Assembly: GCA_022825665.1 (NCBI GenBank)
Contig: JAJDWI010000128.1
Location: 1-60,418, forward strand
DNA length: 60,418 nt
Direction: 5' to 3'
DNA from: Candidatus Poribacteria bacterium
Lineage (GTDB): Bacteria; Poribacteria; WGA-4E; WGA-3G
In this document: positions 1-60,418 of the stretch, in pieces
Position numbering within the stretch: the stretch's first letter is position 1
How the letters are laid out: each line of letters starts with the position of its first letter
Notes under the pieces: model-generated
Told to the model about the DNA's origin: nothing
What the model saw: only the letters and a program-made list of their open reading frames with translations
Databases searched by the model: none
Translations under genes and position numbers: made by a program

Positions 1-1
1 T

Positions 2-79
2 GAGAGCCTAAACGCCTGTGGATAACGTGTTAGACTACACTTTGTAGCAGTGTTAGACGAAGCAGGAAATGTCAGTTAG
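2..79 (+). pseudogene. Degraded C-terminal end of a TnpB (IS200/IS605 OrfB) gene
   Basis: The frame starting at base 2 reads ESLNACG, then a TAA stop at 23-25, then RVRLHFVAVLDEAGNVS and a TAG at 77-79. Known TnpB/OrfB tails read like ESLNACGDRVR...DEAG, so this is the tail of such a gene with one stop where an Asp codon would be. The rest lies outside the window. A TnpB tail normally overlaps the scaffold of its guide (omega) RNA, so the region may once have encoded that RNA. The gene is dead as read. Confidence rests on the motif and on the hairpin just downstream. Confidence 0.6.
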
Positions 80-109
80 AGATAAAACTCTAATGTGAGA
101 ACAAAAGAA

Positions 110-139
110 CCCCCATGCTTTAGCTGGGGGAGTATGTCA
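110..139 (+). mobile_element. IS200/IS605-type right-end hairpin
   Basis: CCCCCA pairs with TGGGGG around a short GC stem and UUUA loop, followed by GAGTATGTCA. This subterminal hairpin plus short tail is typical of the right ends of single-strand-transposing IS200/IS605 elements. It stands 31 bases after the TnpB remnant and 13 bases before trmD. The exact element boundary is inferred. Confidence 0.55.
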
Positions 140-152
140 GAGGCACGACATA

Positions 153-875
153 ATGAAATTGGATGTCCTCGCACTGTTTCCAGATATAATCGCACCTGCA
201 CTGCAAACAGGTATTCTTAAGCGAATCCAAGATGCTGGTGGACTTACAGTTAATGTCTATAACCTACGAGATTGGACTACAGACAAACATAAATCGGTAG
301 ACGATTATCCCTATGGTGGTGGAGCAGGGATGATTCTCAAACCTGAACCAATCTTCGCAGCTACCAAAGAATTAAATATAGAATCTGATGCACACATAGT
401 CTTTTTGACCCCACAAGGAATACCTTTAACACAACCCCTTGTTGAAGCGTTATCTTTGGAAAATCACCTTATATTAATTTGTGGTCGTTACAAAGGAGTT
501 GATGAGCGAGTACGTCAAAAAATTGTCACGTCAGAAATCTCAATAGGAGATTATGTTTTAAGTGGTGGAGAAATGGCTGCACTCGTGATAATTGATGCTA
601 TCGCACGAGTGTTACCAGGTGCTTTAGGAGATTTTGAGTCTGCCCACGAGGATTCATTTAGTAAAGAGTTACTTGATCATCCACACTACACCCGTCCGGC
701 AGATTATGAAGGTATGAAAGTACCGGAGGTATTATTAAGTGGACATCATGATAATATAAAAAAATGGCGGCATGTTGAAGCATTAAAACGTACTGCACAA
801 CGTCGACCAGATTTACTCCAAGAATATGATCTTACTGATGAAGAACTTGCAATCATCAATAAAGTAAGGCAGTAA
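153..875 (+). CDS. trmD: tRNA (guanine-N1)-methyltransferase TrmD
   Basis: TrmD is the SPOUT-fold enzyme that makes m1G37 in tRNAs with G36 using S-adenosylmethionine and so prevents +1 frameshifting. The 240-residue length is normal. Visible signatures are [10 protein letters not shown] (51-60), [11 protein letters not shown] (110-120) and [11 protein letters not shown] (130-140), which form the trefoil-knot cofactor site; the acidic residue of [11 protein letters not shown] (about 147) fits the catalytic Asp. A GAGG lies before the ATG. It leads the conserved order trmD-rplS-rnhB-yraN, but the usual upstream rimM is replaced at this edge by insertion-sequence remains. Confidence 0.97.
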
Positions 876-964
876 ATCTAAATCAAAGTAACATGCCCAA
901 ACAATAGTGCTGCACAAGTAAATATATACAAAAGTTTTAATCTAATAAAAGGAGGAACTGAAGA

Positions 965-1309
965 ATGAATTTAATTGAATCAGTTGAAAGTCAATATATG
1001 AAAAGTGACTTTCCAGAATTTGGTCCAGGGGACATTGTTAGAGTCAATACGCGTATCCGTGAGGGACAGAAAGAACGAATACAGGCTTACGAAGGCACAG
1101 TGATTCGTCGCGCTCACGGTGGAACACGTGCTACTTTTACTGTGCGTCGCGTTGCCTTTGGTACAGGAAGTGAAAGGACATTTCCACTACATTCACCCAA
1201 TATTGAAAGTATCAGTGTAGTGCGCTACGGTGCTGTTCGCCGTGCAAAATTATACTACTTGAGAGACCGCACTGGAAGAGCTGCTCGTGTCAAAGAACGC
1301 AGAATCTAA
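965..1309 (+). CDS. rplS: 50S ribosomal protein L19
   Basis: L19 sits at the interface of the 30S and 50S ribosomal subunits. The 114-residue protein shows the family pattern [16 protein letters not shown], then [10 protein letters not shown] and the closing [22 protein letters not shown]. Length and basic composition are normal. A near-perfect ribosome binding site, AAAGGAGGA at 948-956, sits 8 bases before the ATG, as expected for a highly expressed gene. It follows trmD by 89 bases, the usual partner order, and its stop lies 4 bases before the rnhB start. Confidence 0.97.
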
Positions 1310-1313
1310 CAGA

Positions 1314-1904
1314 ATGGACTCTTTTGAACGTGCATGTAGTGAGAAGGGGTACACGCGGATTGCTGGTATAGATGAAGCAGGTAGAGGTGCTCTGGCAGGT
1401 CCAGTCGTAGCAGCTGCAGTTATTTTACCTTATGGTTGTCAAATAGATAATTTGAAGGATTCAAAGCAATTAACTTCAAAGCAACGTTCGAGTTTGTTTG
1501 ATGAAATATATAACTTAGCCGTTTCAGTCGGCATCGGTTATGCAGATAATAAAATAATTGAGCATATAAACATCCTTCAAGCAACACTGCAGGCAATGAA
1601 AGCAGCAGTAAAACAACTCACACCAAAACCGGATTTTCTCCTTATTGACGGTAATAAACTACCAGAAATTGATATTCCTGCAGAAGCAATTCCTAAAGGA
1701 GATAACCTTAGTATATCCATCGCAGCTGCATCAGTTATTGCTAAAACAACTCGCGATAGACTGATGATTGAATACAATCAAACATATCCGAGCTATGGGT
1801 TTCAACGACACAAAGGATATCCAACGGTACAACACCGTCAGGCTATCGCAAAGTTCGGTGTATCCCCTATTCATCGCAAAACCTTCAAATTACTCGCTAA
1901 TTAG
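1314..1904 (+). CDS. rnhB: Ribonuclease HII
   Basis: RNase HII cuts the RNA strand of RNA:DNA hybrids and starts removal of single ribonucleotides from DNA. From the ATG at 1314 the protein has 196 residues. Active-site features are AGIDEAGRG (17-25, with D20 and E21), DSKQLTSKQR, and the Asp of LLIDGN near residue 110; HKGYPT is the usual late motif. I prefer ATG 1314 to GTG 1287, which would overlap rplS by 23 bases. No strong ribosome binding site is visible, so translation is probably coupled to rplS, whose stop is 4 bases upstream. Confidence 0.95.
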   Translation: MDSFERACSEKGYTRIAGIDEAGRGALAGPVVAAAVILPYGCQIDNLKDSKQLTSKQRSSLFDEIYNLAVSVGIGYADNKIIEHINILQATLQAMKAAVKQLTPKPDFLLIDGNKLPEIDIPAEAIPKGDNLSISIAAASVIAKTTRDRLMIEYNQTYPSYGFQRHKGYPTVQHRQAIAKFGVSPIHRKTFKLLAN

Positions 1905-1948
1905 TTTAAACATAATTGTCATAACTCCAAAGATCCGAGGGTACTAAA

Positions 1949-2338
1949 ATGGGTGGTGTCAAGCAAAACATTGCCAAAATAGGAGAAACCTTCGCTGCGG
2001 ATCATCTTAAAGCACACGGTTATGAGATTCTTGCCCACAATTACCGTTTTCAACGCGGTGAAATTGACCTGATTGCCCAACACGGAAATTGTATCGTATT
2101 CGTAGAAGTAAAAACACGTCGAAGTCTAAAGTACGGATTCCCACAACATGCTGTAACCAAACAGAAACAACGGCAAATATCTAAAATTGCATTGGCATAC
2201 TTACAAACGCAAAATATAATTGATTCACCTTGTCGCTTTGATGTAATTGCAATTCATCTATCACCTCAATTTGATGTACTCAGTCTTGAACAAATTGAAA
2301 ATGCATTTGATTTTTTACCTGATCCAGACATGGTATAA
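1949..2338 (+). CDS. yraN: YraN/UPF0102 family nuclease-like protein
   Basis: A 129-residue member of the UPF0102 (YraN) family, small proteins with a PD-(D/E)XK nuclease-like fold and no settled function. The signature residues are present: E of GETFAADHL, RGEIDLIAQ (about 37-45) and VFVEVKTRRS (about 50-59), which carry the E, D and ExK expected of the nuclease core. It follows rnhB by 44 bases, the usual neighbour in many bacteria. A weak GAGGGT precedes the ATG. The family is clear; the activity is not proven. Confidence 0.9.
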   Translation: MGGVKQNIAKIGETFAADHLKAHGYEILAHNYRFQRGEIDLIAQHGNCIVFVEVKTRRSLKYGFPQHAVTKQKQRQISKIALAYLQTQNIIDSPCRFDVIAIHLSPQFDVLSLEQIENAFDFLPDPDMV

Positions 2339-2371
2339 TTATACTATTTATATCACCAAGGAATTAAGTTT

Positions 2372-3055
2372 ATGCAAGCGATAATTCTCTGTGGTGGACT
2401 TTCCACAAGACTGGGTAAGACTACAGAACAACTTCCAAAAGTATTGTTGAAAATTGGAAATAGAACCGTTTTAGAGTGGCAAATTGCACTTCTATCTGGG
2501 GCTGGCGTAAACGAGGTGATACTTGCATCGGGACACTTACATGATGTGCTAATTCAACATGTAGGTGATAAATATGCAGGTGTCAAAATCCAATATGCCA
2601 AAGAGGATAAACCACTTGGAACAGGTGGTGCAATTCAGAATGCGTTTCGGTTGGTTAAAGATTTTCCTGTCTTTGTTTTGCATGGTGATATTTTGTTGAA
2701 AAATATCTCTTTAGCAGATATGTTGTTACATCTACGTCCTGAAATGGATGGATTGTTACTTGGAATAAATGTGGATGATCTGACATCTTATGGTGAAATA
2801 GTTGCTGATGAAGATCAGCGCATCATTGAGTTTCGTGAAAAGCGGCAAGTCGCACGTGCAGGATGTGCAAACGGTGCAGTTTTTTTATTCAATCGTTCTA
2901 TAGTCAACGCTTTTCCAAAAACTGATGTTTTCTCTATTGAACGGGATGTCTTTCCTAACCTACCTCAACTTTATGTACATAGAGTTGATACTGATTGGAT
3001 TGACATCGGTGTCCCTGAACGACTTGAATATGCACGACAACATTTTACATCCTAA
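2372..3055 (+). CDS. Sugar-phosphate nucleotidyltransferase
   Basis: A 227-residue NTP-transferase of the RmlA/GmhD (HddC) type, which joins a sugar 1-phosphate to a nucleoside triphosphate and releases pyrophosphate. The nucleotide-binding loop CGGLSTRLGKTTEQLPK (8-24) holds the GGxxTRL and PK elements; LGTGGAI and HGDILL (the metal-binding Asp) follow, and DWIDIGVPERL closes the fold. It probably feeds lipopolysaccharide core or surface glycan synthesis. It follows yraN by 33 bases and may share its transcript. The exact sugar and nucleotide cannot be read from the sequence. Confidence 0.85.
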   Translation: MQAIILCGGLSTRLGKTTEQLPKVLLKIGNRTVLEWQIALLSGAGVNEVILASGHLHDVLIQHVGDKYAGVKIQYAKEDKPLGTGGAIQNAFRLVKDFPVFVLHGDILLKNISLADMLLHLRPEMDGLLLGINVDDLTSYGEIVADEDQRIIEFREKRQVARAGCANGAVFLFNRSIVNAFPKTDVFSIERDVFPNLPQLYVHRVDTDWIDIGVPERLEYARQHFTS

Positions 3056-3164
3056 TCACTTTGTAGTATAATTTAATGCGTATACATTCCATGATTAAAT
3101 GAAATGTATATGTGCAATAAGTATTGACAAAATAAACTATAGTTCACCAATATTGGAGAAACTT

Positions 3165-3992
3165 ATGTCTGTATTTAGTAAAGAAGATTTAGAATTTTGG
3201 GATGAACATGGTTATGTGGTTGTCCGTGAAGCGGTGCCACCTGAGAACTGTCAAGCTGCAGAACAAGCAGTTTGGGACTTTCTTGAAATGGATGGAGACA
3301 ATCCGGACAGTTGGTACCCAACAGATCCACCCCGACGTGGTATCATGGTAGAGATATATCAACACCAAGCATTATGGGATAATAGACAATATCCGCGTGT
3401 ACATCAAGCTTTCACAGAGATCTGGAATAATGAGAAACTTTGGGTCAGTTTTGATCGGGCAAGTATGAATCCTCCTGAACGCGACGATTGGAAGTTTCCT
3501 GGTCCCTACTTACATTGGGATATGTCGTTAGACAATATGCCTGTTCGGTTAAAGGTACAGGGTGTTCTATATCTTGCAGATACTCCTGCTAATCAAGGAG
3601 CATTTACCTGTATTCCTGGATTCCACAAGAAATTAGAAGCATGGTTAAACGATCTACCATCAGATGCAAATCCTCGACATGTAGTCCGTGATTATCAGAA
3701 AGATGCTGTCCCTATCGCTGGCAAGGCAGGGGACCTGGTGATTTGGCATAGTGCCTTACCCCATGGTAGCAGTCCAAATTCTGCTGAACGTCCACGGATG
3801 GCACAATATATTACAATGTCACCTGCACCCAATGAAGGCAAAGATACCAGCGAAGGCAGGGTTACAGGATGGCGTGAACGTCTCACCGGTCTTGGCAAAA
3901 ATCAGAAAGAGAAGGAACATAACCAAGGTAAGACTGCAGAATTGACTCCATTAGGGAAGAAACTACTCGGTCTTGAACCTTGGGTTGCTTAG
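3165..3992 (+). CDS. Phytanoyl-CoA dioxygenase (PhyH) family protein
   Basis: A 275-residue Fe(II)/2-oxoglutarate oxygenase of the PhyH family. The double-stranded beta-helix iron site is visible as HWDMSLD (HxD) and, about 95 residues later, WHSALPHGSSPN, with a nearby Arg (ERPRMAQY) suited to bind 2-oxoglutarate. FWDEHGYVVVREAVPP at the N-terminus is the usual family opening. I start at ATG 3165, preceded by GGAGA, rather than 3099, which adds 22 unrelated residues. The substrate is unknown; members act on lipids, small metabolites or natural products. A strong terminator follows. Confidence 0.85.
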   Translation: MSVFSKEDLEFWDEHGYVVVREAVPPENCQAAEQAVWDFLEMDGDNPDSWYPTDPPRRGIMVEIYQHQALWDNRQYPRVHQAFTEIWNNEKLWVSFDRASMNPPERDDWKFPGPYLHWDMSLDNMPVRLKVQGVLYLADTPANQGAFTCIPGFHKKLEAWLNDLPSDANPRHVVRDYQKDAVPIAGKAGDLVIWHSALPHGSSPNSAERPRMAQYITMSPAPNEGKDTSEGRVTGWRERLTGLGKNQKEKEHNQGKTAELTPLGKKLLGLEPWVA

Positions 3993-4009
3993 TCAAGATG
4001 TTATTTTTG

Positions 4010-4037
4010 GGCGGGTAATGTACCCGCCTATTTTTTT
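4010..4037 (+). terminator. Rho-independent terminator after the dioxygenase
   Basis: GGCGGGTA and TACCCGCC form a perfect 8-bp stem with an ATG loop, followed by TATTTTTTT. It sits 18 bases after the dioxygenase stop and insulates cydA. Confidence 0.9.
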
Positions 4038-4066
4038 ATATAAGATATGTAATGTGAGATAACATT

Positions 4067-5359
4067 ATGTCAGACCTTTTAGCAGCACGTGCACAAATGG
4101 CGATGTCCCTTGCTTTTCATATTATTTTTGCATCCATTGGCATAGCAATGCCGCTACTAATGGTTATTGCAGAAGGTTTATGGTTAAAAACTAAGGATGA
4201 AACCTATCTCACGCTTGCAAAACGGTGGTCAAAGGGAACTGCAATCATGTTTGCCGTAGGGGCAGTTTCTGGTACTGTTTTGTCGTTTGAACTTGGTTTA
4301 TTGTGGCCCACTTTCATGGCTTATGCAGGACCAATCATAGGTATGCCGTTTTCTTTAGAAGGATTGGCATTCTTTATAGAAGCAATATTTTTAGGCATAT
4401 ATCTATATGGATGGAACCGTGTTCCAAAAACTGTACACTGGCTTGCTGGAGTGATGGTGCTGCTTGGTGGCATGATGTCCGGTATATTCGTGGTCACTGC
4501 TAACGCTTGGATGAATACGCCTACTGGATTTACGATTGAAGATGGAAAGGCAGTAAATATTGATCCTATTGCAGCGATGCTTAACCCTTCCTCTTTTAGT
4601 CAAGCCCTCCACATGACTATTGCTGCATTCCTTGCTGTTGGGTTTGCTGTAGCTGGAATACATGCTTATTTTCTGAGACGTGACCCGCAGAACGAATTCC
4701 ATAGAAAAGCTTTTGCTATTGCTTTATGCGTTGGTGGTATTTTTGCACTCCTTCAACCAATTTCAGGGGATATCAGTGCGAAACGTCTCGCAAAACACCA
4801 ACCCATCAAACTTGCTGCAATGGAGGCTCAATGGGAAACAGAACGTGGTGCACCTCTACGTATCGGCGGCATTCCAGACGAAGAAGCTGAAGTCACCCGA
4901 TATGCCATAGAAATACCGAAGGCACTCAGTTTCCTTGTACACTTTGACCTAAACGCAGAAATAAAAGGTCTCAAAGATTTTCCACCCGAAAACCGTCCTC
5001 CCGTTGCTATCGTACATTACGCATTTCAGATTATGGTTGGTTGTGGAATCGTAATGATTATTGCTGGAATTCTCGGTGGATGGTTAGCGTGGAGACATAA
5101 AGGATTGCCAATCAAAAGCTGGTACCTTAGGTTTGTTACAATATGTACACCACTCGGTTTTATTGCTATAGAAGCAGGATGGACGGTGACAGAAGTCGGA
5201 CGTCAACCTTGGGTAATCTATAACATTATGCGAACAGCAGATGCCGTAACTCCAATGCCACATCTTATAGTCCCTTTCATAGGATTTACAGTACTTTACA
5301 TTTTTCTCTCAATTATCGTAGTGATACTCCTACGTCGGCAGATTTTCATTTATGATTAG
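4067..5359 (+). CDS. cydA: Cytochrome bd ubiquinol oxidase subunit I
   Basis: CydA is the heme-bearing subunit of cytochrome bd, which oxidises quinol and reduces oxygen to water with high affinity without pumping protons. The 430-residue protein is very hydrophobic. H18 and H182 match the heme ligands H19 and H186 of the E. coli enzyme, a Met in QIMVGCG (about 323) fits the third ligand, and E99/E105 lie in the conserved SLEGLAFFIEA stretch. GRQPW (379-383) is the family hallmark. The loop between the middle helices (about 233-315) is short, as in short-Q-loop enzymes. It is followed by cydB. Confidence 0.95.
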   Translation: MSDLLAARAQMAMSLAFHIIFASIGIAMPLLMVIAEGLWLKTKDETYLTLAKRWSKGTAIMFAVGAVSGTVLSFELGLLWPTFMAYAGPIIGMPFSLEGLAFFIEAIFLGIYLYGWNRVPKTVHWLAGVMVLLGGMMSGIFVVTANAWMNTPTGFTIEDGKAVNIDPIAAMLNPSSFSQALHMTIAAFLAVGFAVAGIHAYFLRRDPQNEFHRKAFAIALCVGGIFALLQPISGDISAKRLAKHQPIKLAAMEAQWETERGAPLRIGGIPDEEAEVTRYAIEIPKALSFLVHFDLNAEIKGLKDFPPENRPPVAIVHYAFQIMVGCGIVMIIAGILGGWLAWRHKGLPIKSWYLRFVTICTPLGFIAIEAGWTVTEVGRQPWVIYNIMRTADAVTPMPHLIVPFIGFTVLYIFLSIIVVILLRRQIFIYD

Positions 5360-5399
5360 CTGATAATGACATGTTATATTCTATTTTGTGGTGATAACA

Positions 5400-6446
5400 A
5401 TGATCCAACTTGAAATCTATATAGCTGGTGTGATGTTAGTGTCGTTGATCATCTATATGCTGACAGGTGGGGCAGATTTTGGGGGTGGTGTATGGGATCT
5501 TTTTGCTACAGGCGAACGTGCAAAAGATCAGCGCGAACTGATTACACATGCCCTTGCACCAATTTGGGAAGCAAACCACGTTTGGTTGATTGTCATCGTT
5601 GTACTCTTATTTGTAGCGTTTCCTGTTGCCTTTGCATCTATAGGCACTGCATTACATATTCCCCTAACCTTAATGTTAATCGGAATTGTGCTACGTGGAA
5701 CAGCTTTTGTATTCCGGACTTATGACGACCAATCCGAAACAACTCATCTAAGATGGAGTCGTCTGTTTGCTATTGCGAGCATTATCACGCCAATCATGCT
5801 CGGAGTCACGCTTGGTGCTGTGGCATCAGGAACTATTCATGTTGATGTTGAAACTGGTATTGTTGAAACAGACTTTATCTCGTCTTGGTTTGCCTTATTT
5901 CCTTTTGCGATAGGTGTATTCACCTTGACCCTTTGTGCTCTGCTTGCAGCAGTCTATCTTACACTTGAAACTGATAATTCCGAATTACAGGAAGATTTTC
6001 GCATACGAGCACTTGTCGCGGCAGTCAGCGTCGGGGTAATGGCTGGTATCAGTTTTCTACTATCAGCAGAAGGCGCGCCTACAATACGAAAAGGTCTGGG
6101 TAATAGTGTCTGGTCGGTGCCATTTCATCTCTTGACAGGTGCGGTAGCAATTTGGGCAATCTGGGCAATCTGGAAGCGACATTACTCACTTGCACGTGTT
6201 CTTGCTCCAATTCAAGTTACATTGATTATATTCGGTTGGGGATTAGCTCAGTATCCCCATATAGTTTCCCCGAATCTAACCTTTTCAAATACAGCAGCAT
6301 CAAAGTCTGTACTTCAACCTGTGCTAATTATAGTGGTCATCGGCGCGGTTATTGTAATACCTGCATTTTGGTATCTATATACTGTATTTAAGGGAAGAGA
6401 TGATCAGACAGGAAGTCTGATTGAACAAGATAAAACTAATAATTAG
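5400..6446 (+). CDS. cydB: Cytochrome bd ubiquinol oxidase subunit II
   Basis: CydB is the second membrane subunit of cytochrome bd and stabilises the hemes held by CydA. From ATG 5400 it has 348 residues. TGGADFGGGVWDLFATG near the N-terminus and PIWEANHVWLI are hallmark sequences; eight or nine hydrophobic segments follow. A GTG at 5388 would add four residues, but ATG 5400 has GGTGAT at a suitable distance. The 40-base gap after cydA supports one transcript. No cydX-like or cydDC genes are visible nearby. Confidence 0.94.
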   Translation: MIQLEIYIAGVMLVSLIIYMLTGGADFGGGVWDLFATGERAKDQRELITHALAPIWEANHVWLIVIVVLLFVAFPVAFASIGTALHIPLTLMLIGIVLRGTAFVFRTYDDQSETTHLRWSRLFAIASIITPIMLGVTLGAVASGTIHVDVETGIVETDFISSWFALFPFAIGVFTLTLCALLAAVYLTLETDNSELQEDFRIRALVAAVSVGVMAGISFLLSAEGAPTIRKGLGNSVWSVPFHLLTGAVAIWAIWAIWKRHYSLARVLAPIQVTLIIFGWGLAQYPHIVSPNLTFSNTAASKSVLQPVLIIVVIGAVIVIPAFWYLYTVFKGRDDQTGSLIEQDKTNN

Positions 6447-6524
6447 TTCTCAGCAGTGAAGATGTAAAGTTCGTTCTGTATATAATTGAACGATTAAACA
6501 AGGTTTCAGATCTAATACCCAGTT

Positions 6525-7139
6525 CTATTCGTTCTGTTCATTTATCTGATGTAATGCTTCGCTAATATATCTACGAATCCATTCGCTTTCAGTTGTTTGT
6601 TCTAATGCATTGAGTGCAGATATTGCTTGCGGGTTACCTATCCTACCCAAAGCTACAACAGCAGCTGAGCAAACTGATCTATCAGAATCGGTAACACTAC
6701 CCATCAATGCCTCTATGACCTGCATAGGTGGATTGGCAATTCTACCTTCTGTCAGTCCCAATTCCCCTAAGGCAACGACAGCTGCACACCGCATATCAGG
6801 TTCATCGTCATCTAAGAAAGGAATGAGTCCATCTATAGCACGTGAGTCTCGCAATCGTCCAAGTGCAGAGATAGCAAACCGTCGAACTGTAGTATTATTA
6901 TCTGATAATGCTTCAATAAGCGGGACCACTGCATGCACATCACCAACATTACCTAATCCTTCCGCAGCATAAGCACGCATTTCAGCAGAATCTGATCGCA
7001 ATTTTCTACGCAGCAACTTTGAAGGAAAATAACGCCAATTTCTCAGAGGTCCGTCTCTATGTGAAAGTAAGTGGATCAGACTACGAATCTTGTTCTGAAT
7101 GGATCGATCAGAGGCTGTGTTTGAGGTATCGCGTACCAT
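6525..7139 (-). CDS. HEAT-repeat protein
   Basis: A 204-residue soluble protein built from PBS-lyase/HEAT repeats of about 31 residues. Repeat units are easy to see, for example RAYAAEGLGNVGDVHAVVPL, VRRFAISALGRLRDSRAIDG, MRCAAVVALGELG and VCSAAVVALGRIGNPQAISA. Such alpha-solenoids act in protein binding; some relatives are phycobilin lyases, which makes no sense here. A clear GAGGTGA precedes the ATG. It stands alone between convergent cydB and trpB, so its partner cannot be guessed. Confidence 0.8.
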   Translation of the reverse strand: MVRDTSNTASDRSIQNKIRSLIHLLSHRDGPLRNWRYFPSKLLRRKLRSDSAEMRAYAAEGLGNVGDVHAVVPLIEALSDNNTTVRRFAISALGRLRDSRAIDGLIPFLDDDEPDMRCAAVVALGELGLTEGRIANPPMQVIEALMGSVTDSDRSVCSAAVVALGRIGNPQAISALNALEQTTESEWIRRYISEALHQINEQNE

Positions 7140-7293
7140 TGTTCACCTCGTCAGCAGTTGAAATACGACTATTATAATATAGATTTATGAGTATATCATT
7201 CAGTTTGATATATGATACAGTAAAGTAGTAAATGTTTCAAACTAATGAGAACATTAACAATATCTATAGATGTAAGAGCTGAGTAGTGCCAAA

Positions 7294-8487
7294 CTACAAT
7301 GTAATATCTAATTCTTTGGCTATAGTGTAGACATCCTTGTCTCCACGTCCTGATAGACATACCACAATTGTTTTATCATTACTAAGTTTGGGGGCAAGTT
7401 CACGTAGGTAAGCAATTGCATGTGCTGATTCTAACGCTGGAATGATTCCCTCAGTCTGTGATAGTAACTGAAATCCTTCAACTGCTTCCTTATCCGTAAT
7501 TGGCACATATTCTGCACGACCAGTTTCTCTATAATAACTATGTTCCGGACCAACACCAGGATAATCTAAACCAGCGGAAATTGAGTGTGCGGGAGTAATT
7601 TGACCATCTTCTTCCTGTAATAAATAACACTTTGCTCCATGGAAAACACCCACACTTCCTGCTGTAAGTGGAGCAGCGTGCCGTCCACTACGGATACTAT
7701 CACCTGCTGCTTCAACACCGATAAGGCGAACTGATTCATCATGATAGAATGGGTAGAACATCCCAAGAGAATTGCTACCGCCACCTACACACGCAACTAT
7801 ACAATCTGGTAAGTTACCTTCCTGTTCTAATATCTGTGTTCTTGTCTCCTCACCGATGACTGCTTGAAAGTCTCTGACAATCATTGGATATGGGTGTGCT
7901 CCTACAACAGAACCGAGTAGCAAATATGTTGAACGAACATTTGTAACCCAATCTCTAAAACATGCATTAATTGCATCTTTGAGTGTACGCGAACCGGAAT
8001 CTACTGGGACAACCTTAGTTCCCATCAACTGCATACGAAATACGTTGAGTGCTTGTCTTTCAATATCCTCTTCTCCCATATATACTTCACATTCCATGTC
8101 GAACTTAGCTGCTACGGTAGCAGTTGCAACACCATGTTGTCCTGCACCTGTTTCTGCGATGATTCGTTTTTTACCCATCCACCGTGCAAGTAATATCTGT
8201 CCAATAGCACTGTTTATCTTATGTGCTCCAGTGTGATTTAGGTCTTCTCGTTTGAGGTATATTTTAGCACCACCAAGAGATTCTGTTAATCGTTCAGCAT
8301 AATACAGTGGATTAGGACGACCAACATATTCACTGAGATAATACCGAAATTCCTTTTGAAAATCTGAATTGTCTTTGAGTGTTGTATATGCTTCCTCCAA
8401 TTCCATAAGTGCTGGCATAAGGGTTTCGGGTACATATCTTCCACCGAATTGCCCAAAATGCCCTGTAGCGTCAGGAAGTTGTTGCAT
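7294..8487 (-). CDS. trpB: Tryptophan synthase beta chain
   Basis: TrpB joins indole and L-serine to give tryptophan with pyridoxal phosphate. The 397-residue protein is of normal length. [19 protein letters not shown] (about 86-104) carries the Schiff-base Lys, [10 protein letters not shown] is the phosphate-binding glycine loop, and the end [13 protein letters not shown] is typical of the major TrpB1 class that pairs with TrpA. GGAGAA precedes the ATG. No trpA or other trp gene is in the window, so the partner must lie elsewhere or the gene acts as an indole salvage enzyme. Confidence 0.96.
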
Positions 8488-8531
8488 TTAAGTTCTCCAA
8501 TTTATAATGTATATGATTATGAAAATACAAT

Positions 8532-9539
8532 TCATTGTAATACTGATTTGGCACGAAGATTTGGACGTTCTAAAACTGTAGGGTTTACAACAGAAGTCGG
8601 TAATTGTCCAGTCAATACTTGTGCCACAGACTTAGCAGCGGTCATCTGTAACTCCATAATAGATTCTTCAGAAATAAAAGCTGCATGTGGGGTGATGATT
8701 ACGTTTTCAAGATGTAGTAATGGATCATCCTGGTGCGGTGGCTCAGTTTCCAATACATCAATTCCTGCACCTGCAATTTCACCTGTTTGTAATGCAGCAA
8801 TAAGTGCTGAAGTATCAACAACCCCACCACGGGCAGTGTTGATAAGATACGCTGTTGACTTCATGGCTTTAAATTCATCATCACTGAACATGTGCTGTGT
8901 CTCAGAAGTTAAGGGAGCATGGATTGTGATAAAGTCCGATGTTGTCAGTAATTCCTCAAAAGAAACTTTTTCCGCTCCGTGCTGTCCGATTAATTCTTGG
9001 GTTGTGCGCGGAGAATATACCTTCATTTTCAACCCAAAAGCCATCGCTTTTGAGATAATTGCCTTTCCAATATGTCCAAATCCTACAATACCTAATGTCT
9101 TATCACGTAATCTATTCATCTGTTGTCCAATGTTCTGGTCCCATATATTGGTTTTAACTGCGGAATTAAACAATGGTATTTTCCTTGCACAAGCTAACAT
9201 TAGAGCCATTGCATGGTCAGAAACTTCATCAACACAATATGCAGGTACATTTGTTACAATGATCCCATTCTTTGTCGCAGCCTCAACATCAATGTTATCA
9301 AGTCCTATCCCATAACGCGCGATAATTTGACACTTACTTGCGGTAGAAATTACACATTCACGAACAGACTTCCAACACGTGAGAATTCCATCAACATTTG
9401 TAGCAAGTGAGATAAGTTCATCCTCATCTCCTGATTCGGCTACGATAACATTCGCTCCAACATCTGATAGTATCTGTCTTTCTGGTTCAATAGATGACCA
9501 TGCGTAATCCGTAATGAGAATTGTGTAATTGTTAGACAT
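8532..9539 (-). CDS. D-2-hydroxyacid dehydrogenase (phosphoglycerate dehydrogenase-like)
   Basis: A 335-residue NAD-dependent D-2-hydroxyacid dehydrogenase. The Rossmann loop GFGHIGKAI is followed by the catalytic set: Arg in NTARGGVVDTSAL, Glu in DVLETEPP, and His in ITPHAAFISEE. The C-terminal regulatory (ACT) domain of classic SerA is missing, so the substrate may be 3-phosphoglycerate, glyoxylate/hydroxypyruvate or another 2-oxoacid. It lies 44 bases upstream of trpB on the same strand and 31 bases from the GlcD-like gene, so these three may form one transcript for small hydroxyacid metabolism. Confidence 0.88.
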   Translation of the reverse strand: MSNNYTILITDYAWSSIEPERQILSDVGANVIVAESGDEDELISLATNVDGILTCWKSVRECVISTASKCQIIARYGIGLDNIDVEAATKNGIIVTNVPAYCVDEVSDHAMALMLACARKIPLFNSAVKTNIWDQNIGQQMNRLRDKTLGIVGFGHIGKAIISKAMAFGLKMKVYSPRTTQELIGQHGAEKVSFEELLTTSDFITIHAPLTSETQHMFSDDEFKAMKSTAYLINTARGGVVDTSALIAALQTGEIAGAGIDVLETEPPHQDDPLLHLENVIITPHAAFISEESIMELQMTAAKSVAQVLTGQLPTSVVNPTVLERPNLRAKSVLQ

Positions 9540-9570
9540 GTATTGAAACTTATAGTTCTCAGATTAAGGG

Positions 9571-10953
9571 CTACAAAAAAATCTTACCAGGATTCATTAT
9601 ATTATTTGGGTCCAAAGCAAGTTTTATTGAACGCATAATGTCAACTGCTTTACCATGTTCCTTCTCTAACGCTTCACGTTTACCTATTCCGATTCCATGT
9701 TCTCCAGTACTTGTACCGCCCATTTCTAAAGCAATCTCCACGATCTGACTACTGATATGACGTGCTTCATTCAATTCATCACTGTTGTCAGGTTCCAAAG
9801 GTATCACTACGTGGAAGTTCCCATCACCTACATGTCCAAGCATTGTTGCAAGTAGATTTGTGTTTGCAAGGATAGTTTTAGTTCTTGTTATACATTCCAC
9901 AAGTTGTGAAATCGGCACACATACATCAGTGACGTATCCGACCGAACCCGGTCGGAGATTTAGTGCTGCATAATAACTGTCATACCGAGCTTGCCATAAT
10001 CGTTTTCTATCCTTTTCGTCGGTTGCCCACCGAAAATCAATACTACCGTTTTCAGATGCTATTGTATCTGCTACTCCTGATGATTCAGTGACGGTATTTG
10101 TTGATCCGTGAAATTCTAAGAACAGTGTCGGTGCCACTTGATAATCTAAATTAGAATAGTTGTTAACAGCGTCCATTTGTAGTTCATCTAACAGTTCAAT
10201 GCGCGCAATATTAGTTACCGACTCCATTAGTTTAATGACAGTGTTTACCGCTGCTTCTACATTAGGAAATGCACTGACAACAGCCGCGACTGCTTCTGGT
10301 AAAGGTTTCAATTTTAGGGTTACTTCTGTTATTATTCCCAAAGTGCCTTCTGAACCGATGAATAGTCTTGTGAGATCGTATCCCGCCGCGGATTTCCTCG
10401 CTCTTCCACCGGTCTGTATTATCGATCCATCTGAAGTAACAACAGTTAGTCCAAGGATGTTATCAAACATTGTACCGTAGTAGACAGCACTTGTTCCGGA
10501 AGCACGTGTTGCTGCCATACCACCTAATGAAGCATCGGCTCCTGGGTCAACGGGGAAATGAAGTCGCATCCCATTTTCAGTAAGATGTTCGTTCAATTGA
10601 TTCCGTGTAACACCTGATTGGACAGTAGCATCTCTATCTTTAGAACTAATACGAAGGATTTTGTTCATCTTGTTCAAAGAGACACAGAGCGCGCCTTCTG
10701 TCCCTACCGCTGCACCTTCAACTCCTGTACCTGTACCATAAGGAATTATCGGCACACTATATCTTGCACAGCATTTGACAGTCTCAGATACTTCAGTATT
10801 GGATATTGGAAACACAACCGCATCTGGAGGGGATCCTTGGTGGTAGGAAGCATCCGTTGCGTGTGTTTCTGTAACATCACTGTCTGTGCTAAATCGGTTT
10901 CCAAGTAATGAACGTAATTCTTTATGTAGTTTTTGATAAACGGTGTCATTCAT
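9571..10953 (-). CDS. FAD-linked oxidase, GlcD/D-lactate dehydrogenase family
   Basis: A 460-residue flavoprotein of the vanillyl-alcohol oxidase/PCMH group. The FAD-binding segment IIPYGTGTGVEGAAVGTEGA (about 93-112) and ASGTSAVYYGTMFDNILG are typical of GlcD and D-lactate dehydrogenases; the end STGEHGIGIGKREAL...MNPGKIF holds the catalytic-site His and the family's closing motif. It should oxidise a D-2-hydroxyacid such as glycolate or D-lactate and pass electrons to the respiratory chain. No glcE/glcF iron-sulfur partners are adjacent. The next gene on the strand is a D-2-hydroxyacid dehydrogenase, suggesting related substrates. Confidence 0.88.
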   Translation of the reverse strand: MNDTVYQKLHKELRSLLGNRFSTDSDVTETHATDASYHQGSPPDAVVFPISNTEVSETVKCCARYSVPIIPYGTGTGVEGAAVGTEGALCVSLNKMNKILRISSKDRDATVQSGVTRNQLNEHLTENGMRLHFPVDPGADASLGGMAATRASGTSAVYYGTMFDNILGLTVVTSDGSIIQTGGRARKSAAGYDLTRLFIGSEGTLGIITEVTLKLKPLPEAVAAVVSAFPNVEAAVNTVIKLMESVTNIARIELLDELQMDAVNNYSNLDYQVAPTLFLEFHGSTNTVTESSGVADTIASENGSIDFRWATDEKDRKRLWQARYDSYYAALNLRPGSVGYVTDVCVPISQLVECITRTKTILANTNLLATMLGHVGDGNFHVVIPLEPDNSDELNEARHISSQIVEIALEMGGTSTGEHGIGIGKREALEKEHGKAVDIMRSIKLALDPNNIMNPGKIFL

Positions 10954-11496
10954 GCTATGTGCATTGTAGCATGATTAGTTGATAGTGACAAGGAAAATAG
11001 GAATAACGTGAGTTTGATAAATCAGATTTTTGTATTCGGCAGCATGCGCGTTTGGCATTCTGCATTGGTTAGGAAACCGCACCATAAGCGTCAATTTAGT
11101 GCGTAACGTTAGTGCTTCTGATATACCTTTCGTCCCTCTGGGGCTTGCTGTTAGCAGGATTAACGTTTACTATACACCTGTCGCCTCTCCGAGGCTTTAG
11201 CAAGTATATCTTAGCACCCAGCGGTGCGAAAGGTGTGTAGCACCTAATACAACAAAAACCCAAAGCACCAGCGGTGCGAAAGGTGTGAAGTCTGAAATCG
11301 GTCGGACAAGGAACTATCACAAGAGACAGGTTCTTAAATTGACACCTGTGGTGCGCTTTCCTAACCGCACCGGACTTTGATGTAATATTACCGAATCTAT
11401 TTTTTAATCTTCATCTAACCGCACTATTTACACAGGTTCGGTTAGGAAACCGAACCTACCAAAGTGTCCAAGTAATTACGAATTTTTCTATAATAC
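10954..11496. repeat. Gene-free stretch with dispersed and inverted repeats
   Basis: This 543-base stretch has no supportable gene. It holds one copy of a 41-base repeat (11061-11101, identical at 35357-35397), an inverted partner GTGGTGCGCTTTCCTAACC at 11346-11364, a palindrome GGTTCGG...CCGAACC at 11435-11456, two copies of CAGCGGTGCGAAAGGTGT (about 11219 and 11268), and the CGCCTCTCCGAGGCTTTAG block also found near 35038. It looks like a compound of degraded palindromic elements. Confidence 0.75.
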
Positions 11497-12378
11497 TTAT
11501 TTTTTCTCTAATTCATCAGACAACACTGCAACCAATTCATTCAACGTTGGAAACTTGTCGTGTGCTTCAGGTGATAGGTCTGCGAGATGTGTGTCACTGA
11601 CAAGACGGTACATATCCGCTGCACCTGTCAATATATTCGGTGTCAATCCGACATGTGCAAAAGTATCCGCAATTTCTTCCATTTCTCCAATCCAACGTCT
11701 CGCTTTCGGTGGCATACCCGGTAGTCCTCTTTCCATCCGTTCATAGAGTGTTGCTTGACTCAACTGAAATTCCTTCGTCAGTGCATCAGATACACCTAAC
11801 ATCTCGGCTGCGGTGAGTAATTCTGTGCAAAGTGCGGTCAATCCTTTCGTCAAAGAGGCGTAGCACATCTTTATTGCAGAAGCAAGTCCGATCTCTTCAC
11901 CGAGAGTATGCACATCTAATCCATATCGGTTCAGTTCTGTGAAATCATTTAGCTGCGGTCCCGATGCATAGAAACGAGTTGATCCTGGTCTTCTCGGTGG
12001 TGGACCGATAATAGACGCATCAACGAAGTTACCTCCTGCTGAAGTTATTATATCCCCTATTTTGCGAACCGTTTGGGGTGCAATGGCATTACAATCAGCA
12101 TAAGTTAAATCCGTATCAACGTGCTCCAACGCACTTGCAATAGCCTCAGCAGCAGAAGTCGCTTGTGCTGGCACCATAATTGACATGATCAGGTCTGTTT
12201 CGGTGACGAGTTGCGTATACGTCGATACGTTGGCAATACCTGCTTTCTGCGCTAATTCTTGTGTGCGTTGACTTCTCCCTTTTAAACAGGTGATAACGCG
12301 TAAACCGTTTTCACGAAGTACAGTTCCTACGGTATGTCCCATATCACCAGGACTTAATATTCCAATAGTGTTAGGCAT
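11497..12378 (-). CDS. NAD(P)-dependent oxidoreductase, 6PGDH-like with DUF1932 C-terminus
   Basis: A 293-residue beta-hydroxyacid dehydrogenase-like protein. The N-terminus MPNTIGILSPGDMGHTVG is a Rossmann dinucleotide fold in the form common to DUF1932 proteins; DASIIGPPPRRPGSTRFYASG (residues about 127-147) and the helical C-terminal part with the Lys-bearing IKMCYASLTKGL match the family. Related enzymes reduce or oxidise small hydroxyacids or phosphorylated acids; the substrate is unknown here. A good AAGGGAA precedes the ATG. It follows the repeat-rich gap and is 48 bases from the metal exporter gene. Confidence 0.82.
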   Translation of the reverse strand: MPNTIGILSPGDMGHTVGTVLRENGLRVITCLKGRSQRTQELAQKAGIANVSTYTQLVTETDLIMSIMVPAQATSAAEAIASALEHVDTDLTYADCNAIAPQTVRKIGDIITSAGGNFVDASIIGPPPRRPGSTRFYASGPQLNDFTELNRYGLDVHTLGEEIGLASAIKMCYASLTKGLTALCTELLTAAEMLGVSDALTKEFQLSQATLYERMERGLPGMPPKARRWIGEMEEIADTFAHVGLTPNILTGAADMYRLVSDTHLADLSPEAHDKFPTLNELVAVLSDELEKK

Positions 12379-12426
12379 AAATTCCCTTAATTCAAAGTAG
12401 ATAAACTGGAAGGAAAAATATTTCTT

Positions 12427-13365
12427 CTATATGTGTATACCGACATCATTGAGTGCCTTGAAAACAAGCACTGCACCAAGTACGATAACAACAGTAGCAC
12501 TAATAATCGGAAGACGTTGCAGCCAAACACCCCTGCCAGTGAAACCCTCAATAACAGGCTTTGCCATTACCATAAGGATACCGATAGCGACCAACACGGC
12601 TGCAAGACCCAGTGAGAATGCACATAAAATAATCAAACCCCACGTGAGTTTATTCAGACTAATAGCAAATAACAGCCCAATGAGTGCATCAACACATGGA
12701 ACGATTCCTCCAGAGATGCCAAGCGATAACAAACCCCAGAAACCTGTCCGTTCAGAAGGCACATGACTGTGTGTGTGTCCATTCCCGTGAGAATGGGAAT
12801 GATCGTGAGAATGAGAATGATCGTGAGAATGAGTATGATCATGTGTATGGTCATGTCCATGTTCATGATTATTCGCTTTACCGGAATAATACTGCCTCAT
12901 GTTTTTGGCAAGCAGCCACCCTCCAATTCCAACGATCAATAAGCCAGAAATTAGACTCAACCATATAACAACATCCTCTTGTGCAAAACGATCCTTTGCA
13001 ATCAGGAGTATGACACCGATTGATATGACACTAAAGGTATGAGTGAACGTGACAACAAGACCGAGGAAAATCGCATCAATTATTCTTCCCCTCGTACCGA
13101 CAAGATACGCAGCCACGACTGCTTTACCGTGTCCTGGCGTTAACGCATGCAAACCACCCAGTACGAATGAAACCACTAAGGCGATGATTGCAAACTGTAA
13201 TGTGAGAGGTTGTGTGATTAACTTTTTTATCTTATCACCTGAATGCTCATGATTTGCGTCAGCATAAGCAAAGGCGCATACTACAATAGCGATAATAACA
13301 AGACTGAAAACTGGAAGTAAGTACTTTTTCAAAACTATTATACCCTCGCAAACTTTTGGAGACAT
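12427..13365 (-). CDS. NicO/RcnA-type nickel-cobalt exporter with His-rich loop
   Basis: A polytopic membrane protein of 312 residues. LGGLHALTPGHGKAVVAAYL (near residue 70) is the NicO-family metal motif, and SLGISGGIVPCVDALIGL is the matching second half. Between them a cytoplasmic or periplasmic loop (about 165-205) is packed with alternating His and Asp/Ser, as in RcnA, and probably binds Ni, Co or Zn. The ATG at 13365 overlaps the upstream gene by 28 bases; a TTG at 13332 preceded by GAGGG gives a cleaner start (301 residues) and may be the true one. It lies directly behind the NHL gene. Confidence 0.85.
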   Translation of the reverse strand: MSPKVCEGIIVLKKYLLPVFSLVIIAIVVCAFAYADANHEHSGDKIKKLITQPLTLQFAIIALVVSFVLGGLHALTPGHGKAVVAAYLVGTRGRIIDAIFLGLVVTFTHTFSVISIGVILLIAKDRFAQEDVVIWLSLISGLLIVGIGGWLLAKNMRQYYSGKANNHEHGHDHTHDHTHSHDHSHSHDHSHSHGNGHTHSHVPSERTGFWGLLSLGISGGIVPCVDALIGLLFAISLNKLTWGLIILCAFSLGLAAVLVAIGILMVMAKPVIEGFTGRGVWLQRLPIISATVVIVLGAVLVFKALNDVGIHI

Positions 13366-14186
13366 CTTTCAGCTATCACTTCACTGACATAGATGTCTCC
13401 TTTTGAATCAATCCAAATACCGTGTGGGGAATCACTAAATTGTCCTGGTGCTGTTCCTTTCTCACCCCAACGTCCGATGATCTCTCCGTCAAGTGTCATT
13501 ATACAGATGCTCTGTCGTGCTTCTGCTATGTGTATAATATTGTCTGAATCAATGAATAAATCATTGGGTGATCCGAGTCCTGTCCACTCAGTGAGAAATT
13601 CTCCGTCATTGTTAAAAATTTGACACCGCAGATTACCACGGTCAAGTATATATACCCTATCATTATGGTCTACAGTAACATCGTGCGGCAAGTTGAATTC
13701 ACCCGGACCTGCACCAGATGCACCCCAAGAAACGATAACTTCACCATCAGTGGTCATGCGGTGCACGCGCGATTGACCGTAACCATCAGACACATACATC
13801 TCACCTGATGCAGAGAGGACCGCACGAGTCGGTTCATTAAAAGGGGTTCCTGGTGCTCCTGGCTTATTTACAGTGCCAAAAGTTTGTAATAACTTACCAT
13901 CAAGAGAAAACTTACGGACAGTATGGTCAATTGTATCGGTCGTCCATATTTCATCATCGGGACTTATCCAAACACCATGAGGTTTTTGGAATATGTCCTT
14001 GCCCCATTCTGCAACGAAAGTGCCATCTGCTTCAAAGACCAGCATTGCAGGTTGTGGACTACGATTGTAGACATACACACGGTCATTTGAGTCACATGCC
14101 ACACCTGAAACGAGTCCGAGTTGTGGAATCATCCCCCAATCTTCAACTACCTCATATTGGTAGTCGCCAGTGCCGATAGTTGCCAT
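13338..14186 (-). CDS. NHL-repeat beta-propeller protein
   Basis: A 282-residue protein made of about six NHL repeats, such as VACDSNDRVYVYNRS, KPHGVWISPDDEIWTTDTID, LPHDVTVDHNDRVYILDRGN and SPHGIWIDSKGDIYVSEV. It resembles the lyase half of peptidyl-glycine alpha-amidating enzymes, but a propeller alone does not prove activity. No signal peptide is visible, so it may act in the cytoplasm. AGGAG precedes the ATG. Its stop is a few bases from the alternative start of the metal exporter, so the two are probably co-translated. Confidence 0.82.
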   Translation of the reverse strand: MATIGTGDYQYEVVEDWGMIPQLGLVSGVACDSNDRVYVYNRSPQPAMLVFEADGTFVAEWGKDIFQKPHGVWISPDDEIWTTDTIDHTVRKFSLDGKLLQTFGTVNKPGAPGTPFNEPTRAVLSASGEMYVSDGYGQSRVHRMTTDGEVIVSWGASGAGPGEFNLPHDVTVDHNDRVYILDRGNLRCQIFNNDGEFLTEWTGLGSPNDLFIDSDNIIHIAEARQSICIMTLDGEIIGRWGEKGTAPGQFSDSPHGIWIDSKGDIYVSEVIAERCLQKFARV

Positions 14187-14654
14187 ATAATATCTCCTAT
14201 TGGCTGTAGATTGCTTATATACAATAGAATCTAATATCTGGACAGAGTGTCTATTTCAATATTCAATTACAAATACAAAAACAGGTGTCTTTTGGTTCTA
14301 TATATTGATTGGACCTATCTTTCTTCTTGATGGTTAGGTATAATCATACGTTATTTTTAGTAAAAAAGCAAATAAAAATCACATAATATTCAATGTACAT
14401 ATAGTTTTATGACGAGATTTCGTAGGTATTTATTATTTTATCGTATTTTTTGTGTTAAACTACAATTAATATTTCATTGTTTTATTCCGCTGATTTTTCT
14501 TGCACTTAAAGTGCCATTTCTGTATCATACGGGCAATATAGAATATCTATATTCTGATGTAATGTTGATAATATCCTATCTGTTTTCCTACTAATAACTC
14601 ACCTCAGATTAGTTGATTGGAATGTAATTCAGTTTATACTAAAAGGAGAAAAAA
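14187..14654. other. AT-rich gene-free region between divergent genes
   Basis: This 468-base stretch separates the divergent NHL and LamG genes and must hold promoters for both. I see an isolated TATAAT at 14339-14344 but no convincing matched -35 box. A 61-codon open frame (14409-14594) has no ribosome binding site and low-complexity composition, so I do not call it a gene. Confidence 0.5.
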
Positions 14655-15407
14655 GTGAAATACAGAATTATTGTTGTAATAGGAATTACCATTTTCTTTG
14701 GTTCTATGAGTGTCTTTGCAGCAGGTTTGTCGGATGGTCTTGTTGGCTATTGGCCCCTGGATGGCAACGGTAAAGACGAATCAGGTAATGGACATGATGC
14801 TGAATTGAAACAAGGTGCGAAATTCACTGATAAAGGTTGGATGAATGGTGCAGTCGAGTTTGATGGAGCAGGTGGTCATGCAGTTGTTGATGCTGATTTT
14901 CAGTTGACAACGATTGCAGTCACAGTGGTTGCGCGTATCAACGGTTGGAAAACGATTGACTGGTCTGGTATTGTTGTGGGACGAAGCGATCCATCATCTT
15001 TCTGGTTGGGAGTTGCTGCGAATAACACATTGACCTATGTTTGGAACGATAACTCTGCAGCCACATGGAATTGGCAAGGAGCACCAGCAATTCCGCAAGA
15101 CAAATGGGCACTGGTGGCAATAGCCATTGAAGAAGATAAGGCAACAAGTTATATCTATCACAAAGATGATGGCAGACTTGATTCTGCAGAAAATAAAATT
15201 GCACATATTGAACAGACAATAAAAAATCTGAAATTCGGGTGGGACGAATGCTGTGGAGCAAGGTATTTCAAGGGCATTATTGACGAGGTAATGATTTTTG
15301 AACGGACGCTAAGTGCTGGTGAAATTGAAGATCTCGCTGTCGGTGGGTTGCCTGTTGAAAGTAAGGGTAAACTCGCTACCACTTGGGGTGATTTAAAAGG
15401 AAAATAA
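14655..15407 (+). CDS. Secreted LamG-like (concanavalin-fold) protein
   Basis: A 250-residue exported protein starting at GTG 14655 behind a strong AAAAGGAG. Residues 1-22 form a signal peptide (MKYRIIVV...FAA). The rest is one LamG/laminin-G-like jelly roll: LSDGLVGYWPLDGNGKDESG opens it, and IIDEVMIFERTLSAGEIEDL closes it, both standard in bacterial LamG_3 domains that bind glycans. The last 15 residues, ESKGKLATTWGDLKGK, are a tail outside the domain that recurs in three other secreted proteins or remnants in this window. It converges on the NHL-barrel gene. Confidence 0.88.
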   Translation: MKYRIIVVIGITIFFGSMSVFAAGLSDGLVGYWPLDGNGKDESGNGHDAELKQGAKFTDKGWMNGAVEFDGAGGHAVVDADFQLTTIAVTVVARINGWKTIDWSGIVVGRSDPSSFWLGVAANNTLTYVWNDNSAATWNWQGAPAIPQDKWALVAIAIEEDKATSYIYHKDDGRLDSAENKIAHIEQTIKNLKFGWDECCGARYFKGIIDEVMIFERTLSAGEIEDLAVGGLPVESKGKLATTWGDLKGK

Positions 15408-15419
15408 TCGCTATTTCAT

Positions 15420-15436
15420 GGTTATTAAAAATAACC
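15420..15436. terminator. Small AT-rich hairpin between convergent genes
   Basis: GGTTATT and AATAACC form a 7-bp stem with a three-base loop at the junction of the two convergent genes, overlapping the last codons of the minus-strand gene. It could end both transcripts weakly. Confidence 0.35.
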
Positions 15437-17212
15437 GATTATATATAAAACGGCACGTATAGTGTCCGCTTGCTGAAATCCAGTGGCATAAAGGTCATTA
15501 GTTTCATCTATGTATGTATAGTTATTCTTGCCGAAGAAATGTGTAATTTCAAAGTTCATACGGAATGATCGACTTAAGTCGAAATAGATACCACCACCCC
15601 AATCGGAGAGTCTCGCGTAGAAATCGAAAAATCGGTAGTTGCTGAGATCAAGTGCATCGTTGATGAAATCAAGGTTGATCGTGCTAAAGTACGCGTACAC
15701 TCGTGCTTCACGATAATTGTATATGCTATGGTCTCGGATCCAAGTTAAATCAAGTTGGACACGGTTATCCCAGGATGTTTCCGTTGTTTTATCATCCTGA
15801 TTGAAGCTGCCACGGAAATCCTCAAATTCACGGGCACGGTAATAACTTGTATCTGTCATGTGGACAAACGTCAGTTGGTTAGAAAGACCGATACGATAGT
15901 CCTCATTTAAATCATAAGAGAAAGTTAGATTCACATCTGCAGCATCCTGAACAATCTTTTCATCAAAGTCAGATTTCGTATATAGATCCGCATCAAGATC
16001 ATCCTGATTATCAATTTCTATGTCGTGAATATCCCTTGTATAGCGGAGTTTCAGTTCAGTTTGGAACATTGAAGAAAACAGAGATGTTGTTGGTGTGTAT
16101 TTCCTAAACTGTAATGCTGTCCGATTGAGATAATACAAGTTCCCAGACAGATCAATTCCTTTCAGTTGTAGATTGACATCAGCCTCAACCTCACGTTGAA
16201 AAGGGATGAGTAGTTTTTGTGTATATTTACCATCGGTGGTAAACCGTTGTATTCTACGCAATCGATATCGATACGTTCTTGTGAAACCGTCAATTCGTCG
16301 TGTTGGGTCATCAAGACGTTTTGGAAGAGTAGAGAGAAAATCCTTTAGATACTTTGCCTTATCCGCAACGAGTAGCGTGCCATCGGTTAAGACAGTGATC
16401 CGAAATGGTTCTACAAATTGTCCTGCTGCATCTCCATATTCACCGAATGCGTCTAAATATTTTCCTTCAGGATTATATTTCACCACCCGATGTCCCTTTT
16501 CATCAACAATGTAAAGGTTTCCTGTATTATCTACAGTCATATCAACTGGATGAATTACTTGTCCTGCTCCCGGTTGTGAAATAGCATAACGCAAAATAGG
16601 TTTACCATCGGCATCAAGTTTATAGATTATACCATCGTCGTAAACATAAAGATTGTGATGAGTATCTACTGTGAGTAGGAAGTCGCGTGTTGTGTCACCT
16701 TGTGGAATAATTAGGGCATATTTACCATCACTGTCTAAACCGGGTGCAGCAAATTCAAGGTTATCAATCCTTTTGCTGAAATTCTGTAACGGAAAAGTCG
16801 CGACAAATTGTCCTTGTGCATCAAATTTGTGGATACAGGGACCGTAGTTGAAAATTTTCGGATTATCTGTACCTTCAATATGTTCAAGAATCCAATCCAT
16901 TACATAAATAGAACTATCTGTCCCAACAGCAATAGCTGTTGGATTTAGAAATCGGAATGGTGCATCTTCTGTTGTTTTTATATCAAATACGAATGTTCCA
17001 ACATCATTGAACTTGTGGATTTTGAAGTTATCTGTATCGGTGACATAGACTGACCCATCCTGTCCAAACGCCATAGACAAGGTTTTCGCAAATTGTCCTT
17101 TTCCTTCACCTTTTCCACCGAATTCTCCAACAAATTTGAACTCATTTGCTGCGTTTATACTTAACGGCATTAGCAACATTATAGAAAGTATCAGGATTAT
17201 CTTCTTATGCAT
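15425..17212 (-). CDS. Outer-membrane NHL-propeller/beta-barrel fusion protein
   Basis: A 595-residue exported protein. Residues 1-21 are a signal peptide (MHKKIILILS...INAA). Residues about 25-300 are NHL repeats (GQDGSVYVTDTDNFKIHKF, PVDMTVDNTGNLYIVDEKGH, PFRITVLTDGTLLVADKAK). From about 385 to the end the sequence turns into alternating polar/aromatic strands (TELKLRYTRDIHDIEI, DVNLTFSYDLNEDYRIGLSN, FRMNFEITHFFGKNNYTY) and ends in YIIGYF with a terminal Phe, the mark of outer-membrane barrels. I infer a barrel displaying or holding a propeller. No TonB box or plug is visible. The ribosome binding site is weak. Confidence 0.78.
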   Translation of the reverse strand: MHKKIILILSIMLLMPLSINAANEFKFVGEFGGKGEGKGQFAKTLSMAFGQDGSVYVTDTDNFKIHKFNDVGTFVFDIKTTEDAPFRFLNPTAIAVGTDSSIYVMDWILEHIEGTDNPKIFNYGPCIHKFDAQGQFVATFPLQNFSKRIDNLEFAAPGLDSDGKYALIIPQGDTTRDFLLTVDTHHNLYVYDDGIIYKLDADGKPILRYAISQPGAGQVIHPVDMTVDNTGNLYIVDEKGHRVVKYNPEGKYLDAFGEYGDAAGQFVEPFRITVLTDGTLLVADKAKYLKDFLSTLPKRLDDPTRRIDGFTRTYRYRLRRIQRFTTDGKYTQKLLIPFQREVEADVNLQLKGIDLSGNLYYLNRTALQFRKYTPTTSLFSSMFQTELKLRYTRDIHDIEIDNQDDLDADLYTKSDFDEKIVQDAADVNLTFSYDLNEDYRIGLSNQLTFVHMTDTSYYRAREFEDFRGSFNQDDKTTETSWDNRVQLDLTWIRDHSIYNYREARVYAYFSTINLDFINDALDLSNYRFFDFYARLSDWGGGIYFDLSRSFRMNFEITHFFGKNNYTYIDETNDLYATGFQQADTIRAVLYIIGYF

Positions 17213-17265
17213 CGTTTATTAGAGGTTTCTATGTTATCAGATGGGAAAGCGTTAAAGATTTATAG

Positions 17266-17691
17266 TTAGTTCGATTCAGATATGTCAATTTCGTTTCTTT
17301 TCCGTATGTTATCAAGGATTCCATTGATAAATTTTGGTGAATTTTGAGTACTATATGATTTAGCAATTTCAATTGCTTCATTTATTGATGTTGCTGCATC
17401 AATTTCATCAATATAAAGTATTTCGTATGTAGCAAGTCTTAGGATAGACAAATCTACAATTGGCATTCGATGAAGTTTCCAATTATTGGAAGTAGCCTTG
17501 AGTTCAGCATCTATTGCTTCAAGATTTGTTGTTGTGCCTTCAACAAGTTGCTGAGTAAATTGTCTATTTACGGCTGGTGTGTCTCGATTGATCCAAAATT
17601 GTTTGATGACAAGTTGTACCGGTTCAGCATTGAGGTGAATCTGATAAAGCATCTGCATCGCTACGACGCGAGACTTTCTACGTGAGGGCAT
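17266..17691 (-). CDS. nusB: Transcription antitermination protein NusB
   Basis: NusB, with NusE (S10), joins the antitermination complex that protects rRNA transcription. From ATG 17691 the protein has 141 residues, the normal NusB length: it opens MPSRRKSRVVAMQMLYQIHL and carries the signature RMPIVDLSILRLATYEILY and ATSINEAIEIAKSYST with PKFINGILDNI near the end. The longer frame to 17784 adds 31 residues that fit nothing. A GGAA lies upstream. It sits 53 bases upstream of the NHL-barrel gene, which is probably chance. Confidence 0.93.
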   Translation of the reverse strand: MPSRRKSRVVAMQMLYQIHLNAEPVQLVIKQFWINRDTPAVNRQFTQQLVEGTTTNLEAIDAELKATSNNWKLHRMPIVDLSILRLATYEILYIDEIDAATSINEAIEIAKSYSTQNSPKFINGILDNIRKRNEIDISESN

Positions 17692-17872
17692 AAATGTTCC
17701 ATTTAAATAGTGTATACGATGTGTTATATTATACGGGTTTTTAGGTGGTATGTCAAGAGGAAATACTTGGGTGGCAAGAACCATTCAGTTTGTAAGAATT
17801 CTCTGTTTATGATTGTTACAAATAGTTTATATCGTATATCGGGTCTCGCTTGTGTAGTTCAACATGACACGC

Positions 17873-17904
17873 GTAGTCGGAGCGAGCACAGCGACCTCCG
17901 ACAT
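17873..17904. repeat. Palindromic repeat, GTAGTCGGAGCGAG family
   Basis: GTAGTCGGAGCGAGCACAGCGACCTCCGACATG is one of three related copies; the others lie at 35066-35093 and 53149-53234. A fragment of the 41-base repeat (reverse of GCGTCAATTTAGTGATTCTT) follows at 17933-17952. Confidence 0.65.
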
Positions 17905-18006
17905 GGTGTCTGAACAAGTAATTCAGACAGACAAGAATCACTAAATTGACGCTAATAGGTGGTTGGGTACCACACCTATCAATCCAATGTTTTATTTTTT
18001 CTCAGA

Positions 18007-19296
18007 CTAATCCTTGAGTGCTTCCACTACAAGACTTTCCAATTCATCACCTCTGGCTTTATGCGTGATTAATTTACCATTTCTATCAATAAGCCACTGT
18101 TCTGGCACACCGGTTACATTAAACTGTTGTGCAAGTGGATCGTCTCTCCAACTTTCACCGCTGAAAATCTGTCGCCACTGGAGTTCGTTATCTTTAATGT
18201 AGTCTCGTAGTTCCGTTTCCTGATCATCAAGACTAATCCCAATAATGTCAAACCCTTGATCCTTATATGTATCATAGACTTTTTTGAGATTCGGTATTTC
18301 TCTAATGCAGAAACCGCACCACACTCCCCAAAAATCGAGTAGGACAACTTTTCCGCGATAGTCTTGAAGTGAAATCGGTTTTCCATCAAGGTCTGTAGCA
18401 GAAAAGTCAGATACCACTTTCCCCCACAAATCAAATTTAGGATCTGCCCTTCGTTCATAAACATCGGCAAGTTCTATGTTCCCCAATTTCCTATGAACAT
18501 ACGCAAGTGTTAAAAGAATAGGTTCAGCGTCCGGATGATGCTGCTCAGCGTCCTTAAATATCTCAAGCAGATCCTCATATCGGTCCATTGAATTAAGCAT
18601 ATTGAATAACTGGTGATAACTCTCAATGTCTTCTGGATTCATGATTGACTTGAAACGGTCAACGAGACTTTCTAAATCTTTATCCTGTCCAACTTTGTTG
18701 TAAAGCCTGAAAAGTCCTGTATAGAGATCGTAGTTAACCGGATCATCCGGGTATCGCTCAAGTGCTTTTTCCAAAGCAGTTATAGCTGCTTCGTGACTAC
18801 CATACATTACTTCAGGAGTGAACTCCCAATTATAGAATGAGGTATAGACCTTACCAGAGATACTCAAGTTTAGGCAGCTAAAAGATTGATTCTCATGATG
18901 TCGACAACGTGCGATAGGCATAACGTCACCATACACTTTACGTTGTTGTGCTTTCTCCTCTCGGTATTCAGGATGAAACTGGTAGCCATAACTCACAGGC
19001 ATTTTCGGGTCTGCGTTATGTGTAAAAATTGGTTTACCACCCGTTTCATCTGCGGGACAAAGCAATAGGTCTACATCTGTTAGATATTTCGGGTAAAGTT
19101 CTGAAAGCCATTCTGGCAGATCCTCATATTCTTTCTGGTAGGTTTCAATTGCTTCACCAATGGCAATCAAATTTTGAGTGCATTTGTTAATGTTGTTCTG
19201 GTTCTTTTTAGATGTTAATTTTTCATTATATTTATGTGCTGCTATTACAACACGCGCGAATGAATTTGATATACACAACAAAGTATCTAAGTTCAT
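18007..19296 (-). CDS. TlpA-like thioredoxin protein with pseudopilin-like N-terminus and TPR region
   Basis: A 429-residue three-part protein. Residues about 35-155 (NLIAIGEAIETYQKEYEDLP, LYPKYLTDVDLLLCPAD) resemble the globular part of type II pseudopilins, yet no pilin leader or membrane helix precedes it. Residues about 165-285 form TPR-like helices (SHEAAITALEKALERYPDDP). Residues 290-429 are an AhpC/TSA-TlpA thioredoxin fold with WCGFC (C327, C330) for disulfide exchange. No export signal is visible at the N-terminus, which is odd for a TlpA protein; an upstream start was not found. AAGGACA precedes the ATG. Confidence 0.82.
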   Translation of the reverse strand: MNLDTLLCISNSFARVVIAAHKYNEKLTSKKNQNNINKCTQNLIAIGEAIETYQKEYEDLPEWLSELYPKYLTDVDLLLCPADETGGKPIFTHNADPKMPVSYGYQFHPEYREEKAQQRKVYGDVMPIARCRHHENQSFSCLNLSISGKVYTSFYNWEFTPEVMYGSHEAAITALEKALERYPDDPVNYDLYTGLFRLYNKVGQDKDLESLVDRFKSIMNPEDIESYHQLFNMLNSMDRYEDLLEIFKDAEQHHPDAEPILLTLAYVHRKLGNIELADVYERRADPKFDLWGKVVSDFSATDLDGKPISLQDYRGKVVLLDFWGVWCGFCIREIPNLKKVYDTYKDQGFDIIGISLDDQETELRDYIKDNELQWRQIFSGESWRDDPLAQQFNVTGVPEQWLIDRNGKLITHKARGDELESLVVEALKD

Positions 19297-19497
19297 TTGA
19301 AGTTGTCCTTTTTATGAATTGATTTTAGTTAATGTGCCTATTAAAAAGCGTCAGAGAAGGGTTGTTACGCAATTTACAGTATATAATATCGATGTAGTGT
19401 GTCAACCTTTTTATTTATTGGTAACCAGAAAAACTTGACAATTCTGTGTTAACCCTTTAAAATTCCTTCTATTATCCTATTGCGACAGGAAAATCAT

Positions 19498-21099
19498 GTG
19501 AATTCACACAAAATTGAATATGGAACTGTTGTCGGACCACATCCACGGACTGCAGAGGCAGGATTTGATATGCTCCTTGCAGGTGGTAATGCTGTAGATG
19601 CTGCTGTTGCAGCTGCATTTGCAGAGGGAGTCGTAGAACCTTCACAAAACGGAATCGCTGGCTATGGCGGTTGTGTGCTGATATACCGTAAGCAAACACA
19701 AGATGTCATAGCGATTGATTATAACACTGCCGCACCTGCCGCAGCATCCGAAGACATGTTCACTATAGAAGATGCACCTGATGCAGTCGCGGGATATCGC
19801 GTACCTGGACGAGTAAATGTTCACGGACCCCTGTCTATCGGAGTGCCAGGTGTCGTAGCAGGTCTCTGTTTAGCGTTGAAGGAATATGGTAGTCTCCCAC
19901 TTGATAAAGTTATACGTCCAGCGATTAATTCTGCCCGTTACGGGTATTATCCGAACGGTGCTAATCGCGGTGGGATTGCAGGAAATGCTGAGCGATGGAA
20001 ACGGGAATTTCCCGAAACGGCGCGTGTATTTCTCAAAGATGGACGCGCACCGAAACAGGGAGAAACCCTAACTAACCTTGACCTTGCCAATACCTTAGAA
20101 GCGGTAGCAGAAGGGGGACACACTGCCTTTTATGAAGGAACAATTGCAGAAACAATTGCTAACCATATTCAGGAATTAGGAGGTTGTCTAACTATTGATG
20201 ACCTGAAAAGTTATCGTCCCTTTATTACAAAACCTTATGAAATCCAGTATCGCGATTATTCGGTTTATACTTCACCTCTTGGTGCAGGCGGACTCACCAC
20301 ATTACAAATGCTCCGTTTAGTAGAATCCTATGACATTGCTGAAATGTCTCTCACAGAGAGATTCCACCTTTTCTCTGAAGCGATGAAAATATGCTGGTTT
20401 GAAAGACTGAGTCGATTTGGTGATCCGAATTTCGTAGACATTGACATTGATGAAGAACTGTCAGACAGTTTCACAGCGACACTCAGTGAGAAATTGACGA
20501 CTGGTCTTGAAACCCCGCAACGTGGTGAGGTAGTCTATTACGAACCGATGAGTTGTACGAGTCATATTTCCACTGCGGATGCGGAAGGGAATATGGTATC
20601 GTTGACACAGACCCACGGAGGTGGGTTTGGTTCAATGGTGACGGTACCTGGTACTGGATTGTTGTTTGGACATGGTGTTGGTCGTTTTGATCCAAGACCA
20701 GGTTTAGCGAATTCTATCGGACCGCATAAACGTCCACTTCACAATATGGGACCATGTCTTGCTACAAAAGACGGCATGCCTTTTGCGACTTACGGAATCC
20801 CTGGGGGTCGCACAATTCCCAATAATCAACTAAATATCAGTGTAAGTCTTATGGACTTGCAAATTTCTGCCCAAGCTGCATTGGATGCACCACGTTTTCA
20901 CTGTGATGGTGCTGAACCTATCCAGATAGAATCCCGGGCAGGTGAAGAAACACTTGAAGGGTTGCGAGAACTTGGACACGAAATCGCTGCAAGTGGTGGT
21001 ATCGGTGGTCCCGGTCATGCTATTCGTGTATGGGATGAAGGAACATCTCAGGACGGTGGTACCGACCCACGTGGTGAAGGTAGAGTCATAACACGTTAA
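19498..21099 (+). CDS. Gamma-glutamyltransferase family protein
   Basis: A 533-residue Ntn-hydrolase of the gamma-glutamyltransferase family, which takes the gamma-glutamyl group off glutathione or similar amides. GGNAVDAAVAAAFAEGVVEP is the large-subunit signature; CTSHISTADAEGNMVSLTQT contains the Thr at which the chain should self-cleave and which acts as nucleophile; GGRTIPNNQLN and SAQAALDAPRFH follow as usual. No signal peptide is seen, so it may be a cytoplasmic member. I use GTG 19498 with AGGA seven bases upstream; TTG 19480 would add six residues. Rieske and epimerase genes follow on the same strand. Confidence 0.9.
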   Translation: MNSHKIEYGTVVGPHPRTAEAGFDMLLAGGNAVDAAVAAAFAEGVVEPSQNGIAGYGGCVLIYRKQTQDVIAIDYNTAAPAAASEDMFTIEDAPDAVAGYRVPGRVNVHGPLSIGVPGVVAGLCLALKEYGSLPLDKVIRPAINSARYGYYPNGANRGGIAGNAERWKREFPETARVFLKDGRAPKQGETLTNLDLANTLEAVAEGGHTAFYEGTIAETIANHIQELGGCLTIDDLKSYRPFITKPYEIQYRDYSVYTSPLGAGGLTTLQMLRLVESYDIAEMSLTERFHLFSEAMKICWFERLSRFGDPNFVDIDIDEELSDSFTATLSEKLTTGLETPQRGEVVYYEPMSCTSHISTADAEGNMVSLTQTHGGGFGSMVTVPGTGLLFGHGVGRFDPRPGLANSIGPHKRPLHNMGPCLATKDGMPFATYGIPGGRTIPNNQLNISVSLMDLQISAQAALDAPRFHCDGAEPIQIESRAGEETLEGLRELGHEIAASGGIGGPGHAIRVWDEGTSQDGGTDPRGEGRVITR

Positions 21100-21176
21100 T
21101 AAATCATATAAAACAAGATTTGAAACGAACATCAATTTCAGTTCAGAAGTATTATACTATTGGAGTTAGTACATTT

Positions 21177-21512
21177 ATGTCACAATTTGTTAAGGCAGCA
21201 ACGACCGAACAGATACAACCTGGTAGATGTATCGGTGTCAAGGTTGAAGGTGTTTTTATCGGTATATATAATGTTGAGGGTGAGTATTTCGCCATGAACA
21301 ATATATGTCCACATCTCGGTGGGATTTTGACCTACGGTTTCATTGACAAAAACTGCGTTACCTGTCCGATGCACATGTGGGAATTTGATGTAAAGACAGG
21401 CGAATGTGTTTGGCCCGGTGAGGAAAAAATTCCTGTCTATCCTGTAAAAGTTGAAGGTGAAGATATACTCGTAAATGTTGATGAACCTATGAATATGGAT
21501 AAACCTGAGTAA
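21177..21512 (+). CDS. Rieske-type [2Fe-2S] ferredoxin
   Basis: A 111-residue soluble Rieske protein. The cluster ligands are present as CPHLGG (CxH) and CPMHMWEF (CxxH), 17 residues apart, with the usual GYFAMNN-like strand before them (EGEYFAMNNICPHL). Such small ferredoxins carry electrons to ring-hydroxylating or other oxygenases, as in the NirD/BphF group. Start ATG 21177 follows TGGAG; the frame upstream to 21120 adds 19 unsupported residues. It lies 77 bases after the gamma-glutamyltransferase gene and 59 before the epimerase gene. Its oxygenase partner is not obvious. Confidence 0.9.
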   Translation: MSQFVKAATTEQIQPGRCIGVKVEGVFIGIYNVEGEYFAMNNICPHLGGILTYGFIDKNCVTCPMHMWEFDVKTGECVWPGEEKIPVYPVKVEGEDILVNVDEPMNMDKPE

Positions 21513-21571
21513 AACAGATACAAGTTGATCATTTTTATCTATATCGTGTATATACCAAAGGAGATAAATAT

Positions 21572-22522
21572 ATGGCATATCTGCTCACCGGTGGCATGGG
21601 ATGCATCGGGACTTATGTTATTCGCGACCTATTAGCCGCTGGTGAAGATGTGGTCGTTTTTGATTTTGCTTACGACTTAACTATTCCAAATATGATACTC
21701 ACAGATGAGCAAATTGAAGGGTTGACTTTTGTACAGGGAGACGTCACCGACCTACCTCATGTATTACGCACCGTACAAGAGCATAATATTGATCGGATTA
21801 TACACCTTGCTTCGTGGCAAGTACCTGCCTGTAATGCCAATCCACCACAAGCATTAAAGATAGTGTGTGAAGGAACAATAAATATATTGGAGGCAGCACG
21901 TATTTTCAATCTGAAACGTGTTGTATGGGCAAGTAGTGTGGCGGTGTTCGGATCACCCGAGGATTATAACAATCAACAGATTCTGAACGATGCTCCTCAT
22001 TACCCCAAGTTTATTTACGGCGCATGTAAATCTCTTAACGAAAGATATGCAATGCACTATTTTGACGCTTATGGGGTCGATTCTATCGGACTTCGGTTTA
22101 CTGCTGTTTACGGAGTGGGAAGGACTCGGGGAATGAGTTCGTTTACTACAAAAATGATTGAAGCAGTAGCGATGGGAGAACCGCACGTTTGTCCATTTGG
22201 AGACGATTCCGTAGATTGGCAGTATGTTGAGGATGTGTCGCATTCCATTGTCATGGCTTGTACTTGTCCGACTACAAAAACTCGTGTCTTTAATGTCAAA
22301 GGTGGCATACGTCCAGTGAAGGAAGGTGTGGCGTATCTAAAATCATTGGTGCCTGATGCACAGATTTCGCTGGAACCGGGTGTGTTTGGTATTTCATGGG
22401 ATTACGATGCCACCGCTATCGCTGAGGAGATGGGATTTAAACCTGCATATACGATGGAGAAGGGGATTCTGAAGACGTATAATAAGTTCAGAGAACGTGC
22501 AGGATTAGAACAAATTGTGTAA
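21572..22522 (+). CDS. NAD-dependent epimerase/dehydratase family protein
   Basis: A 316-residue extended short-chain dehydrogenase. LLTGGMGCIGTYVIRDLL at the start is the TGGxGxIG dinucleotide motif, VVWASSVAVFG and YGACKSLNE (Tyr and Lys of YxxxK) give the active site, and LRFTAVYG completes the epimerase pattern. Members modify nucleotide sugars, but many relatives in environmental bacteria have unknown substrates. A strong AAAGGAGA precedes the ATG. It is last in the run with the gamma-glutamyltransferase and Rieske genes and ends at a hairpin terminator. Confidence 0.88.
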   Translation: MAYLLTGGMGCIGTYVIRDLLAAGEDVVVFDFAYDLTIPNMILTDEQIEGLTFVQGDVTDLPHVLRTVQEHNIDRIIHLASWQVPACNANPPQALKIVCEGTINILEAARIFNLKRVVWASSVAVFGSPEDYNNQQILNDAPHYPKFIYGACKSLNERYAMHYFDAYGVDSIGLRFTAVYGVGRTRGMSSFTTKMIEAVAMGEPHVCPFGDDSVDWQYVEDVSHSIVMACTCPTTKTRVFNVKGGIRPVKEGVAYLKSLVPDAQISLEPGVFGISWDYDATAIAEEMGFKPAYTMEKGILKTYNKFRERAGLEQIV

Positions 22523-22550
22523 TAGTAGGCAGAGCATGCCCTGCCTACTA
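22523..22550. terminator. Hairpin terminator between convergent genes
   Basis: TAGTAGGCAG and CTGCCTACTA form a perfect 10-bp stem around an 8-base loop, starting right at the epimerase stop and ending 12 bases before the end of the minus-strand gene. It can serve both directions, though no T-run follows. Confidence 0.7.
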
Positions 22551-22562
22551 AGTGAAGACGGT

Positions 22563-23273
22563 TTAGTAATACTTTTTCATCTGTGCCCAACTGACGGCTA
22601 ACTTACCACGAGCATTAACGGAAAGCACTCTGTCCCAAGGGATATTTTCTCCGCTTGCATCGGCTTGATGAACATCGTCAAAGTTCGGATGTCCCCAGCC
22701 ACCGCTGCTCATATCAATAACGACAAGTTGTGCAGTTTCGCCCTTCAAATCTGATACATCCCATTCTTTCCGTTTCATGGATTCATGGCTTTCACCAGTT
22801 ATTGAACGTACTACATCGTCATCTATAACAAGGTTGACGCAACAAGGTTCAGCTGAATCCCATGGGCGATTGCCACCACCAATTAGAAAATTCATCGTAT
22901 CACCGATGATTTCAAATTCAATTGATGTCAAAGTGCCTTGAGGAAAATCAGGAGCAACCCCGCCTTGAGCATTCTGTTGCATATCACCTGGTTTCTGTCC
23001 AAGTTTTGCACCTTTGTCTGGTCCTTGGTATCTTTCAGCCAATCCGAGCCACCAATCACCTTCATGCTGAGAAGGTTGCCCACGGTTTCTTGCTGTTGGG
23101 TTATCTCCCCAAGTCGGTTGGAAGTCAAATGCTGTTCCAGTTTTCTCCCAATCAGTTAGATCCCCTGTTTCAAAATCATTATTAAACGATCGTGCGAAAG
23201 CACTGTCAACAGTTATAATGATCAAGATGGTAACAAGGGAAATAATCAGGAGCGTACAAGATAATTTATTCAT
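22563..23273 (-). CDS. Secreted protein with levanase-associated beta-sandwich domain (twin 1)
   Basis: A 236-residue exported protein. Residues 1-27 form a signal peptide ending SAFA. NNDFETGDLTDWEKTGTAF opens a beta-sandwich module that accompanies GH32 levanases and some adhesins; FLIGGGN, REWDVSDLKG-like KEWDVSDLKG and SSGGWGHPNFDDVHQ are its conserved blocks. No catalytic domain is present. The chain ends ARGKLAVSWAQMKKYY, a tail shared with other secreted proteins here. AAGGAG precedes ATG 23273; the frame to 23327 is longer but lacks that signal. It is a tandem copy of the next gene, from which it is split by a 23-base inverted repeat. Confidence 0.85.
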   Translation of the reverse strand: MNKLSCTLLIISLVTILIIITVDSAFARSFNNDFETGDLTDWEKTGTAFDFQPTWGDNPTARNRGQPSQHEGDWWLGLAERYQGPDKGAKLGQKPGDMQQNAQGGVAPDFPQGTLTSIEFEIIGDTMNFLIGGGNRPWDSAEPCCVNLVIDDDVVRSITGESHESMKRKEWDVSDLKGETAQLVVIDMSSGGWGHPNFDDVHQADASGENIPWDRVLSVNARGKLAVSWAQMKKYY

Positions 23274-23295
23274 CAGGTATATCTCCTTATTTTGA

Positions 23296-23355
23296 GAACA
23301 TTCCCAATATATTCGGTTCATCAACATTCATAAACCAAATATATTGGGAATGTTC
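23296..23355. promoter_or_regulatory. Large inverted repeat between the two twin genes
   Basis: A 23-base arm (23296-23318) pairs with 23333-23355 with one mismatch across a 14-base loop. In the minus-strand RNA the hairpin starts 10 bases after the stop of twin 2 and ends just before the ribosome binding site of twin 1. It has no T-run. It may be a terminator, an RNA-stability element or a translation switch. Confidence 0.6.
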
Positions 23356-23365
23356 AATCTATCAC

Positions 23366-24076
23366 TTAGTAATACTTTTTCATCTGTGCCCAACTGACAG
23401 CTAACTTACCACGTGCGTCAACGGCGGTTACCTGTGACCATGGTATATTATCTCCGCCTGCATCAGCCTGATGTACATCGTCAAAATTAGGATGTCCCCA
23501 TCCACCACTGCTTTGATCAACGACAACAAGTTGAGCGATTTGACCTTTCAAGTCGGACACATCCCATTCTCTACGAGTCATGGATTCGTTGTTACTTCCT
23601 GTCATTGTTCTGACCACCTCTTCATCTATGACAAGATTGACACAACAAGGTTCGGCTGTTCCCCATGGTCGGCTACCACCACCCATTAGAAAATTCATTG
23701 ATTCACCGACAATAGTGAACTCAATAGAGGTTAATGTGCCTTGCGGGAAATCCGGAGCAACATTGCCATTCGCATCCCGTTCCATGTCTCCAGGACTCTG
23801 TCCAAGTTCTGCTCCTTTGTCCGGTCCTTGATACCTTTCGGCAAGTCCGAGCCACCAATCGCCTTGGTGTTGTGAAGGCTGTCCTCTATTACGTGCTGTT
23901 GGGTTGTCTCCCCATGTTGGTTGGAAATTAAACGCTGTTCCAGTTTTTTCCCAATCAGTAAGGTCTCCAGTCTCAAAATCATTGTTAAATGTTCGCGCGA
24001 AAGAACTATCAACAGACATTATGCACAAGACCACGATAAGGAAAAATGTCATAAGCGAAAAAGCGAATTTATTCAT
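23366..24076 (-). CDS. Secreted protein with levanase-associated beta-sandwich domain (twin 2)
   Basis: A 236-residue exported protein, the same length as twin 1 and largely the same in sequence; the blocks FETGDLTDWEKTGTAFNFQP, LMGGGSRPW, REWDVSDLKGQIAQLVVVD and SSGGWGHPNFDDVHQAD align without gaps. Residues 1-27 are a signal peptide that differs from twin 1, and the protein ends ARGKLAVSWAQMKKYY. I use ATG 24076 behind AGGAGG; the frame extends to 24220 without a supported start. The pair arose by tandem duplication. The role is unknown; binding of a fructan or another glycan is a guess from the domain. Confidence 0.85.
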   Translation of the reverse strand: MNKFAFSLMTFFLIVVLCIMSVDSSFARTFNNDFETGDLTDWEKTGTAFNFQPTWGDNPTARNRGQPSQHQGDWWLGLAERYQGPDKGAELGQSPGDMERDANGNVAPDFPQGTLTSIEFTIVGESMNFLMGGGSRPWGTAEPCCVNLVIDEEVVRTMTGSNNESMTRREWDVSDLKGQIAQLVVVDQSSGGWGHPNFDDVHQADAGGDNIPWSQVTAVDARGKLAVSWAQMKKYY

Positions 24077-24280
24077 TTTATATATTTCCTCCTGTATTGT
24101 GAAATTAAATTGATAGAAAACCAATAGCAAACTGAAGTGAAACATGTAAACTTCTGTATTGAACAATATCACTGTACTTACATGTAATTGCAGAGGTAGT
24201 TTGGAAACAGATAAATTCAATCCTAATTGCCAAACATGATATTTATATTTTATCTTTTTAAATTGGAACTGTCAAGATAA

Positions 24281-24859
24281 TTACGAGATAAAAGTCGTTC
24301 TGAATAGGATCAATCCAATGACACAAAAAATTGCAGTTAAAGTGCGTTTCTCACTTATGAAAGCGCGGGACCAAGAATAGTCGTGATGAGATTGATTAGA
24401 ATATGAGCGAAAATTAGGTAGGAAACGTGACACTTCAGTTTGATATTTATCATAGACCTGTCCACAGGATTCTGATAGGTACTTCTCTTCAACAGCGATA
24501 ATAGGCATATATTGAATGAAATATCCTATAATTAGGATAGGGATTAACCATAGCACGTTGGTAAATAACGTGACCCCGACACTGAGTAGTAAGTTACCGA
24601 GGTAGAGAGGGTTACGAACATAACTATAAGGTCCGGTAGTAACAAGATCGCGAGCGGCACCGAGAGCTGTAGCACGAGTCGTTCCTCCCGCATATCCGAC
24701 TGACCAAATTCGTAGCAATTCTCCTATTGTAATAAATAGTAGACTTATAGATACACTGATCCAGGTAGGATGTGCGAAATACAACAACGCGAGTATAAAT
24801 GGAATAGGTGTGAAACTACGGATTTTGAAGAAGAAATTACCGAATTTTTGGGTAAGCAT
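24281..24859 (-). CDS. Isoprenylcysteine carboxyl methyltransferase-like membrane protein
   Basis: A 192-residue membrane protein with four or five hydrophobic segments. GPYSYVRNPLYLGNLLL (about 95-111) and EEKYLSESCGQVYDKY...VSRFLP are the S-adenosylmethionine-binding signature of the ICMT/PEMT/NnrU-like group, whose members methylate lipids, prenylcysteine or other small hydrophobic targets. Bacterial members mostly have unknown substrates. No clear ribosome binding site precedes the ATG. A prenyl synthase gene lies about 5 kb away on the same strand, but nothing ties the two together. Confidence 0.82.
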   Translation of the reverse strand: MLTQKFGNFFFKIRSFTPIPFILALLYFAHPTWISVSISLLFITIGELLRIWSVGYAGGTTRATALGAARDLVTTGPYSYVRNPLYLGNLLLSVGVTLFTNVLWLIPILIIGYFIQYMPIIAVEEKYLSESCGQVYDKYQTEVSRFLPNFRSYSNQSHHDYSWSRAFISEKRTLTAIFCVIGLILFRTTFIS

Positions 24860-24948
24860 GGTAGTGGGTTATGATAGCAAGAGGAATAGACCTAAATTCG
24901 GAATTGTCTCTGCGAAAATAAGGGATAAGTATGAATTGGGAATAAAAT

Positions 24949-26010
24949 CTATCTTGGTGTACGCCAGATTAAAATAGTACCAACAATAGCGTACAAAATG
25001 TTTGCTCCCCAACAAGCTAAAAATGGATGGAGTTTACCATTTTCACTCAGACCTTCAAGTGTAGCAAAAGAGAGTGCCCAATAAATGAATACGAGGAAAA
25101 AAGCGATGACCAATCCAGCGAAAAAGCCTGCTTTGCCGAACCGGATTGCAATCGGCGCACCTAACATGACAACAACAACCGCTGCGTAAGGATATGCCAT
25201 TTTGTGGTGTAATTTAACCTGTTCAATTCGTGAAATTTGACCTGCTTCCTTTTTATAGGCAATTTGTTCCTTAAGTTCCTTTATCGTCATCGCGCGTGGA
25301 TCTTTATCACTTCCGATGAAACGTGCCGGGTCTTCGTAACGTTCAATTGATTTCTCTTCAAAAGTCTCATAAGCCACTTCCGAACCATTTTCAAAGTATC
25401 GGATGTCTCCGTTAGATAGTTCCCAATGTGTCGGTGTCCATGTGGCATCTTTCGCATAAATTATACGTTCAATTTCATCAGATTCATCTGATTCCCATAT
25501 TGTTAATTTACGGATTTCCTTGTCTTTCAAATTGATACTATGTGAATAAAAAATACGATCCCCTTTACCCTTAAACACAAGATATCTTCCGTGACGTGGT
25601 CTGACTTTCTTCTGCAGTAGGTTCGCTTCATGATATGCGGGGGATGCGATGCGGTCATAGAACAGGGCAAAGACAGCACAAATAATCAATGTTACGATTA
25701 AGACAGGAGCAAGGATTCGATATACACTGATTCCACCAGCTTTTATAGCAACAAATTCATTGCTGCGCACCATTCTACCTAAGACAAAAAAAATGGCGAC
25801 AAACCCGGATACAGGTACAATCTCCATTATCCGACGTGGGGCTTGATACAGCACAATTTTTACAGCGGTGAAATAAGTTATATTTTCTTCAAAGTGTTTG
25901 ATGTCTTTATCTAATAATCGGACAACAACTACAAGCGCGCTAAAGAATATAAAACCAACAAAAAAGGCTTTGATGTATTCTCTTATTAGATACCGGTCTA
26001 AAATGTTCAA
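24949..26010 (-). CDS. lptG: Lipopolysaccharide export permease LptG
   Basis: LptG is one of the two permease subunits of the LptB2FG transporter, which lifts lipopolysaccharide out of the inner membrane. The protein opens NILDRYLIREYIKAFFVGF and has three membrane segments, a periplasmic beta-jellyroll domain (about 125-260), then three more segments, the YjgP/YjgQ layout. A TTG at 26010 preceded by AGGAAG gives the usual MxxLDRYLxRE start (353 residues); a GTG at 26034, overlapping the lptF stop as TAGTG, would add eight residues. It is directly behind lptF. Confidence 0.9.
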   Translation of the reverse strand: MNILDRYLIREYIKAFFVGFIFFSALVVVVRLLDKDIKHFEENITYFTAVKIVLYQAPRRIMEIVPVSGFVAIFFVLGRMVRSNEFVAIKAGGISVYRILAPVLIVTLIICAVFALFYDRIASPAYHEANLLQKKVRPRHGRYLVFKGKGDRIFYSHSINLKDKEIRKLTIWESDESDEIERIIYAKDATWTPTHWELSNGDIRYFENGSEVAYETFEEKSIERYEDPARFIGSDKDPRAMTIKELKEQIAYKKEAGQISRIEQVKLHHKMAYPYAAVVVVMLGAPIAIRFGKAGFFAGLVIAFFLVFIYWALSFATLEGLSENGKLHPFLACWGANILYAIVGTILIWRTPR

Positions 26011-26033
26011 GTGACACTTCCTATTGTTTCCCA

Positions 26034-27242
26034 CTAAGATTCTGCGCTTCTATTGACAACGATCGGAATTTTGCTATCACTATCACGCCAAGTCTGTAGT
26101 TTACCTTCACCTAACATTCTTATAATAAATGCTATACCGAGTATACCAATCACTATATTCGGAAACCACATTGCGAATGCAGGGTGCATATTGCCACTTA
26201 AACCGCCGCTTTGTCCAATCTGAAGTAGAAGGTAATATAACAGTATCACTGCTAATCCAATGCCGAACCCAATCATTTTTCCGTTCCTTTTAACTATAAA
26301 CCCAAGTGGGATGCCGATGATACCAAACGCTAAACATGCAAATGGAATGGCAAATTTTTTGTGGTATTCAACCTTTGCGTGACGTAGCCGATTAACAGTG
26401 TACTCTGATGTCTTATCCGGTTTTTGTTTAACAGTGTCTTCCAAATTTCCAATATGTGCTTTAAGTTCACCGACACGCATTGTTTGTGGATGCCGAGACT
26501 TATAATCTCCACGTTGTAGGTCTTTCTTAAAATCAAGTGCAAGTGTTTGTTCCTTAAATTGGGTGATTCTGAAACCTTCTGAGTCATCGGTAAGTGGTTC
26601 ATAGGTGTGTCCATTGAATAACTTCAGTTTAGCATCGCCATTTTCATATCCGAGCGTTGCAGTTTCTGCAAGTGTGAAACGTGGTTTTCCCGGTAAGTAT
26701 TCGTCCCAAATTTTCACATTCTGCATCTGCTCTGTATTCGGATCAGTAGATTCATACATCCAGATTTTGCCTTCAGATTGAAGTTCTTTCATGACAGTAC
26801 CTTCTTCAAGAATGAGTGCCGGATTGTGTCTCTGGATGTCACGTTTGAGTGAAACTGAAGCAAGAGTGGCTCTTGGTAGAACATATTCCATCAATCCTAA
26901 GTCAATAACACTTAATAGGACAGTGGCACACAAAAGGGGAATCATCAGTTGGTGATAACCAACGCCATGTGCCCGCATAGCCATAATCTCTGAATCTGTA
27001 GAAAGTCGTCCTAATGCTAACAAGATCGCTACCAACGCTGCCATCGGAATGGATAGAACAACCGTTGCTGGTATTACATACAACAGGGATTCAATCAAGT
27101 AAAGGGGGCTAACCCCTTTTTTAACGAAAAGTTTGACAAGTCGAAAAAGTTCATCAAAAAGTATGATACAGGTGAAACAGATCAATGATATAAGAAATGG
27201 TGGAATGAACTCTTTTAGACAATAACGTGATAGTATTTTCAT
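26034..27242 (-). CDS. lptF: Lipopolysaccharide export permease LptF
   Basis: LptF pairs with LptG in the LptB2FG exporter. From ATG 27242 it has 402 residues, starting MKILSRYCLKEFIPPFLISL, with three membrane segments, a periplasmic domain (about 130-280) and three closing segments; ALGRLSTDSEIMAMRAHGVG (about 90-109) is the coupling-helix region shared by the family. The frame to 27287 adds 15 residues without better support. Its stop touches lptG, so the two are one operon. Their presence indicates an outer membrane with lipopolysaccharide. Confidence 0.9.
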   Translation of the reverse strand: MKILSRYCLKEFIPPFLISLICFTCIILFDELFRLVKLFVKKGVSPLYLIESLLYVIPATVVLSIPMAALVAILLALGRLSTDSEIMAMRAHGVGYHQLMIPLLCATVLLSVIDLGLMEYVLPRATLASVSLKRDIQRHNPALILEEGTVMKELQSEGKIWMYESTDPNTEQMQNVKIWDEYLPGKPRFTLAETATLGYENGDAKLKLFNGHTYEPLTDDSEGFRITQFKEQTLALDFKKDLQRGDYKSRHPQTMRVGELKAHIGNLEDTVKQKPDKTSEYTVNRLRHAKVEYHKKFAIPFACLAFGIIGIPLGFIVKRNGKMIGFGIGLAVILLYYLLLQIGQSGGLSGNMHPAFAMWFPNIVIGILGIAFIIRMLGEGKLQTWRDSDSKIPIVVNRSAES

Positions 27243-27457
27243 ATTTTCTTTGATTCTAAGTCTATACCATAGAATCAAGGTATACATTAGAAAAGTTTTT
27301 CATATAAATTAATTGGACTATAGTCTGTAAGATACAATGATGGATATAACTTAGTACAACACAATCATCACCTTTAGTTGCTTTTAATTCAGAAAATGTT
27401 TAATAAATCTGCGATTTTAATTAGAAATTGCGTTGTTATCATGTTATCATGTTTATT

Positions 27458-27934
27458 ATGAACATACCCTTGGAAACAATACAGTTAACTGAATCCGATT
27501 TATCAGAGTATTCAGCACGTCTCAGTTCAACACAAGAACTTTATTCGCTTACTGCACCTGCCAAACCGATTGCGCAGTTCGGTTGGCGTGATAGATGGTG
27601 GCTCAACGATGTCCCTGCTGAGCAGATTGCGATTAACTATTGGTTTTATCAAACCCCTGATGAAGCAAATACTGCTGCAGATATAGGTCGTGTTCGGTTG
27701 ACCTCGCGAACTTTGCCAAAATTCGGTGGATATCAGACGGCTTATCAACCTGTTTCTAATGATCAATTAGAACTTGGGGATTCAGTCTGGCAATATGGTG
27801 CGAATTGGCTCTTTGTTCGTGGTACTGTCGTTGTTTTAGTTGCTGAAATCGGAGGACAAATAACTTCCGAGACCACTCTCCAAATTGCACGCAAAATTCT
27901 GGATAAACTTAACAAAGTGTTTAAGCAAGAATAA
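27458..27934 (+). CDS. Hypothetical protein
   Basis: I do not recognise this 158-residue protein. It has no signal peptide or membrane segment. It is rich in Trp/Tyr (FGWRDRWWLNDVPAEQ, AINYWFYQTPDEANTAADIG) and predicted mixed alpha/beta, ending in a helix TTLQIARKILDKLNKVF. The layout of a strand-rich body with a hydrophobic strand WLFVRGTVVVLVAEIG hints at a small single-domain fold. I choose ATG 27458 (MNIPLETIQL); ATG 27428 adds ten residues. It is divergent from lptF and stands alone. Confidence 0.6.
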   Translation: MNIPLETIQLTESDLSEYSARLSSTQELYSLTAPAKPIAQFGWRDRWWLNDVPAEQIAINYWFYQTPDEANTAADIGRVRLTSRTLPKFGGYQTAYQPVSNDQLELGDSVWQYGANWLFVRGTVVVLVAEIGGQITSETTLQIARKILDKLNKVFKQE

Positions 27935-28032
27935 ATTCAGAGATTTGTGCTGCGCGGATAGCCAGTGGACTATTCTGCATAAAACCGGAACCTATCCACG
28001 ATAAGACTTATCAATCCGTTTTCCTCTATCCT

Positions 28033-29103
28033 TTAATATTCTTGGTGCCAGTTTTCAGATTGTTTTGCAAGTTGGATACTTTCTACCCCTCCGAAATGAC
28101 GATGCTCAAACCACGGTAGGGCATTCTCTGCAGCAGCATTTGCATTATGGAAATTCGTTGTTGCCTCATTTTCAAGGAAATGTGTAACAGCTGCGGTGTC
28201 AGGATAGAATTGCACTGCATCTTTCCAGATAGCACGTCCACATAAGAATCCACTTGCGCCAGCTGCCGTGGCGAGTTTAACGTTTTCTATAAATTCCTCT
28301 ATATCCACACCAGCACTTAAGATAACCCATGGCAATGTTGAAGTTTCGTCTAATTTCTGACAGACATCTTTTACCTCATTCAGGTCGTAAGCAGATGCAC
28401 CTTCATAAAATTCACTGTCCTGATAATCAGAAGTGTATTTCAGATCTGCTGGAAATTCTAACTTTAGAATATCTACTTTATAGGATGGGTCAGTAAATTC
28501 TTCGACACTACGGATTACTAAATCCGGTTTCTGTTTTGCAAACTCAACGCTTTTTGTTGTGCCTTCAAGAGCATAACTGACAAGTTCAAGTAAGAACGGT
28601 AGATCATGCTTCTCACATTCATCACCGACATGTCGGACGAAATCCTGTTGATGCTGTAAAGTAACCTTTGAAGCATCTGGATGATAGTATGCGAGTAGTT
28701 TGATGGCATCTGCACCTGCGCGTTGTGCCTTTTCGATAGTCCAGTTATCAATTGGATTGGATAGACGTTCATTTTCACTGACACCTTCGCTTACGTAACC
28801 CGATTCTTCATAAGCCAAAAGCAGTGCGACATCACGTGGTATCTCCGTAACAGAGTATGGATGTCCGTAGATTGGATCAGTTAGAACAGCAGTAGCATTT
28901 GGAGCAAGAATTCTTGTAATCAGTGTTTTGAGGGATGCGACATCAGCGTATTTTACGTTTGTCTTCTCAATGTCAAGCACCTCTGCGAGTTTGGTAACCA
29001 TAGACCCGCGCTGATCTATCGCCATCATTTTAAACCTGCCGCTTGCATCGGCAAGTTTCATAAGACCTCTTAGTTTTCCAGATGAAATAGGTGTTATATC
29101 CAT
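28033..29103 (-). CDS. Tagatose 1,6-diphosphate aldolase-like (LacD/class I aldolase family)
   Basis: A 356-residue class I aldolase of the LacD group, which splits tagatose 1,6-bisphosphate (or a similar ketose bisphosphate) into two triose phosphates. FKMMAIDQRGSM near the start, AVLTDPIYG, DAIKLLAYYHPDA, and VDILKLEFPADL with the likely Schiff-base Lys, are the family marks; SAGVDIEEFIENV and FLCGRAIWKDA close the barrel. AAGGAGAA precedes the ATG. It lies 18 bases behind the prenyl synthase gene and probably shares its message. The real sugar is uncertain, since such aldolases are broad. Confidence 0.85.
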   Translation of the reverse strand: MDITPISSGKLRGLMKLADASGRFKMMAIDQRGSMVTKLAEVLDIEKTNVKYADVASLKTLITRILAPNATAVLTDPIYGHPYSVTEIPRDVALLLAYEESGYVSEGVSENERLSNPIDNWTIEKAQRAGADAIKLLAYYHPDASKVTLQHQQDFVRHVGDECEKHDLPFLLELVSYALEGTTKSVEFAKQKPDLVIRSVEEFTDPSYKVDILKLEFPADLKYTSDYQDSEFYEGASAYDLNEVKDVCQKLDETSTLPWVILSAGVDIEEFIENVKLATAAGASGFLCGRAIWKDAVQFYPDTAAVTHFLENEATTNFHNANAAAENALPWFEHRHFGGVESIQLAKQSENWHQEY

Positions 29104-29121
29104 TAAAATGAGTTCTCCTTA

Positions 29122-30186
29122 TTAGTATTCGCGTTCAACAAAAAAATTAATTAGGGATAAAAACAGATGCTTTGCCCGATTATTTGGTAGATGATCAAAT
29201 TTCTGAGTAAAGTGTTCTGCTGCTTCTTGTAGCAATGTTTTAGAGCATTTTTGTGCGTATTGAATTGAGTTGTATTTTTCCATCAACTTCAAGACACCAA
29301 GCACATCTGCTTCTGTTTTATCAGCACGCGGTTGTGCCATTATGTCAATAACATATTGTGCTTCTGGTGGTGTACAAGAATTGAAGAGATGAATCAGAAC
29401 AAGTGTGCGTTTTCCTTCGCTTATGTCCCCTGCAATTTCTTTTCCGTATCTACCGACATCTCCAATTAGATTTAGAACATCATCCTGAATTTGGAATGCG
29501 ATTCCCAAAGATTTACCGATTTCAATAAACGCATCTACCTCTTCAGTGCTTGCCCCTCCGATGATTGCCCCCACACGACACGGTGTAATGCATGTGTACC
29601 AAGCAGTTTTCTGGATACACATTGTCCAGTAATCTTTTTCGTTAAGGTTCCATTGATTATTGCGTACCCAACTCAGTTCAATGTGTTGTCCTTCAACGAC
29701 TTGGTTGCTCAGTTGTATAAATTCGGATAGTATCTGGAAGGCGAGATTATGTCCGAGGATTTCGGTGTTTCTGTGTAGCATCTCCCACATTTTGCAGTGC
29801 AATGCATCGCCAACATTGATAGCCATAGGGATTCCATGTTTCTGATGTAGACATGGTTCTCCCCGACGAAGTTCAGAACCATCTTCAATGTCATCGTGTA
29901 TGAGAAGCCAATTTTGCAGCAGTTCAAGTGCTGCGGCAGTGTTAACAGCACGTTCCGCATCTCCACCGAATGCTTCACAGATGAGCAGGCAGAGTGCAGG
30001 TCTTAATCCTTTTCCTTCACGACGTGGATAGTCTAACATCATTTGATATAATTGATGTACGTCCTGCTGCTCATGTGTGTTGGGAAGAAAATCAAAGATA
30101 CATGCATCTACTCTGGTTTTGACTTCCTTTAGGTATGAGGTAACGAGTTCTTTGGTTGGTGCTGGTTCACTCCCAGATTTCGGCAT
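29122..30186 (-). CDS. Polyprenyl (farnesyl/geranylgeranyl) diphosphate synthase
   Basis: A 354-residue trans-prenyltransferase that joins isopentenyl diphosphate to allylic diphosphates. The first Asp-rich motif LLIHDDIEDGSELRRG (94-109, DDIED) and the second IQDDVLNLIGD (near 235) are both present, and GKGLRPALCLL precedes them. The DDxxD with two residues between and no bulky residue five positions before suggests medium chain length, but that is inference. AAGGAGA precedes the ATG. The aldolase gene follows within 20 bases. Confidence 0.9.
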   Translation of the reverse strand: MPKSGSEPAPTKELVTSYLKEVKTRVDACIFDFLPNTHEQQDVHQLYQMMLDYPRREGKGLRPALCLLICEAFGGDAERAVNTAAALELLQNWLLIHDDIEDGSELRRGEPCLHQKHGIPMAINVGDALHCKMWEMLHRNTEILGHNLAFQILSEFIQLSNQVVEGQHIELSWVRNNQWNLNEKDYWTMCIQKTAWYTCITPCRVGAIIGGASTEEVDAFIEIGKSLGIAFQIQDDVLNLIGDVGRYGKEIAGDISEGKRTLVLIHLFNSCTPPEAQYVIDIMAQPRADKTEADVLGVLKLMEKYNSIQYAQKCSKTLLQEAAEHFTQKFDHLPNNRAKHLFLSLINFFVEREY

Positions 30187-30329
30187 TTGTCTCCTTGCGG
30201 TCTATTCCAATCAGTTCTCCTACAGCAGCATGTATCAGTATAAATTATACTATATCATGTGATTAAAATCAAGTTTTTTGTTGGAATATGGATGTGCAAT
30301 GTTTATGTCAACGGAAGTCGGGTTTTGTC

Positions 30330-30545
30330 CTAAGAGTCAAGGTCAAGGGAGATAAAACGGAAGCCGGTAGGTTTTAGTTTTTCAACGAGGGTATCCCGTA
30401 GTTCAAGGACGCTCGCGAACTGAGAATCGGGCACCTGTATTCTGAGGACAAGTTTATGATCGTATAGTGATGCACCTTCAATGTCAAATTCTGCAATAAG
30501 TTGTTCCGCTTGCTGTATAGCAGAAAGTTCTGACTGTGTTTCCAT
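30330..30545 (-). CDS. Small protein resembling the LarE C-terminus
   Basis: A 71-residue protein starting METQSELSAIQQAEQLIAEF and ending LKPTGFRFISLDLDS. The end resembles the final strand of LarE (GFRYVTLDLEGYRSGS), the sulfur transferase for lactate racemase cofactor, but stops before its last motif and has no ATP-binding half, so it is at most a stand-alone copy of that small domain. Its ATG lies one base outside the end of the SDR gene, with GAGAAGG inside that gene, so translation is probably coupled. A longer frame (to 30638) overlaps the SDR gene fully and is unlikely. Confidence 0.6.
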   Translation of the reverse strand: METQSELSAIQQAEQLIAEFDIEGASLYDHKLVLRIQVPDSQFASVLELRDTLVEKLKPTGFRFISLDLDS

Positions 30546-30546
30546 A

Positions 30547-31353
30547 CTATTTTTGCCTTCTCCAATCACTTCCTGCCATAAATCCGCCATCCACGAAAAC
30601 CATTTGACCTGTGACGAAGTCGGATGCGTTAGATGCAAAGAAGATAGTTAATCCTGCTAAGTCCTCCGGTTCACCCCATCTGTCAGCAGGAGTGCGATTT
30701 AAGATCCATTCGTTTCTGCTATCTTCTCGTGCGGGTGCGGTCATTTCTGTTCTGATAAAGCCTGGTGCAATGCCGTTAACCTGTATGTTGTGTTCTGCCC
30801 ATTCTACTGCAAGCAGCTTCGTAAGTTGTAAGAGACCGCCTTTTGCTGCGGTGTATGCCACACTTGTCGGTAACCCTATCGCTGAGGTCAGGGAGAGGGT
30901 ATTGATGACCTTGCCACTACCCTGTTTTTCCATGACTTTTCCGCATGCTTTTGCGAGAAAGAATGCCCCTTTCAGATTGACATCGGTAACGAAATCCCAA
31001 TCATCTTCGGAGAATTCCAGTGCGGGGTTTCGGACATTGACACCTGCATTGTTGACCAGCACGTCAAGTCTGCCGAAGGTATTGACTGTTTGGTCAACAA
31101 GTGTATCAATGTCTTGAAGGTTGCCAACGTCCGCTTGAATTGGAAGGACGGTTCTACCGGTTTCTTCGGTGATTTGTTCTGCAACAGGAGTGAGTGTATC
31201 AATCTCTCTGCCAGCAATGACAAGATCCGATCCTGCACCTGCAATTCCTTCAGCCATTGCTCTACCGATGCCGCGACTTGCTCCACTTACAAGGCTTACT
31301 TTGCCATCTAACCGGAAGTGTTGAATTGTATTTGAAGCGGAATTTTGATTCAT
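30547..31353 (-). CDS. Short-chain dehydrogenase/reductase
   Basis: A 268-residue classical SDR. VSGASRGIGRAMAEGIAG holds the TGxxxGIG cofactor loop, LVNNAGVN the NNAG motif, and SLTSAIGLPTSVAYTAAKGG the catalytic Ser-Tyr-Lys set (YxxxK). It most resembles gluconate 5-dehydrogenase or 3-oxoacyl-ACP reductase; Arg near GRE (after the second strand) suits NADP. The end VTGQMVFVDGGFMAG is standard. It lies 4 bases behind the VWA gene and one base ahead of the small LarE-like gene, so the three are likely one transcript. Confidence 0.9.
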   Translation of the reverse strand: MNQNSASNTIQHFRLDGKVSLVSGASRGIGRAMAEGIAGAGSDLVIAGREIDTLTPVAEQITEETGRTVLPIQADVGNLQDIDTLVDQTVNTFGRLDVLVNNAGVNVRNPALEFSEDDWDFVTDVNLKGAFFLAKACGKVMEKQGSGKVINTLSLTSAIGLPTSVAYTAAKGGLLQLTKLLAVEWAEHNIQVNGIAPGFIRTEMTAPAREDSRNEWILNRTPADRWGEPEDLAGLTIFFASNASDFVTGQMVFVDGGFMAGSDWRRQK

Positions 31354-31357
31354 ACCT

Positions 31358-32560
31358 CTATTCTGTGTTTCCAGTTTTTTTATTTAATTCCACCAAGTCT
31401 TTTGAGCCAACAACCTTGATTTCACCGTTATGTTCGTAAGCAAGATTTTCAAGTAAATATGCACCGACGGAAAGCCTCAAATCAATCTCAAGTGCTACGA
31501 CATAGATTCTGGCTTTATTGGTATTGATTTCACTTACATAATCAAGGATTTTTTGCGGATTAGTTTCAATCTCGTGCCCCTTAATTGTAGTGGGGAGTCC
31601 GTCTGTAACCAAAACGATAACAGAGGAGTCAAGCGTGAAAGCCTTTTCAAGTGCAGCAAGGATGTTAGTTCCGCGATTATTCTGAATGCTTTCAGGCGTA
31701 AAAGAATCAAGATAAAAAAGTGCATGTTTCATGTTCTTTTCGTCTGCAGGTAAGAGTTTCTCACTCATCATTCTGGCATTCGTAGAAAACGGAACAATAT
31801 TGAAGGTGTCATCGCTTCCGAGCATTAGAACTGAATCTTTAACGGCATTTAGAGCTAATTCAAGTTTGTTGAGACCAGCTGCTTGCATACTTGCAGAAAT
31901 GTCAAGACAGTAAACGACATCTTGCGGACCGTCAAGGTCGTTGAGGAATTTGATTATTCCGAGTGGGTCTTTGTAACCAGAAGCACCACCGCCTTCAAGG
32001 AGTCCGTCTCCACCGCCGCCTTGGGATGAACCACGATATATTCCTGAACCATCACCGCGTGCGCGAACACGTCCAGTAACAAGACCAACACCGTCAGTGC
32101 GTCCCGGTTGTGATATGAGTCGGCTAAGGTTTGATGCTTCGGCTTCCCTTAGTTTTGCGTCTGTCATTAAATCAGGCACCAGTTCGTTTATGGGTGCGTT
32201 GTTGACTTCAACATCATGGATAACAATTCTTTCGCTCAATTTAACGACTTCGTCGCGCTCATTCTTTGCGGCATCAATCTTTTTTTGCTCAGCATCTTTT
32301 GCGAGTTTCTGCTCTGGTTTAAGCAACTTTTTTGATAAAGGGGGTTTCGGTCTAAGTTTTCGTTCAAGCAATGGGTCTGGTTCTTTAAATAGATCAAAAG
32401 CGAGTGCGTCTGCTTGTTCATTAGTGATTGCACTCAACGGCAAGAAAAGATATACTATTGCTATACTCATGTGAAAAATAAGTGAGAGCAATATTATCGA
32501 TAGCATCCGGGTTCTGCGTTGTTTTTTTTCAGCGAAACGGTTTGCCATTTCATCTAACAT
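31358..32560 (-). CDS. Membrane-anchored von Willebrand factor A protein with TonB-like N-terminus
   Basis: A 400-residue protein with a cytoplasmic head of about 18 residues, one membrane span (about 19-41) and a Pro/Lys-rich stretch (LLERKLRPKPPLSKKLLKPE) like the N-terminus of TonB. A Gly-rich linker (about 165-195) leads to a VWA domain: VVYCLDISASMQAAG holds the MIDAS DxSxS, NNRGTN and VTDGLPT supply the other metal contacts. VWA domains bind proteins in a metal-dependent way. GGAGAA precedes the ATG. Downstream SDR is 4 bases away. The role is unknown; mechanical or signalling coupling across the envelope is a guess. Confidence 0.82.
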   Translation of the reverse strand: MLDEMANRFAEKKQRRTRMLSIILLSLIFHMSIAIVYLFLPLSAITNEQADALAFDLFKEPDPLLERKLRPKPPLSKKLLKPEQKLAKDAEQKKIDAAKNERDEVVKLSERIVIHDVEVNNAPINELVPDLMTDAKLREAEASNLSRLISQPGRTDGVGLVTGRVRARGDGSGIYRGSSQGGGGDGLLEGGGASGYKDPLGIIKFLNDLDGPQDVVYCLDISASMQAAGLNKLELALNAVKDSVLMLGSDDTFNIVPFSTNARMMSEKLLPADEKNMKHALFYLDSFTPESIQNNRGTNILAALEKAFTLDSSVIVLVTDGLPTTIKGHEIETNPQKILDYVSEINTNKARIYVVALEIDLRLSVGAYLLENLAYEHNGEIKVVGSKDLVELNKKTGNTE

Positions 32561-32589
32561 TGGGTTCTCCTAATTATGTTTGTAAGACT

Positions 32590-33105
32590 TCAATCGTTAC
32601 TTGACGAAATCGTTTCTAAGGCGTTTATCCATTGTGTGCCTTTCGGAGTCAATTCATAATATGTATGGTTGCGATGTTTTATCCATTTGCCTTTAACAAT
32701 ATTTTTCCTATAGTGAATGATACGTCCTTCCACACGTTTCAATCCACCAAGTTCCCTTAATTTGCGATGTCTATTATGCATTTCATCAAGTGGAATTCTC
32801 AATGTTTCAGCGACAACGATAGAATAATCCATCCCTAATTCTTGATGATGCTTCAATATGTAATAGTCTGTTTCGTCTAATTCCGCCACCTCAGGTGGTA
32901 TTTCTTGGGATGCCTCTACAATGTTATTCTTATGAAATTCATCCCATGTTACCTCCAACAGCCTTTCCGTTCTCAAACTTGTAAGATTTGGACATGATTT
33001 TATATGGACAGCAATTGTGCTATCCTCCTTGAAATACCCTATTATTGGATCATTTTCTTCCGGCGTACAACACTTCGCAATAGCATAAGTGAGTTCATCT
33101 GTCAT
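32590..33105 (-). CDS. RelA-type zinc-finger plus DUF2250 winged-helix fusion
   Basis: A 171-residue protein with two parts. Residues 5-55 (AIAKCCTPEENDPIIGYF, STIAVHIKSCPNL, RLLEVTW) match the zinc-finger (RIS) domain of long RelA/SpoT enzymes, with the four ligands C12, C13, H34 and C38 kept. Residues about 75-170 (LDETDYYILKHHQELGMDYS, HRKLRELGGLKRVEGRIIHY, HTYYELTPKG) fit the DUF2250 winged helix. No synthetase or hydrolase domain is present. It may be a DNA- or RNA-binding regulator. It sits between purD and the VWA gene, 27 bases from purD. Confidence 0.75.
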   Translation of the reverse strand: MTDELTYAIAKCCTPEENDPIIGYFKEDSTIAVHIKSCPNLTSLRTERLLEVTWDEFHKNNIVEASQEIPPEVAELDETDYYILKHHQELGMDYSIVVAETLRIPLDEMHNRHRKLRELGGLKRVEGRIIHYRKNIVKGKWIKHRNHTYYELTPKGTQWINALETISSSND

Positions 33106-33132
33106 GTCCTGAGACCTATATCGGTTTAATTC

Positions 33133-34407
33133 TTAGATTCGAGATAATGCTCTGTAGCCAATGTCTTTACGCCAATGTGCTTCGTCGAAATGGATGGTAG
33201 AAACGCCTTGATATGCTTTTTCAATAGCAGTTTTTAAATCTTCTGCCAGCGCGGTAACTCCTAACACTCGACCACCTGCAGTAACGATGTTATCACCATC
33301 TTGTTCTGTTCCCGCATGAAAGACGTTAACATCATCAATTGCTTCTGCTTCCGTTAAACCTGTAATGGATTTCCCTGTTTGATATGGATTTGGGTATCCT
33401 CCTGAAGCCATTACCACGCATGCAGCTGCCTCGGTGTGCCATGTTATATCTGTGTGTTGATTAAGCGTTCTATCAATACATGCCATCATCAATGGGACAA
33501 GATCGCTTTTTAGTCGTGGCAAAAGAACTTGTGTCTCAGGGTCTCCGAACCGACAGTTGAACTCCAACACCTTTGGACCTGTATCTGTAATCATCAGACC
33601 AACATATAACACACCTTTGAAGGTGCACCCGATTTTGTTCATACCCTTTACAGTCGGATACACAACACTTTCCATCACATAGTCGTGAAGTTCTTGGGTC
33701 ATTACAGGTGCGGGTGAATATGCTCCCATTCCTCCTGTATTTTTACCTGTATCTCCATCATGGGACATTTTGTGGTCCTGCGAACTGACAAATGGAATAC
33801 AGTGGCTCCCGTCGGTAAGGACAGTAAACGATGCTTCTTCTCCAATTAATTCTTCTTCAATGACGATACTATCTCCTGCATCCCCAAACGTTCTATCAAC
33901 TAAAATAGTATTTACTGCTTGGGTTGCTTCATCTATAGTGCGTCCGGGAATAACACCTTTTCCAGCTGCTAAACCGTCAGCTTTGACAAAGACAGATGTG
34001 TCGGTAGTTTTGATATAGTCTATTGCTTCATCGGGATCATCAAATGTCTGATAGGCAGCCGTTGGGATGTCATTTTCCATCATCAGTTGTTTAGCAAAAT
34101 CCTTACTTCCCTCAAGTCGTGCAGCTTGCTTATCAGGTCCGAATGCGCTTAATCCGCGTTCACGGAAAACATCAATAATACCCGCTGCTAAAGGGTTTTC
34201 AGGTCCAACGACTGTTAGGTCAATGTTAGAAGATTCTGCCCAGTCTACAAGTTCTGCAAAATTATCGCCCATCGGAATCAGTTCTGCGATTTGTGCGATT
34301 CCTGCGTTTCCCGGTGTGCAGTAGATTTTATTGACGAGTGGACTCTGTGCGATCTTCCAGACGAGGGTATGTTCACGTCCTCCTTGTCCAATAACCAGAA
34401 TGTTCAA
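33133..34407 (-). CDS. purD: Phosphoribosylamine-glycine ligase
   Basis: PurD joins glycine to phosphoribosylamine with ATP in the second step of purine synthesis. The 424-residue protein has the normal length. VIGQGGREHTLVWKIAQSP opens it, GPENPLAAGIIDVF follows, VKADGLAAGKGV is the ATP-grasp loop, and LEFNCRFGDPETQVLLPRL is the family signature. The start codon is TTG at 34407, seven bases after AAGGAC; no ATG fits the conserved first residues. No other pur genes are nearby. Confidence 0.96.
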   Translation of the reverse strand: MNILVIGQGGREHTLVWKIAQSPLVNKIYCTPGNAGIAQIAELIPMGDNFAELVDWAESSNIDLTVVGPENPLAAGIIDVFRERGLSAFGPDKQAARLEGSKDFAKQLMMENDIPTAAYQTFDDPDEAIDYIKTTDTSVFVKADGLAAGKGVIPGRTIDEATQAVNTILVDRTFGDAGDSIVIEEELIGEEASFTVLTDGSHCIPFVSSQDHKMSHDGDTGKNTGGMGAYSPAPVMTQELHDYVMESVVYPTVKGMNKIGCTFKGVLYVGLMITDTGPKVLEFNCRFGDPETQVLLPRLKSDLVPLMMACIDRTLNQHTDITWHTEAAACVVMASGGYPNPYQTGKSITGLTEAEAIDDVNVFHAGTEQDGDNIVTAGGRVLGVTALAEDLKTAIEKAYQGVSTIHFDEAHWRKDIGYRALSRI

Positions 34408-35065
34408 TTTGGTGTCCTTATGTTAATGAATACAAAATTTCAACTTAGAATGATATTGTAACAAAGTTTTGTGAACAATTCAATATAAAACTAAACAAAT
34501 CCGATCATTACCCAGAACCTTTCAGTTACCAATATCTCATGATTTCAATATTAATCCTTCCTTTTAAGTAGGCATTCACCGGATTTCAGGATTTTCAGGA
34601 TAAGAAAAAAGTCTGAACCAGGATTTTCAGGATTAGTATTTTCTGAGATAAATGTGTCATAACGGACGGGCGGGGAGACTCCGCCCCTACGATGGTTGGA
34701 AGATGTCCTACTATGAATAAAATTGCTTTGGAAAAAACGCACTAAAAATGGGTGTTTTTCGCACATTGGTGCGTTTTGATATTTGGGGTTATACCAGTCT
34801 GAAACTGGGTTTATAGGGTGGTACGATTTTTTTGAAATTTTCATTTTAGTGCGTTTTTCCTTTTCAGTATTTTTTCATATTCAGTCGTTAGTATTCGGAT
34901 TACAATGGAAACAAAAGGATTTTAAATTTGTCTGTCCTATAAGCGTTAATTTAGTGAGAAACGTTGGTGCAACTGATACACCTGTCGCCCCGCTGGAGCT
35001 TATTTGTTGGTGGATACACGGTGACTATACACCTTTCGCCTCTCCGAGGCTTTAGTGTGCATGTC

Positions 35066-35093
35066 GTAGGTCGCTTTGCTCGCTCCGACCTAC
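35066..35093. repeat. Palindromic repeat, GTAGGTCGGAGCGAG family
   Basis: GTAGGTCG at the left pairs with CGACCTAC at the right. The core GTAGGTCGGAGCGAGCAAAGCGA (read on the minus strand) recurs at 17873 and 53149. Confidence 0.7.
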
Positions 35094-35356
35094 AGGAAAA
35101 ATTGTAAATAAAAGTTTTCGTTTCGAAATGATGTTATATTTTAACGGGTGGTGGTATGTGAAGTGAAATTAATCAGGAGGGTGGAACAATAGATATCCAA
35201 TATGTTTTATGTAGTTTTCAGAATTTCAGTTTTTGTCTGAATCGCGGAAGGCACTGAATACGCGGAAGGGTTTTTTGATATGTCCATGGTGTTTCTGTGA
35301 TTCAGACAATAAGCGGACAGCACGTCAAATCAACGGTATGAATGCGATTGACAGAA

Positions 35357-35397
35357 TGCATTGGTTAGGAAACCGCACCATAAGCGTCAATTTAGTG
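35357..35397 (+). repeat. 41-base exact repeat, second copy
   Basis: This stretch (TGCATTGGTTAGGAAACCGC and onward) is identical over 41 bases to 11061-11101. A 20-base part continuing past its end (GCGTCAATTTAGTGATTCTT) recurs inverted at 17933-17952. Confidence 0.85.
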
Positions 35398-35622
35398 ATT
35401 CTTACCTGTCTGAACCAGGATTTTCAAATCAAGAAATCAACGGTATGAATGCCTTTTTGGCATTCCCCGGGATTATAGGATTTGCAGGATTGGAGTTTGG
35501 TGTATTGTAGTCCGTTTCATAGGATGACGAGGTATTGTTACGTTGGTGGTGAATAGCACAAACTGGAAAGTTTGTGCTACAAGAGAGAACGACATTATAT
35601 GTTAGAAATGGTATAAGGTGTT

Positions 35623-38613
35623 TTATTTTTGAAGGTTAAAATGGAACATTCCGTCGAATTGTGTCCCAAGGTATAAAGTTCTTCCAGTAACAACAAGAGA
35701 AGTTCCGCTACTCGCTAAATTTACTTTTGCGCTTTCAGGTATTTCTGTAATAATTTGTACCCAAGTGTCACTATCACTCTCTAAACGATAGATGCCTGTG
35801 TCTTTAGTGATTCCATAAAGCGTTGTGCCATCAACAGTCAATTCTTCCATGATTAGATTTGTTCCCTTTGTATCAGCGATTACTCGCCAATTTCTCCCAT
35901 CGTCTGATGTGAGGATACCAGCATTAGTCGCTACATACACGGTAGATCCAGCAACTACTATTTTTTTGTAAACTCTAACAGGAAATGGCAATGCTGGGGT
36001 GAGATCAATCCAATTATCTCCCCTATCATACGATACAACAAGGTGTCCATCTCGCTTCCCGCCGTAAATAGTGTCACCTGATACTGCAAGTTTGAGATTT
36101 TGCGAAGTTTCTTGTCCGATGTCCTGCCATTCTGTATCACCCGGTTTCCATCGGAAGATTTTAAAATTGTACTCCATATAGAACGTACCGTTACTGACTG
36201 CAAACGGTCCCTGAAGACCTATTCGGATGAGTGTTTCCTGGTCTTTAGGGGTTGATTGGAGCAACTTTTTGAAAAATTGTGTTGATCCCGAAAAATTCGT
36301 CTGCAACGTTTCCATAGAAAGATCTTGAGACTTACGCAAATGTTCTCTTAATTTTTTTGAGTCGAAGGTGGGTATGCCTTGAATAGGTACCAACTTATTG
36401 CCATCTTCAGATACGCGATAGTAACGCAATTCTCCTATTGGATAGTCACTTCTACCTTTTGCATATATAACACCATCAGATTCGATTATATGGGTAATCC
36501 ATGATTGGTTATCTCGGACAGGAGTGGTCATAGGTATTTGTTCCTGAATATGCTTCCAAGATTTACCCCTATCAGTTGTTTTCACTATACTAACCCCAGC
36601 TAATCCGTAGAGAGTTGACTGGATGCTTTTTATTTTTTCGTTTCGCTTATACGAGATTAAGTTTTGAATTCCTAACCATCTCCTATTCTGAGTGATATTT
36701 ACCTTGTTCCATGTTTTACCGCCATCAATAGAACGATGTAGACCTCTCCCTATAGCGAAAAATACACGTTCGTTTAATGCTACAGGGGGCGAATAAGGTT
36801 TTATATATGTAGGAAGCGTGTGGGGTTCTTGTGGGGGTAACCAAGTATCTCCTTCATCGGTAGAACGTACAATACCTCGCCCCATCAACATAACTGTTTC
36901 ACCAGCAGCAACAAGTTGGATATCTGGAGGAGGGGCTTTTAAGTGCCAAGCATTTGTCGGTGTAATATCTTTCCACGAATTTCCCATATCATCTGATCGG
37001 AATATCCACCATGTCCGCTGTCGTCCTTCCTGTATTGCTTTATCATCATAAAATTCATAGCCTAATCCTGCCAATACATACAACCGATCTTTAGTGTCTG
37101 CGGCATTGACGACTATTAATGCCTCAGGGACCGGTAATTCTATACGTTCCCAATTGCCGTTGTCCCAACGATAGAGTCCAGTATATGATCCAGCAAATAC
37201 TGTGTTTTGTATGTCTTTAATGAAGATGACACCTTTAAATAATTCAAAGTCTACCTCCTGCCATGTCTTACCTTTATCCTCAGAACGGACAACGTGATTG
37301 TAAAATGTTATCCAAAACCCTTGTTCTGTAAGCACCAATTCACGCGGGTGACGATAATCTTGTGTCCATGAATGAACTATTTCCCAAGTCTTACCATCAT
37401 CTTTTGAAGCCAATAATAAATTTTGCAAAACAATATAAAGAATATTGTCCCACTTTGCTATGGGAACATCTGTTATAATTGTAGTTTCATCCAGACTATC
37501 ATGATAGTCTCTAATGTCACCACTAAGTTGTTGCCATCCTGTTTTATCGTTTTGCCATTTGTATATGTGTGCATCAAAAACAGTGTAGAGTTGTCCATCA
37601 TCGGTTGCAAATAAATTTTCGACATCACTTCCCATGACAGGTCCGGACTGTATCCACTGCTGTTTGGGAACAGAAACATCCTCTCCTTCTGTATCTGCGG
37701 CAGCTAATAACACCTCGTCAGGTTTCTGACCGTTGTTATCGTTAATACTAAGTGGATTTGAACTTCCAAGTTGATTTCTCACATCATGCTTTGTTTCCAG
37801 ATTTAGCACTATAGGTGTATCAACGAGTTCTATCTTCATCTCTGCTTGTGCATCTAAAGAATAAGGTTGTTGAAAACGCAGTAAATGTTGACTGCCTAAT
37901 TCAAGTAACAGGACAAGCAAAACGGCGCTTGAAACAGCAACTGCCCACGGCACTAAAGGTTTGCCTCCTATAGGTGTAGCCGGTTTTAGTCGTTCGATTT
38001 CACGCATAATGTTTTCAGTGAGATGTGGTGTGATTTGGTAATTTTCTAATGCTTCTCTAATCATCGTTTCCTCCTTCTTTAATAGTTGCCGTGCACGGTA
38101 GAGTCGATTCTTTATTGCACTTACCGATACACCTAAAAACCTACTTATCTCCTCATACGTCATTCCTCCGAGGTAGTGTAGTGTTATGACCGTGCGTTCA
38201 CTTTCCTGTAGCTTCTCAAGCAACTTCTTGACAACTTCGCGTCGTGTTTCTGCCTCTACCCGTTCGTTTTCCTCTATGACATAGGTGGAATAGGTTTCTT
38301 TTTCTAACTCTGCCCTATCGGTATGTTCCAATGACTGTGTCGGCAGGCGTTTCTTACGATGCCACGTGTTGCAACGATTTACTACTATCACATATAGCCA
38401 ACTGGCAAAAGACTGTGGTTCTTTCAGCGTTGATAGTTCCTGATATGCCTTTAGAAATGTTTCCTGAGTGATGTCTTCTGCGATGTGGAAATCTCCAATC
38501 TTCCGCCACGCGAGTGCGTGCACAGACTTACGATATTTTCGGACGAGGTCAGAAAAGGCAGTCTCATCACCATCAAGGGTGCGTTGAATGAGTTCAACAT
38601 CGGCATTCTTCAT
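35623..38613 (-). CDS. ECF sigma factor fused to a membrane span and Asp-box propeller (copy 1)
   Basis: A 996-residue fusion. Residues 1-90 hold sigma region 2 (DETAFSDLVRKYRKS, DITQETFLKAYQELSTLK, SFASWLYVIVVNRC) and 130-182 region 4 (ERTVITLHYLGGMTYEEISR, SVSAIKNRLYRARQLLKKEE). A short linker (ITPHLTENIMREIERLKP) like the cytoplasmic part of anti-sigma factors leads to one span (about 219-240, PLVPWAVAVSSAVLLVLLLE). The remaining 750 residues carry about eight Asp boxes of the form SxDxGxxW (SKDDGKTW, SEDKGKTW, SIDGGKTW, SYDRGDNW), a sortilin/BNR-type propeller facing outward. I infer a sensor directly tied to its sigma factor. AGAGGT precedes the ATG; an ECF-like promoter lies at 38662-38688. 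Confidence 0.88.
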   Translation of the reverse strand: MKNADVELIQRTLDGDETAFSDLVRKYRKSVHALAWRKIGDFHIAEDITQETFLKAYQELSTLKEPQSFASWLYVIVVNRCNTWHRKKRLPTQSLEHTDRAELEKETYSTYVIEENERVEAETRREVVKKLLEKLQESERTVITLHYLGGMTYEEISRFLGVSVSAIKNRLYRARQLLKKEETMIREALENYQITPHLTENIMREIERLKPATPIGGKPLVPWAVAVSSAVLLVLLLELGSQHLLRFQQPYSLDAQAEMKIELVDTPIVLNLETKHDVRNQLGSSNPLSINDNNGQKPDEVLLAAADTEGEDVSVPKQQWIQSGPVMGSDVENLFATDDGQLYTVFDAHIYKWQNDKTGWQQLSGDIRDYHDSLDETTIITDVPIAKWDNILYIVLQNLLLASKDDGKTWEIVHSWTQDYRHPRELVLTEQGFWITFYNHVVRSEDKGKTWQEVDFELFKGVIFIKDIQNTVFAGSYTGLYRWDNGNWERIELPVPEALIVVNAADTKDRLYVLAGLGYEFYDDKAIQEGRQRTWWIFRSDDMGNSWKDITPTNAWHLKAPPPDIQLVAAGETVMLMGRGIVRSTDEGDTWLPPQEPHTLPTYIKPYSPPVALNERVFFAIGRGLHRSIDGGKTWNKVNITQNRRWLGIQNLISYKRNEKIKSIQSTLYGLAGVSIVKTTDRGKSWKHIQEQIPMTTPVRDNQSWITHIIESDGVIYAKGRSDYPIGELRYYRVSEDGNKLVPIQGIPTFDSKKLREHLRKSQDLSMETLQTNFSGSTQFFKKLLQSTPKDQETLIRIGLQGPFAVSNGTFYMEYNFKIFRWKPGDTEWQDIGQETSQNLKLAVSGDTIYGGKRDGHLVVSYDRGDNWIDLTPALPFPVRVYKKIVVAGSTVYVATNAGILTSDDGRNWRVIADTKGTNLIMEELTVDGTTLYGITKDTGIYRLESDSDTWVQIITEIPESAKVNLASSGTSLVVTGRTLYLGTQFDGMFHFNLQK

Positions 38614-38661
38614 CGGATACCTCTAACATAAGGAGTTCATCATTTCATGTTAATATATAAT

Positions 38662-38688
38662 GACGCTATATGAATTGAAAAAGTCTCA
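38662..38688 (-). promoter_or_regulatory. ECF-type promoter of sigma-propeller copy 1
   Basis: On the minus strand TGAGAC (38688-38683) and CGTC (38665-38662) are 17 bases apart, the form used by many ECF sigma factors, with transcription expected to start about 40 bases before the ATG at 38613. The same two boxes with the same spacing stand before copy 2, although surrounding bases differ. This supports autoregulation. Confidence 0.6.
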
Positions 38689-38837
38689 TAATTTTAAAAT
38701 ATTTTGGAGCAACTCAGATGGAGAGGGTTTAGATTACATTTTTACCGATAACGAGAGGTATGGTTCATGGAGAACAAGGATGTGTCCAGTTTAAAATCGG
38801 ATATTGTTTTGTTCTTTGTAGAAAGGACTCATTTTTG

Positions 38838-40078
38838 TCAATCTTTGGGTTCCGATAACACGTAGGCAAAGTTTTTACCGATTGCAATACTTATCGGATG
38901 ACTTGGCTGAAGTGGCGTGGTAGATAACCACTCATTTCTTTCCCCTTCTTTAGAAAGGCTAAAAATAGAGAAGAATCCTTTCGCGTTAACAATGTAAAGC
39001 ATATTCTCCAATATTTGAAAATCCGTGACAGACCCCATCAATCGTCTGGGGTTAACATTTATTTCCTTGCTTGATGCGTTTTGGGCAATTTGCATCATTT
39101 TTCCGGAGTTGACTGCATAAGAATTTGTTGGTTTTCTGCGAATGAGTGTCTTTTGCCCTGTCACTTGGAGATGTTTGAGATATCTATAATCCACTTTAAA
39201 GTAGCCCAAACTTTGACTTTGACTAAAGTTATTTCTTTTTTCTGCTGCAGAAATCAGCAGGTCACATGTTGGGTCTGTCAAACTTTCCATGACCAGAAAA
39301 TCAGATGATGCGCGAACTTTCTCTCCTTTGCTGCTGTATAGTTGTAAAAATCCGCGTTTAGGTAGGAGTGGTTCTGAAAGAACAGAAGGGATAGTGGGTG
39401 TAATTGAGCGCGGAATCTGTTTTACTTTGGGTGTTTCGGCATCTGGACTTAGCAACCACCAACGGTTCATCAGTTTTTCGGATGTAACGGGGACGACATG
39501 TCCGGTTTGTAGTGAATAAACGTGAAGGGAGTCATTTTTTCCCACAGCATACAAGTATTTGTCACAAACATCAATATCATTAATTGCGTTTCGATCAGAT
39601 AAGTAATTGGTAGATTGAAGTTTGGGTTGTGATGGTTGTGAAACATCAACGAAATGAAACTTTTTCGGGCTTGCTACAACGAGATGATTTCCAGATGCAA
39701 GGACTTTTCCGATTTTTTCTTTGAATGCAAGTGAGGTTAGATAAGATGGAAACTGTGGTATAGATATATCAATGACGTGAAGATGTTTTTCAGTAGTGAC
39801 GTACGCATGCTTTCCCGCCAAAACAACAGTATTGTTTGAATTGGCACGATACGGTAGTCGGATCGAAGCCGCAAGTGTCGGATATTCTAAATCTTCTATC
39901 TCTATTACGGTAAAGATGCTGCCATCTGTTTTTGTGGGAATCGGTTCAGGATTTTGAGGTGGATCAAGTGTGTTTTTGGAGTTTGTTGATGTGTGTTTAA
40001 ACTACATCCAATAAAAAGAAGTGCAAGGAGTATTGACATCAATAAGGTAATAATCAGTTTTGTAACTTGCTTTGACAT
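38838..40078 (-). CDS. LVIVD-repeat propeller lipoprotein, read through a -1 frameshift
   Basis: Two frames make this gene. The first starts at ATG 40078 behind AGGAG, encodes a lipoprotein signal peptide (MSKQVTKLIITLLMS...LFIGC, lipidated Cys at 25), and would stop at 39905 after 57 residues. The second frame has no good start of its own and encodes the body: LVIVD-type repeats (KHLHVIDISIPQFPSYLTSL, KFHFVDVSQPSQPKLQS) of a propeller ending LSEPKD. A -1 shift at TTTAAAC (39995-40001), in phase with the first frame, gives one protein of 413 residues. A one-base deletion or sequence error would look the same. It lies between the LolA-like gene and sigma copy 1. Confidence 0.7.
39995..40001 (-). 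other. Candidate -1 slippery heptamer TTTAAAC
   Basis: On the minus strand the first frame reads AGT TTA AAC, so T TTA AAC is exactly in the X XXY YYZ phase. The frame needed for the mature protein is -1, and that frame has a TAG directly before the heptamer, so the shift cannot be further upstream. Confidence 0.5.
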
Positions 40079-40157
40079 TGATGTCTCCTATTTTGTTATG
40101 ACTGTCTGAATGATGCCGTGTCGGATCTTAATCTGAATCCTGGGACTATGTCTGCTT

Positions 40158-41150
40158 TTAAGGGCGGTAAAAATTTCTGTCTATCTTGAAGAAATCTTCT
40201 GGAAAGTCCACGTTGAATAGTGCAGCAGTGACCTTTACTTTGCCACGACGACGGATTGTGCCATCATTTTTGTAATACGTTTCTTCTGTGTTGGTAGGAA
40301 ACCACACATCCTTATATTTTTGATAATTTTTAAATTCCCAGCGGAAACTGATTTGATCCGATTCCAAATTTACTGTAGATTCAAATTTGCGAATGCAGTA
40401 ACCTATAGATTTGTCCACCCAAATACTGACATTCTGTTTGAATTTGTTTGGAAATGTAATCACATAGCATTCTGCATCATCAACGGTTTCTTTACCAATA
40501 TATTTGGCATCATCAGGTACACGGAAAAGTGGTCTACCCCATAAGGAATAATGTCCGTATCCGTAGTATTGATTATCATTAAATATTTGAACTGCATTTG
40601 GTAAGTGAGAACGAGAAGAGAGAATTGTTCCGATTTCTAATCGGACCTGGTTTTGTGTGTCGAAAGCAAGTAAGTATATTAAACCAGCATGGTGATTTTG
40701 CGCGGGTTCACTATCAAGAGAAAGTCCTGGTGATTTTGTCAACGTTAACTTATAGTGATATAATTTAGGAAAAAAATCGGAATTCGGATCCTCAATCTGG
40801 AATAAGGTCGTCGCGTGTTCTATTACTGTGTGCCTGCGTTCCCTATTGTAATTATATTTCAGATTCGGTATGAGATAGTCATTTTTAAAAGTTTCCACGT
40901 CAACACCTTCATGAGGTATATATGTTTTTAATTCCTCTTCTATATCCTTTTGTATAGATGCAGCGATTTCTTCTTCCGTTTTTTTGGCAGTGTTTTCTTC
41001 AGTTGATTCTGTGTGAATTTCGCCACTTCTGATTGTCATTCGTGCCTTGTTTACGTTACGTATGAGTTCGTCTAATGAGATGTCTTCTGCATTACTCAAA
41101 GGATTAAAACAGAATAATATTATGGCTAAAGTTAAAACGATACGATACAT
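40158..41150 (-). CDS. Secreted LolA-like protein
   Basis: A 330-residue exported protein with a signal peptide (MYRIVLTLAIILFCFNPLSNA). The body has the long half-barrel strand pattern of LolA/LolB-like and outer-membrane-lipoprotein-sorting proteins, with DDAECYVITFPNKFKQNVSI and WVDKSIGYCIRKFESTV as the typical lipid-carrier strands and DVWFPTNTEETYYKNDG near the end. A coiled, charged insert (about 50-110) is unusual. It shares its start (SLDELIRNVNKARMTIRSGE) and end (NVDFPEDFFKIDR) with the next gene upstream. AAGGAG precedes the ATG. It probably binds a lipid or lipoprotein in the periplasm. Confidence 0.72.
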   Translation of the reverse strand: MYRIVLTLAIILFCFNPLSNAEDISLDELIRNVNKARMTIRSGEIHTESTEENTAKKTEEEIAASIQKDIEEELKTYIPHEGVDVETFKNDYLIPNLKYNYNRERRHTVIEHATTLFQIEDPNSDFFPKLYHYKLTLTKSPGLSLDSEPAQNHHAGLIYLLAFDTQNQVRLEIGTILSSRSHLPNAVQIFNDNQYYGYGHYSLWGRPLFRVPDDAKYIGKETVDDAECYVITFPNKFKQNVSIWVDKSIGYCIRKFESTVNLESDQISFRWEFKNYQKYKDVWFPTNTEETYYKNDGTIRRRGKVKVTAALFNVDFPEDFFKIDRNFYRP

Positions 41151-41266
41151 GTTGAATCTCCTTGTATTCTATTTCTTGTATGCGTGGATTGTCCTTGTGC
41201 TATTTGCTTCATTTATGGATATGATACCAGCGTGCTTAGATAGCGCACCTGCCAAATACGCGGACA

Positions 41267-43327
41267 TTATTTTTCAATAACTTCACCGTGTATATACATC
41301 GCATGGGTGGCTTTCTTGTCTTTGTAGGAGTAATCAATCAATAGATATTGATTAATTGACCCAACGGGTAACGTCTTCAGCAGAAACAGTCTTGCCATTG
41401 GGATGTCACCGTCTGTATCTAACTTTGCTAATATGTGATCGGAATCGGTTCTGGCACCGTGAAGTACTACACCATCTTGTAGATGTAAGGACACCCGTTT
41501 TTCCAAATGATTCTTAAGAAGTTTTTTCCTACCCACAGCAATCATTTCTGGGAATGTACTGAATGGAAGAAATGATTCACCTTTGAATGTTAGCGTTAAT
41601 GTCTTATGTATTGGGTCATCTGTTTGGACAAGTATGCTCTCTTCAATCATATAGCTGCCGTGTGGAAGCTTCATGGTAGATAATATCTTTCCTGTTTTTC
41701 CCGGTTGAATCTCTCTAAGTGACACGAGAGAGGAGGTGCACGCTCAGGTATCAGTAATCTCAAGGATATTCAGAGGTTTTTGTCCAACGTTTTTGATGGT
41801 AAAAGTGTTTTTGACTTCTTTATCTGCAAGTATTTTACCGAAGTTGTAGACCGGTGCATCGGAGAATGCCAATGGCATCGGTTCTTGTTTTACACGTTTC
41901 TTTATATCAAAAACGAGGAGTTCTCCGTGCCATATCCCCGACAATGCGTCCCAAGTGATATGTGTAATATTTTCCAGAATTGAATCTGATATTTTGACTC
42001 CATCTACGTCTACAGATTCAAAGACAACAAAATGGTTGTTATTAAATTTCGCGATGGCGGGTAACGATACCTTATTACCCTTGAGTAATTCCAGTGAAGA
42101 TATAATAGTTTTTGGTGCTAAGCCTTTGTAGATAGCAGCTGCTTCAAGTCCTTCCATCGTTGTGCCGTTTTCAGCGTCAAACTCAGATAACTTCTTGAGT
42201 TCATCAATATTCGCATTAACTTTTAGCAGTTCGCATAAGTGTAGAAGACTATTCGGACCACAGAGTAGAAGTATGTTTTCTTGAGGTATTGGTGTTTCAG
42301 GTATTGGTTCTGTATCAGGGAGTTGTCCCATGTCTGGTGGTTCGTAATAGGTTCTGTCTATCTTGAAGAAATCTTTTGGAAAATCCACGTTGAATTGAGC
42401 TTCCAAAATTTCAACCGTGTAAAGATTAGCCATTACATTATTTCGTCCATAGTTGGAGTCTATCACGATCTGCGGATACCACAGATTTCCGATCTTTTTA
42501 AACTCTTTATAATCTTGACCCCATCGAATCTGTCTCTCTGGAGTATTGATAAGCAGTTCCATTTTATGGAGACTGAAATCTTTAGCAGGATCTACCCATA
42601 TCACCATTTTCAACCTGTTGTCTGATGGATTAAAGGTGAGAACATAACATTCCACATCGTCAATCGTTTCTTTTTCAATCAGTTTTGCATCGGGTGGCAC
42701 GTCATAAGGTGACCTGCCAAACAATGAATAAGGTGCCATACCACCTGATGCCTTAGGATGGTAAAATAGTGTATGTTCAGTGGCTAATATGATGTTTCCT
42801 AAATTCTGTCTAACTTGGGTTTGCATATCGTAAGCGTGTAGGTAGAGCTCATCTGTTTGTTGGAGCAGTTCGGAGTTTTGATCCAGAGGAATACCGGGTT
42901 TTTTCACCATTGTTAACTTATAATGATATTCTGCCGGACGTTCTGGAACATCCGGTTTTAGCATGTGGAATAGAGTGGTTTCCTGTTCAACTTGGTTGTG
43001 TTTGCGAAAACGATCTGCATCGGCTTTAAGTTGAACAGGGAGATATTCCTCTTCAAACTTCTTTACATCAGCATCGGTATGGCGTTGATTTTGTCTGAAT
43101 TCCTTTAATCGTTCTTCCTTTTTTGTTTTTATCCACTCAGCGATTTCTTCCTCTGTTTTTTCTGCCCTGATATGTTGTGTCGTTCTACTAATTATTTCTC
43201 CGCTTTTGATATGGAGACGTGCCTTGTTTACGCCACGTATTAGTTCGTCTAAGGATATGTCTTCTGCGTAAATCAAAGAGTTAACCAAGCATAACATCAT
43301 AGTAATGATGAAAACAATTCTATACAT
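41267..43327 (-). CDS. LolA-like / C39-peptidase-like / DUF1573 protein with in-frame UGA
   Basis: From ATG 43327 (behind AGGAGG) the frame runs 527 residues to TGA at 41744-41746, then stays open 158 more codons to 41267. Residues 1-21 are a signal peptide; 22-330 a LolA-like domain as in the next gene; about 350-475 a C39-like cysteine peptidase (C356 in LCGPNSLL, H432 in NHFVVFE, then ISDS); from about 488 a DUF1573 domain. The TGA falls where DUF1573 has the first Cys of its CGC motif: TDT-stop-ACT. If read as selenocysteine the protein has 686 residues; if not, the gene is broken. GTG 41725 could start the tail alone but gives half a domain. Confidence 0.72.
41710..41746 (-). other. UGA codon and candidate bacterial SECIS hairpin
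   Basis: Eighteen bases after the UGA (41746-41744) a 10-base loop starting with G (41725-41716) is closed by a 6-bp stem, UCUCUC with GAGAGA. Stem, loop size, leading G and distance agree with the general pattern of bacterial SECIS elements. The stem is short and the loop lacks a clear GGU, so this is only a candidate. Confidence 0.4.
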
Positions 43328-43399
43328 GCTATTCCTCCTATATATACTATACATCTACAAATAGGTCTGTTTTGCGTTTTTCTGATTGACCAGCAACTG

Positions 43400-44185
43400 T
43401 TAATCAGCATCTACAACACATCTGAATCCGATATTGTAGTATCGGTATGTAGGTGGATGTGTTACCCGGTGTATGCTTCTCAGGTGGAGTCGTATGGAAT
43501 TCCAACCACCCCCACGTACGACTTTTGTGTCTTTACCGTGTATATTATCCGCACACCATTCGGCAAGACTTCCTGCCATGTCCATAACTCCAAATGGACT
43601 TGCTCCATCTGGGTAACTCCCGACAGGTTCCAATTTTTCGTGGTGTGGAAAATATTTGAGTTTAGAGAAGTCGAATTCATTTCCCCACGGGTAAAGTCGT
43701 GCATCAGTTCCTCTGGCAGCCTTTTCCCATTCCGCTTCTGTAGGCAAGCGTTTTCCTACCCATTTGGCATAGGCGGATGCCTCATACCAACTTACACCAA
43801 GAACAGGATGGTCTGGATCAGTGGAAATGTGATTTTCACCGAAACCGAGCGGTTTGTCTATACGATACTTTATCCTTCCTGGGTAGCTAAAGAAAAACCG
43901 TTCTTTCTGGATATAATCCCATCCATCTTTTGTCCAGAATTGACGTTTGTTATATCCATCTGCCAAGATGAATTCATTGAATTGCGCGTTAGTGACTTCA
44001 TGTATGTCCATGTAGAATGCGTCAACTTGAACTTTACGCTCAGGATGTTGGTCGTCAGGTGCGTTATCTTCGTCTGTTCCCATTGTGAATTCACCTTCGG
44101 GGACCAGGACCATACCTTCTGGAAGTTCGCTTATCGCAATACTTGGTGTGATGATTATGAATAGTAAAAGGACTAATTTCTTCAT
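43400..44185 (-). CDS. Secreted formylglycine-generating-enzyme-like (SUMF1) protein
   Basis: A 261-residue exported protein with signal peptide (MKKLVLLLFIIITPSIAIS). The SUMF1/FGE fold is complete: MVLVPEGEFTMGTDEDNAPD at the start, VDAFYMDIHEVTNAQFNEFI, PVLGVSWYEASAYAKWVGKR, LPTEAEWEKAARG, and the close YYNIGFRCVVD. True FGE converts sulfatase Cys to formylglycine with copper and two Cys; most such secreted bacterial members lack that chemistry or act on unknown targets, and I see no canonical Cys pair. GGAGACTC precedes the ATG. It lies between sigma-propeller copy 2 and the LolA-like/C39 gene. Confidence 0.87.
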   Translation of the reverse strand: MKKLVLLLFIIITPSIAISELPEGMVLVPEGEFTMGTDEDNAPDDQHPERKVQVDAFYMDIHEVTNAQFNEFILADGYNKRQFWTKDGWDYIQKERFFFSYPGRIKYRIDKPLGFGENHISTDPDHPVLGVSWYEASAYAKWVGKRLPTEAEWEKAARGTDARLYPWGNEFDFSKLKYFPHHEKLEPVGSYPDGASPFGVMDMAGSLAEWCADNIHGKDTKVVRGGGWNSIRLHLRSIHRVTHPPTYRYYNIGFRCVVDAD

Positions 44186-44420
44186 CGTGAGTCTCCTTAT
44201 GATATAAAATATAGGACATAGGAAGAATATTGACAGGATTCAACAAAAACAATCAGGTCAAATATCTTCCATTATTTAAGACACAGTTTTGGATAGGAAA
44301 AGGTGCCTTCTATATAAAATACATCTTGTATAGTGATAATACTGCTTGATATTGTGTGGAGATTAGGTGATAAAGACATTAAGATCATGATTGGATGAAA
44401 CAATTCTAATCTATATGTGG

Positions 44421-47400
44421 TTATTCGTCAAGATTGTAATAAAGCATATCCTTATCCCACATGCTCACGTAAACTGTATTTTCCTCAACAGCGAGGGAAG
44501 TTACCCGTTCAGGTATATCAGGAATAACTTGTTCCCATGTTCCGTCTTGTAAGCGATAAACACCTGTGTCTTTGGTAGAACCGTAGAGGGTATCTTGGTC
44601 AACTGCCAGTTTTTCTATAATTAGGTTTGTGCCTGCTGCATTGGTTATAGATCGCCAGTTTTTCCCATTCTCTGACGTAGCCACACCTGCGTCTGTTGCC
44701 ACATAGACATTAGGTCCAACAAATACAATCTCTTTAAATGCTCTAACAGGAAATGGCAGAGCAGGTGTGAGATTGAGCCAATTATTTCCTGTATCAAACG
44801 ATACGACAAGATTGCCATCCCATTTTCCGACGTAAACGGTGTCATCTAAAACGGCAAGTTTGAATCCACCTGTCCAAGTTCTGAGAATATCGTCAATTTT
44901 TTCCTGTGACAGACCTTCACGTTCATAAGCCTTTGCAGCGTCCATATATATAAGGTGCCCCGTCTCTTCCACACCTGTGTCATACCACTCTGTATCTCCC
45001 CGCTTGCATCGGAAGAGCTTAAAATTATATTCTAAGTAAAACGTGTTACCACTGACTGCAAACGCACCAGATAAACCCGATTCTATAAGTCGGTACTGTG
45101 TCTGAAAAAGATCATTTTGATAAAGTTTTTCTTCACTTAGAATATCGCCTTTCGCTATCTGGCTGAAGAACTGGTCTGCCCCCAAAAAATTATTTTTCAA
45201 CTGTTCAGCGAACGATTTTTCTGATAAGTCCAAATCCCCTTTTTTACCTTTAAACCAAAGGTCGTTCAATTGTCTTGAATTAAAGGATGGTATGTCCTCT
45301 ATAGGCATTATATTACCATCTTCAGAGATGTGATATATACTTATTTGCAGTGATTTATCTATAACACCTCTTCCTTTTGCATAGAGTATATTATCGCATT
45401 TATTAATTTGTCTAAAGGATGGTGGTGCTCTACCTATAGATGTAATAGGGACTCCTATCTGAACAGTCTTCCAGGATTTGCCTTTGTCTGTGGTTTTTGC
45501 TATTTCTCCTGCTATTAGTCCGTAGAGAGTAGATGGGATGTTCTGTCCCTTATTGTTTTTCCTATTGACGATAAGGCTATCTATTGGAAGCGAATTCTCT
45601 GGTGTGAAATTTATCGTCTCCCAAGATTTACCTGTATCTGTAGAACGAGATAGACCGTCGTCCGGACTACCAACGTAAATAATGCTCTCGTCTATCACCG
45701 CAGCAGGACTAAATTCATCCATTATAGGTGTGGTGTCCGGTGATTGTAAGGGTAACCATGTATTTCCACCATCTTCAGAACGAACCATTCCTCGTTCCAT
45801 CAACAAAAGTGTTTCACCAGCAGCGATAAGTTTGAGATCGGGAGGGTACCCCACTAAAGCCCATGCATTTGTAGGCGTTATATCCTCCCATGATTCTCCA
45901 ATGTCAGTTGATCGGAATACCCACCAATTCCGTTCTTTTTTCCACAATGGATTACTTATTCCTACTACATATAGTCGATCTTTGGTTGCTATGATTGAGG
46001 TTACTCCAATATCTGTATGTCCTTCAATTGCTCTGGTGACCGGGTATTTTAAGTGTTCCCAACTATCAGTGTTCCAGCGATAGAGTCCAGACTTTGTGCC
46101 AGCAAACATTGTGTCTTGGGTCTCTACTACAGTGGTAAGTGGTCCGGGAAATTCGTTGATTGCATCATTCCATGTCTTTCCGTTATCATCAGAACGAAAA
46201 ACAGTGTTATCAGAAAAAATGAGATAAATAGCATGCTTTGTTGTCGCAAAATTTAAGAGTATCCTATTGTGATCTACTGGAAAGGCATAAAGAAACTTCC
46301 ACGTCTTACCATCATCTTCTGAAGCGAATAGCCTTTGTTTGGACAGTAGCATATAGAGGGTATTGTTCCATTTTTTCATAGGCGCGAACCTACTATAATC
46401 AGTATCCAGCGTTTTTACATTGGAGATTTGTTGCCATTCTTCCGTATCGGTGATAAATTTGTAGACTTCTCCATAAAAATAGGTGAATAGTTCTCCATCA
46501 GATGTTGCGGTTAGACCTCCTACATCACTCCCTTTTACTGGTCCGGACTGTATCCATTGTTGCTTAGGAACAGAAACGTCTTCTCCTTCTGCTTCTGCGG
46601 AAGCCAATAATATCTCATTAGGTTTTTGACCGTTGTTATCACTCTTACTAACTATGTTTGGAGTCCCTATTTGATTTTGAATATCTGGTTCTGTGTCAAT
46701 GTTCAGTATAACAGGTGATTCAACGAGTTCAACCGTTGTCCTTGCTTGTGCATCTAAAGAATAAGGTTGTTGAAAACGCAGGAAATATTGACTGCCTAAT
46801 CCAAGTAACAGGACAAGCAAAACGGCACTTGAAACAGCAACTGCCCACGGCACTAAAGGTTTGCCTCCTGTAGGTGCAGCCGGTTTTAGTCGTTCGATTT
46901 CACGCATAATGTTTTCTGTTAGATGTGGTGTGATTTGGTAATTCTCTAAAGCCTCTCTAATCATCGTTTCCTCCTTCTTTAATAGTTGCCGTGCACGGTA
47001 GAGTCGATTCTTTATTGCACTTACCGATACACCTAAAAACTTGCTAATCTCCTCATACGTCATTCCCCCGAGGTAGTGTAACGTGATGATAGTGCGGTCA
47101 CTTTCCTGTAGCTTCTCAAGCAATTTCTTAACAACTTCGCGCTTTGCCTCTGCTGTTGTTCTCTCGTTTTCTGCACTGATATAGCTGGAATAGGTTGCTT
47201 TTTCCAGATCTGCATTATTGATGTTATCCAACGATTGTGTCTGCAATCGTTTCTTACGTTGCCACGCCTTGCATCGATTTGCCGCTATGACATAGAGCCA
47301 ACTCTCAAAAGACCTTGGTTCCTTCAACGTTGACAATCTTTGATATACCTTCAGAAATGTATCCTGGGCTATTTCCTCAGCGATATGGAAATCTTGAATC

Positions 47401-47513
47401 TTCCGCCAAGCAAGTGCATGCACAGACTTTTGATATTTTTTGACGAGTTCGGAGAATGCCGTATCATCACCGTCAAGGACACGTTGAATGAGTTCGACAT
47501 CAACATTTTTCAT
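44421..47513 (-). CDS. ECF sigma factor fused to a membrane span and Asp-box propeller (copy 2)
   Basis: A 1030-residue paralogue of the 35623 gene. Sigma region 2 (DDTAFSELVKKYQKS, EIAQDTFLKVYQRLSTLK) and region 4 (DRTIITLHYLGGMTYEEISK) are followed by a linker and span that are almost identical to copy 1 from residue 138 to about 258. The outward part holds about eight Asp boxes (SEDDGKTW, SDDNGKTW, STDIGESW, STDTGKSW, SFDTGNNW) but is much more diverged, with a 30-residue longer insert. So the output half and span are kept or converted while the sensor varies. The ECF-like promoter at 47563-47589 matches copy 1. FGE-like gene follows after 235 bases. Confidence 0.88.
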   Translation of the reverse strand: MKNVDVELIQRVLDGDDTAFSELVKKYQKSVHALAWRKIQDFHIAEEIAQDTFLKVYQRLSTLKEPRSFESWLYVIAANRCKAWQRKKRLQTQSLDNINNADLEKATYSSYISAENERTTAEAKREVVKKLLEKLQESDRTIITLHYLGGMTYEEISKFLGVSVSAIKNRLYRARQLLKKEETMIREALENYQITPHLTENIMREIERLKPAAPTGGKPLVPWAVAVSSAVLLVLLLGLGSQYFLRFQQPYSLDAQARTTVELVESPVILNIDTEPDIQNQIGTPNIVSKSDNNGQKPNEILLASAEAEGEDVSVPKQQWIQSGPVKGSDVGGLTATSDGELFTYFYGEVYKFITDTEEWQQISNVKTLDTDYSRFAPMKKWNNTLYMLLSKQRLFASEDDGKTWKFLYAFPVDHNRILLNFATTKHAIYLIFSDNTVFRSDDNGKTWNDAINEFPGPLTTVVETQDTMFAGTKSGLYRWNTDSWEHLKYPVTRAIEGHTDIGVTSIIATKDRLYVVGISNPLWKKERNWWVFRSTDIGESWEDITPTNAWALVGYPPDLKLIAAGETLLLMERGMVRSEDGGNTWLPLQSPDTTPIMDEFSPAAVIDESIIYVGSPDDGLSRSTDTGKSWETINFTPENSLPIDSLIVNRKNNKGQNIPSTLYGLIAGEIAKTTDKGKSWKTVQIGVPITSIGRAPPSFRQINKCDNILYAKGRGVIDKSLQISIYHISEDGNIMPIEDIPSFNSRQLNDLWFKGKKGDLDLSEKSFAEQLKNNFLGADQFFSQIAKGDILSEEKLYQNDLFQTQYRLIESGLSGAFAVSGNTFYLEYNFKLFRCKRGDTEWYDTGVEETGHLIYMDAAKAYEREGLSQEKIDDILRTWTGGFKLAVLDDTVYVGKWDGNLVVSFDTGNNWLNLTPALPFPVRAFKEIVFVGPNVYVATDAGVATSENGKNWRSITNAAGTNLIIEKLAVDQDTLYGSTKDTGVYRLQDGTWEQVIPDIPERVTSLAVEENTVYVSMWDKDMLYYNLDE

Positions 47514-47562
47514 CGGACACCTCGGGTAAAGGTTATTACATCATTTCACATCAACATATAGT

Positions 47563-47589
47563 GACGCGAGTTGAAGGAAAAAAGTCTCA
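47563..47589 (-). promoter_or_regulatory. ECF-type promoter of sigma-propeller copy 2
   Basis: TGAGAC (47589-47584) and CGTC (47566-47563) on the minus strand with 17 bases between, followed by a conserved AT-rich leader (TATATGTTGATGTGAAATGATG against TATATATTAACATGAAATGATG at copy 1). Confidence 0.6.
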
Positions 47590-47636
47590 TAATTCTGATA
47601 AAAATAGAAGGAAGGAGGATAGAGGTAAGTCGGTTA

Positions 47637-47977
47637 GTATTAGACTTCCGAGAAATGGTCAAGACAGCGATTTCGGAGAAAGATCCTGTGTTTGAAAAAG
47701 TCCATCTTTTTTGTGAAGATGAGTCAAGGTTTGGTCTGCATCCTTTTTCATATCGGTGTATTACCTTGCCCGGTATCAAACCGATCAGCAAAATCAGTTG
47801 GACTTATGAGAATTTTTATTGTATATGGTGCTGTAGAACCGATGACAGGAGATAGTTTTCCTTGAAATGCCTCGGCTCAATAGTGCCTGTTTTCAAATAT
47901 TCCTTGATGAGTTTGCTAAGGTCTATCCTGTGTCTCTGATCACTTGCGGTAAAATTTCAATCTCAATAGACACATAA
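47637..47977 (+). pseudogene. IS630-family transposase remnant
   Basis: The frame from about 47637 reads LDFREMVKTAISEKDPVFEK, VHLFCEDESRFGLHPFSYR and GIKPISKISWTYENFY, the start of an IS630/Tc1-type DDE catalytic domain (first Asp in EDESRFG). The remainder, FLEMPRLNSACFQIFLDEFAKVYP, continues in another frame up to TAA 47975-47977, so a frameshift lies near 47811-47855. The N-terminal DNA-binding part and the C-terminal catalytic residues are missing. It is dead. It sits just upstream of the promoter of sigma copy 2, which limits that intergenic region. Confidence 0.7.
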
Positions 47978-47982
47978 TCAAA

Positions 47983-48183
47983 GTAGTAGGCACACTCCGT
48001 GTACCGTACACCAAATTAGCGGACGGCACACCAAATCAACGGTATGAACGCCTGATGAAGATTAAGAAATAAATTCGGTAATTCAGTATTGAAGTCCAGC
48101 GCGCTTACAGGTTTTAAGGACATTAATATTACCGAAAGAATAAATTAACCTTCATTAGGCGTTCCCCGGAGTGTGCCTGCTAC
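47983..48183. repeat. MITE-like 201-base palindromic element
   Basis: GTAGTAGGCACACTCCG (47983-47999) and CGGAGTGTGCCTGCTAC (48167-48183) are inverted ends with one mismatch. Inside, GAACGCCTGATGAAG...TTCGGTAA pairs imperfectly with TTACCGAA...CTTCATTAGGCGTTC, so nearly the whole unit can fold back. It follows the IS630 remnant by 5 bases and shares the ATTACCGAATYTATTT piece with 11389-11402. Confidence 0.7.
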
Positions 48184-48225
48184 CTTTAATCAACTGTAAG
48201 ATAAGGTATTTGCTCCTCATCTTAT

Positions 48226-49737
48226 TTATGCGCCTGAAGTGCGCGGCACTGGCAGCACCTCTTTGCCCATTTCTGCAAACAATAACTTCATCACCAGTTC
48301 CGCTTTCAACGCTGCATGTTCAGATGAATTCCAGAGGTTGTTGACCTCCCCTGGATCCTTATGCATGTCAAACAACTCCCCATACTCGCGGTTGTAATAG
48401 ACGGTAAGTTTATAACGATCATCAACGTAGGTTTTCACATGGACAGTCGTCGGTTCATGATGGTTCTCAACGATGATATGGTCACGTGCTTGTGCTTCCT
48501 GTCCATACCAGACCGGTGTTTGATCTACACCTGTCATTGGAAGTGGAATATCAATTCCTGCAGCACTGAGGAACGACGGTGCCAAATCCACTAAAGTCTG
48601 TAATGCATCAGACTGTGTTCCTGCAGGCACAACCCCTGGATATCGCACGATGTACGGCACCCTGATCACATCTTCGTAGTGAAACGCACCCTTAGCAATC
48701 AGACCATGCTGCCCGTAGAAATGTCCATGATCCGAAGTAAAGACTACCAACGTATTATCAGCAAGTCCAAGTTCATCAAGTTTCCCCAAGATGTTGCCGA
48801 TATACTTATCCATTAGACTTACCATGCCGTAATAGACAGCAATATCTTTAGCAAGCTTATCCCGATCATGTAGATGTGATCTGAATCCGTGAATACCTTT
48901 TCCACTTTCGCGCCATTCGGAGAAATCGGGTTTTTTCTGTTGCGTCATTTGGAAGTGAATTGGATTCTTGTCATGTTCACCTTCAGTTACCGAAGGTACT
49001 GTCAACGATTCTGGATCGTACATCGTATCCCACGGTTCCGGTACAAGATATTTCGGGTGCGGATCAAAGAAACTTGCCCATAAGAAAAAGTTCTCTCCGT
49101 TCTGCTGATATGCTTCCATGAGAGCATTGGTGCGTTCAGCAATCCATGTATCGTAATGAAATTCTTCGGGGATAGGCCAATGATGGTATTGTCCTCTGGC
49201 GTTTCCTGTCGGTGGTGCGTAATAGTCGCGCCAATTTGTAAGTCCTTTCTCTTCCATCCAGATGGCGTAATGTTGTCCAACATGTGCTTCATCGGCGTGG
49301 TTACGCGCAAGTTCAACGTGTTCAAATCCGTAAAACGGATCGTTAAAGTCACGCCAGAAATCTAAGTCTTGTAGGATAGGATAAGATTCCAGCGATGGGA
49401 ATTCGTCTGAACCATGTAGCGGTTGGAAATGTGCTTTACCGACCAGAGCAGTGCGGTAACCTGCGTCCGTGAAGTCCTCACCAACGGTATGTTCATTTTC
49501 TAAGAGTTTTGTTCCGAGAGACCATGCCCCGTGTTGACTCGGATATTTACCTGTAATAATGGATGCGCGCGTTGGTGTGCATGTTGGGTTTGGACAATAG
49601 GCTCTATGAAAAAGTGTACCATCTTGTGCTAAGGAATCTAAGTGAGGCGTTTGAATTTCAGGGTTAAGACAACCTAATGTATTCCAATGTTGTTGGTCAC
49701 TTGTGATAAGCAAAATATTTGGTCTGGTTTTATCCAT
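48226..49737 (-). CDS. Sulfatase (arylsulfatase/choline-sulfatase-like)
   Basis: A 503-residue type I sulfatase that should hydrolyse a sulfate ester with a formylglycine. NPTCTPTRASIITGKYPSQH holds the CxPxR signature with C53 to be converted to formylglycine; ITSDQQ (D14) and VVFTSDHGHFYGQHGLIAKG give metal and sulfate contacts. No signal peptide is seen, so it may act in the cytoplasm, where the neighbouring radical-SAM maturase would modify it. The C-terminal GELFDMHKDPGEVNNLW is the usual sulfatase tail. Likely substrates are sulfated glycans or choline sulfate; none is proven. Confidence 0.93.
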   Translation of the reverse strand: MDKTRPNILLITSDQQHWNTLGCLNPEIQTPHLDSLAQDGTLFHRAYCPNPTCTPTRASIITGKYPSQHGAWSLGTKLLENEHTVGEDFTDAGYRTALVGKAHFQPLHGSDEFPSLESYPILQDLDFWRDFNDPFYGFEHVELARNHADEAHVGQHYAIWMEEKGLTNWRDYYAPPTGNARGQYHHWPIPEEFHYDTWIAERTNALMEAYQQNGENFFLWASFFDPHPKYLVPEPWDTMYDPESLTVPSVTEGEHDKNPIHFQMTQQKKPDFSEWRESGKGIHGFRSHLHDRDKLAKDIAVYYGMVSLMDKYIGNILGKLDELGLADNTLVVFTSDHGHFYGQHGLIAKGAFHYEDVIRVPYIVRYPGVVPAGTQSDALQTLVDLAPSFLSAAGIDIPLPMTGVDQTPVWYGQEAQARDHIIVENHHEPTTVHVKTYVDDRYKLTVYYNREYGELFDMHKDPGEVNNLWNSSEHAALKAELVMKLLFAEMGKEVLPVPRTSGA

Positions 49738-49809
49738 ATATATCCTTTTGTGTCTTCCATCAAGTCAGAAAAACGCTCATATTTATCTTCTCTTTCTACA
49801 TACTACTGC

Positions 49810-51120
49810 TTAAGTCTGTTTTCCTAAACAGCACTGCTTATATTTTCGTCCACTTCCGCATGGACAAGGAGAATTCCGTCCGATTTTCTTTGACGATGTG
49901 GTAACGGTCTGAGGTCTTACAGTATTACTTCTACGTTTGGGTTGCTGACGTTCCAGCATAATCGGTATAATGCTATTTGCGGGTTTTCCTGCTTGTAGAG
50001 CCGAAGCCATGAGTTTCATCGGTTCATCAATGTGATTAAAAAAATGTTTATAACCCGCACAAAGGTAATTCAAACCGTCTTCTCCATCTGGCGTTTTAAT
50101 AATACGGTTTTTTGGACAACCACCATTGCAAACGAACTTTACTTCACAGTTAAGACAGTATTCCGGTAGTGTATCTCGTTTATCAGTTCCAAATTTACGC
50201 TGAAAAGTTGAATCTACGAGGTCTGCTAATGGTGTCTCTTCTACGTTACCGAGGAAGTAATCAGGTGTGACGTAATGGTCGCAGGAGTAGAGATCGCCAT
50301 TATGTTCAATTGCCATCGCATCTCCACAAGTTTCATTAAAGACACACAGGCTTGGGTTATATCCTAACCATGCCTCTAATGCGACATCAAAGATCTGCAC
50401 AAAGACTTTTCCAATGTCACGGACGACCCATTCATCAAAAATAGTGGAGAGAAATTTGCCGTACTGTTTTGCTGTGACAGTGCGTGGAGATACATTCTTC
50501 CCATCAAAATGCTCAACTGCGGGAATAAACTGCATGAACTCAGCACCCAGTTCTTTGAAATAGGCGTATATTTCCTTGGGGTAATCAGCATTGTGTCTAT
50601 TGACAACACAGAGTATATTATAATCAACATTATGCTTCTGTAAAATGCGTAACCCGCGTAAAACCTGTTCTGATGATGGACGACCGCGTTTATCATAACG
50701 GTATTTGTCATGAATTTCAGGTGGTCCGTCAATACTTATCCCGATTAGAAATTTGTTCTGCTTGAAGAATCGTCCCCATTCGTCGTCAAGTAGAGTTGCG
50801 TTGGTTTGAAATGTGTTCTGGATCGTCATACCAGTGCGTCTATATTTCTGCTGGTACCGGATTGCCTGTCGAAAAAAATCAACCCCCATTAACGTCGGTT
50901 CGCCCCCTTGCCATGCAAAAGTGACCTCGTTAACCTGCTGTGCTTCAATATATTGTTTGACGTAGTTCTCCAAAGTCTCATCAGTCATCCTGAAAGAGCG
51001 AGTTTCGGGGTAGAGTTCCTCTTTTTCCAGATAAAAGCAGTATTCGCAATCTAAATTGCATATCGGTCCTATCGGCTTTGTCATCACATGGAATGCGCGC
51101 GGGGATTTGGGTTGAACCAT
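49810..51120 (-). CDS. Anaerobic sulfatase-maturating enzyme (radical SAM/SPASM) with SEC-C tail
   Basis: A 436-residue radical-SAM enzyme that oxidises the active-site Cys or Ser of sulfatases to formylglycine. CNLDCEYCFYLEKEELYP (C21, C25, C28) binds the SAM cluster; the SPASM auxiliary-cluster cysteines appear in CVFNETCGDAMA, DLYSCDHYV and CLNCEVKFVCNGGCPKN. The last 20 residues (NSPCPCGSGRKYKQCC) are a SEC-C zinc motif, an extra found in some family members. AGGAGG precedes the ATG. It lies directly upstream of the sulfatase gene on the same strand, 72 bases apart, and that protein is its evident substrate. Confidence 0.93.
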   Translation of the reverse strand: MVQPKSPRAFHVMTKPIGPICNLDCEYCFYLEKEELYPETRSFRMTDETLENYVKQYIEAQQVNEVTFAWQGGEPTLMGVDFFRQAIRYQQKYRRTGMTIQNTFQTNATLLDDEWGRFFKQNKFLIGISIDGPPEIHDKYRYDKRGRPSSEQVLRGLRILQKHNVDYNILCVVNRHNADYPKEIYAYFKELGAEFMQFIPAVEHFDGKNVSPRTVTAKQYGKFLSTIFDEWVVRDIGKVFVQIFDVALEAWLGYNPSLCVFNETCGDAMAIEHNGDLYSCDHYVTPDYFLGNVEETPLADLVDSTFQRKFGTDKRDTLPEYCLNCEVKFVCNGGCPKNRIIKTPDGEDGLNYLCAGYKHFFNHIDEPMKLMASALQAGKPANSIIPIMLERQQPKRRSNTVRPQTVTTSSKKIGRNSPCPCGSGRKYKQCCLGKQT

Positions 51121-51561
51121 TTGATTTGCCTCCTGTTTTGAATCTCAAATAAAGTTTAGCACAATCCTGATTATACAACAAGAAAAAAGTGGTACCGTAC
51201 AGAGGCATTCAATTTTCGATTTTTCTGTCTGAATAGCAAAAGACTCTGGTTTTTCAGAATCTCGGATTACTCAGACTACTCGGGTTTTTGAGTTTGTGGT
51301 GGTGTTGATGTTTCTTTTATCTGAATCGCGGAAGATAGTCATACTAAGTTGCGCTCTTGAACAAGATGAGATTCAGCAGTTGCTGAATGCTTGGGATGAG
51401 GCGTTTGATGTTAAACCCAAAGGTAAGTTGGCAACAACGTGGGAGCGGGTAAAGTCTACACGTTAATTTGATTTATGTATTAGGGCACCACTTACATAGT
51501 TGTGCCCCATACAAACTAACATCCTCTTTCTCCTCTTTCCTGTAAAGCGGGTGACCATATT
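51121..51561. other. Gene-free region around the LamG remnant
   Basis: Apart from the remnant at 51322-51466, this 441-base stretch holds only low-complexity repeats: TCTGAATCGCGGAAG at about 51329 recurs at about 35236, and TCAGA-rich runs at 51221-51290. I see no promoter or RNA gene. Confidence 0.5.
51322..51466 (+). pseudogene. C-terminal remnant of a secreted LamG-type protein
   Basis: A short open stretch reads CALEQDEIQQLLNAWDEAF and then DVKPKGKLATTWERVKSTR before TAA at 51464-51466. It matches the end of the LamG protein at 14655-15407 (RTLSAGEIEDL...ESKGKLATTWGDLK). No start, signal peptide or body remains. It keeps the GKLATTW tail intact. Confidence 0.6.
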
Positions 51562-53076
51562 TTATTTTCCTATTGACCTATTCTCAGTTTCACTAAATGA
51601 TAGTATTTTCTTTATCTTCCCTGGCTGTGCCCAATTGCATTTTCCTGCTCCGTTAAGTTGTCGCAATAGGTTCAATATTTCTGGATTCTCAAGCGCAGTT
51701 TTTATCCTACACGCTTCATCCTTACTCCAACACGGAATAAACGCATGCATTGCCTGATTTCCTTGCCACATCTGTCCATCTATACTGCTTAGAACAATTG
51801 GGTTAAATTGCTTACTCCCATAAGCCTTCCATATCACTTTGAAAGGTGCAAACGAATATGTGCCAACACCGAGCATAGCCCACCAATTTTCCCTGTTTAT
51901 AACTGCTTGTAGGAGTGTGCCTTTTCGGTTTTGTAAGACATCTTGGTAACTCAGCAGATATGTGAACATTGTGTCGTTTTGTTGGATTTGTTCCCAAGTA
52001 AGTGGTTTTCCTGTCTCCTGATGATAGGGCAGCAGGATCCATTTTTGAGGGGGCAATGTGTGTTGTTCCCATATCTCTTTAGTTGCCAGAGGATAAAGAA
52101 ACGTATCGGGAAGATGTGTAGGTTTGTTGTCAAAAATAAAGACACTATTCGCGCCACATGTATTCACACCTTGTCTCGGTTTTTGTTCAGGTGCCAATCT
52201 AATATCAAGTGTTTCACCGGCATTGAGTTCATCAAGGTTTTGCACGATCCGCCATGGATCGGTAGGATTATTGAACGGTAATGCTTTATGTTCAACCCAT
52301 TTTCCATCCAATTCCTTGAAATACGAAACAGGAAAGTTCTGTAGTTTATCACCTTGGAATCTTGCACAGCAGTATGCGGTGTTAACACCGTCAAACACCT
52401 TAGTAGATGTAAATTCATAGACAGAATCTATGGCAAAATTTCGATATGTATCAGAGAAACTATGTGTACATCTTGTGCTATAACTTCTGAATCCGCTATG
52501 TGCATCATCTCCAAAAAAGAGCGATGTAGGAAGGTAGAAATACCCCTTACCGTTCTCTTTGAGCAATTTCCCTAAAACAACCTTCAGTACTAATGCTGCA
52601 ATGTCAACGCGGGAAGACCCCAAAAGTGTTCGTTGTAGATTCGCAACAAGTCCTTCTTGAATGAAATAAGGCTTTAAGTGTTTTTTATACCTCGTAGGCA
52701 AGTCTCCGAAGTTTGCCCAAGGCGGATTCCCAATCAGAATGTCATATTTTCCATCATGCGTCTCGGTAATAATATCTTGGCAATAGAGCTGTGTGGTAGG
52801 AAACTCAATGCCAAATTCGCGTTGGATGTCTTTTTTAAACTGATCAAGATTTACGGATGCTAACTCAATGAGTGTGAGTCGGGACAAGCGTTCAGGGGTG
52901 ATAGGGATTCCCTTTTTCCGTGCGATATGTAGCATCGCACGCACGAATGCTCCTTGTCCAGCTGTGGGGTCACAGATATGTGCGCCATCAAGCCATGCAT
53001 CAAAAATGTCCCATTTGTTGATGAGCCATTCTGCCCATTTTTGTGGGGTAAAAACTTGTCCTATCTGTCTTTTCAT
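51562..53076 (-). CDS. Eco57I-type adenine-specific DNA methyltransferase
   Basis: A 504-residue N6-adenine methyltransferase. MKRQIGQVFTPQKWAEWLI is the standard opening of this group; ICDPTAGQGAFVRAML (34-49) is the SAM-binding motif I, and ILIGNPPWANF (113-123, NPPW) the catalytic motif IV. The last 300 residues are a target-recognition region and no nuclease motif is visible, so it is more likely a modification enzyme than a type IIG fusion. I use ATG 53076 rather than TTG 53112. It is divergent from the second methyltransferase at 53384. The gene converges on no partner. Confidence 0.88.
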   Translation of the reverse strand: MKRQIGQVFTPQKWAEWLINKWDIFDAWLDGAHICDPTAGQGAFVRAMLHIARKKGIPITPERLSRLTLIELASVNLDQFKKDIQREFGIEFPTTQLYCQDIITETHDGKYDILIGNPPWANFGDLPTRYKKHLKPYFIQEGLVANLQRTLLGSSRVDIAALVLKVVLGKLLKENGKGYFYLPTSLFFGDDAHSGFRSYSTRCTHSFSDTYRNFAIDSVYEFTSTKVFDGVNTAYCCARFQGDKLQNFPVSYFKELDGKWVEHKALPFNNPTDPWRIVQNLDELNAGETLDIRLAPEQKPRQGVNTCGANSVFIFDNKPTHLPDTFLYPLATKEIWEQHTLPPQKWILLPYHQETGKPLTWEQIQQNDTMFTYLLSYQDVLQNRKGTLLQAVINRENWWAMLGVGTYSFAPFKVIWKAYGSKQFNPIVLSSIDGQMWQGNQAMHAFIPCWSKDEACRIKTALENPEILNLLRQLNGAGKCNWAQPGKIKKILSFSETENRSIGK

Positions 53077-53383
53077 TCCATCAAGGATACCAATTATCGT
53101 TGCTTTTCGCAAGGATTAATCGAGCAACCGTGAAAAGGAGTTTATGTTGTAGGTCGGAGCGAGTAAAACGTCGTCCGACATGTATGATTTCATTGAGTTT
53201 CTATGTCGGAGTCGCTACACTCGCTCCGACCTACGATTCTCAATTTTGACATTCACGCTTGTAAAATTATATGTTAGAATTACTAAGAACTAAATAACCT
53301 ATGTTTTAAGCTTTCGCTTGATTTTTCTAAGTAGGTATGGTATTATTTGAAACTTACCATTAGCAGCATAGAGGCATAATCCA
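53077..53383. other. Divergent intergenic region with a palindromic repeat
   Basis: These 307 bases separate two divergent methyltransferase genes. GTAGGTCGGAGCGAGT at 53149 pairs with ACTCGCTCCGACCTAC ending at 53234, an 86-base inverted repeat of the family also seen at 17873 and 35066. Promoters for both genes must lie here but no clear boxes are visible. Confidence 0.6.
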
Positions 53384-54253
53384 ATGGCAGGAATAAAATC
53401 TGATCTTTATCTCGGAGATTGTTTAGAGGTACTCTCCAATTTTGATACCGATTCATTTGACTTGATTGTAACTTCTCCTCCGTATGCCGACCGACGATCC
53501 AAAACGTATGGCGGGATCAATCCAAATGAATATGTCAATTGGTTCATGCCTCGCGCTGAGCAATTCTTAAGAGTACTCAAACCATCTGGAACATTTATTT
53601 TAAACATCAAAGAGAAAGCAGTTAACGGGGAACGTCATACCTACGTTATAGAGTTGATTCTTGAGATGAAAAAACAAGGTTGGTTGTGGACAGAGGAGTT
53701 TATCTGGCATAAGAAAAACAGTTATCCGGGTAAATGGCCGAATAGGTTTAGAGATGCATGGGAGAGATGTTTACAATTTAACAAGACCAAGAAGTTCGCT
53801 ATGTATCAAGATGCTGTGATGGTTCCAATGGGAGATTGGGCAGAGAAAAGACTAAAAAAACTCAGTAAGACAGACCAGAGTCGTGACACATCAAAAGTGG
53901 GTAGCGGTTTCGGTAAAAATGTATCAAATTGGTTAGATCGAAAAATGGCATATCCCACTAATGTCTTACACTTAGCAACGGAGACAGGAAATAAAAAACA
54001 TAGTGCCGTTTTTCCTAAGACTTTACCTGAATGGTTTATCAAATTGTTTACGCAAGAAAATGATTGGGTGCTTGACCCGTTTGCTGGTTCTGGAACAACC
54101 TGTCAAGTTGCTCAAAAGTTATTAAGAAATTCCGTTGGTATTGAGATTTTTACCCAATATTATCAAGTTGCCAAGGAAAACCTAAAAACGCAGCAATATC
54201 GGCTATTTGAAAAGGAAGAAGATGAAACAAATTACACAACAGGAGATAACTGA
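53384..54253 (+). CDS. Site-specific DNA methyltransferase (beta class, TSPPY)
   Basis: A 289-residue DNA amino-methyltransferase. LIVTSPPYADRRSK (28-40) is the catalytic motif IV, and VLDPFAGSGTTCQVAQ near the C-terminus the SAM-binding motif I; this order marks the beta class. TSPPY fits either N4-cytosine or N6-adenine methylation. A target-recognition region lies between (about 110-215). GAGG precedes the ATG. Its end overlaps the endonuclease gene by 32 bases, so it should be the protecting partner. Confidence 0.92.
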   Translation: MAGIKSDLYLGDCLEVLSNFDTDSFDLIVTSPPYADRRSKTYGGINPNEYVNWFMPRAEQFLRVLKPSGTFILNIKEKAVNGERHTYVIELILEMKKQGWLWTEEFIWHKKNSYPGKWPNRFRDAWERCLQFNKTKKFAMYQDAVMVPMGDWAEKRLKKLSKTDQSRDTSKVGSGFGKNVSNWLDRKMAYPTNVLHLATETGNKKHSAVFPKTLPEWFIKLFTQENDWVLDPFAGSGTTCQVAQKLLRNSVGIEIFTQYYQVAKENLKTQQYRLFEKEEDETNYTTGDN

Positions 54254-54962
54254 TTATGTAGAGGCAAACATTCAGACCTTTCACCAAAAAAGGTTAGACA
54301 ATCTCCAAAAATTGAAACTGATGACTGTTGTTAAACGAAAAAACCCCTACCTATTCAAAGCAAAAAATATAAATACAGCTCAAGATTATGTTAAGACAAT
54401 TTTGGATGCCCATCTGTCTTCACAGGAAGAAACGATCTTTGGTGGATTTCTGGAAGAACTTGCGATCTTCATTTGCACACAAGTATTTGGTGGACAAAAA
54501 TCTTCCGCAGAAGGCATTGATTTAGAATTTATTAAAGACGGAATTAGATATATTGTGTCAATCAAATCTGGACCGAATTGGGGAAATAGCAACCAAGTTG
54601 CGAGACTGAAAGATAATTTCACAAAGGCGAAAAGGATACTCAGGACAAACACATCATCAATGAATATTGTGGCAGTAAACGGTTGCTGTTATGGGAAAAC
54701 TCAAAAGCCAGATAGAGGGGAATACTATAAATATTGTGGACAGCAATTTTGGACATTTATTTCAGAAGATAAGAAGCTTTATACAGATATAATTGAACCT
54801 TTGGGACACCAAGCGAAAATTAGAAATGAACATTTTATGCAAGAGTATGCCAAAGTTGTTAACAAATTTACCTTAGAATTCTTAACAACATTTTGCAACA
54901 CTGACGGTAACATACTTTGGGAAGAAATCGTTAAATATAATTCTGCAGAAACCACACCATGA
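54222..54962 (+). CDS. PmeII-like type II restriction endonuclease
   Basis: A 246-residue protein that resembles the PmeII family of restriction enzymes: KNPYLFKAKNINTAQDYVK, SSQEETIFGGFLEELAIFI, then EGIDLEFIKDGIRYIVSIKS and GPNWGNSNQ. D100 and the SIK (113-115) may form a PD-(D/E)XK-type site with Ser in place of the acidic residue. I use ATG 54222 (AGGAAG before it); TTG 54207 adds five Lys-rich residues. Overlap with the methyltransferase gene is typical of type II pairs and lets cutting lag behind protection. The recognition site is unknown. Confidence 0.8.
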   Translation: MKQITQQEITDYVEANIQTFHQKRLDNLQKLKLMTVVKRKNPYLFKAKNINTAQDYVKTILDAHLSSQEETIFGGFLEELAIFICTQVFGGQKSSAEGIDLEFIKDGIRYIVSIKSGPNWGNSNQVARLKDNFTKAKRILRTNTSSMNIVAVNGCCYGKTQKPDRGEYYKYCGQQFWTFISEDKKLYTDIIEPLGHQAKIRNEHFMQEYAKVVNKFTLEFLTTFCNTDGNILWEEIVKYNSAETTP

Positions 54963-54989
54963 ATGCAGTTCCAATTACTGCTTGATGTC

Positions 54990-55085
54990 GTTTATTTCAT
55001 CATTTCCACATCAAACCCTATCTTATTGCCAAAGAAATCTGTTCATTTTTACAATCCGCAGCGTAACACCACCTTGTTCAACACA
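54990..55085 (-). pseudogene. Possible VOC/glyoxalase-fold remnant
   Basis: On the minus strand LNKVVLRCGL, stop, K, stop, TDFFGNKIGFDVEMMK, stop resembles the first strand and helix of vicinal-oxygen-chelate proteins (xLRCxDxxKTxDFFGNKLGFDVEM). Three stops make it non-coding. It is short, so the match may be chance. Confidence 0.3.
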
Positions 55086-55161
55086 CAAATTTCTGGACAT
55101 ACAACCCTTCCCATGCTATGCTAAGCACTATATCTTATAGGTAATATACTGAGGAGACACT

Positions 55162-56718
55162 ATGGCAAACGAAGATTTTACCTCTAAAGTTCCGCATTAT
55201 ACCTTCGCAGATACGTTGGAAGAACAGGAAGAGCAGTTAAAGACGAATCCTTTGATGCAACGACTGAACGCTTATCGGAAAACTTACGAAGGCGATCCGC
55301 ATCGTCCAATCTATCATTACATCAATCCTGAAGCAATGCTTAATGATCCAAACGGACTCTGTTTCTGGCAGGGACGGTGGCATCTATTCTATCAAGCGTA
55401 TCCACCAGAAGATACCCGTCAACACTGGGGACACGCGATTAGCGATGATCTCATCCATTGGCGGGATTTGCCTTATGCGATCTATCCAAATCCAGAGAGA
55501 TGCTGTTTCTCGGGTTCAACATTCGTGGAAGAAGACCGCGTTATTGCCATGTATCACGGTACGGTTGTTGGTAATATGGTAGCGGTGTCAAGCGATCCAC
55601 TTCTGCTAAATTGGGAGAAGGTCTCTGGCAAGGCAGTGATTCCCTCAAGACATGCAGATGGCACAGCACCTGTCTATCGTGTTTTTGATCCGTGCATCTG
55701 GAAAAAGGACGACATGTATTACTCACTATCGGGTGGAACATTACCACACGGTCCTGCTGGTAAACCTGTCCGTGCTAATTTCCTACTTCGTTCAGCAGAT
55801 TTAGCGAATTGGGTCTATCTACATCCTTTTGTTGAAGATGATCAGTACACATTGGTTGGCGACGATGGTGCATGTCCTTATTTTTGGCCTATCGGTGATC
55901 GACACATCCTCCTATTTTTTAGTCACATGAGCGGTGGACAATATCTACTCGGTGATTATGATAAAGCACGGGATAAGTTTGTCGTAACAGGTGGTGCGAA
56001 AAACAACTTCGGCGCAGCATCTCCTGCTGGTGTGCATGCACCCTCTGCAACACCTGATGGTGAAGGTGGTGTAATTGTTATCTACAACATGAATCCTGCC
56101 AAACCCACTAAAGGTTGGAACCAAATTATGACGTTGCCGCGTCGTTTAACACTTCTTTCAAGAGATGAGATTGGTGTTGAACCTGCAGGTGATATAGAAT
56201 CACTACGGCATGACCATCAACATGTTGGTGGACAGACACTCCCTGCAAACGAAGAAATTGTATTAGAGAACATAAAAGGCAACGCCATGGAATTGGAACT
56301 TGAAATTGACACAAAAGGTTCCCCGATGGTTGAGTTGAATGTGCTCCGTTCACTGAATAAAGAGGAGTTCACTCGGATTGCATTCTTCAGAGAACGCGGT
56401 ATGCGAAATCATAATTCAGAGAGGAATGTTCGCGAGAGTCTGCTAACGATAGATTCTTCGTATTCGTCTATTGCACCAGATGTACGTTCACGTGCTCCCG
56501 AAACTGGTGGTCTGTCTATTTTGGGAGACGAAACGCTCAAATTGCGAGTGTTTATTGATAAGAGTGTCGTTGAAGTGTTCGCTAATGGACGACAATGTGT
56601 CGCAATGCGTGTCTATCCTGACAGAGAGGATAGCGTTGGTGTGTCTTTGCGTTCACAAGGACAAGACAGTGAACTCAAATCGCTGAATGCTTGGCAGATG
56701 AAGAATATCTATGCATAG
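55162..56718 (+). CDS. GH32-like protein (beta-fructosidase fold) with altered catalytic motifs
   Basis: A 518-residue protein with the GH32 five-bladed propeller and C-terminal beta-sandwich. NDPNG (61-65, nucleophile D62), FSGST (116-120) and SKVVEVFANG-like KSVVEVFANGRQ near the end are typical of sucrose/levan hydrolases. Two canonical motifs differ: RDP is FDP (175-177), and the ECP acid/base motif is GACP (236-239), so the catalytic Glu is Ala. It may hydrolyse with another acid (D234/D235 lie close), act on another sugar, or only bind. No signal peptide is seen. GGAGAC precedes the ATG. Confidence 0.8.
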   Translation: MANEDFTSKVPHYTFADTLEEQEEQLKTNPLMQRLNAYRKTYEGDPHRPIYHYINPEAMLNDPNGLCFWQGRWHLFYQAYPPEDTRQHWGHAISDDLIHWRDLPYAIYPNPERCCFSGSTFVEEDRVIAMYHGTVVGNMVAVSSDPLLLNWEKVSGKAVIPSRHADGTAPVYRVFDPCIWKKDDMYYSLSGGTLPHGPAGKPVRANFLLRSADLANWVYLHPFVEDDQYTLVGDDGACPYFWPIGDRHILLFFSHMSGGQYLLGDYDKARDKFVVTGGAKNNFGAASPAGVHAPSATPDGEGGVIVIYNMNPAKPTKGWNQIMTLPRRLTLLSRDEIGVEPAGDIESLRHDHQHVGGQTLPANEEIVLENIKGNAMELELEIDTKGSPMVELNVLRSLNKEEFTRIAFFRERGMRNHNSERNVRESLLTIDSSYSSIAPDVRSRAPETGGLSILGDETLKLRVFIDKSVVEVFANGRQCVAMRVYPDREDSVGVSLRSQGQDSELKSLNAWQMKNIYA

Positions 56719-56791
56719 AGCATATCAGAGAATTCATTTGTAGGGCGAGGTCTCTGTACCTCGCTATCAACATACAAGGAATTGAACAACA

Positions 56792-57949
56792 ATGAAACGC
56801 CTAATAGTAAATTCATTGGGACAAATTCGTGAAGCTGATATTACTTTTGGAGATTTGACAGTGTTTGTGGGTGAACAAGCAAGCGGAAAAAGCATTTTGC
56901 TTCAGCTTGTGAAGTTAATATTAGATGTCGGTGACATTACGCAGACACTCAAAAAAAACGGTTATGATTGGCACGAAAAGACAGAGAATTTCCTATCTCT
57001 CTATTTCGGGGAAGGAATGGAAGGAATTTGGGACAATTCTACGACAAAAATCACTGTTGACGACGAGAATTTTGATCTTGATAAAGCATTTTCCAAAAAG
57101 GGCAAAAAAAAAGAGGAAAGACTATTCCTGATTCCCGCGCACCGTGCAATGACACTTAAGGATGGATGGCCCCGAACCTTTACTGACTATGGCATGAGCG
57201 ATCCGTATGTTGTTAAGGAATTCAGCGAACAATTACGACTCTTGATGGAGACCGGATTAGGTTCTGGTAAGAGTGCTATCTTTCCACAAGAAGGTCGTAT
57301 GAACAAAACAATACGAGATGCAATTGGAAAAAGTATCTTTGGAAAGGCAGAAGTAAGATTGGATAAATCCGGGCTGCGTAAACGAATTGTATTAGATGTT
57401 GCTGGCACCCAACTACCTTTTATGGTGTGGTCTACAGGTCAGAGAGAATTCGCCCCTCTTTTACTGGGAATGTACTGGTTAATGCCTTCAGGAAATACAC
57501 AAAAGAAAAATAACATCAACTGGGTTGTAATTGAGGAACCGGAAATGGGGTTACATCCTCAAGCGATCTCTGCACTTCTTTTAATGTTCTTAGAACTATT
57601 GAGGCGCGGTTATAAAGTCATTGTTTCTACCCATTCACCCCAAATTTTAGAACTTGTTTGGGCAATTCAACTCATTGCAAAATCAAAATCTGCTCAAACC
57701 CGATTAAGACAACTATTAGATTTGAAGTCAAATGCCTTTTCCCTTGACCTCACGAAGTCAATCTTGGATGCCAAAACATACAAAACATATTATTTTTTCC
57801 ATCAGGATGATGTCGTTGATGTTAGAGACATTTCAACATTAGATGCTGAGGATATGGATGAGGCAGTGTCAGACTGGGGAGGATTAACAGCATTCAGCAC
57901 AAAAGCTTCTGAAGTAGTTTCTGATGCTATGAGGAGGGCAGACCTGTGA
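56792..57949 (+). CDS. OLD/ABC-type AAA ATPase
   Basis: A 385-residue ATPase. Walker A GEQASGKS (27-34) follows a short strand; WSTGQREFAPLLLG (about 210) resembles the ABC signature; WVVIEEPEMGLHPQAI is Walker B with two Glu and the D-loop-like LHP; VIVSTHSPQILE is the switch His. This is the compact AAA_15/AAA_21 layout found in OLD, Gabija, Septu and related defence proteins, but without the TOPRIM nuclease half. A GTGA overlap and strong GAGGAGGG link it to the next gene, so the two act together. Confidence 0.88.
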   Translation: MKRLIVNSLGQIREADITFGDLTVFVGEQASGKSILLQLVKLILDVGDITQTLKKNGYDWHEKTENFLSLYFGEGMEGIWDNSTTKITVDDENFDLDKAFSKKGKKKEERLFLIPAHRAMTLKDGWPRTFTDYGMSDPYVVKEFSEQLRLLMETGLGSGKSAIFPQEGRMNKTIRDAIGKSIFGKAEVRLDKSGLRKRIVLDVAGTQLPFMVWSTGQREFAPLLLGMYWLMPSGNTQKKNNINWVVIEEPEMGLHPQAISALLLMFLELLRRGYKVIVSTHSPQILELVWAIQLIAKSKSAQTRLRQLLDLKSNAFSLDLTKSILDAKTYKTYYFFHQDDVVDVRDISTLDAEDMDEAVSDWGGLTAFSTKASEVVSDAMRRADL

Positions 57950-58395
57950 ATTTTAAGAACGCTGTTCAGAGTACTCCGAAAATTGCGAATTATCTACAGG
58001 CTGGATTACAAGCTTTGGGTGGAAATAGTAGTAAAATAATAGTACACACAACACGTGATTTGAAAGGAAGCGTTGATATAGATACCTGTCTCAAAAACGA
58101 TTATCCAAATTCACCTCGTTGGGACTATGTATTTGGATATAAGGACAAGGTTTATTATGTTGAAATACATCAAGGGAAAACCAGTGAAGTAGACAACATC
58201 ATTTCAAAATTCAATTGGCTAAAACAGTGGCTTAAATCTTCAGCAAATAGTCTTGAACAATTGAAGGATAAGAGTTTTTATCATTGGATTTCAACAAAAG
58301 GAACTACGTCAATTGCAAAAGGTAGTAGACACCGTAGAAAGTTAGATCAAAAAGGAATCAGTGGTCCAAGTGCCGTATTGCGAATTAAAAGTTGA
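57946..58395 (+). CDS. Small partner of the ATPase, possible PD-(D/E)XK nuclease-like protein
   Basis: I do not recognise a named family. The 149-residue protein starts at GTG 57946, overlapping the ATPase stop as GTGA behind GAGGAGGG. It has no membrane span. RWDYVFGYKDKVYYVEIHQG (59-78) followed by KTSEVDNIISKFNWLKQWL resembles the D...ExX strand-helix core of restriction-like nucleases, with D60, E73, and H75 or K78 as candidate ligands; the Lys of ExK is replaced by His. The tail is basic (KGSRHRRKLDQKG). Function inferred only from pairing with the ATPase. Confidence 0.6.
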   Translation: MNFKNAVQSTPKIANYLQAGLQALGGNSSKIIVHTTRDLKGSVDIDTCLKNDYPNSPRWDYVFGYKDKVYYVEIHQGKTSEVDNIISKFNWLKQWLKSSANSLEQLKDKSFYHWISTKGTTSIAKGSRHRRKLDQKGISGPSAVLRIKS

Positions 58396-58452
58396 TTCTG
58401 TTCACTATCATGCTGACTCTGAATTCAGACAACATATAAATCTGAGGATAGA

Positions 58453-59088
58453 ATGAATAACACCATTGAAAAGGTTTCCGCATTTATCACTCAAGAAAGA
58501 AATGGTGTGAAGATGTTGCTTGTGTTTAAACATCCTACTGCAGGTACACAAATCCCTGCTGGGAGTGTGGAAGTAGGTGAAGATATTGAAACTACTGCCA
58601 TTCGTGAAACTTATGAAGAAACAGGACTACAGCAGGTAAAAATTGAAGAATATCTCGGTTGTTTTGAGAATGAGTTAGATCAACAGCAACGGATAATTAC
58701 AAGAACCACCGAGGTCTATATCAAACCCGATCTAAATGCAGTTCCCTATAAGGAAAAACTCACAAGAGGACTCACTGTAGATTATCATTCTACTCAAGAA
58801 GATTTTACACACATTTCGTACATTGAATATGAATTTGACGAATTTCACAAACCTATACACATTGACTATAACATTACTGGATGGGTGCCGAATGAATGCT
58901 TAAGTGACAAGAAAAAGAGACACTTTTTCCATTTGTCCACACAAGAGGAAACAGAGGACACGTGGGAATTGAAGAGTGATAAAGGACATATTTTCAAGCC
59001 GTACTGGACACCCCTTTCCCCGAAACCTCAAATTATACCGCCTCAAGATAGGTGGTTGGATTTTGTCTACGAGAAAATACAAAGATAA
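58453..59088 (+). CDS. NUDIX hydrolase
   Basis: A 211-residue NUDIX-fold pyrophosphatase. The box G-SVEVG-E-DIETTAI-RETYEETGL (about 37-59) has the Gx5Ex7RExxEExG pattern, with both metal-binding Glu of REXXEE present. The first 60 residues after it form the usual sandwich; the last 70 (VPNECLSDKKKRHFFHL, HIFKPYWTPLSPKPQ) are an extension not typical of small NUDIX enzymes. Such proteins remove nucleoside diphosphates linked to another group. GAGGA precedes the ATG. It stands 57 bases after the ATPase partner and could belong to the same transcript. Confidence 0.87.
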   Translation: MNNTIEKVSAFITQERNGVKMLLVFKHPTAGTQIPAGSVEVGEDIETTAIRETYEETGLQQVKIEEYLGCFENELDQQQRIITRTTEVYIKPDLNAVPYKEKLTRGLTVDYHSTQEDFTHISYIEYEFDEFHKPIHIDYNITGWVPNECLSDKKKRHFFHLSTQEETEDTWELKSDKGHIFKPYWTPLSPKPQIIPPQDRWLDFVYEKIQR

Positions 59089-59145
59089 TTCAGGATATGA
59101 CTGTTACAATCGTATTATAACACAACATTCTCAAAGGAGATAAAG

Positions 59146-60246
59146 ATGTCAACATATCGTGCAGGTGTAATTGGTTTAGGTCGGATGGGAAGCACTTTTG
59201 ACGATGAAATAACGCAAGGTGGATCACTCTTTCTGCCTTATTGTCATGCGCCGAGTTATGATGCATCCTCAAAAACTGAGTTGGTCGCGGGTGCTGATCT
59301 ACATGCCGAACAGGGTTCAATCTTCGGTGAACGTTGGGGTCTGAGTTCGGAACATATTTACAGCGATTATCGTGAAATGTTAGAGAAGGAAAACCTTGAT
59401 CTTGTGAGTGTTTGCACAACAGCGCGAGTGCGTTCATCTATCGTGCAGGATGTGGCACGTGCTGGTGTCAAGGGCATCTGGGCAGAAAAACCTATATCGC
59501 TCAGTCTCGCTGAAGCGGATACGATGGTAGATGTCTGCCGAGAAAACGGTGTTGTCATGGCAATCAATTGTGCGCGCCGTTGGAATCCTTTCTTTAGTGA
59601 GGCAAGGAAACTCATTGACGAAGGTGAAATCGGTAATGTGCTGCAGGTGACCGTCTATGCTCAGTGCGGTCTCTCACATAACGGCAGCCATGCTATTGAT
59701 ATTTTGCGATATATGGCAGGTGGCAATGTGGAATGGGTTTTCGGTGAGATGCAGTCTGATGAAGCCGCCGCAGGTGAAAACGACCTGATGGGGAACGGTT
59801 ATCTTGTTTTTGATAACGGTGTGCGTGCCTATCTCCGAAGCACATCGTGTGGTGTAGCACCTTGGGAGGTGGATGTTATTGGTACAAGTGGTCGTATCCG
59901 TTCCATCAACAATGCGGAAAAGTTTGAGTTGATTCGTGTACTGCCCGGTGGTCGTCGTGGACGCGGTGTGCCTGCGACTTGTCCGTTCCCATATCCAAAT
60001 CGGATGCAAGGGATGGGGTTAACGATTGTTGACGACATCATCAATGCCATAGAGAACGGTGGTTCTCCAAAATGTTCAGATGAAGATGGACGTGCTGCGC
60101 TTGAGGTAGCCATTGCGCTGCGTGAGTCGCATCGCCGTGGTGGCGTAAAGGTGGAGCTGCCGATTGAAGATCGGAGTCTGCGTATTCTTTCGTCTGAGAT
60201 TCATGGTGATGATACACCTGCCCGGGTTAGACGTCAACGGGGTTGA
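59146..60246 (+). CDS. Gfo/Idh/MocA family oxidoreductase
   Basis: A 366-residue NAD(P)-dependent dehydrogenase. YRAGVIGLGRMGSTFDDEIT is the N-terminal Rossmann loop, GIWAEKPISLSLAEADTMV the EKP cofactor motif, and CARRWNPFFSEARKLIDEGE with HAIDILRYMAGG completes the sugar-binding half (His is a likely catalytic residue). Members oxidise or reduce sugars and inositols; substrate unknown here. AAAGGAGA precedes the ATG. It stops with TGA at 60244-60246, showing that UGA is an ordinary stop in this genome. Confidence 0.9.
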   Translation: MSTYRAGVIGLGRMGSTFDDEITQGGSLFLPYCHAPSYDASSKTELVAGADLHAEQGSIFGERWGLSSEHIYSDYREMLEKENLDLVSVCTTARVRSSIVQDVARAGVKGIWAEKPISLSLAEADTMVDVCRENGVVMAINCARRWNPFFSEARKLIDEGEIGNVLQVTVYAQCGLSHNGSHAIDILRYMAGGNVEWVFGEMQSDEAAAGENDLMGNGYLVFDNGVRAYLRSTSCGVAPWEVDVIGTSGRIRSINNAEKFELIRVLPGGRRGRGVPATCPFPYPNRMQGMGLTIVDDIINAIENGGSPKCSDEDGRAALEVAIALRESHRRGGVKVELPIEDRSLRILSSEIHGDDTPARVRRQRG

Positions 60247-60336
60247 AAACCTTAGCGATAAAATCAACACTGATCCACTGAGGGTGTGTAAAGTTTTTTG
60301 CATTAATTGAGAAGTGTATCTTGAAAGGTTATACTA

Positions 60337-60389
60337 AAAATGGTATCCTTTCCTAATATATATTAACTTCCTTATAGGAGAGGATACCG
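60337..60389 (+). promoter_or_regulatory. Inverted repeat before a cut-off gene
   Basis: GGTATCCTTTCCTAA (60343-60357) and TTATAGGAGAGGATACC (60372-60388) form an imperfect hairpin that covers the AGGAG ribosome binding site of the following ATG. It may be a translation control element or an element end. Confidence 0.45.
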
Positions 60390-60418
60390 ATGTATAGTAT
60401 ATCATTAAATCATAGTGT
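60390..60418 (+). CDS. Start of a gene cut by the window edge
   Basis: ATG 60390, eight bases after AGGAG, opens MYSISLNHS and runs off the window. Nine residues do not allow a family call. The flanking inverted repeat makes a transposase possible but nothing more. Confidence 0.4.

Follow-up and report, generated by a model that had tools for sequence, protein, structure and literature searches.

A probable selenocysteine codon in the DUF1573 domain of a C39-like fusion protein from Candidatus Poribacteria

Gene organization and domain architecture

The DNA analyzed here (the window) is 60,418 nucleotides long and represents one entire contig of a 4.53 Mb Candidatus Poribacteria bin, which is 95% complete. 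Close relatives of this genome from the named collection all belong to Candidatus Poribacteria. On the minus strand lies a long reading frame, beginning at an ATG (43327) with AGGAGG just 5′ and ending at 41267, that contains a single in-frame TGA (Table 1). This TGA is codon 528 of 687, with 158 sense codons beyond it. An earlier reading of the sequence alone (hereafter the sequence-only reading) had given these coordinates and this length of open frame past the UGA, and both were borne out. The residues around the codon are EITDT-U-ACTSSLVSLREIQPG, the immediate context being ITDT-U-ACTSSLV.

Table 1. Features of the predicted selenoprotein gene in the window
Feature	Position	Strand	Basis
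Predicted selenoprotein gene, 686 residues, Sec at position 528	41267..43327	-	frame, Pfam, structure model
Shine-Dalgarno-like AGGAGGA, 5′ of ATG 43327	43333..43339	-	
Probable N-terminal signal peptide (MYRIVFIITMMLCLVNSLIYA)	43262..43327	-	by eye only
LolA-like region (PF17131), weak, under gathering score	42362..42691	-	Pfam
Peptidase C39-like domain (PF03412)	41906..42262	-	Pfam, structure model
DUF1573 domain (PF07610), UGA inside	41576..41854	-	Pfam
In-frame TGA, first Cys of DUF1573 CxC motif (U-A-C)	41744..41746	-	
62 bases (UGA onward) identical to L023; candidate SECIS region	41685..41746	-	
Hairpin UCUCUC-GUGUCACUUA-GAGAGA, candidate bacterial SECIS	41710..41731	-	

The order of domains is an N-terminal LolA-like region, a C39 peptidase-like domain, DUF1573 and a β-rich (Ig-like) C-terminal part. 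With TGA read as Cys, the DUF1573 match in Pfam scores 55.4 bits (gathering cut-off 26.1), and a profile search of the genome gave a DUF1573 match of 52 bits with one TGA within it. The Peptidase C39 match scores 50.2 bits (gathering cut-off 22). A structure model with a mean pLDDT of 86 shows a C39 fold and an Ig-like fold. The UGA had been placed where the DUF1573 CxC motif has its first Cys; in agreement with this, the Pfam domain covers the site, and homologues carry Cys or UGA there.

Ordinary annotation would end the gene at the UGA. UGA does serve as a normal stop elsewhere in the window, as the sequence-only reading had pointed out: TGA terminates the ORFs that start at 56792 and 59146. 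Among the 44 open frames of at least 200 codons in the window, there are three cases of a stop followed by at least 150 open codons. The two others (12427 and 33133) continue into separate listed downstream ORFs.

Directly downstream of the gene (40158–41150, minus strand) is a paralogue of its N-terminal half, 41% identical and without C39 or DUF1573. Similar adjacent paralogue copies are found in two other genomes, G003 and G017. The gene is flanked, one per side, by two long proteins that combine ECF sigma-70 regions 2 and 4 with BNR/sortilin-like repeats (35623–38613 and 44421–47513, both minus strand).

Cys or UGA in homologues

The nearest homologue, L023 (genome G010, Candidatus Poribacteria SB0677_bin_25; also L054), likewise reads TGA at this codon, and its frame ends at the same place. 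Its identity to the window protein is 68% across the match and 79% within the C39-DUF1573 part, and its bin belongs to a different species of the same genus. The N-terminal half of L023 is broken in frame by a run of 10 N; we considered and rejected a true lesion here, as these 10 N are an assembly gap. L023 is the only close relative that shares the UGA. Seven other close homologues from Poribacteria (L024–L029 and L032), which have the same architecture and are 31–52% identical over the 336-residue C39-DUF1573 part, all carry TGT or TGC at this position (7/7). The alignment of homologues called for by the sequence-only reading showed Cys or UGA at the position of codon 528.

Outside the phylum, two genomes encode other DUF1573 proteins (L046 and L047) in which this codon is again TGA, with the motif UGC. 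In both of these genomes, selA, selB, tRNA-Sec and selD were all found.

We surveyed 85 genomes of the phylum and, among the matches listed, found internal stops in only three DUF1573 matches: the window gene, L023 and a contig-edge fragment. This fragment, L069 (G004:C55:1-400), was not counted as a further UGA form; its TGA is off the CxC Cys, and the TGA is probably a stop or an error.

Conservation of the sequence downstream of UGA

Comparison of the window gene with L023 gave a dN/dS of 0.217 over the 158 codons downstream of the UGA and of 0.223 over the 150 codons upstream. The values are equally low on either side, and therefore the part past the UGA is evidently translated and kept.

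All 57 bases that follow the UGA are the same in L023 (57/57), compared to 105/120 and 102/120 in the flanks, and about 45% of the synonymous sites further downstream differ between the two genes. The longest identical run consists of the UGA and the next 19 codons, at 20 codons or 62 bases; when codon identity was shuffled 100,000 times, 110 shuffles reached this length. Codons past the UGA are identical in 19 of 19 cases, versus 178 of 255 degenerate codons for conserved residues elsewhere (Fisher P = 0.0025). When four pairs of Cys homologues were compared, conservation over the corresponding stretch was lower than in the preceding flank, and lower than or about equal to that in the following flank. 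A functional RNA immediately after the UGA, such as a SECIS element, would be expected to leave this pattern.

A hairpin lies within this region. It has a 6-bp stem, a 10-nt loop with G in first position, the loop 18 nt past the UGA, and an MFE of –7.5. In a published model of the bacterial SECIS (PMC13188914), the stem is 4–16 bp, the loop 3–9 nt with G in one of its first two positions, the spacing from UGA to loop 16–37 nt, and the energy ≤ –7.5 kcal/mol. Hence, the loop is one base over, and the MFE lies exactly at the limit. The hairpin of the sequence-only reading was thus recovered, with its spacing and leading G, but its energy is unremarkable: in a 61-nt context, z = +0.64 against shuffles. 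Comparable hairpins (stem ≥6, loop ≤10 nt, MFE ≤ –7.5) follow 7% of the TGA triplets in the window. We therefore rejected hairpin energy as proof of a SECIS element, as it is not above that of shuffles and such hairpins are common after random TGA. The hairpin alone proves little, and nucleotide conservation is the stronger evidence. The hairpin region is identical in the window gene and L023. The seven Cys homologues differ in having no matching hairpin and no raised nucleotide conservation past the codon. In L046 and L047, the hairpin is a different one, with 7 bp and the loop GUU, 14 nt past the UGA, slightly nearer than the 16–37 nt of the model.

Selenocysteine machinery in the host genome and phylum

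The sequence-only reading had asked whether the genome contains selA, selB, selC and selD, and all four are present. Matches to selA (612 bits), selB (354 bits) and selD (362 bits) all exceed curated cut-offs. The tRNA-Sec (selC) scores 78 bits, also over cut-off; it has the anticodon UCA and begins ∼60 bases past the selB match. The host selD (L021, G000:C115:56502-57428) has an in-frame UGA of its own (VKCAG-U-ASK) and itself appears to be a second selenoprotein gene. A selD with one TGA inside is seen in G004, G007, G023 and G141 as well. In G085, selD (L079, G085:C74:520-1443) lies within an open frame of 748 residues and may be fused to another domain.

We found selA over cut-off in 26 of the 30 genomes tested, mostly Poribacteria, and Sec decoding is therefore widespread among members of the phylum. 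G007 is without a full selA, yet selB, selC and selD are present; G004 is without selA, selB and selC over cut-off, yet has the UGA-containing selD. In the bin that contains L023 (G010, 73% complete), no selA, selB, tRNA-Sec or selD was found over cut-off. The chance of missing all of these genes through incompleteness alone is ∼2%, provided that they are spread over three loci, as they are in the genome of the window. Possible reasons are misbinning of the 3.3-kb contig or a recent loss of the Sec machinery in that species. The absence of sel genes from G010 somewhat weakens the support that L023 provides, but not the case made by the window's own genome.

Relation to known DUF1573 selenoproteins

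DUF1573 selenoproteins with a UGC motif are credited to work by Zhang and Gladyshev in 2007 on the symbiont of Olavius algarvensis. DUF1573 (PF07610) with a UGC motif is a listed selenoprotein family (PMC9312934; CAB1076174.1), and such a protein is also listed in PMC13188914 (MDJ0815992.1). Our gene is like these in having Sec, as predicted, at the first Cys of the CxC motif, and in having abundant Cys homologues. It differs in coming from Candidatus Poribacteria, in its UAC motif and in its fusion to a C39 peptidase-like domain. In the literature searched, we found no report of a Sec-containing DUF1573 in Poribacteria or in C39-DUF1573 fusions. Sec at the first DUF1573 Cys is thus already known; what is new here is the fusion of C39-like and DUF1573 domains, the UAC motif and the phylum. 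Candidatus Poribacteria, known sponge symbionts, would join the users of selenocysteine in DUF1573.

To place the UGA forms, we used a tree of the DUF1573 domain in which U was read as C in all rows. UGA forms occupy two places on this tree, the window gene and the UGC forms L046 and L047 belonging to different clades, and a single clade of UGA forms was rejected (p-AU 2.8e-5). This rejection implies either two or more changes between Cys and Sec, or a single change that reverted several times; Sec was probably gained on at least two occasions.

Interpretation of the UGA codon

We conclude that the gene most likely encodes a bacterial selenoprotein with Sec inserted at UGA codon 528, and we put the probability of this at about 0.9. 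Sec insertion, which the sequence-only reading had proposed, very probably takes place, given the frame, the domain that spans the codon, the pairing of Cys and UGA among homologues, the selection downstream, the conservation of the UGA and the next 57 bases in a diverged relative, and the full set of sel genes. SelB and Sec-tRNA(UCA), guided by RNA just past the UGA, would insert Sec at codon 528, which corresponds to the first CxC Cys of DUF1573 in most relatives. The protein, with its LolA-like, C39 peptidase-like and DUF1573/Ig-like domains, looks exported. Sec528 and Cys530 (Sec-Ala-Cys) would most likely form a redox pair on an Ig-like domain in the cell envelope, and we propose that they act as a selenenylsulfide/selenol switch. 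Sec appears to have taken the place of this Cys in two or more clades, and it can therefore be argued that the first CxC Cys of DUF1573 is chemically active.

UGA decoding as Sec is generally inefficient. It is possible, although rather unlikely, that Sec is inserted but the pair is metal-binding or structural, or that the UGA serves mainly as a selenium-dependent switch between products of 527 and 686 residues. This inefficiency would suit such a switch, the classic redox motif, UxxC, is longer than UxC, and the DUF1573 fold is Ig-like; moreover, no function of DUF1573 was found in the literature searched. Against this, a redox-active Cys is typically recognized by its exchange with Sec at a single codon in separate clades, following the rationale of PMC1794560. 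A further proposal, which we regard as doubtful, joins two ideas: that the change from Cys to Sec in the CxC motif of a C39-DUF1573 envelope protein of Poribacteria was separate from that in the UGC forms, and that the Sec site decides, in a selenium-dependent manner, whether a form of 527 residues with an incomplete DUF1573 or a full-length redox form is made.

The sequence-only reading had also considered a fresh nonsense change, which would make this a young pseudogene, cut inside DUF1573 by mutation of a Cys codon. A single base change would suffice to turn TGC or TGT into TGA, and the cluster includes some adjacent paralogues that are only partial copies. However, a second genome has the same UGA, dN/dS downstream is 0.22, and no other stop or frameshift is present over the 158 codons. 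Furthermore, the break in the N-terminal half of L023 reflects an assembly gap, and conservation across the stretch compared is highest in the nucleotides past the UGA. These data make a nonsense mutation very unlikely. A sequencing or assembly error that turned TGC or TGT into TGA is conceivable in a metagenome-assembled genome but has almost no credibility here, given that another bin, from a different species with 68–79% protein identity, has TGA there too.

The C39-like domain

The C39 domain in the selenoprotein predicted here (modelled residues 6–124) resembles that of the bacteriocin exporter PCAT1 (7n87) and the C39-like 3zua in both fold and sequence. Unlike in the bacteriocin exporters, no ABC transporter is fused to it. 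The window protein has the C39 Cys, within a CGP motif. This catalytic Cys is not kept across the subfamily, with CGP replaced by SSL in L025 (G003) and by SGL in L026 (G017). Because of its loss from these two homologues, peptidase activity of the C39 part is doubtful, and the domain may be inactive; the two substitutions suggest a non-catalytic, C39-like domain.
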